A stretch of DNA of 64,000 nucleotides, taken from contig NZ_JACONW010000011.1 in assembly GCF_014357575.1 (NCBI RefSeq), positions 1-64,000 on the forward strand, read 5' to 3'. Positions within the stretch are counted from its first letter, which is position 1; each line of letters starts with the position of its first letter. A program made the translations under genes and the position numbers. This DNA is from Pseudomonas folii (GTDB taxonomy: Bacteria > Pseudomonadota > Gammaproteobacteria > Pseudomonadales > Pseudomonadaceae). The notes under the pieces were generated by a model. It searched no databases and was not told where the DNA came from. It saw only the letters and a program-made list of their open reading frames with translations. Below are positions 1-64,000 of the stretch, piece by piece.

Positions 1-1
1 A

Positions 2-889
2 TCAATACCAGCGAGCCTCTCCGGCAGGGCGCTTCTTGAAGCGCTTCATGGTCCACATGTACTGGCTTGGATACGCCCGCACATATTTCTCCACCACCTG
101 ACTCATGGCCGCCGCCGACGTTGCAGTGTCGGTGCTGTACATGGCCTCGGGTGCAGCTTCCAGCACTACTTTGTAACCCGAACCGTCCGGCAGGCGCATG
201 GCATGCAGGAACACGCCGACGGCTTTACCACCCGCCAGCATGTTAGGCACAAACTTGCTGGTCAGGGCTGTAGTGGCGAAGAACGGTACGAAAATCCCCG
301 CTGATTCCGCTGGCTCTGGATCGGCCGGAATACCCACCGAGCCGCCTTTGCGCACTTCCTTGATGACGCTGAGAATGCCTTCCTTGGTGGACGCCGCCAC
401 ACGGTTACCCAGTTGTACCCGCTGTTTGCGCAACAGGTCATCGACCGCCTTGAGTTTGGGCGGACGGTAGAAAATGATCGGCTTGCACTGGCTGCAGTAG
501 AAGTGATTGAGCACTTCCCAGTTGCCCAGGTGACTGGTGATGCCAACGACGCCTTTACCGGACGCCAAGGCATCCTTGAGGACGTCGAGGCCTTCGACTT
601 CACGCACCAGATCGATGGATTTCTGAGCAGGCCAGATCCAGGCACAGGCGCTTTCGGTGAGGGTTTTGCCGATGTCCATCAAGCTGCGGCCGACGAGACG
701 CTCGCGCTCGGCAGGGTCCATTTCCGGAAAGCATTTAGCCAGATTGATGCGCGCAACCTCACGCGAACGGTTCGGCAGTTTCCACATCAACCAGCCGATG
801 CCTGCACCGACCCACTGCACAACGCGCCAGGGCAACAAGGCAAACAGTCGCAATGCGCCCACCATGAGGGCACCTTTAAACTTTTCCAC
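2..889 (-). CDS. htrB: Lipid A lauroyl-type acyltransferase (LpxL/HtrB family)
   Basis: A 295-residue member of the lysophospholipid/lipid A acyltransferase family, which transfers a secondary acyl chain from acyl-ACP to lipid A precursors at the inner membrane. The N-terminus (about residues 8-36) is a hydrophobic anchor. The catalytic HX4E motif is visible as H120-LGNW-E125. Length is normal for HtrB/LpxL. The stop codon lies at bases 2-4, so the gene is complete. It lies next to tag, as its counterpart does near the P. aeruginosa origin. Family assignment is firm; which acyl position or chain it adds cannot be read from the sequence. Confidence 0.9.
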   Translation of the reverse strand: MEKFKGALMVGALRLFALLPWRVVQWVGAGIGWLMWKLPNRSREVARINLAKCFPEMDPAERERLVGRSLMDIGKTLTESACAWIWPAQKSIDLVREVEGLDVLKDALASGKGVVGITSHLGNWEVLNHFYCSQCKPIIFYRPPKLKAVDDLLRKQRVQLGNRVAASTKEGILSVIKEVRKGGSVGIPADPEPAESAGIFVPFFATTALTSKFVPNMLAGGKAVGVFLHAMRLPDGSGYKVVLEAAPEAMYSTDTATSAAAMSQVVEKYVRAYPSQYMWTMKRFKKRPAGEARWY

Positions 890-927
890 AGATCACTCCC
901 CAAAACTCAAGGCGGCCATTGTAACCG

Positions 928-1479
928 TCAGCGGACCAAAACCGCGTATCGATCACAATCCACGGTATGGTCCATGACCATGCCGCTCGACTGCATGTAG
1001 GCATAACAGATGGTCGGCCCCACAAAGGTAAACCCTGCTTTCTTCAACGCCTTGCTCATGGCCTCGGCTTCTGGCGTGATGGCCGGGACTTCGCTGCGGT
1101 CCTTGCGATGGTTGATCTTCCGTTCACCGCCAACAAACGACCAGAGGAATTCAACCGGATCGTCCAGCTTCAACCACGCCTGCGCATTACGCCGGGCGGC
1201 GTTGAGCTTGAGACGGTTACGGATGATGCCCGGCTCCTGCATCAGGACGTCGATTTCAGCATCGGTCATGGCGGCAATCCGGTGCACATCAAACCCGAAC
1301 ATCACCTCGCGATAACGCGCGCGCTTTTTCAGAACGGTGATCCATGAAAGACCGGCCTGGAACCCTTCGAGCAAAAGCAACTCGAAGAGCTTCTGCGCGT
1401 CGCGCAACGGCACGCCCCACTCCTGATCGTGATAATCGATGTAAATCGGCTCTTCGTTGCACCAATAGCAGCGTGGCAT
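928..1479 (-). CDS. tag: DNA-3-methyladenine glycosylase I
   Basis: This 183-residue base-excision repair enzyme removes 3-methyladenine from DNA. The Tag zinc-binding residues are visible: C4 and H17 at the N-terminus, and a His and Cys in the C-terminal MDHTVDCD segment. The N-terminal CYWCNEE and HDQEWGVP segments are typical of the family. Full length. It is transcribed toward the acyltransferase gene, with a 38-bp gap, so the two may be cotranscribed. It diverges from glyQ. Confidence 0.95.
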   Translation of the reverse strand: MPRCYWCNEEPIYIDYHDQEWGVPLRDAQKLFELLLLEGFQAGLSWITVLKKRARYREVMFGFDVHRIAAMTDAEIDVLMQEPGIIRNRLKLNAARRNAQAWLKLDDPVEFLWSFVGGERKINHRKDRSEVPAITPEAEAMSKALKKAGFTFVGPTICYAYMQSSGMVMDHTVDCDRYAVLVR

Positions 1480-1514
1480 AGGGCTTCCAAGGGTGGAGGT
1501 GCTGCTGAATCGGG

Positions 1515-1520
1515 TATACT
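1515..1520 (+). promoter_or_regulatory. Candidate -10 element upstream of glyQ
   Basis: A TATACT hexamer, an excellent sigma70 -10 match, lies 40 bp upstream of the glyQ start in the divergent gap with tag. The region 17 bp upstream has only a poor -35 match, so this is a tentative promoter call. Confidence 0.35.
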
Positions 1521-1559
1521 CCCGCTCTTTAAATCGCAGCCCCAGTACAGGTGAATTTC

Positions 1560-2513
1560 GTGAGCCAGCCTACGCCAGCCGTGCGTACCTTCCAAGACTT
1601 GATCCTCGCCCTCCAGCAATACTGGGCCGAGCAAGGTTGTGTGGTACTTCAGCCCTACGATATGGAAGTAGGCGCCGGCACTTTCCACACTGCCACGTTT
1701 CTGCGCGCCGTAGGCCCGGAAACCTGGAACGCAGCCTACGTACAACCAAGCCGCCGTCCGACTGACGGCCGTTACGGTGAAAACCCGAACCGCCTGCAGC
1801 ACTACTATCAGTTTCAAGTAGTTCTCAAGCCAAACCCTGATAACTTCCAGGAGTTGTATCTGGGCTCGTTGAAGCATGTCGGTCTGGACCCGCTGGTCCA
1901 CGACGTGCGCTTCGTTGAAGACAACTGGGAATCGCCGACTCTGGGCGCCTGGGGTCTGGGCTGGGAAATCTGGCTCAACGGCATGGAAGTGTCGCAGTTC
2001 ACTTATTTCCAGCAAGCGGGCGGCATCGAATGCTACCCCGTGACCGGTGAGATCACCTACGGCCTGGAACGTCTGGCGATGTACCTGCAGAACGTTGACT
2101 CGGTTTATGACCTGGTCTGGGCTGACGGTCCGTTCGGCCGCGTGACTTACGGCGATGTGTTCCACCAGAACGAAGTGGAGCAATCGACTTACAACTTCGA
2201 GCACGCCAACGTCGACAAACTGTTCGAACTGTTCGATTTCTACGAAAGCGAAGCCAAGCGCCTGATCGAACTGGATCAGCCGCTGCCGCTGCCGAGCTAC
2301 GAAATGGTTCTGAAGGCTTCCCATACCTTCAACCTGCTGGACGCCCGTCGCGCCATCTCGGTAACTGCTCGTCAGCAGTACATCCTGCGTGTTCGTACCC
2401 TGGCTCGTTCTGTCGCTCAAGCCTATCTGATGGCTCGCGCCAAGCTGGGCTTCCCGATGGCTCCACCTGATTTACGTGACGAAGTGCTGGCCAAGCTGGA
2501 GGCGCAACAATGA
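1560..2513 (+). CDS. glyQ: Glycyl-tRNA synthetase alpha subunit
   Basis: Catalytic alpha chain of the alpha2-beta2 glycyl-tRNA synthetase, which charges tRNA-Gly. The class II catalytic core is evident from the QYWAEQGC and [11 protein letters not shown] segments and from [13 protein letters not shown] chose the GTG at 1560, giving a protein beginning MSQPTPAV. An AGGTG Shine-Dalgarno at 1549-1553 sits at the right distance, and the in-frame GTG at 1551 lies inside that ribosome-binding site. The product is 317 residues. The last codons overlap glyS by 4 bp, which suggests translational coupling. Confidence 0.95.
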
Positions 2514-4564
2514 GTGCTCAAGATTTCCTGGTTGAACTGGGTACCGAAGAGCTGCCACCGAAAGTGCTCAACACGTTGGCCGATGCGTTTCTGGCCGGTA
2601 TCGAAAAAGGCCTGCAGTCTGCGGGGCTGACTTACAGCGCCAAGCAGGTTTATGGCGCACCGCGTCGTCTGGCCGTGTTGATTACCGACCTGTCCACGCA
2701 ACAGCCGGATCGCAGCATCAACCTTGACGGCCCGCCACGTCAGGCGGCTTTCGACGCGGAAGGCAACCCGACTCAGGCGGCACTGGGCTTTGCCAAGAAG
2801 TGCGGCGTTGATCTGAGCGAAATCGATCAGAGTGGTCCCAAGCTGCGTTACAGCCAGAACATCGCTGGCAAGCCAACCGCGAGCCTGCTGCCGACTATCG
2901 TTGAAGACTCCCTGAATGACCTGCCGATTCCCAAGCGCATGCGCTGGGGTGCCCGCAAGGAAGAGTTCGTGCGTCCGACCCAATGGCTGGTCATGCTGTT
3001 TGGCGATCAGGTCATCGATTGCACAATCCTGGCCCAGACTGCTGGCCGTGAATCCCGCGGCCATCGCTTCCACCACCCGGAAAGCGTTCGCATCACCTCG
3101 CCAGCCAGCTATCTGAGCGATCTGCGCAACGCGTATGTATTGGCTGACTTCAACGAACGTCGTCAACTGATCACCAAGCGTGTCGACGAACTGGCGACCC
3201 AACACGAAGGCACTGCCATCGTGCCGCCAGGCTTGCTTGACGAAGTGACTTCGCTGGTCGAGTGGCCGGTTCCGCTGGTGTGCTCGTTTGAAGAGCGCTT
3301 CCTGGAAGTGCCGCAAGAAGCCCTGATCACCACCATGCAGGACAACCAGAAGTACTTCTGCCTGCTGGATGCCGACGGCAAGTTGCTGCCACGCTTCATC
3401 ACCGTTGCGAATATCGAAAGCAAAGACCCACAGCAGATCGTCCTGGGTAACGAGAAAGTCGTTCGTCCACGTCTGACTGACGCTGAGTTCTTCTTCAAGC
3501 AGGACAAGAAGCAGAAGCTGGAAACCTTCAACGAGCGTCTGCAGAACGTCGTGTTCCAGGCTCAGTTGGGCAGCGTTTTCGACAAGGCTGAACGCGTTTC
3601 GAAACTGGCCGCATTCATCGCGCCACGTATCGGTGGCGATGCTCAACGCGCTGCGCGCGCCGGTCTGCTGTCCAAGTGCGACCTGGCCACCGAGATGGTG
3701 GGCGAATTTCCTGAAATGCAGGGTATCGCCGGTTACTACTACGCCAAGGCTGACGGCGAAACGGACGATGTAGCGCTGGCACTGAACGAGCAATACATGC
3801 CCCGCGGTGCAGGTGCTGACCTGCCGACGACCTTGACCGGTTCGGCAGTGGCCATCGCTGACAAGCTGGACACCCTGGTCGGTATCTTCGGTATCGGCAT
3901 GCTGCCTACCGGCAGTAAAGACCCGTACGCATTGCGTCGTGCGGCGCTGGGTATCCTGCGCATTCTGATCGAGAAGCAACTGGACCTGGATCTGATCGAG
4001 ACTGTGAAGTTTGCAGTGGGTCAGTTCGGTGCCAAGGTCAAAGCTGCCGGTCTGTCGGAACAGGTACTGGAATTCATCTTCGACCGCCTGCGTGCGCGCT
4101 ACGAAGACGAAGGCGTTGAAGTGGCGGTTTACCTGTCGGTTCGAGCCCTGCAACCAGGTTCGGCGCTGGACTTCGATCAGCGTGTTCAAGCCGTTCAGGC
4201 GTTCCGCAAACTGCCGGAAGCTGCAGCACTGGCCGCGGTGAACAAGCGCGTGTCGAATCTGTTGAGCAAGGCTGAGGGCAACATTGCCCAGACCGTCGAG
4301 CCCAAGTATTTCGATAACGCTAACGAGTTCTCGCTGTACTCGGCTATCAAGCAAGCGGATCAAGATGTGCAGCCGATGGCAGAAGCGCGTCAGTACAGCG
4401 AGACCCTCGCACGTCTGGCAGCCCTTCGTGAACCGGTTGATGCGTTCTTCGAAGCCGTGATGGTCAACGCCGAGGACGCCAACGTGCGCGCCAACCGCTA
4501 TGCGCTGCTGGCACGTCTGCGTGGCCTGTTCCTGGGTGTCGCTGACATCTCGCTGCTAGGCTGA
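2510..4564 (+). CDS. glyS: Glycyl-tRNA synthetase beta subunit
   Basis: The 684-residue beta chain of tetrameric glycyl-tRNA synthetase binds tRNA and is required with GlyQ. The N-terminus contains the typical [13 protein letters not shown] sequence, and the C-terminal half contains the HD-like and anticodon-binding parts. Its ATG overlaps the glyQ stop. Length is normal. A 646-residue open frame on the opposite strand (2423-4363) is a codon-bias shadow and is not annotated. Confidence 0.96.
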
Positions 4565-4578
4565 AGAAGGGGCGCATT

Positions 4579-5130
4579 GTGAAGTTGCTGATCCTCGATC
4601 GGGATGGAGTCATCAATCACGACTCCGACGCTTACATAAAGTCGGTGGCGGAGTGGATTCCGATTACCGGCTCGATCGAGGCGATTGCGCAGCTGAGCAA
4701 GGCCGGCTGGACGGTTGCAGTCGCGACCAACCAGTCCGGCATCGCCCGAGGTTATTACGACCTCGCGACCCTGGACGCCATGCACGCGCGTTTACGTGAA
4801 CTAGTGGCGGGGCAGGGTGGCGAAGTCGGTTTGATCGTCTATTGCCCACACGGGCCCGATGAAGGTTGCGATTGCCGCAAGCCGAAGCCGGGCATGCTGC
4901 AGACCATCGCCCGACACTACCAGGTGGAGCTGGCGGGAACGTGGTTTGTGGGCGACAGCAGCAGCGACCTTAAGGCCGCAATGGCCGTCGACTCACAACC
5001 GGTTTTGGTTAAAACCGGCAAAGGAGAGAAAACACTGGCAGGGTCGCTCCCCGTCAGTACGTTGGTTTTTGACGATCTCGCGGCCGTTGCCGCAGAACTT
5101 ATCCACAATAGCGCTCCGCAAAACAACTAG
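4579..5130 (+). CDS. gmhB: D-glycero-beta-D-manno-heptose-1,7-bisphosphate 7-phosphatase
   Basis: This HAD-superfamily phosphatase acts in ADP-heptose synthesis for the LPS inner core. HAD motif I is D7-R-D9-G. The GmhB zinc site C-x-H-x5-C-x-C is visible at C89, H91, C97 and C99. The protein has 183 residues. The start is GTG with GAAGAAGGGG upstream, 14 bp after glyS. It is followed by a PlsC-family acyltransferase, the same order as near the P. aeruginosa origin. An exact DnaA-box sequence lies near its 3' end (5099-5107). Confidence 0.93.
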   Translation: MKLLILDRDGVINHDSDAYIKSVAEWIPITGSIEAIAQLSKAGWTVAVATNQSGIARGYYDLATLDAMHARLRELVAGQGGEVGLIVYCPHGPDEGCDCRKPKPGMLQTIARHYQVELAGTWFVGDSSSDLKAAMAVDSQPVLVKTGKGEKTLAGSLPVSTLVFDDLAAVAAELIHNSAPQNN

Positions 5131-5176
5131 CGGTACGCTTGATGAACGGGCACTTGCCCGCACGGTAAAAGCAACT

Positions 5177-5947
5177 ATGTCGATCATCCAGGCAATCAGG
5201 ACCGTTCTTTTCTACCTGTTGCTAGGCACCAGCTCTCTGCTGTGGTGCACGTTAAGCTTCTTCATCGCCCCGTTCCTGCCTTTCAAGGCTCGCTATCGCT
5301 TCATCAATGTCTACTGGTGCCGCTGTGCAATCTGGTTGACCCGAGTATTTCTGAATATCCGGGTTGAAGTGACCGGTGCGGAAAATGTCCCCAAGACGCC
5401 CTGCGTGATCATTTCCAACCACCAGAGCACCTGGGAAACCTTCTTCCTGTCACAGTACTTCTCACCACTGAGCCAAGTGCTCAAGCGTGAACTTCTGTAT
5501 GTACCGTTCTTTGGCTGGGCGATGGCCATGCTGCGTCCTATCGCAATTGATCGTGAGAACCCCAAAGCAGCACTCAAGCAAATTGCGAAGAAGGGCGATG
5601 AGCTGCTCAAGGACGGTGTCTGGGTACTGATCTTCCCGGAAGGCACCCGGGTCCCGTTTGGCCAGGTTGGTAAGTTCTCTCGCGGGGGCACTGCCTTGGC
5701 GGTGAATGCAAACCTGCCCGTCCTGCCGATTGCGCACAACGCTGGCAAGTACTGGCCGAAGGAAGGCTGGGCGAAAAAGCCAGGGACTATTCAGGTCGTG
5801 ATCGGCGAACCGATGTACGCAGAGGGCGAAGGCCCACGCGCCATTGCAGCCCTGAACGATCGGGTTCAAACCTGGAACGAAGACACTCAGAAAGCTTTGG
5901 GCTCAATCACCGTACCGGTGTCGAACAAGGAAGAAGCGGTTATCTGA
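5177..5947 (+). CDS. plsC: 1-acyl-sn-glycerol-3-phosphate acyltransferase (PlsC family)
   Basis: A 256-residue membrane acyltransferase of phospholipid synthesis that converts lysophosphatidate to phosphatidate. A hydrophobic N-terminus (residues 9-32) precedes the HX4E-type motif H82-QSTW-E87. The acceptor-binding FPEGTR lies at 153-158, and PIAHN follows. I start at the ATG at 5177 (MSIIQAIR), because the upstream in-frame extension runs through gmhB. P. aeruginosa has a homologous gene at this place. An exact DnaA-box sequence follows just after its stop. Confidence 0.92.
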   Translation: MSIIQAIRTVLFYLLLGTSSLLWCTLSFFIAPFLPFKARYRFINVYWCRCAIWLTRVFLNIRVEVTGAENVPKTPCVIISNHQSTWETFFLSQYFSPLSQVLKRELLYVPFFGWAMAMLRPIAIDRENPKAALKQIAKKGDELLKDGVWVLIFPEGTRVPFGQVGKFSRGGTALAVNANLPVLPIAHNAGKYWPKEGWAKKPGTIQVVIGEPMYAEGEGPRAIAALNDRVQTWNEDTQKALGSITVPVSNKEEAVI

Positions 5948-6077
5948 GTTTTGTGGATAACCTGTGCACTGTTTTTGTTTTTTTCGTAAAAATCGGCGGC
6001 AAAGCCTTGGATTTACTGCTTATTTCCGATGCTCATTAAAGAGCCAAAAACGTGCATAAGTTTTTATGAGCGTCTAG

Positions 6078-6103
6078 AACCGACCTTTCGGGGTCGGTTT
6101 TTT
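6078..6103 (+). terminator. Rho-independent terminator after plsC
   Basis: An 8-bp stem AACCGACC / GGTCGGTT is followed by a run of T residues. It closes the glyQ-glyS-gmhB-plsC transcript and lies between that unit and the convergent XRE regulator gene. Confidence 0.85.
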
Positions 6104-6148
6104 ATGTCTGGAATTTATGCGAATCCTTTATGCACATGAATAACACTA

Positions 6149-6982
6149 TTACTGTTTAGTGCCACCCTCAGGTAACCCGGCTTTCACCTTTTCGTAGGCT
6201 TGGGTCATGACGTTCCAGGTTCTCGTATCAGCAGGGATCAGGTGCTCTATACGCAACGACTCCATGGTGACGTCTAGCGGCATACCGAATGTTGTAAACG
6301 TGGACATGAATTTCAATTCACCCTGCTTTGCGTTGATTCGGGTGAATAACAGCGGGGGTGGTTCATTGGTCAGCGCTAAAGATCCGCTTGGCACAGGCAG
6401 ACCTTTCAAGAGAGCTGCCAATTTGTGATTACTCAAGCTCTCTCTTGCGGCTCTTTGCCAGGCCACTAACCTGACCTCGTCAACATTGATTAAATGGTCG
6501 CCTAACCCGCCGGGCTGCAATAGCGTTTCGAGCAGATTGAGTCCGTTGGCTGCAGCGGCATCAAGGCCTACCAGATCAAACAAAACTCCGACGCTTACAT
6601 TCGCAGCCACCACATCCCACTCACTGCCCATGACAATGGCAGGGGCAGGGTTGTTGGCGTGAAGTAGATGAGTAATAGCTTCGCGAACCGCTTTCATACC
6701 CGGAGAGGTAAGGGGAGTTGCTTCGTAACGGGGCGCATAACCGGCCGCGAGAAACACTCTATTGCAATGCTCCAAGGGTGCCTCGAGCGCCGTCAGCAGG
6801 TTATGCAAAGTAGAAGGACCGGGTCTGGCACGTCCTGTCTCAATGCAACTCAGGTGGCGCTGAGACACGCCAGAAATCAAAGCCAGATCAAGTTGGCTCA
6901 ATCGGGCCTGACGGCGCAATTGCCGTAACTGCTCACCGGCATCAACTGAGGGAACGGATCGAAGAAAAGGTAAGGGCTTCAT
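6149..6982 (-). CDS. XRE-family regulator with MmyB-like ligand-binding domain
   Basis: This 277-residue protein has an N-terminal XRE helix-turn-helix (about residues 16-70; LSQLDLALISGVSQRHLS and ETGRARP). A C-terminal region of about 170 residues resembles the MmyB-like fold of the MmyB/XRE family, with FTRINAKQGELKFMS and the DVVAANVSVG stretch. Members are usually local repressors or activators that sense small hydrophobic ligands. It diverges from a small membrane protein gene at 7101, its most likely target. Its signal is unknown. Confidence 0.8.
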   Translation of the reverse strand: MKPLPFLRSVPSVDAGEQLRQLRRQARLSQLDLALISGVSQRHLSCIETGRARPGPSTLHNLLTALEAPLEHCNRVFLAAGYAPRYEATPLTSPGMKAVREAITHLLHANNPAPAIVMGSEWDVVAANVSVGVLFDLVGLDAAAANGLNLLETLLQPGGLGDHLINVDEVRLVAWQRAARESLSNHKLAALLKGLPVPSGSLALTNEPPPLLFTRINAKQGELKFMSTFTTFGMPLDVTMESLRIEHLIPADTRTWNVMTQAYEKVKAGLPEGGTKQ

Positions 6983-7100
6983 TCATCGACTCTAACGGCG
7001 GGAGTTGAGGGAGTCCATGACCTGTGAGGTCATTGATCCTGTGGCGAAAATATCACTAACTTAGCTGGAAAGCTTATCGCTGATTGCTCAAGGAAGACTG

Positions 7101-7451
7101 ATGAACAGACCCTACCTCGCATTGGCCACTTTGGTGGTTTTCTCGTTGTATACGGCGGGCACCATGTGGCTGTCTGAGCAATCACTAATCGCTTTCGGCA
7201 TCGAGCTCATTTCCCGTCCAGACACTGCACAGGTGGTCGTTGACCTCTACTTGCTCGGTTTCCTTGCTTGCGTCTGGATGTATCGGGATGCACACGCTAG
7301 AGGTCATTCAACCGTATCGCTCCTTCCTTATTTTTTGATAACGGCCTTGTTCCTGTCGATCGGCCCACTGCTTTACATTGTGATCAATGGCTTCAGCAGA
7401 GCGTCGGCAGATATGGTTGATCATGGGGGAGGATCGGAAAAGGTGAGCTGA
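7101..7451 (+). CDS. Small membrane protein, DUF2834-like
   Basis: This 116-residue protein has three or four hydrophobic segments (about residues 5-25, 45-60 and 72-95). The arrangement, with FGIELISRPDTAQVVVDLYLL followed by a short basic loop and a second hydrophobic hairpin, resembles DUF2834 proteins. I infer this from general pattern only. It is preceded by AAGGAAG 6-8 bp before the ATG and is divergent from the XRE/MmyB-type regulator. No function is known. Confidence 0.6.
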   Translation: MNRPYLALATLVVFSLYTAGTMWLSEQSLIAFGIELISRPDTAQVVVDLYLLGFLACVWMYRDAHARGHSTVSLLPYFLITALFLSIGPLLYIVINGFSRASADMVDHGGGSEKVS

Positions 7452-7584
7452 GGGGAAGGTCGATCTGTTGACGACACGAACTCATCGGTTTGCATAGCCA
7501 ACGCTTCGCGAACAAGTTCCTACAGATGGAGCATCCGAGCCCTTGGAAAGTGCCATTGGACCAACCTGAGCTTCGACTCGATTC

Positions 7585-7600
7585 TGTTCCACGTGGAACA
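7585..7600. promoter_or_regulatory. parS: parS centromere-like site (perfect palindrome)
   Basis: The 16-bp sequence TGTTCCACGTGGAACA is a perfect palindrome identical to the chromosomal parS consensus bound by ParB. It lies between the small membrane protein gene and gyrB. The cognate parA and parB are in this window at 25.6-27.3 kb. Confidence 0.93.
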
Positions 7601-7664
7601 CATATCATCTGTGGGACGTTCGCGGTGGGCTCTCGAAATCAGCGTTGTGGAATGTTGGTTAAAA

Positions 7665-7694
7665 AAAACCCCGGCTCAATGACCGGGGTTTTTG
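7665..7694. terminator. Bidirectional terminator downstream of gyrB
   Basis: A ten-pair stem AAAACCCCGG / CCGGGGTTTT has an A-run on one side and a T-run on the other, so it can stop transcription from either direction. It separates gyrB from the converging upstream unit. Confidence 0.85.
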
Positions 7695-7716
7695 TTGGCT
7701 AACCGAGACAGACCTT

Positions 7717-11242
<3,526 letters not shown>

Positions 11243-11262
11243 CTAGCTTCTGCTGAACATGG

Positions 11263-12366
11263 TTACAGGCGCATCGGCATAACTACATAAGCTGAGTCGT
11301 CGTTATCTGATTCCTGTACCAGCGCACTGCTGTTGGAGTCAGACAAAATCAGACGAACTTGCTCGGTAGTCATTACGCCCAGCACGTCGAGCAAGTAGCT
11401 GACGTTGAACCCGATCTCCAGCGAAGCGCCGTTATAGTCGACGCTGATTTCTTCTTCCGCTTCTTCCTGCTCAGGGTTGTTCGCCTGGATTTTCAGCTGA
11501 CCGCTGGCCAACTGAAGACGGATACCACGGTACTTTTCATTGGACAGAATCGCCGTGCGGCTGAACGCTTCACGCAATGCCTGACGATCGCCCAACACAA
11601 GCTTGTCACCACCCTTGGGCAGCACGCGCTCGTAGTCCGGGAATTTGCCGTCAACCAGTTTGGAGGTGAACGTGAACTCGCCAGTGGTCGCACGAATGTG
11701 ATGCTGACCCAGGACGATACTCACGATGCCATCTTGCTCGGTCAGCAGGCGAGCCATTTCCAGGATGCCTTTACGTGGAACAATCACCTGGTGACGATCA
11801 GCCTGTTCGATATCAGCAGTCATCGAGCACATGGCCAAACGGTGACCGTCGGTGGCAACAGCGCGAAGAATACCGGCGCTCACTTCCAGCAACATGCCGT
11901 TGAGGTAATAACGAACGTCCTGCTGAGCCATTGCAAAGCTTGTGCGCTCGATCAAACGACGCAACTTGCTCTGCACCAGGTTGAAGGTCAGCGAACCAGG
12001 ACCTTCTTCAACAGTAGGGAAGTCATTGGCAGGCAACGTCGACAGCGTGAAGCGGCTACGACCAGCCTTGACGATCAACTTTGCATCATCGACCTTGATG
12101 TCGATCAGCACGTCGTTCGGCAGGCTTTTGCAAATGTCCATCAGCTTGCGGGCAGGGACAGTGATCTCGCCCGGCTCAGCAGGTTCTTCTAGCTGAACAC
12201 GGCCAACGAGTTCGACTTCAAGATCAGTGCCGGTCAACGAGAGCTGCTGCCCTTCGACGACCAGAAGCACGTTGGAGAGCACCGGCAGGGTCTGGCGGCG
12301 TTCAACAACGCCGGCGACCAATTGCAGGGGTTTCAACAGGGCTTCGCGTTGAATGGTGAAATGCAT
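11263..12366 (-). CDS. dnaN: DNA polymerase III beta subunit (sliding clamp)
   Basis: The 367-residue processivity clamp, with three clamp subdomains over the full length. It starts MHFTIQREALLKPLQ and ends in the conserved VVMPMRL. It lies between dnaA and recF, with gaps of 38 and 20 bp, consistent with one operon. Confidence 0.98.
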   Translation of the reverse strand: MHFTIQREALLKPLQLVAGVVERRQTLPVLSNVLLVVEGQQLSLTGTDLEVELVGRVQLEEPAEPGEITVPARKLMDICKSLPNDVLIDIKVDDAKLIVKAGRSRFTLSTLPANDFPTVEEGPGSLTFNLVQSKLRRLIERTSFAMAQQDVRYYLNGMLLEVSAGILRAVATDGHRLAMCSMTADIEQADRHQVIVPRKGILEMARLLTEQDGIVSIVLGQHHIRATTGEFTFTSKLVDGKFPDYERVLPKGGDKLVLGDRQALREAFSRTAILSNEKYRGIRLQLASGQLKIQANNPEQEEAEEEISVDYNGASLEIGFNVSYLLDVLGVMTTEQVRLILSDSNSSALVQESDNDDSAYVVMPMRL

Positions 12367-12404
12367 GGTCTAGTCCCTTGCCTTAATAAGCTGCGCTGAT
12401 GTCA

Positions 12405-13925
12405 TCAAGTGGTCAGTGTACGCAGCAGGTTCTTGTAGTCCTCGCGAATATCCGCGTCGGATTCCTTCAATTCATTAATTTTTCGACACGCGTGCAATAC
12501 AGTCGTGTGGTCGCGTCCGCCAAACACATCACCGATCTCCGGCAAACTGTGGTTGGTCAGCTCCTTGGACAATGCCATCGCCACCTGACGCGGACGGGCT
12601 ACAGATCGGGAACGACGCTTGGACAACAGGTCGGAAATCTTGATCTTGTAGTACTCGGCGACAGTGCGCTGGATGTTATCCACACTCACGAGTTTGTCCT
12701 GCAGTGCCAACAGGTCCTTCAATGATTCGCGGATCAACTCGATAGTGATCTCACGGCCCATGAAGTGCGAGTGGGCAATTACACGCTTGAGTGCACCTTC
12801 AAGCTCACGCACGTTGGAACGAATGCGTTGTGCAATGAAGAAAGCCGCATCGTGAGGCAGATCTACCTTCGCCTGATCCGCTTTTTTCATCAGGATCGCG
12901 ACGCGGGTTTCAAGCTCAGGAGGCTCGACAGCAACTGTCAGGCCCCAACCAAATCGCGACTTCAGGCGCTCTTCCAGCCCCTCAATCTCTTTCGGATACC
13001 GGTCGCTCGTCAGAATGACCTGCTGGCCGCCTTCAAGCAGAGCATTGAACGTGTGGAAAAACTCTTCCTGAGAACGTTCCTTGCGGGCGAAAAACTGAAT
13101 ATCGTCGATCAGCAATGCATCCACAGAACGATAGAAACGCTTGAACTCGTTGATCGCGTTCAACTGCAGCGCTTTGACCATGTCGGCCACGAAACGCTCC
13201 GAATGCAGGTAAACAACCTTGGCGTTCGGGTTCTTCTTGAGAAGATGATTACCCACAGCGTGCATCAAGTGAGTTTTACCCAGGCCGACGCCGCCATAAA
13301 GAAAGAGCGGGTTATAGCCATGCTTGGGGTTATCAGCCACTTGCCAGGCCGCAGCCCGGGCCAGCTGGTTCGACTTACCTTCGACGAAGTTCTCAAAAGT
13401 GAACGTGCGATTCAGATAGCTGGTGTGTTTGAGCGCACCTTCTACCTGGACCGTACGCTGTTCAGCACGAGCAGGGGCCTGTTGGGAACTGGCACCAGCC
13501 ATTGGGTCGAAGCTGTCACGAGAGGGTTCGTCGTTAACCTGCGATGGCTGTACTGGTGCTGGGGCAGGGACTTGAGCGGGAGCGGGTGCCTGACTAACAG
13601 GCTGGCTCGCTGCTATTGCCTGCGAGGCCGCCGCAGCCAATGGCGCGTTCGGGGCCGCGCGAGGCGCAGAACTGCGCTTGCTGCCTATTAATAGAGAAAG
13701 CGCAGGTGCCATCCCTTGACCATGCTCCCCCAACAGTTCGAGCAAACGACCGAGGTATTTTTCGTTTACCCAATCGAGAACAAAACGGTTAGGTGCATAG
13801 ACACGCAACTCGTCGCCTTCGGCTTCAACCTGTAGCGGACGGATCCAGGTGTTGAATTGCTGGGCAGGCAGCTCATCGCGCAAAAGCTCCACGCACTGCT
13901 GCCAAAGTTCCAATGACACGGACAT
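12405..13925 (-). CDS. dnaA: Chromosomal replication initiator DnaA
   Basis: The 506-residue initiator. Domain I covers residues 1-85, followed by a long Ala/Pro/Gln-rich domain II linker (about 90-170). The AAA+ domain III has Walker [14 protein letters not shown] and Walker B LLIDDIQF. Domain IV has the DnaA-box-binding [14 protein letters not shown] near the C-terminus. It points away from oriC, which lies immediately upstream. One exact DnaA-box sequence occurs inside the gene at 12676-12684. Confidence 0.98.
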
Positions 13926-14504
13926 CCCCTAGGTTAAAAGCCGGTGAGGCAAAAACAGCCGCCATTGTACCGACCGCGCTTGTACTTATCCACATGTAGG
14001 TGGCCTGTCTAACGGGATAAATCCGCAATTTATCTCGAATAAAACCGACCGACGGCTTGTGCATAAGCTCTGTGGATAACCCATCTTCAGCCCATTGCAT
14101 AACTCGGGGTTGAAATCTGTGGATAAGCGACCTGTGGATAAAACGCCATTCCACACACAGGTTTTCCGACAGCGCAGCACAGGCAGAGCACCGTTTCTCG
14201 ACAGTGTTGTCATCCTCTGTACAGCTTGTTTTAAAAGGGCTAAAGCAGGTTATCCACAGAGGATCGCCTGCATTGCTTTAATAAGCTCTATAAAGAAGCT
14301 TTAAATACTTTTCTTCTTTATTTCTATATCTAGGCAAGAAGCCAAACCACAGCCCCCGGGAAAAAATGATCCAGAAGCGGCCAGATAACTAAATGAAGGA
14401 AACGCTGGTTGGAAATTGACCTAGAGGCTTGCTTTCTCTAGAATCCCCGGTCTCTTAAAACGGGGGCCATTCCGGCCCGTTGTGGACGAACCAGGTAACA
14501 CGCC
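13926..14504. other. oriC: Chromosomal replication origin oriC (dnaA-rpmH intergenic region)
   Basis: Five exact DnaA boxes are visible: 13986 (TTATCCACA), 14071, 14118 and 14133 (TGTGGATAA) and 14250 (TTATCCACA). A TGTGCATAA variant lies at 14058. An AT-rich stretch from about 14276 to 14331 follows and is the probable unwinding element; it ends in ATTTCTATATCT. The dnaA-rpmH gap is the experimentally established origin position in P. putida and P. aeruginosa. The right part also carries the rpmH promoter. Confidence 0.93.
14416..14444 (+). promoter_or_regulatory. sigma70-type promoter for rpmH
   Basis: TTGACC (14416-14421) and TAGAAT (14439-14444) are separated by exactly 17 bp, about 60 bp upstream of rpmH. 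This would drive the rpmH-rnpA-yidD-yidC unit. Confidence 0.75.
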
Positions 14505-14639
14505 ATGAAACGTACTTTCCAACCAAGCACTATCAAACGCGCCCGCACTCACGGCTTCCGTGCTCGCATGGCCACCAAGAACGGCCGCGCCGTACTGTCG
14601 CGTCGTCGCGCCAAAGGTCGCGCGCGTCTGGCAGTTTGA
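14505..14639 (+). CDS. rpmH: 50S ribosomal protein L34
   Basis: A 44-residue, highly basic ribosomal protein starting [14 protein letters not shown] and ending GRARLAV, with the L34 signature across its length. The start ATG follows CCAGGTAACACGCC. It is the first gene of the rpmH-rnpA-yidD-yidC unit next to oriC. Confidence 0.98.
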
Positions 14640-14655
14640 TAATCCGGCACTGGAG

Positions 14656-15057
14656 GTGAGTCAGGACTTCAGTCGGGAAAAGCGTTTGCTTACCCCCCGG
14701 CATTTCAAGGCAGTCTTTGACTCCCCTACCGGCAAGGTTCCGGGGAAAAATCTCCTGCTCCTTGCGCGCAATAACGACCTTGATCATCCCCGTCTGGGGC
14801 TGGTTATCGGTAAAAAGAGCGTCAAACTCTCCGTTGAGCGCAACCGCTTGAAACGCCTGATGCGCGAATCATTTCGCCACCACCAAGACAACTTGGTCGG
14901 GTGGGATATTGTGATTGTCGCGCGTAAAGGCTTGGGTGACGTAGAAAGCCCCGAATTGATTCAGCATTTCGGCAAGCTATGGAAGCGCCTGGCACGCAGT
15001 CGGCCGGTTCCAGAAGCAAAAACCGAAACTGTAGGGGTAGATAGTACCGATGCGTAA
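14656..15057 (+). CDS. rnpA: Ribonuclease P protein component
   Basis: The 133-residue protein subunit of RNase P, which matures tRNA 5' ends with the catalytic RNA. The RNR-type motif is visible in [16 protein letters not shown], with [13 protein letters not shown] at the N-terminus. I chose the GTG at 14656 ([12 protein letters not shown]) from the conserved pseudomonad N-terminus. The GGAG just before it is very close, so initiation may depend on coupling with rpmH, 16 bp upstream. It overlaps yidD by 8 bp. Confidence 0.93.
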
Positions 15058-15295
15058 ACTGGCGCTCGTTCCGATCCAGTTCTATCGCTATGCCATTAGC
15101 CCGCTGATGGCCAGTCACTGTCGTTTCTACCCCAGTTGCTCCTGCTACGCGTATGAAGCCATTGAAAATCATGGCCTTCTGCGCGGTGGCTGGCTGACCT
15201 TTCGTCGCTTAGGTCGCTGTCATCCGTGGAATCCCGGTGGTTATGACCCGGTTCCGCCTGTCCCTACCTCCCGTTCTTCTTCGATGGCCGAGTAA
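15050..15295 (+). CDS. yidD: Membrane protein insertion efficiency factor YidD
   Basis: This 81-residue protein of the YidD family has the typical [15 protein letters not shown] and [16 protein letters not shown] segments. YidD assists YidC-dependent insertion at the inner membrane. It overlaps rnpA by 8 bp and lies 2 bp before yidC, a conserved arrangement. Confidence 0.95.
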
Positions 15296-15297
15296 TC

Positions 15298-16980
15298 ATG
15301 GATATTAAACGCACGATCCTGATCGTCGCCCTGGCAATCGTGACCTATGTCGGGGTTCTGAAATGGAACCAAGACTACGGCCAGGCCGCCTTGCCGACTC
15401 AGAATGTTGCCGCCAGCACCCCTGCACCGGGCATTCCGGACACGGCTACTGGTGCAAAAACTTCTGCGAGTGCCGATGTTCCTAGCGCAAATGGCGAAGT
15501 AGCTGCACCGCTGGAAACTCCAGCAGCTGCCAGCAAAGACCTTATTCAGGTCAAAACCGACGTGCTCAGCCTGGAAATCGATCCAGTCGGCGGCGACGTC
15601 GTTCAGTTGAGGCTGCCTCTGTATCCACGTCGTCAGGACCATCCTGACGTGCCATTTCAGTTGTTCGATAACGGTGGCGAACGTACCTTCCTGGCGCAAA
15701 GCGGTCTGACTGGCAACAACGGTCCCGATGCCCGCCCGGCCGGTCGTCCGGTTTACTCGTCTGCACAGAAGAGCTATCAACTCGCTGATGGTCAGGAAAA
15801 TCTGGTTGTCGACCTGAAGTTCACCGACAACGGTGTCAACTACATCAAGCGCTTTACCTTCAAGCGCGGTTTGTACGATCTGGTTGTGAGTTATGAAATC
15901 GACAACCAGAGCGCTCAGCCTTGGTCGGGCAACCTGTTTGCCCAACTGAAACGTGATGGCAGCGATGATCCTTCCTCCACAACTGCCACCGGTACCGCGA
16001 CCTATCTGGGTGCCGCGCTGTGGACAGCCGGCGAGCCTTACAAAAAAGTGTCGATGAAAGATATCGACAAGGCTCAGCTCAAGGAAACCGTCCAGGGTGG
16101 TTGGGTTGCATGGTTGCAGCACTACTTCGTAACGGCGTGGATCCCGAGCAAGGACACTGCCAACGCAGTTCAGACGCGTAAAGATAACCAAGGCAACTAC
16201 ATCATCGGTTTCACTGGCCCGGCTGTAACTGTTGCACCGGGTAGTAAAGGCGAGCTGAGTGCCACGTTGTATGCGGGTCCGAAAAGTCAGGCAGTGCTGA
16301 AAGAGTTATCCCCAGGTCTGGAATTGACTGTCGACTACGGCATCCTGTGGTTTATTGCACAGCCTATCTTCTGGCTGCTGCAACACATCCACGCCATTGT
16401 GGGTAACTGGGGCTGGTCGATCATCTTCCTGACCATGCTGATCAAGGGTCTTTTCTTCCCATTGTCGGCAGCCAGCTACAAATCCATGGCTCGCATGCGC
16501 GCAGTTGCACCAAAACTTGCGATCCTGAAAGAGCAGCATGGCGACGATCGTCAGAAAATGTCGCAGGCAATGATGGAGTTGTACAAGAAAGAGAAGATCA
16601 ACCCGCTGGGTGGATGTTTGCCAATTCTTGTACAAATGCCGGTGTTCCTGTCGCTGTATTGGGTTCTGCTTGAAAGCGTCGAGATGCGTCAGGCACCGTG
16701 GATTCTGTGGATAACTGACTTGTCGATCAAAGACCCGTTCTTTATTCTGCCGATCATCATGGGCGCCACCATGTTCATCCAGCAGCGTCTGAACCCGACT
16801 CCACCGGATCCGATGCAGGCCAAGGTCATGAAAATGATGCCAATCATCTTCACGTTCTTCTTCCTGTGGTTCCCTGCTGGTCTGGTTCTGTACTGGGTTG
16901 TGAACAACACCCTGTCGATCGCTCAACAGGCGTACATCACTCGCAAGATCGAAGCGGCGACCAAAAAAGCCGAAGCTTGA
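15298..16980 (+). CDS. yidC: Membrane protein insertase YidC
   Basis: A 560-residue inner-membrane insertase for Sec-dependent and Sec-independent membrane proteins. It has an N-terminal membrane anchor (about 5-22), then an Ala-rich linker. A large periplasmic beta domain (about 80-340) is followed by the five-helix core, which includes GWSIIFLTMLIKGLFFPL and the basic cytoplasmic hairpin. The C-terminus is Lys-rich. An exact DnaA-box sequence is embedded at 16706. Confidence 0.97.
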   Translation: MDIKRTILIVALAIVTYVGVLKWNQDYGQAALPTQNVAASTPAPGIPDTATGAKTSASADVPSANGEVAAPLETPAAASKDLIQVKTDVLSLEIDPVGGDVVQLRLPLYPRRQDHPDVPFQLFDNGGERTFLAQSGLTGNNGPDARPAGRPVYSSAQKSYQLADGQENLVVDLKFTDNGVNYIKRFTFKRGLYDLVVSYEIDNQSAQPWSGNLFAQLKRDGSDDPSSTTATGTATYLGAALWTAGEPYKKVSMKDIDKAQLKETVQGGWVAWLQHYFVTAWIPSKDTANAVQTRKDNQGNYIIGFTGPAVTVAPGSKGELSATLYAGPKSQAVLKELSPGLELTVDYGILWFIAQPIFWLLQHIHAIVGNWGWSIIFLTMLIKGLFFPLSAASYKSMARMRAVAPKLAILKEQHGDDRQKMSQAMMELYKKEKINPLGGCLPILVQMPVFLSLYWVLLESVEMRQAPWILWITDLSIKDPFFILPIIMGATMFIQQRLNPTPPDPMQAKVMKMMPIIFTFFFLWFPAGLVLYWVVNNTLSIAQQAYITRKIEAATKKAEA

Positions 16981-17007
16981 TCTAACCTGTGAATAAGTTT
17001 TACAAGG

Positions 17008-17028
17008 CGCCCCCTAGTGGGGCGTTTT
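17008..17028 (+). terminator. Rho-independent terminator after yidC
   Basis: A CGCCCC / GGGGCG stem with a 5-base loop is followed by TTTT. It separates the yidC unit from mnmE. Confidence 0.75.
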
Positions 17029-17059
17029 GCTATCCGCTATTTGTCCTGGAGCCCGCACC

Positions 17060-18430
17060 ATGAATGCCCCACGTGAGACCATTGCAGCCATCGCCACCGC
17101 ACAAGGCCGAGGCGGGGTAGGGATCGTGCGTATTTCGGGGCCCCTTGCCGCCAAGGCAGCATCAGCCATCACGGGCAGAACTCTCAAACCGCGATTTGCG
17201 CATTACGGCCCGTTTGAAGACGGTGCCGGACAGGTTATCGATGAAGGGATTGCGCTCTATTTTCCAGGCCCTAATTCGTTCACCGGCGAAGATGTTCTCG
17301 AGCTTCAGGGGCACGGTGGGCCCATTGTTCTGGATATGCTGCTGCAGCGATGTCTTGAATTGGGCAGCCGTCTGGCCAGACCCGGCGAGTTCAGCGAACG
17401 CGCTTTCCTCAATGACAAGCTGGATCTGGCCCAAGCCGAAGCCATTGCTGACTTGATTGAAGCCAGTTCTGCACAGGCGGCACGTAATGCATTACGGTCA
17501 TTGCAAGGCGCTTTTTCGCGCCGTGTGGATAACTTGACCGAGAAGTTGATCAGCCTGCGTATTTATGTCGAAGCTGCAATCGACTTCCCCGAGGAGGAAA
17601 TTGATTTCCTGGCCGATGGTCACGTGCTTTCGATGCTCGATGCAGTGCGCGATGAGTTATCCACAGTGATGCGTGAGGCCGGGCAGGGTGCGTTGTTAAG
17701 GGATGGCATGACCGTTGTCATCGCTGGACGCCCAAATGCAGGCAAGTCGAGTCTGCTGAATGCGCTGGCAGGCAAGGAAGCAGCTATCGTTACTGAAATC
17801 GCAGGCACGACCCGGGATATTCTTCGTGAACATATCCACATTGATGGCATGCCTCTGCACGTCGTCGATACTGCAGGGCTGCGCGATACCGAAGATCAGG
17901 TCGAGAAAATTGGAGTACAGCGTGCGCTGAAGGCTATCGGCGAGGCTGATCGCGTGCTGCTGGTGGTTGATGCGACTGCACCTGAGGCACTCGACCCTTT
18001 TGCGCTATGGCCAGAGTTTCTGGAACAACGACCGGATCCAGCCAAAGTTACCTTGATACGTAACAAAGCGGATCTGAGTGGAGACACCGTCGAGTTGCAG
18101 ACCAGTGCTGATGGCCACGTCACCATTAGTTTAAGTGCCAAGTCTGCCGGTGAAGGCCTGGATTTGTTGCGCGAGCATCTCAAAGCCTGCATGGGCTATG
18201 AGCAAACCTCGGAAAGCAGCTTCAGCGCTCGCCGACGTCATTTGGAAGCGCTGCGCCATGCAGGTGATTCGCTTGAGCATGGTAGGGCTCAGCTGACATT
18301 GGCCGGAGCAGGAGAGTTGTTGGCAGAAGATTTACGCCAGGCTCAACAGTCTTTGGCGGAAATTACCGGCGCATTCAGTTCCGATGATCTGCTCGGCAGG
18401 ATTTTCTCCAGCTTCTGCATCGGAAAATAG
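17060..18430 (+). CDS. mnmE: tRNA modification GTPase MnmE
   Basis: With MnmG, this 456-residue GTPase modifies wobble uridine-34 of certain tRNAs. The N-terminus ([16 protein letters not shown]) is the THF-binding domain. The G domain has G1 GRPNAGKSS and G3 DTAGLR, and the protein ends in the catalytic CIGK. I start at the ATG at 17060, which has CTGGAG upstream. Two exact DnaA-box sequences are within the gene (17524 and 17657). It is on the far side of the receptor cassette from its partner mnmG. Confidence 0.96.
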
Positions 18431-18439
18431 ATATGGAGC

Positions 18440-18473
18440 GTTGGCCACTGGGGATAACTCGACAGTGGCCAAC
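18440..18473. terminator. Long hairpin between converging mnmE and TonB receptor genes
   Basis: An 11-bp perfect inverted repeat, GTTGGCCACTG / CAGTGGCCAAC, with a 12-base loop. It has only a short T content after it on either strand, so it may be a terminator or a transcript-end stabiliser. An exact DnaA box starts directly after it (18474). Confidence 0.6.
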
Positions 18474-18485
18474 TTATCCACAACC

Positions 18486-20927
18486 CTACCAGTTATAACT
18501 GACGGTTCCCAACAGCGTCCGGCTGTCTCCCCAGTAACAGCGTCCCGCGTCGTTGCATCCCGACACGTATTCCTTATCGAAGAGATTCTTGGCGTTTACG
18601 TCCACTGACCAATTCTTGTCTATCTGGTAGCCAATATTGGCGTCTACCAACGTCACGTCGCCGGCATCGAGTTTTCCGTACAACGTCGCCGGGGTGTAAG
18701 AGAAGGTGCTGTCGAAATAACGGATGCCTGTCCCGACATGTAACCCGCTCAGATAGCCTTCAAGAAAACGGTATTTAGCCCACGCTGATGCCTGATTGCG
18801 CGGAACGCCAGTGATCTGGTGCCCTTCAATCAGCGAACCTGCGGCATCTTTGGTCACTCTGGCGTCGGTATAGGAATAGGATGCGGTGATGTTCAGGTTC
18901 TGGCTGACATCACTGTTGATCTCAAGCTCAACGCCCTTGGAACGACTTTCCCCAACCTGTCGGTAACTGGCACTGGTCGTATCGAGGTAGGTGTCGTCCT
19001 TCTTGCGCAGATCGTAGACGGAAGCGGTAATGGCGGTGTTCCAGCCGCGGGGCTCATATTTCAAACCCACTTCATACTGGCTACTCGTAATAGGATCCAG
19101 CGGAGCGCCGCCATTGGATATCTGTTGCACTGGAACAAAGGCAGTCGAGTAGCTGACATACGGCGTCAGGCCGTTGTCGAACTGGTACATGACCCCGCCC
19201 TGGTAAGTGAACTTCTTGTCGCTGGCGCTAAGGTCGCCAGCCGGGGCCAGCTTGTTGCGGAAGTCACTGTCGACCCAATCCTGACGGCCGCCCAAAAGGA
19301 AAATCCAGTGGTCGTATTTGCTCTGGATCTGCCCGTACAACCCCTGCATCTGTTGTTCAAGAAGCGTGTTCTGCACGGCAATGGATGTCACGGGATCACC
19401 CGAATAAACAGGATCATAGATGTTGATGCGGCCCGCAAAGCCGGCATCCCAGTCCTGGCTGAATGAGGTGCGGTCAACACTGGCACCAAACAGGACGGTG
19501 TTCTCCAGACCACCGCTGTTGAATTTACCCTCCAGTTGGTTATCCAGTGAGTAAACCATTGATTTGTTATAGCGATCATAGGCTGTGACGTTCAGCTGGG
19601 TACCAAATCCGGCGTTGTTGAGGTTACCGGGCCAGGTCTCATGCCGGGTAATGCGCGACTGCATGTATCGCGAGTTCTGCCGGAATTGCCAATCGTCGTT
19701 GAAGCTGTGGCTGAACTCATAGCCAGCACTCCACATTTCACGCTCGAAAGTGTTCCAGTCTGGAACGCCGAGCATCGTGTCCTTGTCCAGCTTGCCGTTC
19801 GGGTTGCGCAACAAAGTGCCCGCAGCAGGCAGCCCCAGTTCCATATTGGTATGGTCTTTCTGATAACTGCTCAACAGAGTCAGGCTGTTGTAATCATCAA
19901 AATTCAACGTCAGAGAGGGTGCGATGTAGAGTCGATCATCGGGTACATGATCTGTCTGTGTGTCAGCGTTACGCCCAAGCATGACCACCCGGCCCAGCAC
20001 ATTACCGCTTTCATTCAAAGGACCGGAGACATCCACACCCAATTGCCGACGGTTGTTGGAGCCGTAACTGAGTTGGACCTCGCCCTGGGAATTGTCGGTT
20101 GGGCGCTTGCTTACCAGATTGACCAGGCCGCCTGGGGCATTTTCGCCATAGAGAATCGACGATGGCCCGCGGAATATCTCGACTCGTTCGAGTCCATAAG
20201 GCTCAGTGGTGGTGTCGTAACGATTGCCCTGTACACGCAACCCATCGCGCATCAATCCATAGCCGTAGTCGGTGGCATTGAACCCCCGGATGAAGAACAG
20301 ATCACCCGCCAGGTTATCGCCCGCAGCAAACGGAGGTGCGAAAATACCCGGCACATAACCTAACGCCTCTGTAAGGGTCTGGGTTTTCTGGTCCTTCATG
20401 CGTTGCGCGGTGACTACCGAAACCGAGCGCGGTGTTTCGGAAAGTGGTGTGCTGGTTTTGGTCCCCACCCGGCTGGTTTCAGCCTTGTAGCCACGATCCG
20501 GTAATTCATAGCTGCCGGACTGAGTGCTGTCTATATTCGTCGGCGATAAAACAATTGATCCATCCTCGGGCACGGTTTGCAGGACATAGCTGCCGGGGGC
20601 TTGCGCCACGACCTGCAACCTTGCCCCCTGCAACAGCGCTGCGAAACCTTGCTCTATCGAATAGTTACCGCGCAGGCCCGGACTCGTGCGGCCGGCGGTC
20701 TGTTGCGGAGAGAATGACAGGATCACATGGGAAGCCGACGCAAACTGATTCAAGGCGTTGTCCAGCGGGCCCGCGCTGATGTTGTAGCTCTGAACAGCAG
20801 CGGCAGCCATGACGCTGCTGGTCATCACCGCGCAACTCATGCCACCGGCTGCCAGCAGCAAGCCATAGCCGATGCATTGTCGAGAAAGGTGCTGCCGCGC
20901 ATGGAACGGGAGAGGTGGGAAGCGCAT
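18486..20927 (-). CDS. TonB-dependent siderophore receptor with N-terminal signalling domain
   Basis: An 813-residue outer-membrane receptor of the FpvA/FoxA type. A signal peptide (about 1-43) is followed by an STN signalling domain (about 48-110), a plug domain (about 160-280, with SVSVVTAQRM and FRGPSSILYGENAPGG), and a beta barrel ending in the terminal aromatic TVSYNW. The STN domain and the FecR/FecI pair immediately upstream indicate cell-surface signalling, in which the bound siderophore activates the sigma factor. The ligand is unknown. It lies between mnmE and mnmG, so it is probably an insertion into the core order. Confidence 0.92.
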   Translation of the reverse strand: MRFPPLPFHARQHLSRQCIGYGLLLAAGGMSCAVMTSSVMAAAAVQSYNISAGPLDNALNQFASASHVILSFSPQQTAGRTSPGLRGNYSIEQGFAALLQGARLQVVAQAPGSYVLQTVPEDGSIVLSPTNIDSTQSGSYELPDRGYKAETSRVGTKTSTPLSETPRSVSVVTAQRMKDQKTQTLTEALGYVPGIFAPPFAAGDNLAGDLFFIRGFNATDYGYGLMRDGLRVQGNRYDTTTEPYGLERVEIFRGPSSILYGENAPGGLVNLVSKRPTDNSQGEVQLSYGSNNRRQLGVDVSGPLNESGNVLGRVVMLGRNADTQTDHVPDDRLYIAPSLTLNFDDYNSLTLLSSYQKDHTNMELGLPAAGTLLRNPNGKLDKDTMLGVPDWNTFEREMWSAGYEFSHSFNDDWQFRQNSRYMQSRITRHETWPGNLNNAGFGTQLNVTAYDRYNKSMVYSLDNQLEGKFNSGGLENTVLFGASVDRTSFSQDWDAGFAGRINIYDPVYSGDPVTSIAVQNTLLEQQMQGLYGQIQSKYDHWIFLLGGRQDWVDSDFRNKLAPAGDLSASDKKFTYQGGVMYQFDNGLTPYVSYSTAFVPVQQISNGGAPLDPITSSQYEVGLKYEPRGWNTAITASVYDLRKKDDTYLDTTSASYRQVGESRSKGVELEINSDVSQNLNITASYSYTDARVTKDAAGSLIEGHQITGVPRNQASAWAKYRFLEGYLSGLHVGTGIRYFDSTFSYTPATLYGKLDAGDVTLVDANIGYQIDKNWSVDVNAKNLFDKEYVSGCNDAGRCYWGDSRTLLGTVSYNW

Positions 20928-21021
20928 TTTTATTGATGACCCCGAGGTGATGAATCGTATTTACCTGTAGGGCCGTGCCAGAACTGAAAAAGGTAACCCT
21001 CACTGACGATATTTTTCAGCG

Positions 21022-21960
21022 TTAGCCAATGCGCTTCACAGACACCCAATACCGAGTGAAGTAATTCACCCGAATGGGCAGCGTCGTCTGCAGATTTGCC
21101 AACACCGCCTCTGTTGCGTCCAGACGAAATGCACCGGACACCCGCAGGCTCGCCGCTTGTTCATCGCACTGCATCACACCTGAGCGATATCGGGCCAACT
21201 CCTTGATGACATCCCCCAACCGCGCATCCAGAACAACTAACTGGCCATCGACCCACGCCGCCTCGGTCTGTGGATAAATGCGGGTAGGGCTGACCCGTTC
21301 AGTGTCGAAATCCAGCCCCTGACCTACTTTTAATAGTATGGATGAAGTTAATGAACGGGCGGGCTGGATGCTGACCTGATCCTCCAGAACCCCGACCCGG
21401 GTGCCGTGTTCCAGCTGCCTGACAACGAATCGCGTGCCAAGGGCCTGCACTCTGCCGTCCCGAGTCTCGACATAGAACGGCCGGGTATCCCCTCGCTTGC
21501 CGGTGCGAATCAGAATTTCACCATCACGCAAACGAATCAGCCGCTGCTGGCTGTCAAATGAAACGTCTATCGCGGTTTCGGTGTTCAGCTCGACATGAGT
21601 ACCGTCCGCCAGCTCGACATGTCGACGCTGACCTACCGGCGTGCGGTAGTCAGCCCACATATCCTTTAATGAAGTGTGCTGTTGAATATTCCAGCCGACG
21701 TAGCCGGTACCTGCGAAAGCCAGCAGTAATTTGAGCACCTGCCGACGTTGCTGCGGTGCCGATAAAACGCGGCGGGTCAGGTCGGGAGATAAGCCCCCAA
21801 GGCTCCGCTGCAGTTGTTCCATCTGTTCCCAGGCAACCTTGTGAGCGGGGTCACTTTCAAGCCAGCGGCGCCAGGCAATCTGGTCGTCCTGCGACATAGG
21901 CTCACTCTGAAATTGCACATACCAACTGGCTGTCGCCTCGAACACCTTGCGGTCAGGCAT
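21022..21960 (-). CDS. FecR-family anti-sigma/regulator
   Basis: A 312-residue FecR-type protein. The N-terminal cytoplasmic DUF4880-type region holds WYVQFQSEP and WRRWLESDPAHKVAWEQM. One membrane segment lies near residues 85-105. A periplasmic FecR domain follows (LADGTHVELNTET, LRDGEILIRTG), with a C-terminal part that would contact the receptor STN domain. I start at the ATG at 21960, just after the sigma-factor stop at 21966. It is cotranscribed with the sigma factor and is followed by the receptor. Confidence 0.9.
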   Translation of the reverse strand: MPDRKVFEATASWYVQFQSEPMSQDDQIAWRRWLESDPAHKVAWEQMEQLQRSLGGLSPDLTRRVLSAPQQRRQVLKLLLAFAGTGYVGWNIQQHTSLKDMWADYRTPVGQRRHVELADGTHVELNTETAIDVSFDSQQRLIRLRDGEILIRTGKRGDTRPFYVETRDGRVQALGTRFVVRQLEHGTRVGVLEDQVSIQPARSLTSSILLKVGQGLDFDTERVSPTRIYPQTEAAWVDGQLVVLDARLGDVIKELARYRSGVMQCDEQAASLRVSGAFRLDATEAVLANLQTTLPIRVNYFTRYWVSVKRIG

Positions 21961-21965
21961 CGCAC

Positions 21966-22475
21966 TCACGACATCTGCGCCATGAGCATCGTGCATTCAG
22001 TCAACGCACGGACCATGTGCTTTTTCACAGTCGTCAGAGAAACCTTCAATTGAGTCGCGATCTGTTGATAAGTCAGCCCATCGATCTGCGATAGAACAAA
22101 TATGTGCTTGGTACGGGCTCCCAGTTCGCTCAACGCTTTATCCACAGCCATCAACGTCTCAATGATCAACGCCTTGTCTTCTTCGCTGATCACTGTCGTT
22201 TCAGGTCTGTCGGCCAATGTCTGCAGGTAAGCCAATTCGATCGCTCTGCGCCTGTAGCGATCAATCACCAAGCCGCGAGCCACCGTAGCCAGGTAATCAC
22301 GTGGCTCACGTATAGGCGCGGCATTGGCTGAGCCAAGAATACGAACGAAGGTGTCCTGGGCTACATCGGCAGCATCGCACGCGTTATTCAGTCTGGCTTT
22401 GAGCCAGGCGTTCAGCCACGAATGATGTTGCTCATATATGCACTGCACGGCAACCGTATGGGAGTAGGAGGGCAT
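21966..22475 (-). CDS. FecI-type ECF sigma factor
   Basis: A 169-residue ECF sigma factor. Region 2 contains DYLATVARGLVIDRYRRR and region 4 contains IFVLSQIDGLTYQQIATQLKVSLTTVKKHM. It should direct RNA polymerase to the downstream receptor gene once FecR relays siderophore binding. A Fur-like palindrome lies just upstream. An exact DnaA-box sequence is inside (22138). Confidence 0.92.
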   Translation of the reverse strand: MPSYSHTVAVQCIYEQHHSWLNAWLKARLNNACDAADVAQDTFVRILGSANAAPIREPRDYLATVARGLVIDRYRRRAIELAYLQTLADRPETTVISEEDKALIIETLMAVDKALSELGARTKHIFVLSQIDGLTYQQIATQLKVSLTTVKKHMVRALTECTMLMAQMS

Positions 22476-22491
22476 GGTGATAAGGGTATGT

Positions 22492-22512
22492 TAATGATAA
22501 TAGCTATTATTA
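22492..22512. promoter_or_regulatory. Fur-box-like operator upstream of the ECF sigma factor
   Basis: The perfect palindrome ATAATAGCTATTAT (22497-22510) lies about 20 bp upstream of the sigma factor, preceded by TAATG. It resembles overlapping Fur half-sites of the NATWAT type. Iron repression of fecI-type genes is usual, and I infer it here. Confidence 0.6.
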
Positions 22513-22529
22513 GCTTTTGTCCGCGGAAC

Positions 22530-23050
22530 TCACAATAGCTGCGTTTTAACCATTTTGGTTATGGCTTGGCCCATGCGTTTGTCACTTGAAACTGTCCTCG
22601 GCTCGATTGCAGAACCTTCCTGCCCTTCGATAAATGCCCTCGCACCTCTCTGATCAACGAAATTTATCGTATTAAGCTCTGTGGATAACGCCCGCTAAGG
22701 GCAGTTGATAACAGGGGTTGAAATATGAGCATAACCTCCTCTGTGGACAAGTATCGTTTTAATCCACAGGCTCAAGCCGGTTATCCAGAACCCTCCCGAA
22801 CACATGGCCACAGACTTTTGATTCTCTGTACACATTGATAAATAAGGCCTGTAGCAATCTATCCACAGAAATGTGGCTCAGTATAAATAGCATTTAAAAT
22901 AAGGTTTTATAAATCTTCTCTCTTTTTAATTTCTATATCTGAGACTTTTCCACAGCTGGTTAAATTTTGTGCAACGGGTTCCTTTCAGGGGGGTGAAGTC
23001 CCTATACTTGTCAGCTATCCCAATTTCCCATCTAGAACAGGCACGAGGTG
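22530..23050. other. Second origin-like region upstream of mnmG
   Basis: A gene-free stretch of about 500 bp. It has one exact DnaA box (22680) and near-matches at 22742, 22781 and 22859. An AT-rich run (22880-22940) ends in the same 12-mer, ATTTCTATATCT, found in oriC. Pseudomonads are known to carry a second autonomously replicating segment upstream of gidA (mnmG). A TATACT -10 candidate for mnmG lies at 23003. Confidence 0.75.
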
Positions 23051-23051
23051 C

Positions 23052-24947
23052 GTGGTGGATTTCCCTTCCCGTTTTGAAGTGATCGTCATCGGTGGCGGTC
23101 ATGCCGGTACCGAGGCCGCACTGGCGTCGGCACGTATGGGTGTAAAAACCCTTTTGCTGACCCACAACGTGGAAACACTGGGCCAGATGAGCTGCAATCC
23201 CGCTATTGGCGGCATTGGTAAAAGTCATCTAGTCAAGGAAATCGACGCCCTGGGCGGCGCGATGGCGATGGCCACCGACAAAGGTGGTATCCAGTTCCGT
23301 GTGCTGAACAGCCGCAAAGGCCCTGCAGTCCGGGCAACTCGCGCTCAGGCAGATCGTGTTCTGTACAAAGCGGCTATCCGTGAAACCATCGAAAACCAGC
23401 CGAACCTGTGGGTATTTCAACAAGCCTGTGATGACCTGATCGTCGAGCAGGACGAGGTACGGGGCGTCGTGACCCAAATGGGCCTGCGTTTCATGGCCGA
23501 TTCGGTCGTGCTGACGACCGGCACCTTCCTGGGTGGACTTATCCACATCGGAATGCAGAATTACTCGGGTGGTCGCGCCGGTGATCCGCCGTCAATCGCG
23601 CTGGCACATCGTTTACGTGAATTGCCATTACGAGTAGGTCGCCTGAAAACCGGTACGCCACCGCGCATCGATGGCCGTTCGGTGGATTTCTCGGTCATGA
23701 CAGAACAGCCCGGCGATACACCCATTCCGGTTATGTCGTTCATGGGCTCCAAGGAACAGCATCCGTCGCAGGTCAGTTGCTGGATCACTCACACCAATGC
23801 CCGAACTCACGAAATCATTGCGGCCAACCTCGATCGTTCGCCCATGTATTCCGGCGTTATCGAAGGCGTGGGTCCACGCTATTGCCCGTCGATCGAAGAC
23901 AAGATCCATCGGTTCGCCGACAAGGAAAGCCATCAGGTCTTCATCGAACCCGAAGGCCTGACGACGCATGAGCTTTATCCGAACGGCATTTCGACTTCGT
24001 TGCCGTTTGACGTGCAATTACAGATCGTCCGTTCGATTCGCGGTATGGAAAATGCCCACATCGTGCGTCCTGGCTACGCCATCGAATATGACTACTTCGA
24101 TCCACGCGATCTGAAGTACAGCCTCGAAACCAAAGTCATCGCGGGTCTGTTCTTCGCAGGACAAATCAACGGTACGACCGGGTACGAAGAAGCCGGTGCC
24201 CAAGGTTTGCTGGCCGGGACCAACGCCGCTCTTCGCGCCCAGGGCAAGGAAAGCTGGTGTCCACGTCGCGATGAAGCGTACATCGGCGTGCTTGTGGATG
24301 ACTTGATCACTCTTGGCACCCAAGAGCCGTACCGGATGTTCACGTCTCGTGCCGAATACCGCTTGATTCTGCGTGAAGACAACGCGGACTTGCGCCTGAC
24401 CGAAAAAGGCCGCGATCTAGGTCTTGTTGATGATCACCGCTGGGCTGCGTTCTGCACCAAGCGTGAAAACATCGAACTGGAAGAGCAGCGCCTGAAAAGC
24501 ACCTGGGTACGTCCGGGTACTGAGCAGGGCGATGCCATTGCCAGTCATTTCGGCACGCCGTTGACTCACGAATACAACCTGCTCAACCTGTTGACCCGAC
24601 CGGAAATCGACTACGCCAGTCTGGTTTCCCTCACCGGCCATGGCAGCCCTGATCCGCAAGTCGCTGAACAGGTTGAAATCAAGGCGAAATACGCGGGTTA
24701 CATTGACCGCCAGCAAGACGAAATTGCTCGGCTGCGTGCCAGCGAAGACACCAAGCTGCCTGAAGACATCGATTACACGACCATTTCCGGTCTGTCGAAA
24801 GAGATTCAGAGCAAGCTGGGGATAACTCGTCCAGAAACGCTGGGGCAGGCTTCACGAATCCCGGGCGTAACGCCGGCGGCGATTTCCCTGTTGATGATTC
24901 ACCTGAAAAAACGCGGCGCGGGCCGTCAGTTGGAGCAAAGCGCTTGA
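23052..24947 (+). CDS. mnmG: tRNA uridine-5-carboxymethylaminomethyl synthesis enzyme MnmG
   Basis: The 631-residue FAD protein (GidA) that partners MnmE in wobble-uridine modification. FAD-binding [10 protein letters not shown] lies near the N-terminus. The GAID signatures [22 protein letters not shown] and [29 protein letters not shown] are recognisable. Adjacent GTG codons at 23052 and 23055 follow GCACGAGG. It overlaps rsmG by 4 bp. Confidence 0.97.
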
Positions 24948-25588
24948 GTTCTATGGTCACCCCGCAACATGCCGAAGAGTTATCCCGAGGCGCTCAGGAA
25001 CTGGGAGTAAAACTCAGTGAAAGCCAGCACTCACAGCTGTTGGCCTATCTGGCCCTGTTGATCAAGTGGAACAAGGCCTACAACCTGACCGCTGTACGCA
25101 ACCCGGACGAAATGGTTTCACGTCATCTGCTGGACAGTCTGAGCGTGGTGCCTTTTGTCGAGGGTGAACGCTGGCTGGATGTTGGAAGTGGTGGTGGCAT
25201 GCCGGGCATTCCGCTAGCCATCATGTTTCCGGAGATGAAAGTGACGCTGCTGGACAGTAACGGCAAAAAGACCCGGTTCCAGACTCAGGTCAAACTTGAG
25301 CTCAAGCTCGATAACGTCGAAGTTATCCACAGCCGGGCCGAGTCCTTTCAACCGGAGCTGCCGTTCACCGGGATCGTTTCCCGTGCGTTCAGTAGCCTGG
25401 AAGACTTTACTGGGTGGACCCGTCACATGGGCGACACCAACACGCGATGGCTGGCGATGAAAGGCCTGCATCCGACCGATGAACTGGTAGCATTGCCCGC
25501 AGATTTCCGCGTGGATAGCGCACAAGCCTTGACCGTACCGGGTTGCCAAGGCCAACGCCATCTGCTGATACTGCGCCGCACGGCATGA
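24944..25588 (+). CDS. rsmG: 16S rRNA (guanine-527-N7) methyltransferase
   Basis: A 214-residue SAM-dependent methyltransferase (GidB). The SAM site is [15 protein letters not shown]. It starts at TTG 24944, overlapping the mnmG stop, or at ATG 24953; conserved pseudomonad proteins begin [13 protein letters not shown], which supports the TTG. It lies between mnmG and parA. An exact DnaA-box sequence occurs at 25323. Confidence 0.95.
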
Positions 25589-25606
25589 CTGGGAACACAA
25601 GCAAGC

Positions 25607-26398
25607 ATGGCTAAGGTATTCGCGATTGCGAACCAAAAAGGTGGTGTGGGTAAAACCACCACCTGTATCAACCTCGCAGCATCGCTGGTCGCTACCAAGC
25701 GCCGCGTACTGCTGATCGATCTCGACCCTCAGGGCAATGCCACGATGGGCAGCGGTGTGGATAAACACGCCCTGGAAAACTCGGTTTATGACGTTCTGAT
25801 TGGTGAATGCGATCTGGCTCAGGCCATGCAATTCTCCGAACATGGCGGCTACCAGCTACTGCCCGCAAACCGCGATCTGACGGCGGCCGAAGTTAATCTG
25901 CTCGAAATGAAGATGAAGGAGAGCCGCCTGCGCAATGCACTGGCGCCGATCCGCGAGAATTACGATTACATCTTGATCGACTGCCCACCGTCTCTGTCGA
26001 TGTTGACGTTGAACGCGCTGGTCGCTTCAGACGGGGTTATTATCCCCATGCAGTGTGAATACTTTGCTCTGGAAGGTCTTAGCGACCTTGTGGATAACAT
26101 CAAGCGCATTGGCGAATTGCTCAATCCAGCCCTGAAAATCGAGGGATTGCTGCGCACCATGTACGACCCGCGTCTGAGCTTGATCAACGACGTGTCTGCA
26201 CAGCTCAAAGAGCATTTCGGCGAACAGCTCTACGACACCGTAATCCCGCGCAACATTCGTCTCGCCGAGGCACCGAGTTTCGGTATGCCTGTTCTGGCTT
26301 ACGACAAAAGTTCTCGCGGTGCATTGGCCTACCTTGCTCTGGCAGGGGAAATGGTCCGCCGTCAACGGCGCGGTTCGCGCACAGCTCAGCCAACTTAA
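25607..26398 (+). CDS. parA: Chromosome partitioning ATPase ParA
   Basis: A 263-residue Soj/ParA ATPase with the deviant Walker A KGGVGKTTTCINLAAS near residue 12 and Walker B ILIDCPPS. It pulls ParB-parS complexes apart to segregate origins. Two exact DnaA-box sequences lie within the gene (25756 and 26089). It lies 9 bp before parB. Confidence 0.97.
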   Translation: MAKVFAIANQKGGVGKTTTCINLAASLVATKRRVLLIDLDPQGNATMGSGVDKHALENSVYDVLIGECDLAQAMQFSEHGGYQLLPANRDLTAAEVNLLEMKMKESRLRNALAPIRENYDYILIDCPPSLSMLTLNALVASDGVIIPMQCEYFALEGLSDLVDNIKRIGELLNPALKIEGLLRTMYDPRLSLINDVSAQLKEHFGEQLYDTVIPRNIRLAEAPSFGMPVLAYDKSSRGALAYLALAGEMVRRQRRGSRTAQPT

Positions 26399-26407
26399 GG
26401 AAATCCC

Positions 26408-27280
26408 ATGGCCGTCAAGAAAAGAGGTCTCGGACGTGGGCTGGACGCACTTCTGAGCAGTCCAACCGTCAGCTCCCTCGAAGAACAAGCCGTCAAGGCC
26501 GACCAGCGTGAGCTGCAGCACATCCCGCTGGAGCTGATTCAGCGCGGCAAGTACCAGCCACGTCGTGACATGGATCCGCAGGCGCTCGAAGAGCTCGCCC
26601 AGTCGATCAAGGCCCAGGGCGTGATGCAGCCGATTGTGGTGCGTCCGATCGGTGATAACCGTTTTGAAATCATCGCCGGTGAGCGTCGCTGGCGTGCGAG
26701 CCAGCAAGCCGCGATGGAAACCATCCCGGCGATGGTGCGCGATGTGCCGGATGAAACCGCTATCGCCATGGCGCTGATCGAGAACATTCAGCGCGAAGAC
26801 CTCAATCCCATCGAAGAAGCAGTCGCGCTGCAGCGTCTGCAGCATGAATTTCAGCTCACCCAGCAGCAAGTGGCCGATGCGGTCGGCAAGTCGCGGGTCA
26901 GCGTTGCCAACCTGCTGCGTCTGATTGCGCTGCCGGATGTGATCAAAACCATGCTTTCCCACGGCGACCTGGAAATGGGTCACGCTCGCGCGTTGCTCGG
27001 TCTGCCCGAAGAACAGCAGGTGGAAGGGGCGCGACATGTTGTCGCACGTGGCCTGACGGTTCGCCAGACAGAAGCGCTCGTACGCCAGTGGTTGAGTGGA
27101 AAACCTGCGGCTGTCGAGCCGGCCAAGACCGATCCGGATATCAGTCGCCTCGAACAGCGTCTGGCCGAGCGGCTGGGCTCTGCGGTGCAAATCCGGCACG
27201 GGCAGAAGGGTAAAGGGCAATTGGTGATCCGGTATAACTCGCTGGATGAGCTCCAGGGCGTGCTCGCCCACATCCGCTGA
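26408..27280 (+). CDS. parB: Chromosome partitioning protein ParB
   Basis: A 290-residue ParB/Spo0J protein. The N-terminus (MAVKKRGLGRGLDALLSS) is the ParA-interacting region. The CTPase motif GERRWRASQ and ENIQREDLNPIEEA lie in the middle, then the helix-turn-helix (QQVADAVGKSRVSVANLLRL). It would bind the three parS-type sites at 7.6-10.8 kb. Confidence 0.97.
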   Translation: MAVKKRGLGRGLDALLSSPTVSSLEEQAVKADQRELQHIPLELIQRGKYQPRRDMDPQALEELAQSIKAQGVMQPIVVRPIGDNRFEIIAGERRWRASQQAAMETIPAMVRDVPDETAIAMALIENIQREDLNPIEEAVALQRLQHEFQLTQQQVADAVGKSRVSVANLLRLIALPDVIKTMLSHGDLEMGHARALLGLPEEQQVEGARHVVARGLTVRQTEALVRQWLSGKPAAVEPAKTDPDISRLEQRLAERLGSAVQIRHGQKGKGQLVIRYNSLDELQGVLAHIR

Positions 27281-27324
27281 AACAATTGCACTGTAGCGTG
27301 TAGTCGGAAATCACTACCTGAAGG

Positions 27325-27353
27325 TTGAATAGGGGCTGAACCGCCCCTATACT
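27325..27353 (+). promoter_or_regulatory. atp operon promoter with palindromic spacer
   Basis: TTGAAT (27325-27330) and TATACT (27348-27353) are separated by 17 bp. A perfect 8-bp inverted repeat, ATAGGGGC / GCCCCTAT (27329-27336 and 27343-27350), fills the spacer and enters both hexamers. It is either an operator overlapping the promoter or the parB terminator reused, though no T-run follows. Confidence 0.65.
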
Positions 27354-27426
27354 CTGCGCGCATTTTGTCGGCACAAATTATGCCAAGTTATTGATTTTGG
27401 CGGCCGACGCACGAGGAGCAGGAGTG

Positions 27427-28720
<1,294 letters not shown>

Positions 28721-28745
28721 GACTCGCCTGGCGCGTCTGGATGTA

Positions 28746-28765
28746 CCTCTCGCTTCGGCGAGAGG
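28746..28765 (+). other. UUCG tetraloop hairpin between atpB and atpE
   Basis: CCTCTCGC-TTCG-GCGAGAGG forms a perfect 8-bp stem with a stable UUCG tetraloop in the 147-bp gap before atpE. There is no T-run, so it is likely an mRNA stability or processing element. Confidence 0.75.
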
Positions 28766-28852
28766 AGGCCGCAAGCGGGGAACCGCAAAGGCTGATGTAA
28801 AACGATTTGTTTTACCGCTTTAATCTAAGAAAACCTAACCAATACGACGTAA

Positions 28853-29125
<273 letters not shown>

Positions 29126-29182
29126 TCTCTCGATATTTCGAGGTGATTGGTGTGATGGACAACGAACGAGCGAGGTGTTGGC

Positions 29183-29653
29183 GTGAACATTAATGCAACC
29201 CTGATTGGCCAGTCCGTTGCGTTCTTCATTTTTGTGCTGTTCTGCATGAAGTACGTTTGGCCTCCGGTCATTGCGGCTTTGCACGAACGTCAGAAGAAGA
29301 TCGCGGATGGACTGGACGCTGCCAGCCGAGCAGCTCGCGACCTGGAGTTGGCCCAAGAGAAAGTGGGTCATCAACTGCGCGAAGCTAAAACTCAGGCAGC
29401 CGAGATCATTGAGCAAGCCAAGAAACGCGGTACTCAGATTGTCGACGAAGCCCGTGAACAGGCCCGTGTCGAAGCTGACCGTGTGAAGGCTCAGGCTCAG
29501 GCCGAGATCGAACAGGAACTGAACGGTGTCAAAGACGCGCTGCGTGCCCAATTGGGTAGCCTGGCAGTCGGCGGCGCTGAGAAAATCCTGGGTGCCACAA
29601 TCGATCAAAACGCGCACGCGGAGCTGGTTAACAAACTGGCTGCTGAAATTTAA
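29183..29653 (+). CDS. atpF: ATP synthase F0 subunit b
   Basis: The 156-residue peripheral stalk subunit. It has an N-terminal membrane helix (about 5-28), then a long charged helix rich in Ala, Lys, Glu and Arg. Lies 12 bp before atpH. The start is GTG (reads as [10 protein letters not shown]). Confidence 0.96.
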
Positions 29654-29665
29654 GCGAGGGCGATC

Positions 29666-30202
29666 ATGGCAGAACTGACCACGTTGGCCCGACCTTACGC
29701 TAAGGCAGCCTTCGAGCACGCCCAGGCCCACCAGCAACTGGCCAATTGGTCAGCCATGCTCGGCCTGGCTGCAGCGGTGTCGCAAGATGACACCATGCAG
29801 CGCGTACTCAAGGCCCCGCGACTGACGAGCGCAGACAAGGCCACCACTTTTATTGAAGTGTGTGGCGACAAGTTCGATGCCAAGGCACAGAATTTCATCC
29901 ATGTCGTTGCCGAAAACGACCGTCTCCCGCTTCTGCCGGAGATCGCCGAACTGTTCGACCTGTACAAGGCCGAGCAGGAAAAATCGGTCGATGTGGATGT
30001 CACCAGTGCTTTTGCATTGAACCAAGAACAGCAAGACAAACTCGCCAAGGTTCTCAGTGCACGGCTCGGCCGGGAAGTGCGCCTGCATGCTTCGGAGGAT
30101 GCCACCCTTATTGGTGGTGTCGTAATCCGAGCCGGCGACCTGGTTATCGATGGCTCAGTTCGCGGCAAACTCGCGCAACTAGCCGAAGCATTGAAATCTT
30201 GA
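29666..30202 (+). CDS. atpH: ATP synthase F1 subunit delta
   Basis: The 178-residue stalk subunit that joins b to the alpha3-beta3 head. The N-terminal helical domain starts [13 protein letters not shown]. The C-terminal region has [20 protein letters not shown], the OSCP/delta signature. Confidence 0.96.
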
Positions 30203-30223
30203 GTTTGAAGGGGCAGCAGAGCA

Positions 30224-31768
30224 ATGCAGCAACTCAATCCTTCCGAAATAAGTGAAATCATCAAGGGTCGCATCGACAAGCTCGATGTAACCTCCCAAGC
30301 CCGTAACGAAGGCACTGTCGTCAGCGTATCTGACGGCATCGTGCGGATTCACGGTCTGGCCGACGTAATGTACGGCGAGATGATCGAGTTTCCGGGCGGC
30401 GTCTACGGTATGGCGCTGAACCTTGAGCAAGACTCTGTAGGTGCTGTGGTACTGGGCGCCTACACGACTCTGGCTGAAGGCATGAGCGCCAAGTGCACTG
30501 GCCGCATCCTCGAAGTTCCGGTTGGTAAGGAACTGCTGGGTCGCGTAGTCGACGCACTGGGTAACCCAGTTGACGGCAAAGGTCCGCTGAACAACACCGA
30601 GACCGATGCGGTCGAGAAAGTTGCTCCAGGCGTGATCTGGCGTAAGTCGGTAGACCAGCCTGTACAGACTGGCTACAAGGCTGTCGATGCCATGATTCCA
30701 GTCGGCCGTGGCCAGCGTGAGCTGATCATCGGTGACCGTCAGATCGGTAAAACCGCTCTGGCCATCGACGCGATCATCAACCAGAAAGACAGCGGCATCT
30801 TCTGCGTATACGTAGCAATCGGTCAGAAACAATCGACCATCGCCAACGTTGTTCGCAAGCTCGAAGAAAACGGCGCACTGGCTAACACCATCGTCGTGGC
30901 TGCAAGTGCTTCTGAATCCGCTGCGTTGCAATTCCTTGCACCGTACTCGGGTTGCACCATGGGTGAATTCTTCCGCGACCGCGGTGAAGACGCGCTGATC
31001 GTTTATGACGATCTGTCCAAGCAAGCAGTGGCTTACCGCCAGATTTCCCTGCTGCTGCGCCGTCCACCAGGTCGTGAAGCTTACCCAGGCGACGTGTTCT
31101 ATCTCCACTCCCGTCTGCTGGAGCGCGCATCGCGTGTTTCCGAAGAGTACGTAGAGAAGTTCACCAACGGCGCAGTGACCGGCAAAACCGGTTCCCTGAC
31201 CGCACTGCCGATCATCGAAACTCAGGCTGGCGACGTTTCCGCGTTCGTTCCGACCAACGTGATTTCCATCACCGACGGTCAGATCTTCCTGGAATCGGCC
31301 ATGTTCAACTCTGGCATCCGTCCAGCAGTGAACGCCGGTGTTTCGGTATCCCGTGTGGGTGGTGCCGCTCAGACCAAGATCATCAAGAAGCTCTCCGGTG
31401 GTATCCGTACCGCTCTGGCTCAGTACCGTGAACTGGCCGCATTCGCCCAGTTTGCTTCTGACCTGGACGAAGCGACCCGTAAGCAACTTGAGCATGGTCA
31501 GCGCGTTACCGAGCTGATGAAGCAGAAGCAATACGCACCAATGTCGATCGCTGACATGGCGCTGTCGCTGTATGCCGCTGAGCGTGGGTTCCTGACCGAC
31601 ATCGAAATCGCCAAGATTGGCAGCTTTGAACAAGCGCTGATTGCTTACTTCAACCGCGATCACGCCGATTTGATGGCGAAGATCAACGTGAAGGGTGACT
31701 TCAATGACGAAATCGACGCTGGCATGAAAGCCGGTATCGAGAAGTTCAAGGCCACCCAAACCTGGTAA
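30224..31768 (+). CDS. atpA: ATP synthase F1 subunit alpha
   Basis: The 514-residue non-catalytic nucleotide-binding subunit. The P-loop [13 protein letters not shown] is near residue 170. The [22 protein letters not shown] region and the C-terminal helical domain are complete. Confidence 0.98.
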
Positions 31769-31773
31769 GCCGC

Positions 31774-31797
31774 AGCGGGGGCCGAAAGGCTCCCGCT
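31774..31797 (+). other. GAAA tetraloop hairpin between atpA and atpG
   Basis: AGCGGGGGCC-GAAA-GGCTCCCGCT forms a 10-bp stem with one G-U pair and a GNRA loop, immediately after the atpA stop. There is no T-run, so it is probably an intercistronic mRNA element rather than a terminator. Confidence 0.75.
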
Positions 31798-31818
31798 TGC
31801 TAACCTGATAGGTGTTAC

Positions 31819-32679
31819 ATGGCAGGCGCAAAAGAGATTCGCAGCAAGATTGCGAGCATCAAAAGCACGCAAAAGATCACCAGCGCCATGGAAAAAGTGG
31901 CGGTCAGCAAAATGCGCAAGGCTCAAATGCGCATGGCTGCTAGCCGTCCTTACGCGGAGCGCATCCGCCAGGTGATTGGTCATCTGGCCAACGCTAACCC
32001 GGAATACCGCCATCCGTTCATGGTCGAGCGCGCTGTAAAGCGTGTCGGTTATGTCGTGGTGAGCAGTGACCGTGGTCTGTGCGGTGGCTTGAATACCAAC
32101 CTGTTCAAGGCTCTGGTCAAGGACATGGCGGTAAACCGTGAAAACGGCGTAGAGATCGATCTGTGCGTGGTTGGCAGCAAAGGTGCGGCATTCTTCCGCA
32201 ACTTCGGCGGTAACGTCGTCGCTGCGATCAGCCACTTGGGCGAAGAGCCGTCGATCAATGATTTGATCGGCAGCGTCAAGGTGATGCTGGATGCCTACCT
32301 GGATGGCCGTATTGATCGCCTGTCCGTGGTATCCAACAAGTTCATCAACACCATGACCCAGCAGCCAACGGTGGAGCAATTGATTCCGCTGGTGGCGACC
32401 CCGGATCAGAAACTCAAGCACCACTGGGACTATCTCTACGAACCCGATGCCAAAGAGCTGCTTGACGGCTTGATGGTTCGCTACGTTGAGTCGCAGGTGT
32501 ACCAGGCGGTGGTCGAGAACAACGCAGCTGAACAAGCAGCGCGGATGATCGCGATGAAGAACGCCACAGACAACGCCGGTGATTTGATCAGTGATTTGCA
32601 GCTGATCTACAACAAGGCGCGTCAGGCAGCGATCACCCAAGAGATCTCGGAAATCGTCGGCGGCGCTGCCGCGGTTTAA
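31819..32679 (+). CDS. atpG: ATP synthase F1 subunit gamma
   Basis: The 286-residue central rotor shaft. The N-terminal helix starts [37 protein letters not shown] lies near residue 80. The C-terminal helix ends with the [19 protein letters not shown] pattern. Confidence 0.97.
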
Positions 32680-32694
32680 CGGTTCAAATATTAG

Positions 32695-34086
<1,392 letters not shown>

Positions 34087-34090
34087 TCCC

Positions 34091-34110
34091 AGCGCCCGGA
34101 AACGGGCGCT
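34091..34110 (+). other. GAAA tetraloop hairpin between atpD and atpC
   Basis: AGCGCCCG-GAAA-CGGGCGCT is a perfect 8-bp stem with a GNRA tetraloop, 5 bp after the atpD stop. There is no T-run after it. Confidence 0.78.
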
Positions 34111-34130
34111 AATCAGGTCGAGGCAAGCAA

Positions 34131-34556
34131 ATGGCTATAACAGTCCATTGCGATATCGTCAGCGCGGAAGGAGAAATTTTCTCCGGTCTGGTCGAGATGG
34201 TGATTGCGCACGGCAACCTGGGTGATATTGGTATCGCTCCAGGCCACGCGCCGCTGATCACTGATCTGAAACCAGGTCCGATCCGCTTGATCAAGCAGGG
34301 CGGAGCAGCCGAGGTGTTTTACATCTCCGGTGGTTTCCTCGAGGTTCAACCGAACATGGTCAAGGTGCTTGCCGACACTGTGCAACGTGCTGATGACCTG
34401 GACGAAGCCTCTGCTCAGGCAGCCGTAAAGGCAGCCGAGAAAGCCCTGAACGAAAAAGGCGCAGATTTCGATTATGGATCTGCAACTGCTCGTCTGGCCG
34501 AGGCCGCAGCCCAGCTGCGTACCGTTCAGCAAATTCGCAAGAAGTTCGGCGGCTAA
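34131..34556 (+). CDS. atpC: ATP synthase F1 subunit epsilon
   Basis: The 141-residue rotor subunit. It has an N-terminal beta sandwich ([30 protein letters not shown]) and a C-terminal helical hairpin that can inhibit ATPase activity. It is the last gene of the operon. Confidence 0.97.
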
Positions 34557-34581
34557 GCCCGTCGTCTTCTGCGCGATTGAG

Positions 34582-34617
34582 AAAAAGGGTAGCCTCGGCT
34601 ACCCTTTTTCTTTTTTC
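34582..34617 (+). terminator. Rho-independent terminator of the atp operon
   Basis: A 13-bp stem AAAAAGGGTAGCC / GGCTACCCTTTTT with a TC loop is followed by further T residues. It is strong and can work on both strands. Confidence 0.9.
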
Positions 34618-34672
34618 AGGATCAGCCGACGCTTGTGGATAAGTGACGCGGCGCGCCTCAGTTGGAAATCCC

Positions 34673-36040
34673 ATGTCTCTTGATATCGTTATTCTCGCGG
34701 CAGGCCAAGGCACTCGCATGCGCTCGGCACTCCCGAAAGTTCTGCACCCTGTTGCCGGTGACTCTATGCTCGGCCATGTTATCCACAGCGCTCGGCAATT
34801 ATCGCCGCAGCGGATCCACGTGGTGATTGGTCATGGTGCGGATATCGTCCGTGAGCGTTTGGCCGCCGACGATTTGAATTTCGTCATGCAGGACAAGCAA
34901 CTGGGGACCGGACACGCTGTGGCCCAGGCATTGCCGGAACTGACGGCCGAGACCGTGCTGATCCTCTATGGCGATGTACCGCTCATTGAAGTTGAAACCC
35001 TTAAGCGTTTGCTGAAACAGGTCAATGCCGAGCAACTGGGTCTGTTGACCGTCAATCTCGATGATCCAACCGGTTACGGCCGTATCGTGCGTGACGAGCA
35101 GAACCTTGTGCGAGCCATTGTCGAGCACAAGGACGCGACAGAAGCCCAGAAGGCTATCACCGAAGGCAACACTGGCATTCTCGCCGTCCCGGGCAAGCGT
35201 CTGGCGGACTGGCTGGGACGGCTATCAAACAACAACGCTCAAGGCGAGTATTACCTGACTGACGTGATTGCCATGGCCGTCAACGATGGTCTGGTGGTCG
35301 CCACTGAGCAGCCCCACGACGCCATGGAAGTTCAAGGCGCCAACGACCGCAAACAACTCGCCGAGCTGGAGCGTCACTATCAGTTGCGCGAAGCTCGCCG
35401 CTTGATGGCGCTGGGCGTAACGTTGCGCGATCCAGCTCGTTTCGATGTACGAGGTGACGTGACAGTGGGGCGCGATGTGCTCATCGACATCAACGTCATC
35501 CTTGAAGGCCGGGTCATCATTGAAGACGACGTGGTCATCGGCCCGAACTGCGTGATCAAAGACAGCACCTTGCGCAAAGGTGTGGTGGTTAAGGCAAACA
35601 GTCATCTCGACGGCGCGATCATGGGCGAGGGAAGTGACGCAGGTCCATTCGCTCGCTTGCGTCCGGGCAGCGTGCTGGGTGCCAAAGCGCATGTGGGTAA
35701 CTTCGTCGAGTTGAAGAATGCGCGTCTTGGCGAAGGTGCCAAAGCCGGGCATCTGACCTATCTGGGCGATGCTGAAATAGGTGCGCGCACTAACATCGGT
35801 GCCGGCACGATCACCTGCAACTATGACGGCGCGAACAAGCACAAGACCGTGTTGGGTGAGGACGTCTTCATCGGCTCCAATAACTCGTTGGTTGCCCCTG
35901 TGGATATCTTGTCAGGGGCTACCACCGCTGCAGGCTCGACCATCACTCAAACTGTACCGGCGGAGCAGCTAGGCGTCGCCCGAGCGCGCCAACGCAATAT
36001 CGAAGGCTGGAAGCGCCCGGTTAAAATCAAAAAAGACTGA
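34673..36040 (+). CDS. glmU: Bifunctional N-acetylglucosamine-1-phosphate uridyltransferase / glucosamine-1-phosphate acetyltransferase
   Basis: A 455-residue enzyme that makes UDP-GlcNAc for peptidoglycan and LPS. The N-terminal pyrophosphorylase has [20 protein letters not shown] near residue 8. The C-terminal half is a left-handed beta helix of hexapeptide repeats that performs acetyl transfer. I start at the ATG at 34673. DnaA-box sequences lie just upstream (34634), inside (34779) and just downstream (36043). Confidence 0.96.
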
Positions 36041-36127
36041 AGTTATCCACAGGGTAGCTTTTCGTTCTCTGTCGGTGGGGCCACAGTGTATTTGAAATCG
36101 CACGGTCCTTGATGGATTGAGGGTTTC

Positions 36128-36218
36128 TGTTGGAGCGAGGCTTGCCCGCGAATCAATCGACTCGGTGGATCAGGCACATCGCGTTATCGTTCTTTCGCGG
36201 GCAAGCCTCGCTCCAACA
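36128..36218. repeat. REP doublet (REPIN-like inverted repeat pair)
   Basis: Two 25-bp inverted copies face each other: TGTTGGAGCGAGGCTTGCCC then GCGAA at 36128-36152, and the exact reverse complement at 36194-36218, with 41 bp between. This is the form of Pseudomonas REP elements mobilised by RAYT transposases. It lies in the glmU-glmR gap. No RAYT gene is in this window. Confidence 0.85.
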
Positions 36219-36392
36219 GATTCCGCGTTCGTTGTGCGACAGCGCGGTGTCAGCGAAAAAGGGCGACCGCCTACAGAATCTGCATTCCAAATCCATGATC
36301 GGCCCTCAGAGTCATCACATCAGGCTTGACGCCTTACTTCGAATAGGTTTTGATTGCCTTCGTTATCTTACGAATCGAAACTTAAGCAGATC

Positions 36393-37160
36393 ATGTCGAA
36401 ACGCAATACACCTCAAAGACGTCACAACATCCTTGCGTTGCTCAGCGAGCAGGGCGAGGTGAGTGTGGACGAATTGGCGAAGCGCTTCGAAACTTCCGAA
36501 GTTACGGTTCGCAAGGATCTGGCTGCACTCGAAAGCAATGGTCTGCTGTTACGTCGCTATGGCGGTGCGGTCACGTTGCCTCAAGAGCTGATCAGCGAAA
36601 GCTCACAGCCTGTTTCCAAGTACAAGCAAGCCATCGCCAGAGCTGCGGTGAAGCGAATTCGCGAGCACGCGCGCATCATCGTCGACAGCGGCAGCACTAC
36701 TGCAGCGCTGATTCCCGAACTGGGCCAGCAACCTGGCCTGGTGGTGATGACCAACTCCCTGCACGTTGCCAGTGCACTGAGCGAACTTGAGCATGAGCCT
36801 GTTCTGTTGATGACCGGTGGTACCTGGGACCCGCATTCGGAGTCCTTCCAGGGCCAGGTCGCGGAGCAGGTGCTGCGCTCATATGATTTTGATCAGTTGT
36901 TTATCGGTGCCGACGGCATCGATCTGGCTCGCGGCACCACCACCTTCAACGAATTACTGGGCCTGAGCCGCGTCATGGCTGAAGTCGCCCGCGAGGTAGT
37001 GGTGATGGTCGAGGCGGACAAAGTGGGTCGCAAGATTCCTAATCTGGAGCTGCCCTGGAGCAGTATCCACACCCTTATTACTGATGATCGCCTGCCACCC
37101 GAGGCACGCGAACAGATACAAGCCCGCGGCATAACCTTGATTTGCGCCGCTGCCAGCTAG
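36393..37160 (+). CDS. glmR: DeoR-family transcriptional regulator GlmR
   Basis: A 255-residue DeoR/GlpR-type regulator. The N-terminal helix-turn-helix ([20 protein letters not shown]) lies near residues 20-45, and the sugar-phosphate-binding domain has [14 protein letters not shown] start at the ATG at 36393 ([11 protein letters not shown]). It lies 10 bp before glmS. The P. aeruginosa gene between glmU and glmS is known as glmR and affects cell-wall precursor supply and antibiotic susceptibility. Confidence 0.88.
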
Positions 37161-37170
37161 GAGAAAACTT

Positions 37171-39006
37171 ATGTGTGGAATCGTCGGCGCAGTCGCTGAA
37201 CGCAACATCACCGCCATCCTGATCGAAGGCCTCAAGCGCCTGGAATACCGTGGATACGATAGCGCTGGCGTTGCGGTGTTCAGCAATGCCGGTGTGCTCG
37301 ATCGTCGCCGTCGTTCCGGCAAGGTCAGCGAACTGGAGCAGGCGTTGGCAGGCGAGCCACTGCTGGGCCGTCTGGGTATCGCCCACACCCGTTGGGCGAC
37401 CCACGGCGCACCCTGTGAGCGTAATGCCCACCCGCATTTTTCTGGCGATGAACTGGCGGTTGTCCACAACGGCATCATCGAGAACCATGAACCCCTGCGC
37501 GAGCGCCTCAAAGGCTTGGGCTATGTATTTGTGTCCGATACGGACACTGAAGTCATCGTCCACTTGCTGCACCATAAGCTCAAGGACACACCTGACCTGA
37601 CAGTTGCGCTTAAAGCTGCCGTCAAAGAGCTGCACGGCGCATACGGTCTGGCAGTGATCAGTGCCAAACAGCCAGACCGACTGGTCGCCGCCCGCAGCGG
37701 CAGTCCGCTGGTAGTGGGGCTGGGCCTTGGAGAGAACTTCCTCGCGTCCGACCAAATGGCGCTGCGTCAGGTCACCGATCGCTTCATGTACCTGGAAGAG
37801 GGCGATATCGCCGAGATTCGTCGTGAAAGCGTGCAGATCTGGTCGTTGGATGGCTTGCCGGTTGAACGTGAAGTCGTGCAATACCGTGAAGGCGCAGAAG
37901 CGGCCGACAAAGGCGAGTTCCGCCACTTCATGCTCAAGGAAATCCACGAGCAACCAAAAGTAGTGCAGCGCACGCTTGAAGGCCGTCTCGGCCAGCAGCA
38001 GGTTCTGGTGCAAGCGTTTGGTCCGCAAGCAGCCGAGTTGTTCGCCAAAGTGCGCAATGTGCAGATCGTTGCCTGCGGTACCAGCTACCACGCCGGCATG
38101 GTCGCGCGTTACTGGCTGGAAGGGCTGGCAGGTATTCCATGTCAGGTGGAAGTTGCCAGTGAGTTCCGTTATCGCAAAGTCGTGGTACAGCCGGACACGT
38201 TGTTTGTCTCGATTTCCCAGTCCGGCGAAACCGCTGACACCCTGGCCGCATTACGCAACGCCAAAGAGCTGGGCTTTCTCGCCAGCCTCGCCATCTGCAA
38301 CGTCAGCATCAGCTCGCTGGTTCGCGAGTCCGACCTGACGTTGCTGACCCAGGCCGGTCCTGAAATCGGTGTGGCGTCCACCAAAGCCTTCACCACTCAA
38401 CTGGTCGCGCTGCTGTTACTGACCCTGTCTCTGGGCCAGGTTCAGCGCACATTGGAAGAGGGGGTTGAAGCCGAGCTGGTTGAAGAACTGCGTCGTCTGC
38501 CGACTCGTCTGGGTGAAGCGTTGGCCATGGATAGCACCGTCGAGAAAGTCGCCGAGCTGTTCGCCGAAAAGAACCACACCCTGTTCCTGGGGCGTGGGGC
38601 TCAGTTCCCGGTAGCTATGGAGGGTGCGCTCAAGCTCAAAGAGATCTCCTACATCCACGCCGAAGCCTATCCGGCGGGTGAGCTCAAGCATGGTCCTTTG
38701 GCGCTGGTCGACAGCGACATGCCGGTCGTGACCGTTGCGCCCAACAACGAGCTGCTGGAAAAGCTGAAGTCCAACCTGCAGGAAGTCCGCGCCCGCGGCG
38801 GTGAATTGATCGTCTTCGCTGACGAACAAGCTGGTATGAGCAACGGCGAAGGCACACACGTCATCGCCATGCCGCACATCATCGATGCGCTGGCACCGAT
38901 CCTCTACACCATTCCGCTGCAGCTGCTTTCGTACTACGTGGCGGTGTTGAAGGGCACGGATGTGGATCAGCCGCGTAATCTGGCGAAGTCGGTGACGGTG
39001 GAATGA
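37171..39006 (+). CDS. glmS: Glutamine-fructose-6-phosphate aminotransferase
   Basis: A 611-residue enzyme of the first step of amino-sugar synthesis. The N-terminal Ntn glutaminase has catalytic C2 (MCGIVGAV), and two SIS isomerase domains follow ([20 protein letters not shown]). It ends in LAKSVTVE, the sequence that overlaps the Tn7 target-recognition site. The accessory region begins right after it. Confidence 0.98.
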
Positions 39007-39031
39007 TTAGCCAAGGCTAAGGCGTGATTGG
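38970..39031. mobile_element. Predicted attTn7 target region at the glmS 3' end
   Basis: The last codons of glmS and the bases after it correspond to the conserved Tn7 target, with insertion normally about 25 bp past the stop, near 39031. No complete Tn7-like transposase genes are present, but the following 12 kb is accessory. This is position by established knowledge; I could not find a duplicated target. Confidence 0.55.
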
Positions 39032-40188
39032 TCCTAGGTATTAAAAACTGTCGCAGATTGCTGGACTAGCGACACTATTGCTGATGACCCTTGGGGATTA
39101 AATCTGTCGCAGCTTTCTCGCGGGGGCGTAGCTGCAATGGTGGGCCCACAGGCGGTACCATTGGTACGCCGAGTTTTGTGAGGAAATTGTGTATAACCTG
39201 CTACGTGATGATATTGATCTTGAGTCCTTGGATTTATTTCCCAAGGGAGAGTCAGATGAAACGTTCAGATCAATAATTGCGAGATACTCAATCTTAAACT
39301 GTGATGGGTGATGCTTCGCTTGGAGTAGTGGCAGGGTTGGCACAGTTTGCCGCAGCACAGGGGCCGGGACAGCCTGCTCGACATACTTACGAAGGTGCGG
39401 ACAAAGGGCTGAGCATTGAAGAAATCCTGTGTTGTGACTAGCGTATGCCACCCGCCGAAGCGCAGGCCGTTTTCTGCAAGCTACTCCACCACTCCACTCG
39501 CCCCAAGGCATTCGCACATCTCACCGAACAGCCGGTCACAGTCACTAAACCCGTAGAGCTTGGCCAGGAGATACAGCGCGTCATGGATGGCGCCAGCCAG
39601 GAGGGTTATGGAGGGCGGCGCCGAATTACCCCATTTGCCGACGCAAGACTGGTCTACTTCCAAACCGGCACAACCCCAGCATAGGCAATGGTTCGCCCGG
39701 AATCAGACTATGTCTCAGAGATCTCGGCGAGTGGGTCAATCCTACATTGGCCCCAACACCGCTACGGGTCCGTATCCACGCGTGCAGATTTAGACATCCG
39801 CGTTCCGGCCCTATGCTGTGCGACGGATGCTCGAAGCCTGGCGGGCTTAGATGCACTCCTCAGCAGGTAAAGCGTTGCGTTCATAGAGTTGGAATCTTCA
39901 AGAGGCAGCAATACTACGTGGTGACCTTCATTGTCATAAGGGAAACCACTTCCTGAATCTTTGTTACGCTCATCTAAATTATACCATGATATAAAAATCC
40001 GATTCTAATGCTGCAATCATTAATTTACAGGGGCATCTTCGCAGCGACAGCTGTGGCTACAAGAACGAACAGCAAATGAACGAAGCTCTCGTGCTAGGCA
40101 AATCCAATTAGTCGGTGCGATGATGAGCTGTCAGCGCCGACATATGGGGCGCAATCAATTTTTTCACCTTCTCATTCCGGATTTACCT
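39007..40188. other. Gene-poor stretch after glmS with decayed fragments
   Basis: No convincing complete gene. CTGTCGCAG occurs twice in direct orientation (39049 and 39104) with AGCGACAC between them, possibly end repeats of a lost Tn7-like element. A 58-codon open stretch without a start codon (about 39129-39305; contains EEIVYNLLRDDIDLESLDLF) looks like a gene remnant. A 79-codon forward frame at 39445 and a 60-codon reverse frame at 39663 overlap, and neither is recognisable. Confidence 0.5.
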
Positions 40189-41028
40189 ATGAGTGTTCCT
40201 ATAGATGTAGCTGTGCCTTTTTCCAATAAATACATGACTTATCTGCATCGAGTTGTCTTTTGGGCGTTGTTGCTATTAGCGCTGGGGTGGTGTCTCTACG
40301 CCTTGCGAGCCAACCTATTTAAAATGCTTGTGAATTTTGAATTCTTCGGGGCGCTCAAAACCCTTTATATCATTGGTTTTACTGCGAGCTTTTGGCCGCT
40401 GGTTTACATGGAGACGGTGGAATACATCTACTCCCGTATGGGAAAGAATGGCCGCCAGAGCTTGGAATATGCCAAATCACTCCAGAAAGACCTGGTGGTC
40501 ACAACGCTTACTGCGCTAGCGTTAGCTTGTATTTACTGGCTCGACTCAGCTAGCTATGGGCTTTCAGGGATTGATATCGCTTTCGTTGGATTCCCATTGC
40601 TGATCAGTTCTTTGTACACGATGATTCAGTGCACGAAGGTTAAGATCGCTGGCAAATATGTGCGAAGGGGAGCGATCGCGTTTAATTTCTTCAAAACCCT
40701 GGCGTTCACTTCCGTAGCATTTTGGCTGCTGATTAAAAACTCGTCTGGGGAGCTGAAGACTGATCAAGCCCTTTATCTTCAAATTTCGGTGCTGTTGATC
40801 GGGCTGCATTTCTTTCTGACGAACAATCTCGTTTACTTGATGTTTAAGCAAGGCCGGGTCGAACCTTCTGCGTTCAGGCATTATTTTGTGCACCATGTGA
40901 TCAGGTCTAAGCACGGGCTATACAACATGATGGAAGCCGAGATGGCTCCACTGAATCGCCGGTTGCAGGCGGAAAAAGCCAAGCATGCGCAAGAGGTACG
41001 CAAACGTCAGAAGAAAAACCCGCGCTGA
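40189..41028 (+). CDS. Unrecognised multi-spanning membrane protein
   Basis: A 279-residue protein with about six hydrophobic segments (roughly residues 18-38, 50-75, 100-118, 125-145, 165-185 and 200-225) and a long, very basic C-terminal tail (EKAKHAQEVRKRQKKNPR). I prefer the ATG at 40189 (MSVPIDVAVPFSNKYM). An upstream ATG at 40120 would add 23 residues, and neither has a strong ribosome-binding site. I do not recognise a family. It stands alone in the glmS-side accessory region. Confidence 0.65.
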   Translation: MSVPIDVAVPFSNKYMTYLHRVVFWALLLLALGWCLYALRANLFKMLVNFEFFGALKTLYIIGFTASFWPLVYMETVEYIYSRMGKNGRQSLEYAKSLQKDLVVTTLTALALACIYWLDSASYGLSGIDIAFVGFPLLISSLYTMIQCTKVKIAGKYVRRGAIAFNFFKTLAFTSVAFWLLIKNSSGELKTDQALYLQISVLLIGLHFFLTNNLVYLMFKQGRVEPSAFRHYFVHHVIRSKHGLYNMMEAEMAPLNRRLQAEKAKHAQEVRKRQKKNPR

Positions 41029-41078
41029 ATTGAAGCATCGAACGTTAAAGTCTGGACATCCATTCTCTGAACTGTTGA

Positions 41079-41345
41079 AAGGCACGCAAAAAAGCCCGGA
41101 AAGCTCCAGCGGTCAAGCTAGCCGTCAATGCTTGGCAAAAGGCGCTGAGCAGCTATGTGCCGGTATTGATCCAGTTCAAGACCGACCCTAACGCGGTGCC
41201 ACTGCCACCGCATATCAAGCTCGGCCAGGCGAAAAAATTTGCCAGTACGTTGCCTGAGGGCGATCCGGACGAGGCAGGCGTTCTCAAGCAGACGGAGAAG
41301 CAGATCCTGAGCAGCATTCTGCCAGGAAAGGGCAAGGACGCATGA
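41079..41345 (+). pseudogene. C-terminal remnant of an unidentified basic protein
   Basis: From a stop at 41076 an open frame of 88 codons runs through a Lys/Arg-rich start (KARKKARKAPAVKLAV) and a Pro-containing middle (NAVPLPPHIKLGQAKKF), ending in LPGKGKDA. It looks like a true coding C-terminus lacking its 5' part. The source protein is not recognised. Confidence 0.4.
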
Positions 41346-41998
41346 ATGCCTCGGCGCCGACGACGCTGCCGAACGGTTCGGTCAGGGTGAAGCGTTGACA
41401 GGGGAAACCGATGGGCCAGCCATTGAGCCGCGTAATCAGGAATCCGGGATGCCGATACTGTTAACCGAAGCAGAACGCAATACTGAGCATGGCGTTATAC
41501 GCCAGTCATGCTCTGATCCCGCGCGGTCGGAGACCCTGTGCACGTCGGGAAGTCCTCCGCACAGAAACTGGGAGATCTCGGCAATTCCCGGTGCGCAAGC
41601 ACCGGGCGGAGCAGGAAAGGCCAAAAGCCGTAGACATCGAAAGATTTTTCGTCGATGGGATTCAGAAAGACCCAATGCAGCGATGGATTGAGCGACACAG
41701 CTAAGACCCGAGATTGCGATGAGACTTACTCCTCGCCTACTCAAAGCTGCTTTCGGCGGGGAAAGCCACTTAGCCATGCTTACGCGTCGGTCCGTTATTT
41801 TTCGCTCTACTTGATCTTCCCAATCTGAATGGATAGTTTGGTGCCGTCCTACCTGCGACTGGGCGAGTAGCTAACCGGGACACGACCGCTGCTTTACCAA
41901 ACCTGCATCTTGGCTTTCTAAATCAAGGCTGACAGTAAATATAAAATCTTGCCTGCGTGTAGCACGCTGACTGTCTCCTGACTTAAGGAAGCTTCGCC
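41346..41998. other. Non-coding stretch before the CxxC protein gene
   Basis: I see no convincing gene in these 650 bp. Short overlapping frames occur on both strands. AGCGACAC occurs again near 41684. TAAATATAAAAT at 41936-41947 could hold the -10 of the following gene. A ribosome-binding site TAAGGAAG precedes the next ATG. Confidence 0.4.
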
Positions 41999-42880
41999 AT
42001 GCCCGATGTTATTGACCAAGCTGTAGCGTTTTTGCGTGCGTATTATGCCGAGCAAGGCATTCTCATCCGCTCTGCTCATGCGCACGCAGCGGTGGCAAAT
42101 TATCTTGGCTTCAATTCCAAAATTGCACTCAAGAGTGATCACGATTTTGACTCGCACGATCAGAACCTGATCGCCTACCGCAACACGACACTGAAACTCC
42201 TCCACCAGCACATTCCCAAGATGAAGCCCACGCCACTCCAGTCATTGGACGTAACTGAGCTTGGGCTATTCATCCGTGCCGGGTTGATGCCCCCTTGCCA
42301 GGCTTGTGCGGTTAGGGCACCCACTGTGCGGCACTTTGTCGGTGGTGCCGATCATCCGCATGGCTGGCTTTGCCACCAGTGTTCTGACGGTTTTGAAATC
42401 AACTTCACATTCAAATGGTTGGAGCATGCGCCAGCGTTTCCTGAACGCGTAGCGCATGTGAAGATTAGCGTTACACCTCCGCGCAATTTGCCCGAAGAAA
42501 CCCTCCAGCGCATGGTGTTTGTGCTTCCAGAGTTCTTCGAAACTCCGCCAGATGGCTATGAATCCGAATCTATGCGTGTCGACTCGGCCTATTTCAATCG
42601 TGTCACTGCAGTTGGACAAGTGGTCGATAGACGCAACAGCCAGCGTCATGTACTGAGCTATCACCTCGTACAGAACGCATGGCTGGGTACCGTTTTCCAC
42701 TACTGCGGCACTGTCGATCGGCAACAGTACGAGGCAAAGATCAAGGCAAAAATGCGCGAAAACATCATTGGTACCGTGGTGCGTTATTTGGCTGGCAGCC
42801 TGCCTGACTCTCGCTTGCTCAGCAAAGAAACACACCGTCATTATGTAGACTCTCTGCCTACTCATATCCCCGAAATCTGA
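41999..42880 (+). CDS. Hypothetical protein with paired CxxC motifs
   Basis: A 293-residue cytoplasmic protein. The N-terminal 70 residues (with ILIRSAHAHAAVANYLGFNS) resemble short helical domains found at the start of proteins on integrative elements. Two CxxC pairs in the middle (PPCQACAV, about residue 98, and WLCHQCSD, about residue 123) suggest a zinc ribbon. The C-terminal region is unrecognised. A good ribosome-binding site (AAGGAAG) precedes the ATG. Function unknown. Confidence 0.7.
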   Translation: MPDVIDQAVAFLRAYYAEQGILIRSAHAHAAVANYLGFNSKIALKSDHDFDSHDQNLIAYRNTTLKLLHQHIPKMKPTPLQSLDVTELGLFIRAGLMPPCQACAVRAPTVRHFVGGADHPHGWLCHQCSDGFEINFTFKWLEHAPAFPERVAHVKISVTPPRNLPEETLQRMVFVLPEFFETPPDGYESESMRVDSAYFNRVTAVGQVVDRRNSQRHVLSYHLVQNAWLGTVFHYCGTVDRQQYEAKIKAKMRENIIGTVVRYLAGSLPDSRLLSKETHRHYVDSLPTHIPEI

Positions 42881-43406
42881 ATGTAGATTCAGTTAACCAA
42901 GTGCCTGCGAGGATGGGAGGTACAGCATTCATCTCCAACCACTCAGCCACAGCTACCTAGCCCTAATGGCCAGGTAGCTGCGTGAGCGCTCGGATCGTTC
43001 TCGCACTCAAGCGAAGCGGTCGACGGCGTTATCTGAGTGAAGGGTGAGAGCGAGTGTTGACGCCGATGTTGAATTGACCCAGTTGCCGAGATTTCACTGA
43101 CCTAGGCTGATTCGTCGCGAACTATTGACTATGGCGGGTTTTTGCCTATTTGGAGGTGGGTCAGTCTTGCGTCGGCATATAGTTCGATTCGGTATCGGCC
43201 TCAACAATTATGGGCTCGAAATACTTTAGAGAGCTAAGGGCTTTACCAAAGGAGGTTAAAAGCGTGCGGACGTGGGCACAACAGCAGCTTGCCCGAAAAA
43301 TGCTCCCCACGCTCAATTGAATTGACATTGAGTTCTGGTATTTGCTTTGCAGCTGGTCGGTCGATAGTAATCCGCCGCTGGCTATGGCTGGCGGCATACC
43401 ATGGTG
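42881..43406. other. Intergenic stretch with hairpin and possible insertion-sequence debris
   Basis: A 9-bp inverted repeat, CAGCTACCT / AGGTAGCTG (42950-42958 and 42972-42980), may terminate the preceding gene. Further on, AATTGACCCAG near 43073 and GGTGGGTCAG near 43155 form a partial inverted pair reminiscent of debris around IS21-type elements; this is a weak impression. No gene is supported. Confidence 0.4.
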
Positions 43407-44318
43407 TTATTTAATAAAGGCCCGGCCGACCAAGTTTCGAGTTTTTGCTATGACATCGTATTCTGGTCTATCGTTGGAGTAGTAAGTCATATATTCGTCA
43501 AACATATGGTCGAACGCAAAATTAAGTGGCATGATATCACATCCTAATTTAAGATATTCGCTGAGCGCGGCTTTGTCGGCCGGTTCCAAGATAATATCTT
43601 TCTTTGAAATGTGTTGCTTTCCATTGATTGAACAATACTCATCCTTGAATTTTGAGCTTAAATTATATGGAATTCGCGACGATGACTTTGTCTGCTTCCA
43701 AGCGACCTTTGTTAGCAAGTGGGAATGTAGGTTCGCTAATTGAATGCATTGTTTGACAAAGCCGCCGAGCGATGTAATCGAACTCTTTAGTTCTTCATCA
43801 TTTTCAAATGGCGAGTTAAGTGGCATTCTATATGAATAATACTCGCGTAAAAACCTTAGATTTTCCACCTTTTTTTTAGCGTCGGCGTGAATGATACTGT
43901 TGTGGCTGTGCGCATAGGTTGAGTAAAAAACGTTTAGCATTTTGCTGTGACTTATATCGTAAACGTTTTTTGTGGTTTGTTGCGGATTGAGATATATCAC
44001 AGACCACATAGCATGAAGCGCAGAATAATATCCGAGATAATATGCGGCTGCCATGACACCTTCTTTTTCTGCCTTCTTTGACTCAAGGGCAAAATTGGTT
44101 GCGCTGAAACATAGTTTTAACGATTGACGAGCGCGCACTGACCATATCGCAGTTTCGTAGTCGTTCCAAGTGCCTACTAATGCGTGATACTTTCTCATCC
44201 AGGTATCGTGATACTCCTGCCTGGCACTGTTTGTGCGTAAATTCATGTCCAGATGATGAAAGCTGCAAATATATTCAAAATACGTTGATAGCGGTTTCCA
44301 GTTAGCTTCGATGGCCAT
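43407..44318 (-). CDS. AT-rich hypothetical protein, possibly HEPN-like
   Basis: A 303-residue, mainly helical protein. The base composition is clearly more AT-rich than the neighbouring core genes, and the codons are unusual for this chromosome, which points to recent transfer. AAYYLGYYSALHAMWSVIYL followed by a second helix with HSHNSIIHADAKKKV and LREYYSYRM recalls the helix pattern of HEPN-fold proteins, but no clear RX4-6H motif was identified. It lies near the HNH/ATPase cluster on the opposite strand. Confidence 0.65.
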   Translation of the reverse strand: MAIEANWKPLSTYFEYICSFHHLDMNLRTNSARQEYHDTWMRKYHALVGTWNDYETAIWSVRARQSLKLCFSATNFALESKKAEKEGVMAAAYYLGYYSALHAMWSVIYLNPQQTTKNVYDISHSKMLNVFYSTYAHSHNSIIHADAKKKVENLRFLREYYSYRMPLNSPFENDEELKSSITSLGGFVKQCIQLANLHSHLLTKVAWKQTKSSSRIPYNLSSKFKDEYCSINGKQHISKKDIILEPADKAALSEYLKLGCDIMPLNFAFDHMFDEYMTYYSNDRPEYDVIAKTRNLVGRAFIK

Positions 44319-44844
44319 TGATCTCTTCTTGGGCGATTGTTTTTTTGAGGTGGTGGATAGTGCTGATGTGGATGCATGTCTTTATAACACAACCTGATAT
44401 ATCTCTACCTCTGATGCTCATCGGTGGCGTAGGGTATGAAACACGTCAAGCGCTGCCGAGGTTTTCCAGCGGCAAAAATTTGCGATTGACGAATTGGTGT
44501 TCGATCGGGTGCTCAGTAGATGGAACTGATACGGTGATCAATTATGTAGCGAGAGGCTGATCATATTAAACCCGGGGTGGAAAAACACTGAGTAACACAG
44601 TATTTTCTAGTCACGTAGCCGCTTACAGGGTCGGTTGAGCTAGTTCGTTGAATGCTTTTAGGTGCCAGCGATACCAGGGTGTGTAATCGTCTACGCCGAT
44701 GGTAATGACTTCCAGCTAGCACCGCTCGACTCCGTCGGCCTGGATGTGTCGGCCGAAGACAATGCAAGTGTTAATAGCTCGGATACGGTCGATCACGCTT
44801 AGAAATAGCATCGTGGAAACCCTGGTGCTTTTTGGGAGATAAAG
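44319..44844. other. Intergenic stretch with a decayed minus-strand gene
   Basis: On the minus strand from about 44795 to 44631 a coding-like frame (VIDRIRAINTCIVFGRHIQ, then a TAG, then LEVITIGVDDYTPWYRWH and LKAFNELAQPTL) suggests a truncated gene with an in-frame stop. The rest shows nothing clear. GGGAG at 44834 is the ribosome-binding site of the next gene. Confidence 0.4.
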
Positions 44845-47091
44845 ATGATTTACGTCGACCGTTCCCGTATACCCATGCCGGAAAAACTCGGAGCCTCAAG
44901 CACTGGTGGAACCGAATTGCGACAGGCGAAGGAATTCTTCCGAGATAAGAAGAACGCTCAGCGCCGCTTCGAGTTCCGCGTTATGCACCTTCGCGAGGTA
45001 CGTACTGCGCTTAGGGAATTGTTTTTCAATAAATGTGCTTATTGTGAGAGCTTTCTCCAGGTCGTCGCAGGCGAAGTGGACATGTATCGGCCAAAGGGTG
45101 GCGTGTCAGAAAATGCATTGCACCCAGGTTATTGGTGGTTGGCTGCTGAATGGAACAATTTGCTGATCGCCTGCCCCGACTGCAATCGCCAGCGCAGCCA
45201 CGGCCTTGCCGATGATCACAAGGGGGTCAGCGGCAAGGGCAACAGATTCCCATTGTTAGATGAGTCAGCGCGATGCTTTGGCCCGCAAGACGACATATCT
45301 CTAGAGCAGCCATTGCTGTTGAACCCATGCGCTGACGATCCTGACGAGCACTTGGTGTTCGATTGGAATGGCCTAGTAACCAGCGATACTCTTCGCGGAC
45401 AAACAACTATTACCGTCTTGGGCCTGAACCGCCCGGCGATTGTAGAAGCGCGGGCTCGAGAGGCTGAGATGTTTCGCTTCATGCTTAGCCAAGCAAACCT
45501 CTCCGTCGCGGGGGCGTCATCAACCACGACATTAGCATCTATCCTGAATGCTGTGGCGTTAGGAGTCGCTCCATACGCAGGTATGAAACGGCAGTTGCTC
45601 CGTAGAGCGCGGACCGAGCTCAAATATGTAGGGGGGCGTGACAAGGCTCCTATCAGCGCTGCACGACAGAAGCGAGCTAAGCGTGCTCTACAACAATTCG
45701 AGGCTGAGCAGTCTACTTACACTCTCGCTGACGAAGCAGGGCGCAGGATTGCACGGTCTCAGCAGCGCGCGATCGAGCGCATTTCGCTGCAAAACTTCAA
45801 AGGTTTGCGAGATGTTAAAATTGAGGTAGCAAAAAATGGAAATGGCGCTGGGTGGCTAATGCTGCTTGGTGAGAACAGCACGGGAAAGAGTTCAATTCTC
45901 CAGGCTATCGCTCTATGCCTAGCCGGAGCCGACTACTTCGCGACACTTGTGAACGACGGCAGAATAGTTCCGCGGGAACTCATTAATTCACGTACTCGGC
46001 GATGCACGATCAGCATCAAGCTGTCAGGATTTGTTGCTCCCCACCGGATGACCATAACTGCATCCGGAACGACCTTCGAGAGCCCATCTGGGAAATCCGC
46101 TGAGGTAACGGTATCCAAGCGCGAGGTTGTGGTATCAGGTGATAGCGAAGCTCGCTCGGCGCAGCTGGTACTGCTCGCCTATGGCGCTACTCGTCTGCTG
46201 CCACACAAGAGTCCAGCGCGATATGGCCTTGAGTTTGCGCGCATCGATAATCTCTTCGATCCTTTCCTCCCTTTGTTCGATGCCAACGAATGGCTTCTAA
46301 AACTCAATAGCAGAACATTCGCTAATGTTGCACTGATCCTCAAAGATCTGATGTCACTCGACGATGCCGCCCTATTGCATCGGCAAAAATCCCGCGTGTA
46401 TGTTCACAGCCATGGAGACAACGCACCCATCCAACGGTTAAGCGATGGATTCCAATCCGTGGTCGCTATGAGCGTGGATATCTTGGAAGCTGCAATGCGT
46501 CTTTGGGGCAATTCCGAGACCGCCGAAGGTATTGTGTTGCTGGACGAAATCGGAGCTCATCTGCACCCGTCTTGGAAAATGAAGATCGTTTCCAGCCTGC
46601 GTCGCGCCTTTCCCGGCATCCAGTTCATCGTCACAACGCATGACCCATTATGTCTGCGTGGGCTGACCGAGGGGGAGGTGGTGGTAATGCGTCGTGACGA
46701 AGAGGGGCAGGTTGAGCCAGTTGCGGACCTCCCCTCACCTGGTGACTTCCGCGTCGATCAACTGCTCACGTCCGAGTTTTTTGGGCTTAACAGCACTGTG
46801 GATCCTGAAACTGAAGCTCTCTTTGATCGCTACTATGCGTTATTGGCCCTCAATCAACGCACTGCAGAGCACGAACAGGAGCTGGACCGACTTCAAAAAG
46901 TCCTGCGCGACCGCCGCTACGTTGGTGACACTGTGCGTGAACAGCTCATGTTCGAAGCTGTTGATAAAGTCCTCGCACAGCACCTCGTTGCAGGCAACTT
47001 CTCGATGCCGGAAATGAAGCAGGAGGCCGCCAAGGAGCTGGCTGAGATGTGGGATTCGACTGTGTCCGGCCTTGATGAGACCTCCCCATGA
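44845..47091 (+). CDS. HNH-AAA ATPase fusion protein (Septu PtuA-like with N-terminal PtuB-like domain)
   Basis: This 748-residue fusion begins with an HNH domain of the PtuB/TIGR02646 type (about residues 55-180): C64-x2-C67, then VDMYRPK (D79-M80), WNNLL, and C110-x2-C113-NR. An SMC/ABC-like AAA ATPase follows (about 315-690), with Walker A GENSTGKSS at 342-350, signature-like LSDGF, Walker B with D567-E568, and an H-loop TTHD. The expected catalytic His at position 80 is Met, so the fused nuclease may be inactive. The ATG overlap with the next gene implies coupling. Defence against phage is the likely role, by analogy with Septu. Confidence 0.85.
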   Translation: MIYVDRSRIPMPEKLGASSTGGTELRQAKEFFRDKKNAQRRFEFRVMHLREVRTALRELFFNKCAYCESFLQVVAGEVDMYRPKGGVSENALHPGYWWLAAEWNNLLIACPDCNRQRSHGLADDHKGVSGKGNRFPLLDESARCFGPQDDISLEQPLLLNPCADDPDEHLVFDWNGLVTSDTLRGQTTITVLGLNRPAIVEARAREAEMFRFMLSQANLSVAGASSTTTLASILNAVALGVAPYAGMKRQLLRRARTELKYVGGRDKAPISAARQKRAKRALQQFEAEQSTYTLADEAGRRIARSQQRAIERISLQNFKGLRDVKIEVAKNGNGAGWLMLLGENSTGKSSILQAIALCLAGADYFATLVNDGRIVPRELINSRTRRCTISIKLSGFVAPHRMTITASGTTFESPSGKSAEVTVSKREVVVSGDSEARSAQLVLLAYGATRLLPHKSPARYGLEFARIDNLFDPFLPLFDANEWLLKLNSRTFANVALILKDLMSLDDAALLHRQKSRVYVHSHGDNAPIQRLSDGFQSVVAMSVDILEAAMRLWGNSETAEGIVLLDEIGAHLHPSWKMKIVSSLRRAFPGIQFIVTTHDPLCLRGLTEGEVVVMRRDEEGQVEPVADLPSPGDFRVDQLLTSEFFGLNSTVDPETEALFDRYYALLALNQRTAEHEQELDRLQKVLRDRRYVGDTVREQLMFEAVDKVLAQHLVAGNFSMPEMKQEAAKELAEMWDSTVSGLDETSP

Positions 47092-48047
47092 TTCGCATTG
47101 AGAAAAACGCACAGACTCCAGCGCTGGATGTTTTCACGCATGCGTCGGTAGGTCCCAAAAACCAGAAGAAAACCCGTGCTGCAGCCGAGCTTGAAAGAGC
47201 GATAGCTTTTTTTACCAACCCTTCGAATTTCGCTAATGAGGAGAAGCTTTGTAAAAAGTCCTTCAATTTCGCCGTATACAAAGACAAGACGTTGGCTGAA
47301 AAGCTGGCGGGTATATTTGGCCGGAAATGCGCTTACTGTGAGAGCCGGGTGGCCCATGTAATGCCGAGGGAGATTGAACACTTTCGGCCCAAATCGGCGG
47401 TAGAGAACCCTACTCAGCCCGCGTTGCGTCCCGGCTACTACTGGCTAGGTGGCGACTGGACCAACCTATTGGTTGCATGCGTGGACTGCAACCGGGCACG
47501 AAACCATACGGTGCCAGGTCAGTCGGCTTCTGTGCGACTCGGGAAACATGCGCAGTTCCCTCTGGCGTTAGAGAATCAGAGGGTGCGTTTGCACGGGAGC
47601 GACATCTCTGCAGAAGAGCCCCATCGTTTGCTGATCCATCCATGCATAGATCAGCCTGAGGAGAGGTTCAAGTACGATGACGACGGACTGATCCTACCCA
47701 GAGATCCTCAAGATCTGCAGGCGACTACCTCCATCACGGTTTATGCATTGCAGCGCAAGTATCTGGTTGAGGAACGCAAGCGCGTACAGAACGATCTAGT
47801 GTTTAAGTTGGAGCTATTGAAATCCCTAGGCGCTGAATTCAACAGCATGCACGGTAGGGCGTCCCGCGCCGACCTTGATGAAAAGCGTCGTCAGCTGAAC
47901 CTTCAAATGAGTTCGATTCGGCAGATGTTTGAGCCGGACGCCCCGTTTCTCGGTATGGTGAGGGACTATGTGCGTCGTCATGTAGCGGCAGGCCACTACA
48001 ATGATCTTCTCCGCGCTGGACTTGATCTGCGTCGACTTGTGCCATAA
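47088..48047 (+). CDS. HNH endonuclease, PtuB-like
   Basis: A 319-residue HNH protein of the same family as the preceding N-terminal domain. The motif set is complete: C81-x2-C84, E97-H98-FRPK with the general-base His, WTNLL, and C131-x2-C134-NR. The C-terminal half is helical and unassigned. It overlaps the fusion gene by 4 bp (ATGA), so the two are made together. It may supply the nuclease activity missing from its partner. Confidence 0.85.
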   Translation: MIRIEKNAQTPALDVFTHASVGPKNQKKTRAAAELERAIAFFTNPSNFANEEKLCKKSFNFAVYKDKTLAEKLAGIFGRKCAYCESRVAHVMPREIEHFRPKSAVENPTQPALRPGYYWLGGDWTNLLVACVDCNRARNHTVPGQSASVRLGKHAQFPLALENQRVRLHGSDISAEEPHRLLIHPCIDQPEERFKYDDDGLILPRDPQDLQATTSITVYALQRKYLVEERKRVQNDLVFKLELLKSLGAEFNSMHGRASRADLDEKRRQLNLQMSSIRQMFEPDAPFLGMVRDYVRRHVAAGHYNDLLRAGLDLRRLVP

Positions 48048-48146
48048 CGGCCCTGTATCAACCGACACAGCACTGGGCGTCCTCTGGATGTTGGTCGGGC
48101 TGGCGCACCGACACGACGCGCTGGCCAAGATCTAGGTTAGTGTCAA

Positions 48147-48386
48147 ATGAGTGAAAAGGGCCAAGCGACTCTCAAATATCATGAGGCTGACGACCGCCGC
48201 GGACTTCTTCATCGAACTTCTTCGGGATGTTCTGTTGAAGCAATGAACATCAGCAGTGGTGATTCGCAGGGTGTCGAGTTGGTTAACCGCACCTTAGTGC
48301 TCACACCTGCTCGCGACGCAGATCCCAATTCTGAGTCAACTATCATTCAGGGTGAGTCGAGAAAGGCGTGCGATGTCGAGATATAA
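48147..48386 (+). CDS. Doubtful small ORF between two HNH genes
   Basis: A 79-codon frame beginning MSEKGQATLKYHEADD in the 325-bp gap between the second and third HNH genes. It overlaps the third gene's start by 14 bp. There is no good ribosome-binding site and no recognisable domain. It could be a real small component or chance. Confidence 0.25.
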   Translation: MSEKGQATLKYHEADDRRGLLHRTSSGCSVEAMNISSGDSQGVELVNRTLVLTPARDADPNSESTIIQGESRKACDVEI

Positions 48387-49158
48387 ATTCTCCAGCGAGC
48401 AACGGTACGCAATATTTCTAGCCCACGGTATGAAATGCTACCTGTGCAAGGCCCCAGTCGATCTTATTTCAATGGTCGTCGACCATGTTCTGCCAGAGCA
48501 CCTCCTCGACATCCCCTCGTTACTCCACTCCGCTAAGTCGAATCTCGGGCTATCCGCATCGTTCGATCTAAATTCGTTCGAAAATTGGATGCCGGCATGC
48601 AGTTCATGCAATGGGACGAAGTCATCAGTCCAATTTGAGCCTACTCCGCTTGTCCAGATACTCCTGCAAAAACTTGCAAAAAAGGCCGACGAAGCACGTA
48701 GGCTTTGCGCAGAGGTCGTTAGCAACAGACAGGTGTCTGTCGCCCTCAACGTGTTGGAACGAGCGCAGGGGAGTGACTGGAAGTTTGAGGGGACGGCACG
48801 AGGACGGTTGCAGGCCCTTTTGCGATTTGCCTCATTGCGCGCGCTTGTGCCTAGCGGCCAGCCACTTCGTTTGACGCCCTCGTTTCAGCTAGTGACCACC
48901 TCGATCAAGGATGCAGCACGTTGGGGAGCGAGTCATTGGTCGATCCCCCCTCGAGATCAGGGAGAGCCATCACTGGTTGTGCTGTTCCGGGCGGAACGAG
49001 GCGAGTGCGTTGAGTGTGGCTTGATCCAGCGGGTGTACCAGCCTATCAATCAGGAGGGTGGCAGTGACCCGATCTGCGGCGTGTGCCTGTCGAATCTCGA
49101 CTGGATGGATCCTGTGGCCTTGGGAGAATTGCCAACTCACATAACCGGGGAATTTTGA
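48373..49158 (+). CDS. HNH endonuclease with C-terminal zinc ribbon
   Basis: A 261-residue protein. The HNH core is near the N-terminus: C22-x2-C25, D37-H38-VLPEH, N71, C76-x2-C79-N80 and K83. A helical middle follows, then a C-terminal four-Cys ribbon (C212, C215, C235, C238). I start at the ATG at 48373, preceded by GAGAAAGG. The HNH subtype differs from the two upstream PtuB-like domains (DHVLPEH instead of EHFRPK). It may belong to the same defence unit or be a separate acquisition. Confidence 0.8.
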   Translation: MSRYKFSSEQRYAIFLAHGMKCYLCKAPVDLISMVVDHVLPEHLLDIPSLLHSAKSNLGLSASFDLNSFENWMPACSSCNGTKSSVQFEPTPLVQILLQKLAKKADEARRLCAEVVSNRQVSVALNVLERAQGSDWKFEGTARGRLQALLRFASLRALVPSGQPLRLTPSFQLVTTSIKDAARWGASHWSIPPRDQGEPSLVVLFRAERGECVECGLIQRVYQPINQEGGSDPICGVCLSNLDWMDPVALGELPTHITGEF

Positions 49159-49455
49159 GCGAAGAATTCGCCTGACCCTAGAGCGGGTAATTCATTCGCA
49201 TTAGGTTCGGGAGCCCGAGCAGGAAACAGCTCCTGAGCACCTCCTCGTGGCTGCCAATCGGGAAGATCTGCAAGAGGACATTGTTTGGCAGGCTAGATTT
49301 GTGACGCTGCAACAACCGGCTTCTGCGCTGATGGCGGCACTGAGGCCTTGCTTTGCCAATGTCTGAACGTACATGCCGCACGTACGCAAGGGACCTTCGA
49401 AGATGTTCATCGGGGGAGTGACCTGCCTGGCGGCTGGTCACTCAACGGCGTTCAC
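49159..49455. other. Short gap with a possible frameshifted minus-strand remnant
   Basis: On the minus strand two frames could be parts of one broken gene: one holds FEGPLRTCGMYVQTLAKQGL (about 49400-49300), and another ends VLLQIFPIGSHEEVLRSC plus a short tail at 49178. Neither is recognised. No other feature is seen. Confidence 0.3.
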
Positions 49456-49719
49456 TCAGGAAAGGTCCCAATTTACGTTATCGAAGAAATTCATACTCAC
49501 TTCGATCTGTAGCGAGCCGTGTTGATCGAGGAGCTTTGTTCGCAGAGGCTGTGTAGCCACTCCCTCGAAGTCGAGGACGTAGTAATACGTCATCGAACCA
49601 TCGTCAGAGGTCATTGCCTCTGGCTCTACGTCTATCAGGGTCTCCGCCTCCTCGACGGTAATCCCTAGCTCGTTTGAAAGAGCATTTTCGAGCGAGGTGA
49701 GGGGAGGTCGTGAAAGCAC
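49456..49719 (-). CDS. Small acidic hypothetical protein
   Basis: An 87-residue acidic protein starting at GTG (MLSRPPLTSLENALSNELG) and ending NFFDNVNWDLS. It has no membrane segments or recognisable domain. The protein-like composition and the aromatic/acidic C-terminus suggest a real gene, perhaps an immunity-type or antitoxin-type protein. The start and function are uncertain. Confidence 0.45.
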   Translation of the reverse strand: MLSRPPLTSLENALSNELGITVEEAETLIDVEPEAMTSDDGSMTYYYVLDFEGVATQPLRTKLLDQHGSLQIEVSMNFFDNVNWDLS

Positions 49720-50131
49720 TACGTCCCAATCTGAGTGCCGCTGGTTTCGAAGATCCGTCTAGAGCAATGCCACACTTCTAGGAGCCGTATATGGCGAGGC
49801 AAAGTGTCCAAGACAGTGCAGAGTGGGAGACTGGCGAGATCCAGGGCACTTCGCTCCAACTATCCGGCCCGGTCGAACTCTTGTTTTAATTCAGAAATTC
49901 GATCGGGATAGGAGGCATTTGAGGAGAATGGCTACGGGCTGCGACAGTCCAGACCCAGCCTGCTACTTCCCGAACCTGAAGATATGCGGTTCTGACGGCG
50001 GGTAAGTCTGGCGTCCGCGGATGGGGCGATATGGCTTAAGCGCGAACACGAGGCTTGCTGAATTAGCCAAATCCTAAGTTGATAAGAGAGGCTAGGCCCC
50101 GCGGGCCTACCTCTCCCCCCTCAGTGTTTTA
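49720..50131. other. Gene-poor stretch with a strong hairpin
   Basis: A 32-codon frame at 49791-49889 has a good AGGAG ribosome-binding site but no recognisable product. CTGCGACAG at 49939 is the inverse of the CTGTCGCAG repeats next to glmS. A strong stem (GAGAGG, bulged C, TAGGCCC pairing with GGGCCTA, CCTCTC; 50087-50116) lies just past the stop of the minus-strand gene and is its probable terminator. Confidence 0.45.
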
Positions 50132-50416
50132 TTACTGGAAGAAGTTGATGATGATTTTCATTAAAAAACCTATTACGGCACTCCGCAATGCAGGCAATAC
50201 CCACCTCCACTGAAGCTTATTCAAGGGTGGGGTAATATTTATGGTCACGTTATTATGCTGGCCAGACAGCACCAAGATAAAAACTTGGGGCCTAGAATTT
50301 CCAATGCCAGTGGAATTCTTGCTCGAATTTCGATCATTGAATTGCATAAAAATGCCTTTGAAAAGTTGAGAGAGGGTCAACAGGTCAAAAGGCAGAGCGG
50401 AGCCTATGGCGATCAA
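50132..50416 (-). CDS. Hypothetical protein with C-terminal membrane segment
   Basis: A 94-residue frame with a hydrophobic C-terminus (WVLPALRSAVIGFLMKIIINFF) and a polar N-terminal half. It overlaps the upstream gene by 32 bp in another frame. It could be a second gene of a pair, or the C-terminal part of one gene broken by a frameshift. It is followed by a strong hairpin. Confidence 0.4.
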   Translation of the reverse strand: MIAIGSALPFDLLTLSQLFKGIFMQFNDRNSSKNSTGIGNSRPQVFILVLSGQHNNVTINITPPLNKLQWRWVLPALRSAVIGFLMKIIINFFQ

Positions 50417-50843
50417 TACTCAACTCGGCATCGTAGGCAAAAAGAGGGGTACGCAAAAAAGCGTTCAGTGCAGCTGAAGCGCGTGCACAGTTAATTGCAG
50501 AAAGTAGGAACGCAGCGAAAAGAATTACGATTCGGTTGAAAATATCGCGAAGTGCAGATTGGCGGAAATGATCCTGACGAAAATCGTAAAATCCATAAAC
50601 GCCGTAACTGAGGTCTTCGGTAAAGGTAACTAGAGTGCCATTTCTACGTATGCAACGGAGGCTCTCCGGTTCCTCCGTAATGTCTAGCAGGTCCAGGGCG
50701 GCTTTGGCGCGTGCTACCGCTGCTGAATCTCGATTAGGATCAATTGCAAAGTCGCGAACATATTTATCCGCTCGGCGATATGTCGCCGAGTAATTTTCAG
50801 ACTCCTCCTCCAGTTCACGGTCAAACTCATCCCAGCTCAACAT
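50385..50843 (-). CDS. Hypothetical protein with one membrane segment
   Basis: A 152-residue protein. The acidic N-terminus starts MLSWDEFDRELEEESENY. A central region has GTLVTFTEDLSYGVYGFYDF. A hydrophobic segment (IVILFAAFLLSAINCARASA) lies near residues 105-125. Not recognised. It may form a unit with the overlapping downstream frame. Confidence 0.5.
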   Translation of the reverse strand: MLSWDEFDRELEEESENYSATYRRADKYVRDFAIDPNRDSAAVARAKAALDLLDITEEPESLRCIRRNGTLVTFTEDLSYGVYGFYDFRQDHFRQSALRDIFNRIVILFAAFLLSAINCARASAALNAFLRTPLFAYDAELSIDRHRLRSAF

Positions 50844-51419
50844 AAGTGATCACCCGTAACGGTTGCTCCATCGTGGTTTCAGACTCCCATACCTTACCCT
50901 CGTATGGCCTTCACGCCAATCCTACCGATGTAACAAAACGAGTCTTTACTGGTGAATGCAAATCCGGCTCAAGGGCATCCGCTTTCGACCGTACTTTACC
51001 GAGTGTGGCGCTCTGTAGGCTTTGCTACTCTTATTGCTTTGCATTCACCCTTGATGGGTGGCAGGCGTCCTCGGAGGATTTGTGCGTCATTTGAGGAGTG
51101 CAACTGGATGACGTAGGTAGTAACTCACCTACTCAACGCCGTTTTCAGTGCAGTAGTAGCCGGTCTCGGAGTTGTGTTTTGCCTAAATATCCAAAGTCGA
51201 GTCTGGAAAAGCGACACACAGCCGTTTTGTGTTTTACCTTAATTCGATGGCGGATCTGCACGCATCGCTGAGAGCTCCGAAATTCGCGTATCACTGTGTT
51301 GTACGTTTTTATCCATGAACAATAGCAGTTCCTGGCCCAGCCCCGGATAATCAGGGTAAAAAGCATCCTATGCCCCACCACCCCATATCATCCAGACAAT
51401 AGAGCGATGCCTGAACCCC
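50844..51419. other. Gene-free stretch at the right edge of the accessory region
   Basis: No supported gene in 576 bp. AGCGACAC occurs at 51210, as it does near glmS. The next gene at 51420 resumes core-like composition, so the right boundary of the accessory region probably lies here. No clear target duplication is visible. Confidence 0.45.
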
Positions 51420-52412
51420 ATGAGAAAAACCACTCAGCAGTTAATGGTTCAGAACATTGCCGACTGGCAGCATCGAGGTTTGATCGACCAGCAAACCCAA
51501 GAGCGGCTGAGCGCGCCTTATCAGCGTCCTGACCAATTGTTATCCACGGTGCTGCAATGGCTAGGCATCGGTGCGGTGTTATTGATTGGTATGGCAATCC
51601 TGGGGGGTGTGAGTTATCTCAGCGAGTCGGTCACCCTCGGCGTTGTGCTGTTTTCTATCGCCGGTGTGGCATTGTGGTGGGTCGGGGTACGCCTGGCGCG
51701 TGATCCAGCCGGGCGTATGCCGGTGGCTGGTGTTGCCATTTTGACCATCGGCCTGATGCTGATCGGCGGTAGCCTGTTACTCAGTGGAGTTGACTCCGAC
51801 GTGGGCGGGTATGATCGGATCCCTCTGGCACTGCTGGTCACCGCCTTGCTGAGTGTGGCCACTGCCTATCGTTACCACCTGCGCTGGCCATTGTTTCTTG
51901 GGCTGCTGTGCGCCTTTCACGGCTTTGGCTCCTGGGAGAGTTATGCCGGTAGCGGGTCATATGTGTTCGATATTCAGGACCCGCGAGCCATGGCAGTGAT
52001 TGCCGGATTGGCAGCGCTGCTGGGGCTTTGGCACCAGCAGGCTGAAGAAAGGCCGCTCCGCCACTTCAGCGGTTTCGGGCGTTTGTATGTGATTTTCGGA
52101 CTGCTCTACTTCAACTGCTCGCTGTGGTTTCTCAGCCTGGACAATTACCACTCGTCCCAATCAGGGCTCTCGATACTGCTATTCACCGTAGGGGCCATCA
52201 GCCAGTTGGTGATCGGTGCTCGTTTCAAACACCCTAGCTTCACCGGGTTTGGTGTGGTGTTTCTGGGTATCAACCTCTACACGCGCTTTTACGAACACGC
52301 CTGGGACCGCCTAAGTGTCGCGGCTTTTTTCGCGGCGGCCGGTGTTGTGGGTGTTTTGTTGGGCTGGTTGTTTGAGCGCGCGGCGCTACGTGCCAAGGAG
52401 GATCGGCCATGA
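51420..52412 (+). CDS. DUF2157-type multi-spanning membrane protein
   Basis: A 330-residue protein. A short cytoplasmic N-terminal part (QQLMVQNIADWQHRGLIDQQ) matches the DUF2157 start, and is followed by about eight to ten hydrophobic segments. Its last codons overlap the next gene by 4 bp. Function unknown. Confidence 0.8.
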   Translation: MRKTTQQLMVQNIADWQHRGLIDQQTQERLSAPYQRPDQLLSTVLQWLGIGAVLLIGMAILGGVSYLSESVTLGVVLFSIAGVALWWVGVRLARDPAGRMPVAGVAILTIGLMLIGGSLLLSGVDSDVGGYDRIPLALLVTALLSVATAYRYHLRWPLFLGLLCAFHGFGSWESYAGSGSYVFDIQDPRAMAVIAGLAALLGLWHQQAEERPLRHFSGFGRLYVIFGLLYFNCSLWFLSLDNYHSSQSGLSILLFTVGAISQLVIGARFKHPSFTGFGVVFLGINLYTRFYEHAWDRLSVAAFFAAAGVVGVLLGWLFERAALRAKEDRP

Positions 52413-53437
52413 GCATGGATCGCCGCAATCGACAGGTCCGTGATGCCCTTGATCAATGGCTGCGCGAGGGGCAGATCGATCCTGTTGCTCACAGCCGTAT
52501 CGGTGAACTGTATCCCTTGACCCGATGGGACTGGCGCTCACTCGGGCGTTGGTTTCTGACGTTCGGTGCGATCAGCCTGGCGGCCGGTCTGGTGTTATTT
52601 CTGCGTGAGCACCTGACGTTCACCCTGCCCAAATCGGCGATCAGCTTGTCAGTGCTGACCTTGGGCCTGTTCGTCGTCGGGCGCTGGTTGCCCGGTAAAG
52701 GCTTGAGGATGCTTGGCAGCACCGCCGAACTGCTGGGCGGCTTCGCCCTGATCGGCGTGAGTTTTGTGGTGGGGATGATCTATTCGGACGGCTCCGGTAA
52801 CTGGCCGGCGCTGCTCCTGATCGACCTCCTGATCCTGCTGGTGCTCAGCTATGCCTTGGGCAATGTGTTACTGCTGACATTGTGCAGTGTGTTGTTCTTC
52901 GTCTGGTTCGGTGGTCGCAGCGGATATGAGTCCGGCTGGGGCGCCTACTGGTTTGGCATGAACTATCCGCTGCGGTTTCTCGGTGCTGCGGCGGTGCTTG
53001 TGGCTGCGGGGGCTTTGCATCTGCGCTGTGAGGCCGGATTGCTTGCCCGCTACAACGGGTTTGCCAAGGTATGGATTTCCTGTGGCCTGTTTGTGGGCGA
53101 AATGTCCTTGTGGCTGTTGTCTCTGTTCGGCAGTTACGACTTGATCGACGGCCCGTGGCATTTTGCCGAGGATCGCGAGCTGCTGATGTTCAACGTGCTT
53201 TGGGCGTTGGTTAGCCTCGGCGTGTTAACGGTGGGACTGCGCCAGCGGTTCGGCATGTTGGTGGGGTATGGCTCAACGTTTTTAATAATCCAGTTGTACA
53301 CCCTGTTCTTTACCCAACTGGCCGAAACCCTGGGTTGGCTGCTCAGCTTGCTGATCGCCGGCGCTAGTTTGCTGGTGCTGGTGATCTGGCTGGAGTCGCA
53401 GCGCCAGAAGCGTCGGGCGGCGATTTCAGAAGCTTGA
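52409..53437 (+). CDS. DUF2157/DUF4401-type multi-spanning membrane protein
   Basis: A 342-residue protein, a paralogue-like partner of the preceding gene. The N-terminus has VRDALDQWLREGQIDPVAHSRIGELYP, then about nine to ten membrane segments. The ATGA overlap indicates translational coupling. Together they may form one membrane complex. Function unknown. Confidence 0.8.
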   Translation: MSMDRRNRQVRDALDQWLREGQIDPVAHSRIGELYPLTRWDWRSLGRWFLTFGAISLAAGLVLFLREHLTFTLPKSAISLSVLTLGLFVVGRWLPGKGLRMLGSTAELLGGFALIGVSFVVGMIYSDGSGNWPALLLIDLLILLVLSYALGNVLLLTLCSVLFFVWFGGRSGYESGWGAYWFGMNYPLRFLGAAAVLVAAGALHLRCEAGLLARYNGFAKVWISCGLFVGEMSLWLLSLFGSYDLIDGPWHFAEDRELLMFNVLWALVSLGVLTVGLRQRFGMLVGYGSTFLIIQLYTLFFTQLAETLGWLLSLLIAGASLLVLVIWLESQRQKRRAAISEA

Positions 53438-53629
53438 GCCTGACCCAAACACCAAGGTCGAATAATCACGGAATTCAAATGATTCTATTGTTTGCCCAGA
53501 TTGTGCGGTTCTTTATTGCCCTGATGGCGGGAAGAGCTTGCGCCGCCAGCGGAGGTTCAGGCTGTACTGCCATCTTCCCGTTTCAGGCCGGATGCGTCGT
53601 CATACCATGTCACCCTTCGGAGATACCCT

Positions 53630-54262
53630 ATGTCTTCTTCGCCGGTACTTCCGACCAATCCTGATGAGCAATCGGTGCCGGTATTGCACAGCTTCGAGAT
53701 TGAGCGCCAGAACCACTCGAACCTGAAAGGTCATCGCTCGCTGCTGTTGTGGTTCACCGGAATGTCTGGCGCAGGCAAGTCGTCCATTGCCAATCGGGTT
53801 CAGGCCAACCTGCATGAGCATCGCCTGCATACCTGCCTGCTGGACGGCGACCAGCTTCGTCGAGGTTTGTCCGTCGACCTGGGTTTTTCCGATGCCGACC
53901 GCAGGGAAAATATCCGGCGTACGGCTGAGGTGGGCAAATTGATGGTGGACGCAGGCGTAATCACATTGGTCTGCCTGATCTCGCCATTTGAGCAGGAACG
54001 CCGCATGGCCAGGGCTCTGTTCGCCCCTGACGATTTCATTGAGATATTTGTTGATGCGCCCCTGCATGTGCTGGAACAACGCGACCCCAAGGGGTTGTAC
54101 GCCAAGGCGCGGCAAGGCTTGATCAAGAATTTCACGGGAATCGATTCACCGTATGAGCGCCCCGTATCACCCGACATCGTGATCGATAGCGCGACGTGCT
54201 CTATCGATCAAGCGGCGCAGATTGTAGAGGCGTTCTTACAGAACCGTTTCGCTGCTTCTTAG
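53630..54262 (+). CDS. cysC: Adenylylsulfate kinase (APS kinase)
   Basis: A 210-residue kinase that phosphorylates APS to PAPS, the sulfate donor. The P-loop GMSGAGKSS is at 44-52, LDGDQLRRGLSVDLGFS follows, and the C-terminal GLYAKARQG and FTGIDSPYE are typical. The ribosome-binding site is CGGAGATACCCT. Pseudomonads normally carry APS kinase fused in CysNC, so this separate copy is likely dedicated to a local sulfation task, such as the sulfotransferase at 60.5 kb. Confidence 0.92.
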   Translation: MSSSPVLPTNPDEQSVPVLHSFEIERQNHSNLKGHRSLLLWFTGMSGAGKSSIANRVQANLHEHRLHTCLLDGDQLRRGLSVDLGFSDADRRENIRRTAEVGKLMVDAGVITLVCLISPFEQERRMARALFAPDDFIEIFVDAPLHVLEQRDPKGLYAKARQGLIKNFTGIDSPYERPVSPDIVIDSATCSIDQAAQIVEAFLQNRFAAS

Positions 54263-54452
54263 GTTACGCATAGCCTAAGCCTGATAAAGCATAACGTCTA
54301 TCCAGGTCCTATTTACCTGGCAGTGGGTGGTAGATACAGAGGTTTGAAGTCTTTTCGTGAGGTCATCGCTCTCTCGGCAAAGATAATGGCTATTGGCTTG
54401 ACGCTTCTCATGGCTGTCGTAGACTGGCTCCATCCGACAAGGAGTCTCCGGT

Positions 54453-55238
54453 ATGCGGTGTTTGCAGGGATTGTTTTTCTTTTTACTCGGGGCGACGTGT
54501 TCCGCTCAGGCGCAGACTCCGGCTGAAGCCGATGCGTTGTTGGATAACGCTGCTTCTGCAGGTGCGCAGGTTGCTTCTTCCAGTGAAGCGCGAGGTGTGT
54601 TGCGGGCCCAGGATCAGGCGGTGCTTGCCAGTGAGTTGGCCGGGCGTATTGTCGATCTGCCGCTGCGCGAAGGTGAAACCTTCAAGAAGGGCGATACGCT
54701 GGCGCGTTTTGACTGTTCAGCCTATCAGGCGCAGCTCAACGCCTCTCAGGCTGCCAGTCGCGGGGCCAGTGAAGAGCTGGCGCATAACCGGCAGTTGGCG
54801 TCGCTCAATTCTGTAGGTCGTTTCGAAGTTGCTCGTGCTGAGGCCCGGGTGGCTGAGACTCAGGCGCAATCAAGTGTCTTTCAGGTTCAAGTCAAACGCT
54901 GCAGCGTGATCGCGCCTTATGACGGTCAGGTCGTGGAGCGCAAGGTTCAGCGTTATGAAAGCGTTTCCGCTGGCACGCCGCTGCTTGAGATCGTCGATAA
55001 CCGTACTCTGGAAATTCACCTTCTGGTGCCCTCCCGCTGGATGGGCAAGCTCAAGGCCGGGCAGACGTTCAGTTTTGTGCCTGACGAAACCGGCAAATCA
55101 CTGACCGCCACTATCAAGCGTTTCGGTGCGCGGATCGATGAAGGCAGCCAGACATTGTTACTGGTGGCCGGTTTGCCAAAGTCTGATGACCTCTTGGCTG
55201 GCATGAGCGGAACGGCGCGTTTTCCGGAGCTCAAGTGA
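54453..55238 (+). CDS. Periplasmic adaptor (HlyD/RND membrane-fusion family)
   Basis: A 261-residue protein with an N-terminal signal peptide (about 1-20, cleaved after AQA). A biotinyl-lipoyl-like half (VLASELAGRIVDLPLREGETFKKGD) follows, then a short helical hairpin (about 90-130) and a second lipoyl/beta-barrel half (VIAPYDGQVVERKV). It overlaps the next gene by 4 bp. Probable part of an export machine for the large surface protein encoded at the end of the window. Confidence 0.85.
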   Translation: MRCLQGLFFFLLGATCSAQAQTPAEADALLDNAASAGAQVASSSEARGVLRAQDQAVLASELAGRIVDLPLREGETFKKGDTLARFDCSAYQAQLNASQAASRGASEELAHNRQLASLNSVGRFEVARAEARVAETQAQSSVFQVQVKRCSVIAPYDGQVVERKVQRYESVSAGTPLLEIVDNRTLEIHLLVPSRWMGKLKAGQTFSFVPDETGKSLTATIKRFGARIDEGSQTLLLVAGLPKSDDLLAGMSGTARFPELK

Positions 55239-56554
55239 ACGCGCCTGTACCCGGAGTGGTAGAGCGGGTCTTTGCCCAGTTCCTCGACCTTGAACGTCTT
55301 ACCCGCGCCGCCCGCACGACCGATCAACTGGCGTACAGCCTGGTGAATGACGGGCAGCCGCTGTTTGGTTTTCGTCATGCTGCGCTGGTGATTGCCGGTA
55401 AGGTGCGGGCAGTGACGGGTGTCAGCGTGATTGATCCCAATGCGCCGTTTGTCGCGTTCGTCGAGCATGCGGTGGCTCAGTTGTTCAAGCTGGAGAAAGC
55501 CAGGCCAGCCAGTGTCGTTGCGATGGATAAACTCAGCGCTTCGGTGCGCGAAGACTGGCAAAGCCTGTCGGCGCCCCATGTGTTCTGGCTGCCGTTGCTG
55601 GATCATAAAGGTGAAGTGTTCGGTGGTTTGTGGTTGGCCCGTGACAAACCCTGGGCTGCGCCCGAGCAGGTTTTACTTTCGCATCTCGGTGATACCTACA
55701 GTCATGCATGGCTGGCATTGCAGCCGCGTAAGCCCTGGCGCCTGCGTTGGAGTCGCAAGCGTCAGGTCGGGTTAGTGGCTGTTGCTTTGTTGAGCTTGCT
55801 GATCCCGGTTCGCCAGTCGGTTCTGGCCCCTGCCGAAGTCGTGCCGTTGGCTGGCCGCGTGGTGGCTGCGCCACTGGATGGTGTGATTGCCGAATTTCTG
55901 ATCAAGCCCAACCAGCCAGTCAAGACCGGTGACTTGTTGGTGCGTTTTGAAAACACCACCCTCAAGGCTCAGGCCGATGTCGCCGAGCGTACGCTGGGTG
56001 TCGCGGAGGCGGAACTCAAAGCCAACTCGCAACGCGCTTTTGCCGATGCCGAATCAAGCTCTAAGGTCGACCTGCTGGCCGCTCGCGTCGAGCAAAAGCG
56101 TGCAGAGCGCGATTACGCACGTGAGTTGCTCAAGCGCAGCGAAGTTCGTGCCGAGCGCAACGGTATCGCAGTCTTTGCCGATGCCCAGCGCTGGACGGGG
56201 AAACCGGTCCAGACTGGCGAGCGCTTGCTGGAAATCGCTGATCCTGCCCAGGCCGAACTGCGCATCGAACTGGCGGTTGGCGACGCCATCGCTCTGGAGC
56301 CGGACGCTGAAATCGCGCTGTTCCTCGACAGTGATCCCTTGCATCGCCATTCTGCCCGCCTGGAGCGCGCAGCTTATGAAGCGCAACCGACTCCGGGTGG
56401 GCAATTGGCTTATCGCCTGGATGCCAGCTTTATTGATTCTCCGCCGCGTATCGGGTTGCGTGGCACCGCGAAGGTCTTTGGCGAGCGAGCGCCGTTGGCG
56501 TTGTATATCTTGCGCAGACCTTTGGCAGGTTTGCGTCAAAGCGTAGGCCTGTAA
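55235..56554 (+). CDS. HlyD-family adaptor with N-terminal GAF-like domain
   Basis: A 439-residue protein. Residues 1-165 resemble a GAF-like domain (FGFRHAALVIAGKV, VFWLPLLDHKGEVFGGLWLARD). A single membrane segment lies at about 172-190. A periplasmic HlyD-type region has GRVVAAPLDGVIAEFLIKPNQ, a helical hairpin and a C-terminal beta-rich part. It abuts the M50 gene, whose ATG comes right after its stop. Confidence 0.82.
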   Translation: MNAPVPGVVERVFAQFLDLERLTRAARTTDQLAYSLVNDGQPLFGFRHAALVIAGKVRAVTGVSVIDPNAPFVAFVEHAVAQLFKLEKARPASVVAMDKLSASVREDWQSLSAPHVFWLPLLDHKGEVFGGLWLARDKPWAAPEQVLLSHLGDTYSHAWLALQPRKPWRLRWSRKRQVGLVAVALLSLLIPVRQSVLAPAEVVPLAGRVVAAPLDGVIAEFLIKPNQPVKTGDLLVRFENTTLKAQADVAERTLGVAEAELKANSQRAFADAESSSKVDLLAARVEQKRAERDYARELLKRSEVRAERNGIAVFADAQRWTGKPVQTGERLLEIADPAQAELRIELAVGDAIALEPDAEIALFLDSDPLHRHSARLERAAYEAQPTPGGQLAYRLDASFIDSPPRIGLRGTAKVFGERAPLALYILRRPLAGLRQSVGL

Positions 56555-58651
56555 ATGGTACTGCCCAGCCTGCGGGCGGATCTGCACCTTTCTTCGGCCG
56601 CACCTGCACTTGACGGGTCGCCGCGCTGGACTCTGGCTGATCCGGTGCGAGGTCGCTATTTCAAGCTGGGCGCTCAGGCTATTCGTCTGTTGCGGCATTG
56701 GTCGCTGGGCGAACCCTCTCAGGTACTACAGGCCGCGAACCGTGAGCCAGGTCTCCCGCTGGGCGATAACGAAGTGCAGGAGCTGCTGATCTTTCTTCGC
56801 AGCCATGACCTGATCGCTTCGACCGACCCCGACCAGCGCGCCAGCTATGCCTACAAGGCTGCAGCTTCGCGTCACGGCGTGTGGCAGATGCTGTTGCATC
56901 AATACCTGTTTTTCCGCATTCCGTTGTGGCGCCCGGATGCTTTTCTCAATCGAGCATGGCCTTGGCTAAAGCGCTTTGGTCCCGCCATCCTGCGTTACGG
57001 TTTGCCAGCTACGCTGGGACTCGGAGTGTTTCTGGTCGCGCGGGACTGGCAGCGCTTCATCGGCACTTTTCCGCACCTGTTCAGCCTTGGCGGGGCGTTG
57101 GCGTTTGGTACGGCGTTGTTTTTCGCCAAGCTTTGTCATGAGTTCGGTCATGCCTTCATGGCCAAGCGTGCTGGTTGTCGTGTGCAGAGCATGGGCGTGG
57201 CCTTCATGGTGCTGTTGCCATTGTTCTACACCGATGTCAGCGATGCCTGGCGAGTGAATGACCGGCGCGCCCGTTTGCTGATCGGCGCAGGAGGTGTCCT
57301 CGCCGAAATGCTGTTGGCCTGTATCGCTTTGCTGGCCTGGTCGCTGCTGCCCGACGGGCCTGCACGTACGGCAGCATTCATGCTTGCCAGTGCGACCTGG
57401 TTGACCACGGTGGTGGTTAACCTCAATCCATTCATGCGTTTCGATGGTTACTTTCTGATCAGTGATCTGTGGGAGGTGGATAACCTTCAAGGCCGGGCAT
57501 TTGCCTTGTGTCGCTGGCGGTTGCGTGAGGCCTTGTTCGGTTACGGCCTGCCTGCGCCCGAGCCCTGGACGCCGGTCATGCAGCGTCGCCTGTTGTGGTG
57601 GGGGTATTTGTCCTGGCTATGGCGGGCGGCACTGTTTTTCGGGATTGCGCTTGCTGTTTATCACCTGTTTTTCAAGTTGCTGGGGATCTTCCTGATGCTG
57701 GTGGAACTGGGCTGGTTCATCTTTCTGCCGATCTTCAAGGAGACACGCCACTGGTGGGCCAACCGCGAACAGGCTCAGACGCCCAGGGTTTTGCTTAGTG
57801 GTGCGGGCTTGTTGGCGCTGGTATTGCTGCTGGTGGTGCCTTGGCGCAGCAGTGTCGAGGTGCCAGTCATGCTGGAGGCCGGGAGGGTGACGGCCCTGCA
57901 TGCGCCTGTTGCCGCTCGCGTCAAACAGGTGAATGTGCGTGACGGGCAGACGGTGGAGCAGGGCGCCGTATTGGTGGAGCTTGAGTCGCCTGATGTCGAT
58001 TCGCGGCAGACCATCGTGCGTCGAGAAATCGAGATTCTGCAATTGCAGATACGTCGTCAGGCCGGGCGCAGCGAGACGGTTGCGGATGTTGGCGTCATCG
58101 AACAGCGTCTGGCCAGTGCATTGGCCGAGTATCGCGGCCTTGCAGCTCAGCGCGAACGCTTACTGGTCCGCGCTCCCCAGGCCGGTCAGGTGCGTGATCT
58201 CATGCCGCAATTGAACCCGGGCCGTTGGGTTTCGACCCAGATCCCTCTGGCCCGAATCGTCGAGGGCGGTACGCGCCTTCGTGGTTATCTGGCTGAAGAT
58301 GTCTTGTGGCGTATCGCGCCGGGAGACAAGGGACGATTTATCGCTGACGACCCTATGCGCTCCTCGCTGCCGGTCGAGTTGCTGGATGTAGACGCTAACG
58401 GGGTTTCCTACCTGGATCAGGAAGCCCTCGCGTCTGATCATCACGGGCCGATTGCTGTTCGCCGCGACGAAAACCATCGCGCCGAGCCGGTTCAGGCGCA
58501 ATACGGCGTGCGTTTGAAGGTGACAGAGGATATCGAGGCTCCGACCCAACCGTTGCGAGGTGTAGCGGTGCTGCAAGGGCGCAGTGAGTCGCTACTGGGC
58601 TCGACATGGCGAAGGCTGGCAGCGCTGGGCGTTCGTGAAAGTGGTTTCTGA
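56555..58651 (+). CDS. M50-family metallopeptidase/HlyD fusion membrane protein
   Basis: A 698-residue protein. An N-terminal PqqD-like region (about 15-90) precedes a polytopic M50 site-2-protease-type core with zinc motif HEFGH (H195-H199) and NPFMRFDG with D297. The C-terminal half (about 420-690) has two lipoyl-like halves of the HlyD type flanking a coil. M50/HlyD fusions of this kind occur in export clusters. The active site is intact, so it may process the exported protein or act only as a scaffold. Confidence 0.85.
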   Translation: MVLPSLRADLHLSSAAPALDGSPRWTLADPVRGRYFKLGAQAIRLLRHWSLGEPSQVLQAANREPGLPLGDNEVQELLIFLRSHDLIASTDPDQRASYAYKAAASRHGVWQMLLHQYLFFRIPLWRPDAFLNRAWPWLKRFGPAILRYGLPATLGLGVFLVARDWQRFIGTFPHLFSLGGALAFGTALFFAKLCHEFGHAFMAKRAGCRVQSMGVAFMVLLPLFYTDVSDAWRVNDRRARLLIGAGGVLAEMLLACIALLAWSLLPDGPARTAAFMLASATWLTTVVVNLNPFMRFDGYFLISDLWEVDNLQGRAFALCRWRLREALFGYGLPAPEPWTPVMQRRLLWWGYLSWLWRAALFFGIALAVYHLFFKLLGIFLMLVELGWFIFLPIFKETRHWWANREQAQTPRVLLSGAGLLALVLLLVVPWRSSVEVPVMLEAGRVTALHAPVAARVKQVNVRDGQTVEQGAVLVELESPDVDSRQTIVRREIEILQLQIRRQAGRSETVADVGVIEQRLASALAEYRGLAAQRERLLVRAPQAGQVRDLMPQLNPGRWVSTQIPLARIVEGGTRLRGYLAEDVLWRIAPGDKGRFIADDPMRSSLPVELLDVDANGVSYLDQEALASDHHGPIAVRRDENHRAEPVQAQYGVRLKVTEDIEAPTQPLRGVAVLQGRSESLLGSTWRRLAALGVRESGF

Positions 58652-58682
58652 AAAAAGTGCTCCAGGGAAGAGGACAAGACTG

Positions 58683-59180
58683 ATGTTGAACAATGCAGAC
58701 GGGCTGGAAGTCCGGCCCTCACGTGATTCGGACAGCCCTTTCATACAGTCGCTTTATCATTCGGCCCGGCCTGATTTGCAACTGATCGACGGCGAGCGCG
58801 ATCTGGTGGAGGAGGTCATCGCTCAGCAGTTTCGTGTGCAGGAAGCCGGCGTGGGCAATGGGTTTCCCAATGCGATGCATTATGTGATCGAGAAGCTTGG
58901 CAGCTTGATCGGCGCATTGGTGGTGGATTTCGGCCCCAATGAAATTCGTGTGCTGTATCTGGCATTCATTCCGGCAGCGCGGGGCAAGGGCTACGGCCGG
59001 ACGGTATTACAGGGCGTGCAACAGGCTGCCGAAAAGGTCTGTTGCCCTGTGGCAGCGGTGGTCTGGGACAATAACCCCCATGCGCGCCAGCATTATCTGG
59101 CGCTTGGGTTTCAGGTCGAAGAGCAGGATATCGCGGCGCAGCGGCTGGTCTGGTATCCGGGTCAGTCCAAAGCCAGTTGA
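58683..59180 (+). CDS. GNAT-family N-acetyltransferase
   Basis: A 165-residue GNAT protein. I start at the ATG at 58683 (MLNNADGLEVRPSRDSD), preceded by GGAAGAGGAC. The acetyl-CoA-binding pyrophosphate loop is in LAFIPAARGKGYGRTVL (about residues 99-115). The C-terminal HARQHYLALGFQV is typical. The acceptor is unknown; the position suggests it may modify a product of the cluster. It lies 31 bp after the M50 gene and converges on a minus-strand gene. Confidence 0.85.
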   Translation: MLNNADGLEVRPSRDSDSPFIQSLYHSARPDLQLIDGERDLVEEVIAQQFRVQEAGVGNGFPNAMHYVIEKLGSLIGALVVDFGPNEIRVLYLAFIPAARGKGYGRTVLQGVQQAAEKVCCPVAAVVWDNNPHARQHYLALGFQVEEQDIAAQRLVWYPGQSKAS

Positions 59181-59492
59181 TCAGTTGAAGCTGATGCAGT
59201 AATAGGCCAGGTTCGCATCACGCCCCATTGGGGGAACGCGGGAGACGAATACTTCTTCAAGCTTGCCCAGTTCCGGCAGTTCAATGGCGCACAGGCCATC
59301 GACGAAGGTGCTGGGCTCCAATGAATTGAGGCTGACGCTGAAAGGCAGGCGCTCATTATCGGAGAGGCGTGCCTGAGGTTTTTCGTCGATGGACGAGATG
59401 TTGATCGGCAACTGACTGCCGTCGTCCAGTTGCAGCGAGCATGGGCTGCCCAGCAGTGCACGAAAATGTTCGACAGTAACGTTTTGCAGCAT
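59181..59492 (-). CDS. DUF6916-like small protein
   Basis: A 103-residue protein (MLQNVTVEHFRALLGSPCSLQLDDGSQLP ... YYCISFN) that resembles the small DUF6916 proteins found next to tail-collar genes. It begins just after the tail-collar gene on the same strand, so they form a pair. No catalytic motif. The assignment is from general resemblance. Confidence 0.65.
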   Translation of the reverse strand: MLQNVTVEHFRALLGSPCSLQLDDGSQLPINISSIDEKPQARLSDNERLPFSVSLNSLEPSTFVDGLCAIELPELGKLEEVFVSRVPPMGRDANLAYYCISFN

Positions 59493-59540
59493 GGAACGAC
59501 TCCAGCAAGAGTGGGAGAGCCCTTCCCTGGGCTCGGGAAG

Positions 59541-60134
59541 TCAGTTGCGACTAGGGAAAAGGCCCTGCAAGGCAATGCTGAAGTTCACAACCAGGAAAGG
59601 GTTCATGCTGTCCATAGGCTGGCTGCCGCCGACGGGTTGCATGGTGCCGGTGATGGCTGTTGATACGCCTTTCTGCACGATAGGCGCTGCAGTTCCCAGG
59701 TCCGGTGCAAACATGTTGGCGGAACTCGGGCCGGCCGTTGTGCCTCCGACATAGCAGTTGGTGGCCGTTGGCACGATGGAGCCGGTGGCGCTCGGCTGCG
59801 CACCCAGATTGATGGTAGTCGTTGCGCTCAGCGTGCTCATCTGGTGTACGTGAGCTGGCATGTTGGCGATCGCAACGGTGACCTTCTCGACGCCTGAAGC
59901 TGTACCGATCACTCGATTGGTCAGGTTGACACCGGTCCCCTGATTGATTGGCACCCTGCCTTGCAGGTTGGGCAGCATGAAGTTCTGTGTCGCGTCTCCT
60001 CCATAAATGACGCCCAGCAACGCATACAACGCGTTGTACTGGCTGATGTTCATTGTCTGGCCGTTGCACTGCGCCCAGCCATAGGGTGCAAAGGGGAAGC
60101 CGAACGTCATGATCGAACCCATAAAAACTTCCAT
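59541..60134 (-). CDS. Phage tail-collar domain protein (MdpB-like)
   Basis: A 197-residue protein with the tail-collar signature. PYGWAQCNGQTMNISQYNALYALLGVIYGGD and NFMLPNLQGRVPINQGTG are classic (residues about 17-68), followed by MPAHVHQM. Such microcystin-dependent-protein-like collar proteins are usually surface or secreted structural proteins. Together with the DUF6916-like gene it lies between the export genes and the sulfotransferase. The ATG at 60134 gives MEVFMGSIMTFGF; a second ATG follows at residue 5. Confidence 0.85.
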   Translation of the reverse strand: MEVFMGSIMTFGFPFAPYGWAQCNGQTMNISQYNALYALLGVIYGGDATQNFMLPNLQGRVPINQGTGVNLTNRVIGTASGVEKVTVAIANMPAHVHQMSTLSATTTINLGAQPSATGSIVPTATNCYVGGTTAGPSSANMFAPDLGTAAPIVQKGVSTAITGTMQPVGGSQPMDSMNPFLVVNFSIALQGLFPSRN

Positions 60135-60548
60135 AAACTTTCATCCTTTGTATGTTATGGGGTGACACGTTATCCACTCAGGCACATGCCCGTGGCAGTG
60201 GCAAAGTGAGAGCGTAGACACTGTTTGGCGAATTGCTGCGCTTTTTGGATTTCCGTTTCTCGATTGACACAGTCAGATGAGCAGATGGACGTTTATGCGA
60301 TCAGTCCTCTCGAATTTCGGGAAAAAACTGACACCTGCTCGGACAATAAACGACCGCTCGTCTGATGGTTTTCATCTGGTTAATAATTAAATTCTTTTAT
60401 TACAACTACTTATATGAGGAGAGCATATTTTTTGAGTAAGTCTGCTTAAGTCCAGGGAACTGATGTCGAAGTACTACTATGCGCGTACTTATTGTTACGT
60501 TAGGCTGACATTGGTAGCCCTATGGAAGGGATTCAGGAAGAGAAACGG
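60135..60548. promoter_or_regulatory. Divergent intergenic region between tail-collar and sulfotransferase genes
   Basis: About 400 bp, AT-rich near 60378-60430 (TTAATAATTAAATTC, TATATGAGG). It is expected to hold divergent promoters, although I could not define clear -35/-10 pairs. Confidence 0.4.
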
Positions 60549-61385
60549 ATGCAGGACTTTCACTTTATATCGGGGCTTCCACGTTCGGGATCTACCCTGC
60601 TATCAGCCATTCTTCTGCAGAACCCGCGCTTTCATGCCGGTATGAGCAGTCCGGTTGCTTCGTTGTTTTCCAGCGTCCTCGGTCAATGCAGCGCAGGCAG
60701 CGAATTCTCTTCAATGATCGATACCAGCGCACGTCGACGCCTGCTGCGCGGGATTTTCGAGTCTTATTACGCCGACAAGACCGACAGCTCAATTGTATTT
60801 GATACGAGCCGTGGCTGGACTTCCAATCTGTCGGCACTGAAAGATCTGTTCCCGAAATCCAGGGTCATTGCCTGCGTGCGCAATGTGGCCTGGGTCATGG
60901 ACAGCATCGAGCGCGTTTACCGCAAAAATCCTTTCGAAAACACCAAGCTGTTTGTCGACGATGCCGAGCGCAATACCGTTTACAGCCGGGTCGAAACTCT
61001 GGCGCAACGCAATCGCCTTGTGGGTTTTGCCTGGGCATCGTTGAAAGAAGCCTATTACGGCGAGCATGCCGACTCGCTGCTGCTGATTGACTACGACCTC
61101 CTGTCCCAGGCGCCGGATCGAGTCATGCGCCTGGTGTACGAATTCATCGGCGAGCCCTGGTTCGAGCACGATTTCAACAACCTCTCCTATGACGCACCGC
61201 AGTTCGACGACGCGCTTGGCGTCTCCGGTCTGCACAAGGTGAAACCCAGGGTTGCCTTTGAAAATAGGCATACGATCCTGCCGCCTGACCTGTTTGAGCA
61301 ATATTCAAAGTTGTCGTTCTGGAATGACGGTTCGGCCAGTGCTGCCAACGTAATCCGAATGAAATCCGACGCCGCGACCAACTGA
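60549..61385 (+). CDS. Sulfotransferase (protein-tyrosine sulfotransferase-like)
   Basis: A 278-residue PAPS-dependent sulfotransferase. The 5'-phosphosulfate loop PRSGSTLL is at 11-18, and the 3'-phosphate-binding region is in CVRNVAWVMDSIERV (about residue 110-125). The N-terminus DFHFISGLPRSGSTLL resembles RaxST-type tyrosine sulfotransferases. I choose the ATG at 60549; an in-frame ATG at 60522 adds nine residues. It lies 49 bp before the giant surface protein, which makes that protein the first candidate substrate. Confidence 0.85.
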   Translation: MQDFHFISGLPRSGSTLLSAILLQNPRFHAGMSSPVASLFSSVLGQCSAGSEFSSMIDTSARRRLLRGIFESYYADKTDSSIVFDTSRGWTSNLSALKDLFPKSRVIACVRNVAWVMDSIERVYRKNPFENTKLFVDDAERNTVYSRVETLAQRNRLVGFAWASLKEAYYGEHADSLLLIDYDLLSQAPDRVMRLVYEFIGEPWFEHDFNNLSYDAPQFDDALGVSGLHKVKPRVAFENRHTILPPDLFEQYSKLSFWNDGSASAANVIRMKSDAATN

Positions 61386-61434
61386 TCGCGGTTTTCCATA
61401 GCAGTGTTACAACGTTCGATCTCTGGTGAGCGCC

Positions 61435-64000
61435 ATGTGGTGGAATAAGAAGAAGTCGCCGACTGTGCAGCGGGCCTCCGTAGAGGCTAAATCCCCCGCT
61501 TCCCCCATGATCATGTTCCTTGAGCCGCGAATGCTGTTCGACGGCGCAGTGGCTGCCACTGTCGCCGATGCTGCGCAGTCGGACAGCCAGCCGACTGCCG
61601 AGGCTGCCAAGACGACCGATCAGGCCAGTGCCAAAGACAGCAGCAGCGAAAGCCATGCGCAATCGGCTGCCACGGCTGATATCACGCCCACCCCAGCGGC
61701 CGTAACAGGCAACACCGTGGTGTTTGTCGACTCGCGGGTCAAGGACGCCGACAGCCTGCTCGCGGGCGTCGCGCCGGGTGCTCAGGTTGTCATGCTGGAT
61801 GCCACCAAAGACGGTTTGCAGCAGATTGCTGATTATCTGGAATCGCATCAGGGCGTGAGTTCGGTGCAGATCATCGCCCACGGCAATTCGGGTGACCTGT
61901 GGCTGGGCAACAGCTATCTGTCGGCCGACAACATTACTCAACGCAGCGCCTTGCTGGCCGAAATCGGCAATGACATGGTCGCGGGCGGCGATATCCTGAT
62001 TTACGCCTGTAATACCGCTGAAGGCGAGCAGGGTCTGAACTTCGTTGATTCGCTGGCAGAGCTCACGGGGCGCGACATCGCGGCGTCGACCAACCGTACT
62101 GGTGTGGGCGGCGACTGGACCCTGGAAATCGCGACCGGCAGCATCGAAAGCATTGGCGCGCTGTCGCGGCAGGCGATGGACTCCTACCAGTGGGGTCTTG
62201 CGACATTTACCGTGACGTCCACCACCAACACTGGGGTGGGCAGTCTGCGTGAGGCACTGACCAATGCTCAGAACGGCGATATCGTGACCTTCTCCAGCGG
62301 CATGACAGTCGCGCTTAACGCCCAGTTGGTGGTCAACAAAAACATTACCCTTGATGGTGACCTGAATAACGACGGTGTAGCGGATGTCACACTGGACGGC
62401 CAGAACAGAACCAGTGTGATCCGGGTGACCTCGGGCACGACTGCCACTTTTGATGGCCTGATCATAACGCGAGGCGTTGCCAGCACTTCGGGTGCCTCTA
62501 GTGGTAGCGCGATTGCGGCGTCTGACGCTTTGGGTGGCGGTATCAATAATGCCGGTAACCTGACATTGCGCAATGTCACCGTGACGGCCAACTCGGCTGC
62601 AGGCGGTGGCGGCGGTGGCGGTGTGCTGTCCCCGAACGTCGGTGGCGGCGGCGGTGGCGGTGGCGGTATCGGTGGTCAGAATGGTGCTGCCGGTGGCAGT
62701 GCCGGGACCTATACCCCTACATCTCCATCAGCCAACACTGGCGGTAATGGTGCGAGCTTCAGCACCGCCTACCTGGCCGGGGGTGGGGGTAATTCGAGCG
62801 GTGGTGGTGCCGGGGGGAATGGCACTCCAGTCGGATACACCAACGGAGGTACGGGCGGCACTGCGACTTCCGGTGGGCGGACTATCGGCGGTGGCGGTGG
62901 CGGTTCGGGCTTTGATGCAAATGGTGGCAGAGGCGGTTCTGCGGTGGGCGGGATCTATAACGCCTCTACGGGTACCCTTGCGATCATCGGCACCTCGACC
63001 CTCAGCAGCAACATCGGTGCGGGCGGTGGCGGTGGTGGCGGCGGTACGATCGGCGGGAACGGCGGCCGTGGGATCGGTGCGATCTGGAACAAAGGCACGG
63101 TCAATATCACCGCAGCCAACAACTCGGCCATGACGGGCAACGTGGGTGGCAGTGGGGCGGGTGGTCAGGCAAACGGAAATAGCGGTGGTGCAAACGGTAC
63201 CTCGCCAACAGCGGTCAATAACATATTCAACGATGGTGGATCGTTGAATGTCACCTACAGTGCTGACGTTACGGCACCCACAATCTCCAGCATCGTGATT
63301 GCCAACCCGTCTCTGGGGTCGGGTGGTTCGTCTGCCGTGACATTCACTTTCAGTGAGCCGGTGTTCGGTCTGGATATCTCCGAGATAACCGTTCCCAACG
63401 GCACGTTGACTAACCTTACGACCACCAACAACATCACCTGGACGGCCACGCTGACGGCGGCCAACAACGTTAATGATACGTCGAACGCCATTACCCTGGC
63501 CGGTTCGGCCGTACAGGACTCTGCTGGTAATATCGGCAACGGTACCGGTACGTCCAACAACTATGTGGTCAGTGATACCGTTGCTCCAACTGCAACCATC
63601 GTTGTGTCGGACAACGCTTTGAGGGCGGGCGAAACTTCGCTGGTGACCATCACATTCAGCGAAGCGGTAGCGGGTTTCAACAATGCGGATCTGTCAGTTG
63701 CCAACGGTACCCTGACCGCAGTGAGCAGCAGTGATGGCGGCGTTACCTGGACCGCCACCCTGACACCCCTCAATAATCTAACCAGTGCCACCAACCTGAT
63801 CAGCCTGAACATGACCGGCGTGCAGGACTTGTCAGCCAACGCAGGCACTGGCACGGTTTCATCGAACAACTATGCAATCGACACGTCGCGCCCGACCGCA
63901 ACCATCGTGGTATCGGACACCACCCTGAGCATCGGTGAAACGTCGACGGTGACGATTACCTTCAGTGAAGCGGTAAGCGGTTTTAGCAACGCTGACCTGA
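61435..64000 (+). CDS. Giant LEPR-motif/DUF4347 surface protein with Ig-like repeats (partial)
   Basis: The frame is open to the window end (855 codons seen). The N-terminus MWWNKKKSP has no classical signal, then LEPRMLFDGA (L29-A38) is the LEPR motif of giant exported proteins. A DUF4347 domain (about 95-240) carries a clan-CD-like His-Cys pair, H149-G and C192 in IYACNTA. A beta-helix-like region (about 270-390) with a Gly-rich stretch (390-545) follows, then Ig-like repeats of about 102 residues starting near 611, 714 and 816. It is probably type-I-secreted and anchored or released. It is incomplete here. Confidence 0.85.
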   Translation, partial: MWWNKKKSPTVQRASVEAKSPASPMIMFLEPRMLFDGAVAATVADAAQSDSQPTAEAAKTTDQASAKDSSSESHAQSAATADITPTPAAVTGNTVVFVDSRVKDADSLLAGVAPGAQVVMLDATKDGLQQIADYLESHQGVSSVQIIAHGNSGDLWLGNSYLSADNITQRSALLAEIGNDMVAGGDILIYACNTAEGEQGLNFVDSLAELTGRDIAASTNRTGVGGDWTLEIATGSIESIGALSRQAMDSYQWGLATFTVTSTTNTGVGSLREALTNAQNGDIVTFSSGMTVALNAQLVVNKNITLDGDLNNDGVADVTLDGQNRTSVIRVTSGTTATFDGLIITRGVASTSGASSGSAIAASDALGGGINNAGNLTLRNVTVTANSAAGGGGGGGVLSPNVGGGGGGGGGIGGQNGAAGGSAGTYTPTSPSANTGGNGASFSTAYLAGGGGNSSGGGAGGNGTPVGYTNGGTGGTATSGGRTIGGGGGGSGFDANGGRGGSAVGGIYNASTGTLAIIGTSTLSSNIGAGGGGGGGGTIGGNGGRGIGAIWNKGTVNITAANNSAMTGNVGGSGAGGQANGNSGGANGTSPTAVNNIFNDGGSLNVTYSADVTAPTISSIVIANPSLGSGGSSAVTFTFSEPVFGLDISEITVPNGTLTNLTTTNNITWTATLTAANNVNDTSNAITLAGSAVQDSAGNIGNGTGTSNNYVVSDTVAPTATIVVSDNALRAGETSLVTITFSEAVAGFNNADLSVANGTLTAVSSSDGGVTWTATLTPLNNLTSATNLISLNMTGVQDLSANAGTGTVSSNNYAIDTSRPTATIVVSDTTLSIGETSTVTITFSEAVSGFSNADL

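What the first reader, a model, noticed from the sequence alone, without database searches (positions are those of the whole stretch)
44845..49158. Septu-like defence cluster with a nuclease-dead HNH fused to the ATPase and two further HNH proteins
Known Septu systems pair an ATPase (PtuA) with an HNH nuclease (PtuB). Here the ATPase carries its own N-terminal PtuB-like HNH. That domain has VDMYRPK where the active family has E-H-F-R-P-K, so Met80 replaces the general-base His, while the zinc cysteines remain. The next gene, coupled by ATGA, has the intact motif at E97-H98. A third HNH gene of another subtype follows. A fused pseudo-nuclease that could dock or restrain an active partner nuclease would be a new architecture. 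The sequence features are seen; defence function is inferred from Septu.
Basis: partly seen in the sequence, partly recalled or inferred. Interest (0 to 1): 0.8.

Follow-up and report, generated by a model that had tools for sequence, protein, structure and literature searches.

The report
Septu defence with built-in dead nuclease
A two-gene bacterial anti-phage system of the Septu type, in which the energy-using protein carries a fused copy of the partner nuclease that has lost its key catalytic residue while the separate partner keeps it, a pattern that recurs across many bacteria and suggests the dead copy has a new, testable job.

Summary
Window 44845-47091 encodes a 748-aa protein with an N-terminal PtuB-like HNH domain and a PtuA-like ABC ATPase. 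Its gene overlaps by ATGA that of a separate PtuB-like HNH (47088-48047). The fused domain has D79-M80 where the partner has E97-H98; four zinc Cys and the HNH Asn remain. The pattern recurs. In 55 collected fusions the catalytic acid-His pair is intact in 5, against 54 of 54 adjacent partners and 16 of 16 PtuB from loci without a readable fusion (one of these an IS-truncated fusion). The Cys and Asn are kept in 55 of 55. In relatives the fused domain is under purifying selection, and the fusion ATPases group together. So this is a Septu variant with a conserved pseudo-nuclease; three relatives lie beside Gabija, Lamassu or DndH-like genes. PADLOC's PtuA1 models already span such fusions, so the architecture is catalogued. 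The dead/live division was not described in any paper my ten searches surfaced; two key papers are not held. The third HNH gene is a chance neighbour (0 of 198 other genomes). What the dead domain does (scaffold, brake or sensor) and the defence activity itself are inferred, not shown.

The parts
44845..47091 (+). Fusion gene: PtuB-like pseudo-HNH + PtuA-like ABC ATPase, 748 aa (P0001)
   Evidence: (PDLC00292, residues 1-739, 1e-236)
44845..45495 (+). N-terminal PtuB-like domain, about residues 1-217; catalytic His replaced
   Evidence: PDLC00328 PtuB1 residues 1-222, 4.3e-63; profile of this part matches solved PtuB chains
45034..45183 (+). Zinc/HNH core of the fused domain: C64, C67, D79, M80 (codon 45082-45084), N105, C110, C113
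45760..47058 (+). PtuA-like ABC ATPase, about residues 306-738
   Evidence: Pfam AAA_21/AAA_15; model fits solved PtuA, best Z 22.3, 304 aligned, rmsd 4.8
45865..45894 (+). Walker A LGENSTGKSS, residues 341-350
   Evidence: invariant G342, G347, K348, S349 in 29 fusions
46525..46569 (+). Walker B EGIVLLDEIGAHLHP, residues 561-575
   Evidence: invariant D567, E568, H572, H574 in 29 fusions
47088..47091 (+). ATGA stop/start overlap of the two genes
47088..48047 (+). Separate PtuB-like HNH nuclease, 319 aa (P0002), motif intact
   Evidence: PDLC00319 2.8e-95; model fits solved PtuB, best Z 15.9, best unrelated chain 6.4
47376..47381 (+). E97-H98 of the partner: catalytic acid and general base
   Evidence: equivalent position E-H in 54 of 54 partners

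Best explanation
It is a Septu-type anti-phage operon of two genes. The first encodes a PtuA-like ATPase with a PtuB-like copy fused to its N-terminus that very probably can no longer cut. The second encodes the working PtuB nuclease. I think the ATPase assembles as in known PtuA, and that the tethered dead copy sits where nuclease and substrate meet and acts as a fixed non-cutting subunit: it helps hold the active PtuB and nucleic acid in place and keeps the active subunit dependent on the ATPase. Phage infection then switches the complex to cleavage of nucleic acid (DNA or tRNA in studied relatives) and infection aborts. SHOWN here: the genes, their homology, loss of the catalytic His in the fused copy, the intact partner, recurrence in many relatives, purifying selection on the fused copy in relatives. 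INFERRED: that the fused copy is inactive (from sequence), that the two proteins form a complex, what the dead domain does in it, the substrate, the trigger, and defence itself.
For: Homology and fold. Catalytic residues: acid-His pair intact in 5 of 55 fused domains, 54 of 54 partners and 16 of 16 PtuB from loci without a readable fusion. In a Septu of E. coli, changes at PtuB H75 or N91 abolished immunity (PMC13096335, passages); matching these to M80/H98 and N105/N126 rests on my motif alignment. That H-to-N spacing of 16 is found in 10 of the 16 PtuB without fusion. Linkage: 54 of 55 fusions have the partner as next gene on the same strand. ATPases of all 55 fusions fall in one group with one IS-truncated relative, apart from 16 other PtuA-like ATPases (SH-aLRT 94, not starred). 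Maintained: four Cys and Asn in 53 of 53 and in L077 and L078; dN/dS of the fused domain 0.08-0.36 in the 10 of 15 pairs where it could be computed. Module identities track each other (Mantel r 0.84-0.92, 53 loci). Defence neighbourhood in relatives: Gabija beside L057, Lamassu proteins beside L061, DndH-like gene near the L004 locus.
Against: No complex was modelled; the fusion model is weak (mean pLDDT 61, pTM 0.46) and low in much of its N-terminal third. Five fusions keep an intact pair, so inactivation is not a requirement of the architecture. The 5-of-55 figure counts related sequences: the fewest changes of the His state on the tree is only 2. Loss of the base need not abolish all activity: 11 of 55 keep the His and 18 of 55 the acid. 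The fused domain has mostly higher dN/dS than the ATPase and partner, so part of its change may be relaxed constraint; one of the 10 computed pairs (L065/L066) has an intact domain, and none includes the window's own gene (saturated). The loci were gathered by likeness to the fusion, so other HNH-ATPase fusions may be missed. Defence neighbours were 10 hand-picked proteins of 7 loci without a control; in the window itself none of the 4 other proteins scanned gave a clear defence hit.
Confidence: 0.55

Rival explanations
1. The dead PtuB-like domain is a brake. It occupies the nuclease or substrate site of the assembly and holds the active PtuB off until a phage signal moves it, doing in protein what msDNA does in retron-Septu.
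For: A review (PMC12948488, passages) says msDNA holds PtuAB autoinhibited in Ec83 and is degraded on infection. The window's genome has no reverse transcriptase over the Pfam cut-off; none was seen among the 8 proteins scanned near the pair, nor a retron RNA by Rfam. Purifying selection on a domain that probably cannot cut.
Against: Studied two-gene Septu also lacks both RT and a fused brake. No complex model. Two fusion loci lie near RT genes anyway (L056, L060).
Confidence: 0.2
2. The dead domain is a recognition module that senses the phage or chooses the substrate, and changes faster than the rest.
For: Fused domain less conserved than the partner's matching part in 19 of 26 disjoint pairs, and than the ATPase in 21 of 26. 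L026/L028: upstream flank and fused domain 90-99% alike up to about base 2250, ATPase plus partner 55-79%, downstream flank 92-93%, with the fall near the domain border. L017/L025 shows a weaker form (fused part 96-100%, most of the rest 80-95%).
Against: Relaxed constraint after loss of catalysis would also speed change. Of 4 pairs laid out, one is a clear mosaic; L037/L063 and L019/L017 show no such break.
Confidence: 0.15
3. The fused domain still cuts, through another residue or metal arrangement, so there are two nucleases.
For: Zn Cys and Asn kept in 53 of 53 plus L077 and L078; 5 of 55 keep the full acid-His pair, L078 with DHFRPK.
Against: His replaced by R, Q, L, M or F in 44 of 55; H and N were both needed in a tested PtuB (PMC13096335, passages).
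Confidence: 0.07
4. An inert relic of a duplication and fusion, with no function of its own beyond tethering.
For: The pair is lost in many ways: 17 different non-intact letter combinations among 50 fusions.
Against: dN/dS 0.08-0.36 in 10 pairs, constant Cys and Asn. One relative lacking the domain was seen, by IS insertion (L070), though the search favoured fused forms.
Confidence: 0.05

Closest known systems
Septu type I (PtuA1 + PtuB1 of PADLOC-DB)
   Same: Both proteins match these models over nearly full length; ATPase plus HNH in one operon; folds match solved PtuA and PtuB.
   Different: In the Septu of the papers I saw, PtuB is one separate, active protein (PMC13096335, passages). Here a second copy is fused to the ATPase and has lost the base. 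PADLOC's models PDLC00288, 00291 and 00292 span such fusions under the plain name PtuA1.
Retron type I-A (Ec78/Eco7, Ec83/Eco4), also called Septu type II or retron-Septu
   Same: Same effector pair PtuA and PtuB; titles of solved entries 9nnb, 9nnk and 9e90 give PtuA:PtuB 4:2 or 2:1.
   Different: Needs a reverse transcriptase and msDNA; no retron RNA by Rfam in 39000-51500 and no RVT_1 match over the cut-off in the genome. The fused domain's profile matched PtuB but no PtuA chain among solved structures.
Gabija GajA / OLD-family ATPase nucleases
   Same: Related ABC ATPase with a nuclease in the same chain (recalled).
   Different: Their nuclease is Toprim, active and C-terminal (recalled). 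Here it is HNH, N-terminal and without its base; the best 25 PADLOC models for P0001 are PtuA, PtuB and a retron I-A ATPase.

Membership tests
Septu type I | PtuA-like ABC ATPase with intact Walker A and B | tested here: met
   PDLC00292 1e-236; invariant G347-K348-S349 and D567-E568 in 29 aligned fusions; Z 22.3 to solved PtuA
Septu type I | Adjacent PtuB HNH nuclease with intact E-H, N and four Cys | tested here: met
   PDLC00319 2.8e-95; E97, H98, N126, C81, C84, C131, C134 invariant in 8 aligned partners; Z 15.9 to solved PtuB
Septu type I | PtuA is an ATPase alone, with the nuclease only as a separate protein (as in studied systems) | tested here: not met
   PtuB-like domain fused at the N-terminus. 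PADLOC's own PtuA1 models admit such fusions, so I file it as a variant of Septu, not as a plain member.
Septu type I | Protection from phage needing both ATPase and HNH | not testable with these tools
   Needs phage assays
Retron type I-A | Reverse transcriptase and msr-msd RNA in the operon | tested here: not met
   No RT domain among the 8 proteins scanned at 40-51 kb; RVT_1 best 28.3 bits, under the 29.6 cut-off, on another contig; no retron RNA by Rfam in 39000-51500
Fused pseudo-nuclease subgroup (proposed here) | Fusion ATPases form one group | tested here: met
   55 fusions plus IS-truncated L070 together, SH-aLRT 94 (not starred), quick tree, root for drawing only

The most novel reading that the evidence does not exclude
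A widespread Septu subtype runs on a protein-coded control subunit: a duplicated PtuB, fused to the ATPase, lost catalysis in more than one lineage and became a brake or phage-sensing module that licenses the single live nuclease, in place of the msDNA of retron-Septu.
Probability: 0.25. Interest if true: 0.75.

Novelty: new variant of a known kind. Interest (0 to 1): 0.56.

Why it matters
How Septu is triggered is a matter of current study, and the retron form uses msDNA as its switch. A natural, repeated conversion of one nuclease copy into a probably non-cutting but conserved subunit tied to the ATPase gives a clean handle: the dead domain can be removed, mutated or swapped to ask how the complex senses phage and keeps its nuclease in check. 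It also warns that reading these fusions as 'nuclease-ATPase' is likely wrong: the nuclease is the next gene.

Tried and rejected
Third HNH as a member of the system: rejected, 0 of 198 other genus genomes, no match in any held locus outside the window's own, and only 6 plasmid records with partial matches. Retron with the RT missed: no RT domain or retron RNA found. A phage origin: 7 phage records match, all in the ATPase part, none over 80% of the query. Sequencing error at M80: not testable on one assembly, but the four relatives in its tree group also lack the His (Q, Q, Q, L). E. coli genomes: no near DNA match. Wider class sample: 1 of 369 genomes, the window's own, matches at E<=1e-40. 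Phylum sample: 14 of 397 genomes at that limit, of which 3 besides the window carry a full-length fusion and one (G136) the truncated L045. Functions of P0004 and P0005: no family beyond sub-cut-off hits. Island borders by flank comparison: only 3 of 38 relatives, the window's genome among them, hold the right-hand genes, so not resolved. The HNH-domain tree is too weakly supported to date the duplication. Joint structure of the two proteins: no tool for it.

Counting rules. The 55 fusions are 30 of the genus sample (L004-L032, the window's L005 among them, and L045), 3 of the phylum sample (L041-L043), 4 named genome contigs (L035-L038), 16 plasmid loci and 2 viral contigs (L077, L078). Dropped as duplicates: L001, L002, L034, L040, L055. 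A second fusion of G096 (contig C62) was listed but not fetched. Of 106 plasmid records with a match I fetched 20, chosen by hand from the 40 shown. The acid-His letters come from a pattern with three rows (L038, L043, L066) set by hand from the alignment; the two tallies agree. L062 is split over two overlapping frames and was counted as one fusion, its pieces read apart. L070 (domain lost at an IS630) is not counted as a fusion; its partner is one of the 16 PtuB without a readable fusion. Whether the other 15 have an RT nearby was not checked. L045 is truncated and has no partner in the 5.9 kb after it. Of 15 hand-picked pairs for dN/dS, 5 gave no value for the fused domain (dS saturated), among them all pairs of the window's tree group; pairs share members. 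The Fisher tests ignore relatedness and are not used. In drafting I had miscounted two things and mended them on rechecking: 10, not 11, dN/dS pairs; and L057 differs from the core at R82 too.

Literature: 10 searches; I saw listings and starts of abstracts, and passages of PMC8565338, PMC11980606, PMC13096335, PMC12948488, PMC11555353 and PMC12887533. Searches found nothing; one search was badly built and listed unrelated papers. The 2024 Septu structure paper (PMC12318543) and the 2020 retron classification (PMC7736814) are not held, so absence from print is claimed only for what these searches reach.
Full report
WHAT IS THERE. The window (in a 64,304-base contig of a 5.96-Mb genome) holds at 44845-47091 a 748-aa gene, overlapped by ATGA by a 319-aa gene at 47088-48047. 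The genus is inferred to be Pseudomonas: genome G241 of the same genus code has a contig of the same length as a record titled Pseudomonas fluorescens. About residues 1-217 of the first protein are a PtuB-like HNH domain and residues 306-738 a PtuA-like ABC ATPase. Pfam and NCBIfam miss the HNH parts or score them under cut-off; PADLOC models span the whole protein (PDLC00292, 1e-236). The second protein is PtuB-like over its length (2.8e-95). Its predicted structure (pLDDT 72.6, pTM 0.74) fits solved PtuB chains with Z up to 15.9 (197 residues, rmsd 3.6), while the best unrelated chain reaches 6.4. The fusion's model is weaker (pLDDT 61.4, pTM 0.46), but its ATPase part fits solved PtuA with Z up to 22.3 (304 residues, rmsd 4.8). 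A profile of the N-terminal part alone matches 10 solved sequences, all PtuB and none of them a PtuA chain.

THE CATALYTIC DIFFERENCE. The fused domain reads V-D79-M80-Y-R-P-K where the partner reads I-E97-H98-F-R-P-K. Both keep four zinc Cys and the HNH Asn. In a studied E. coli Septu, changes at PtuB H75 or N91 abolished immunity (PMC13096335, passages). By motif alignment H75 corresponds to M80 here and to H98 in the partner.

HOW GENERAL IT IS. A search of 398 genus genomes with the fusion model gave 29 fusions that I read (the window's included), plus one truncated. With plasmid records, named genomes, a phylum sample and viral contigs the set is 55 fusions. They come from Pseudomonadota, a Priestia (Bacillota), and Kordia and Saprospira (Bacteroidota, phylum recalled). 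54 of 55 have a separate PtuB-like gene directly downstream; the exception, L045, is truncated. The acid-His pair is intact in 5 of 55 fused domains (L035, L065, L066, L067, L078), His is present in 11 of 55 and the acid in 18 of 55. E-H is present in 54 of 54 partners, and E/D-H in 16 of 16 PtuB of loci without a readable fusion. The Lys after R-P is kept in 7 of 53 fused domains against 52 of 52 partners, while the four Cys and the Asn are kept in 53 of 53 and in the two added later. In the window's tree group (L004, L056, L057, L061) the pair reads EQ, EQ, DQ, EL; L057 also has H for R82, and otherwise the core stays partner-like.

HISTORY. In a tree of ATPase domains (72 rows, quick method) all 55 fusions group with L070, whose HNH part was lost at an IS630 insertion, apart from the other 16 PtuA-like rows (SH-aLRT 94, just under the starred level). 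The simplest reading is one fusion event with an originally active copy. The fewest changes on this tree are 2 for His, 5 for the acid and 4 for the pair. Since all partner and unfused PtuB seen have His, at least two losses of His is the likely direction, but the tree is unrooted and its deep forks are partly open. The HNH-domain tree keeps the partners together (with L070's) but does not settle when the copy arose.

IS THE DEAD COPY USEFUL. Its dN/dS lies between 0.08 and 0.36 in the 10 of 15 pairs that could be computed; the ATPase and partner values in the same pairs are mostly lower, and no pair with the window's own gene could be computed. With metal-site residues that did not change in this set, I take it as maintained, under looser constraint. 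It changes faster than its neighbours: less conserved than the partner's matching part in 19 of 26 disjoint pairs and than the ATPase in 21 of 26. One pair of loci (L026, L028) is mosaic: upstream flank and fused domain 90-99% alike, ATPase and partner 55-79%, downstream flank again 92-93%, with the fall near the domain border. That hints that ATPase and live nuclease are a matched pair and the dead domain a separable module; it is one clear case of four pairs laid out. Across 53 loci the modules' identities correlate (ATPase-partner 0.92, fused-ATPase 0.88, fused-partner 0.84).

DEFENCE CONTEXT. In the window the neighbours P0004, P0005 and the 40120-41028 protein match nothing known above cut-off, and the third HNH is not linked to the system. 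Of 10 proteins hand-picked from 7 related loci, L057 has Gabija (GajA and GajB) beside the pair, L061 Lamassu proteins (LmuA, LmuB), the L004 locus (L085) a DndH-like gene about 2 kb upstream of the fusion, L063 a methyltransferase, L060 a retron-type RT, L056 a weak RT match and a protein without a match, and L077 an AriA-like ATPase. There was no control, so this supports, and does not prove, a defence role.

HOW IT MOST LIKELY WORKS. Known PtuA and PtuB assemble with two or three ATPases per nuclease (6:2 in a review table, PMC12948488, passages; 4:2 and 2:1 in titles of solved entries). With a PtuB-like copy on every ATPase, the complex here would hold more dead than live HNH folds. I favour a scaffold role, with brake and sensor as live rivals. 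Studied relatives cut DNA or tRNA-Tyr (PMC11555353 and PMC13096335, passages and abstract); I have no evidence for the substrate here.

NOVELTY AND VERDICT. The fusion is catalogued in PADLOC models; the consistent dead-fused, live-partner division was not described in any paper my ten searches surfaced, of which I read passages of six, and two key papers are not held. A new variant of a known kind, with a sharp, cheap experiment attached.

Noticed in passing
window 41311-41536 (+): Rfam group-II-D1D4-6 catalytic intron RNA, 93.5 bits, with no RVT_1 match over cut-off in the whole genome: probably an orphan intron or remnant.
   Followed up: partly
window 37171-39006 and 40-51 kb: The variable genes lie just downstream of glmS, a known Tn7 insertion point (recalled; gene named by recall, conserved in 37 of 38 relatives). 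Transposition genes were not searched for beyond the 8 proteins, and island borders were not resolved.
   Followed up: partly
L084 5251-7261 (G000 contig C1, about 71250-73260): The same genome carries a second Septu-like pair of ordinary build: separate PtuA (424 aa) and PtuB (255 aa, EHFKPK intact).
   Followed up: partly
L026 and L028: Mosaic fusion loci: dead domain and flanks nearly alike, ATPase plus partner exchanged as a block.
   Followed up: partly
L060 8141-9154 and L056 10319-11218: Reverse transcriptase genes (L060: retron type III-A-like) near the fusion pair, on the opposite strand.
   Followed up: partly
L078 4992-7217: A fusion on a viral contig with an intact DHFRPK motif in the fused domain and an intact partner; a natural comparison for the dead form.
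   Followed up: no
window 48352-49158: Orphan HNH protein (P0003), not linked to the pair; matches to phage HNH families, best 6.1e-11 over residues 7-96.
   Followed up: partly
window 41999-42880 and 43407-44318: Two proteins (P0005, P0004) with no family in Pfam, NCBIfam, PADLOC or PHROGs at the limits used, beyond sub-cut-off Pfam hits.
   Followed up: no
L070 3626-5413: A fusion relative whose HNH domain is missing at an IS630 insertion, with its partner intact.
   Followed up: partly
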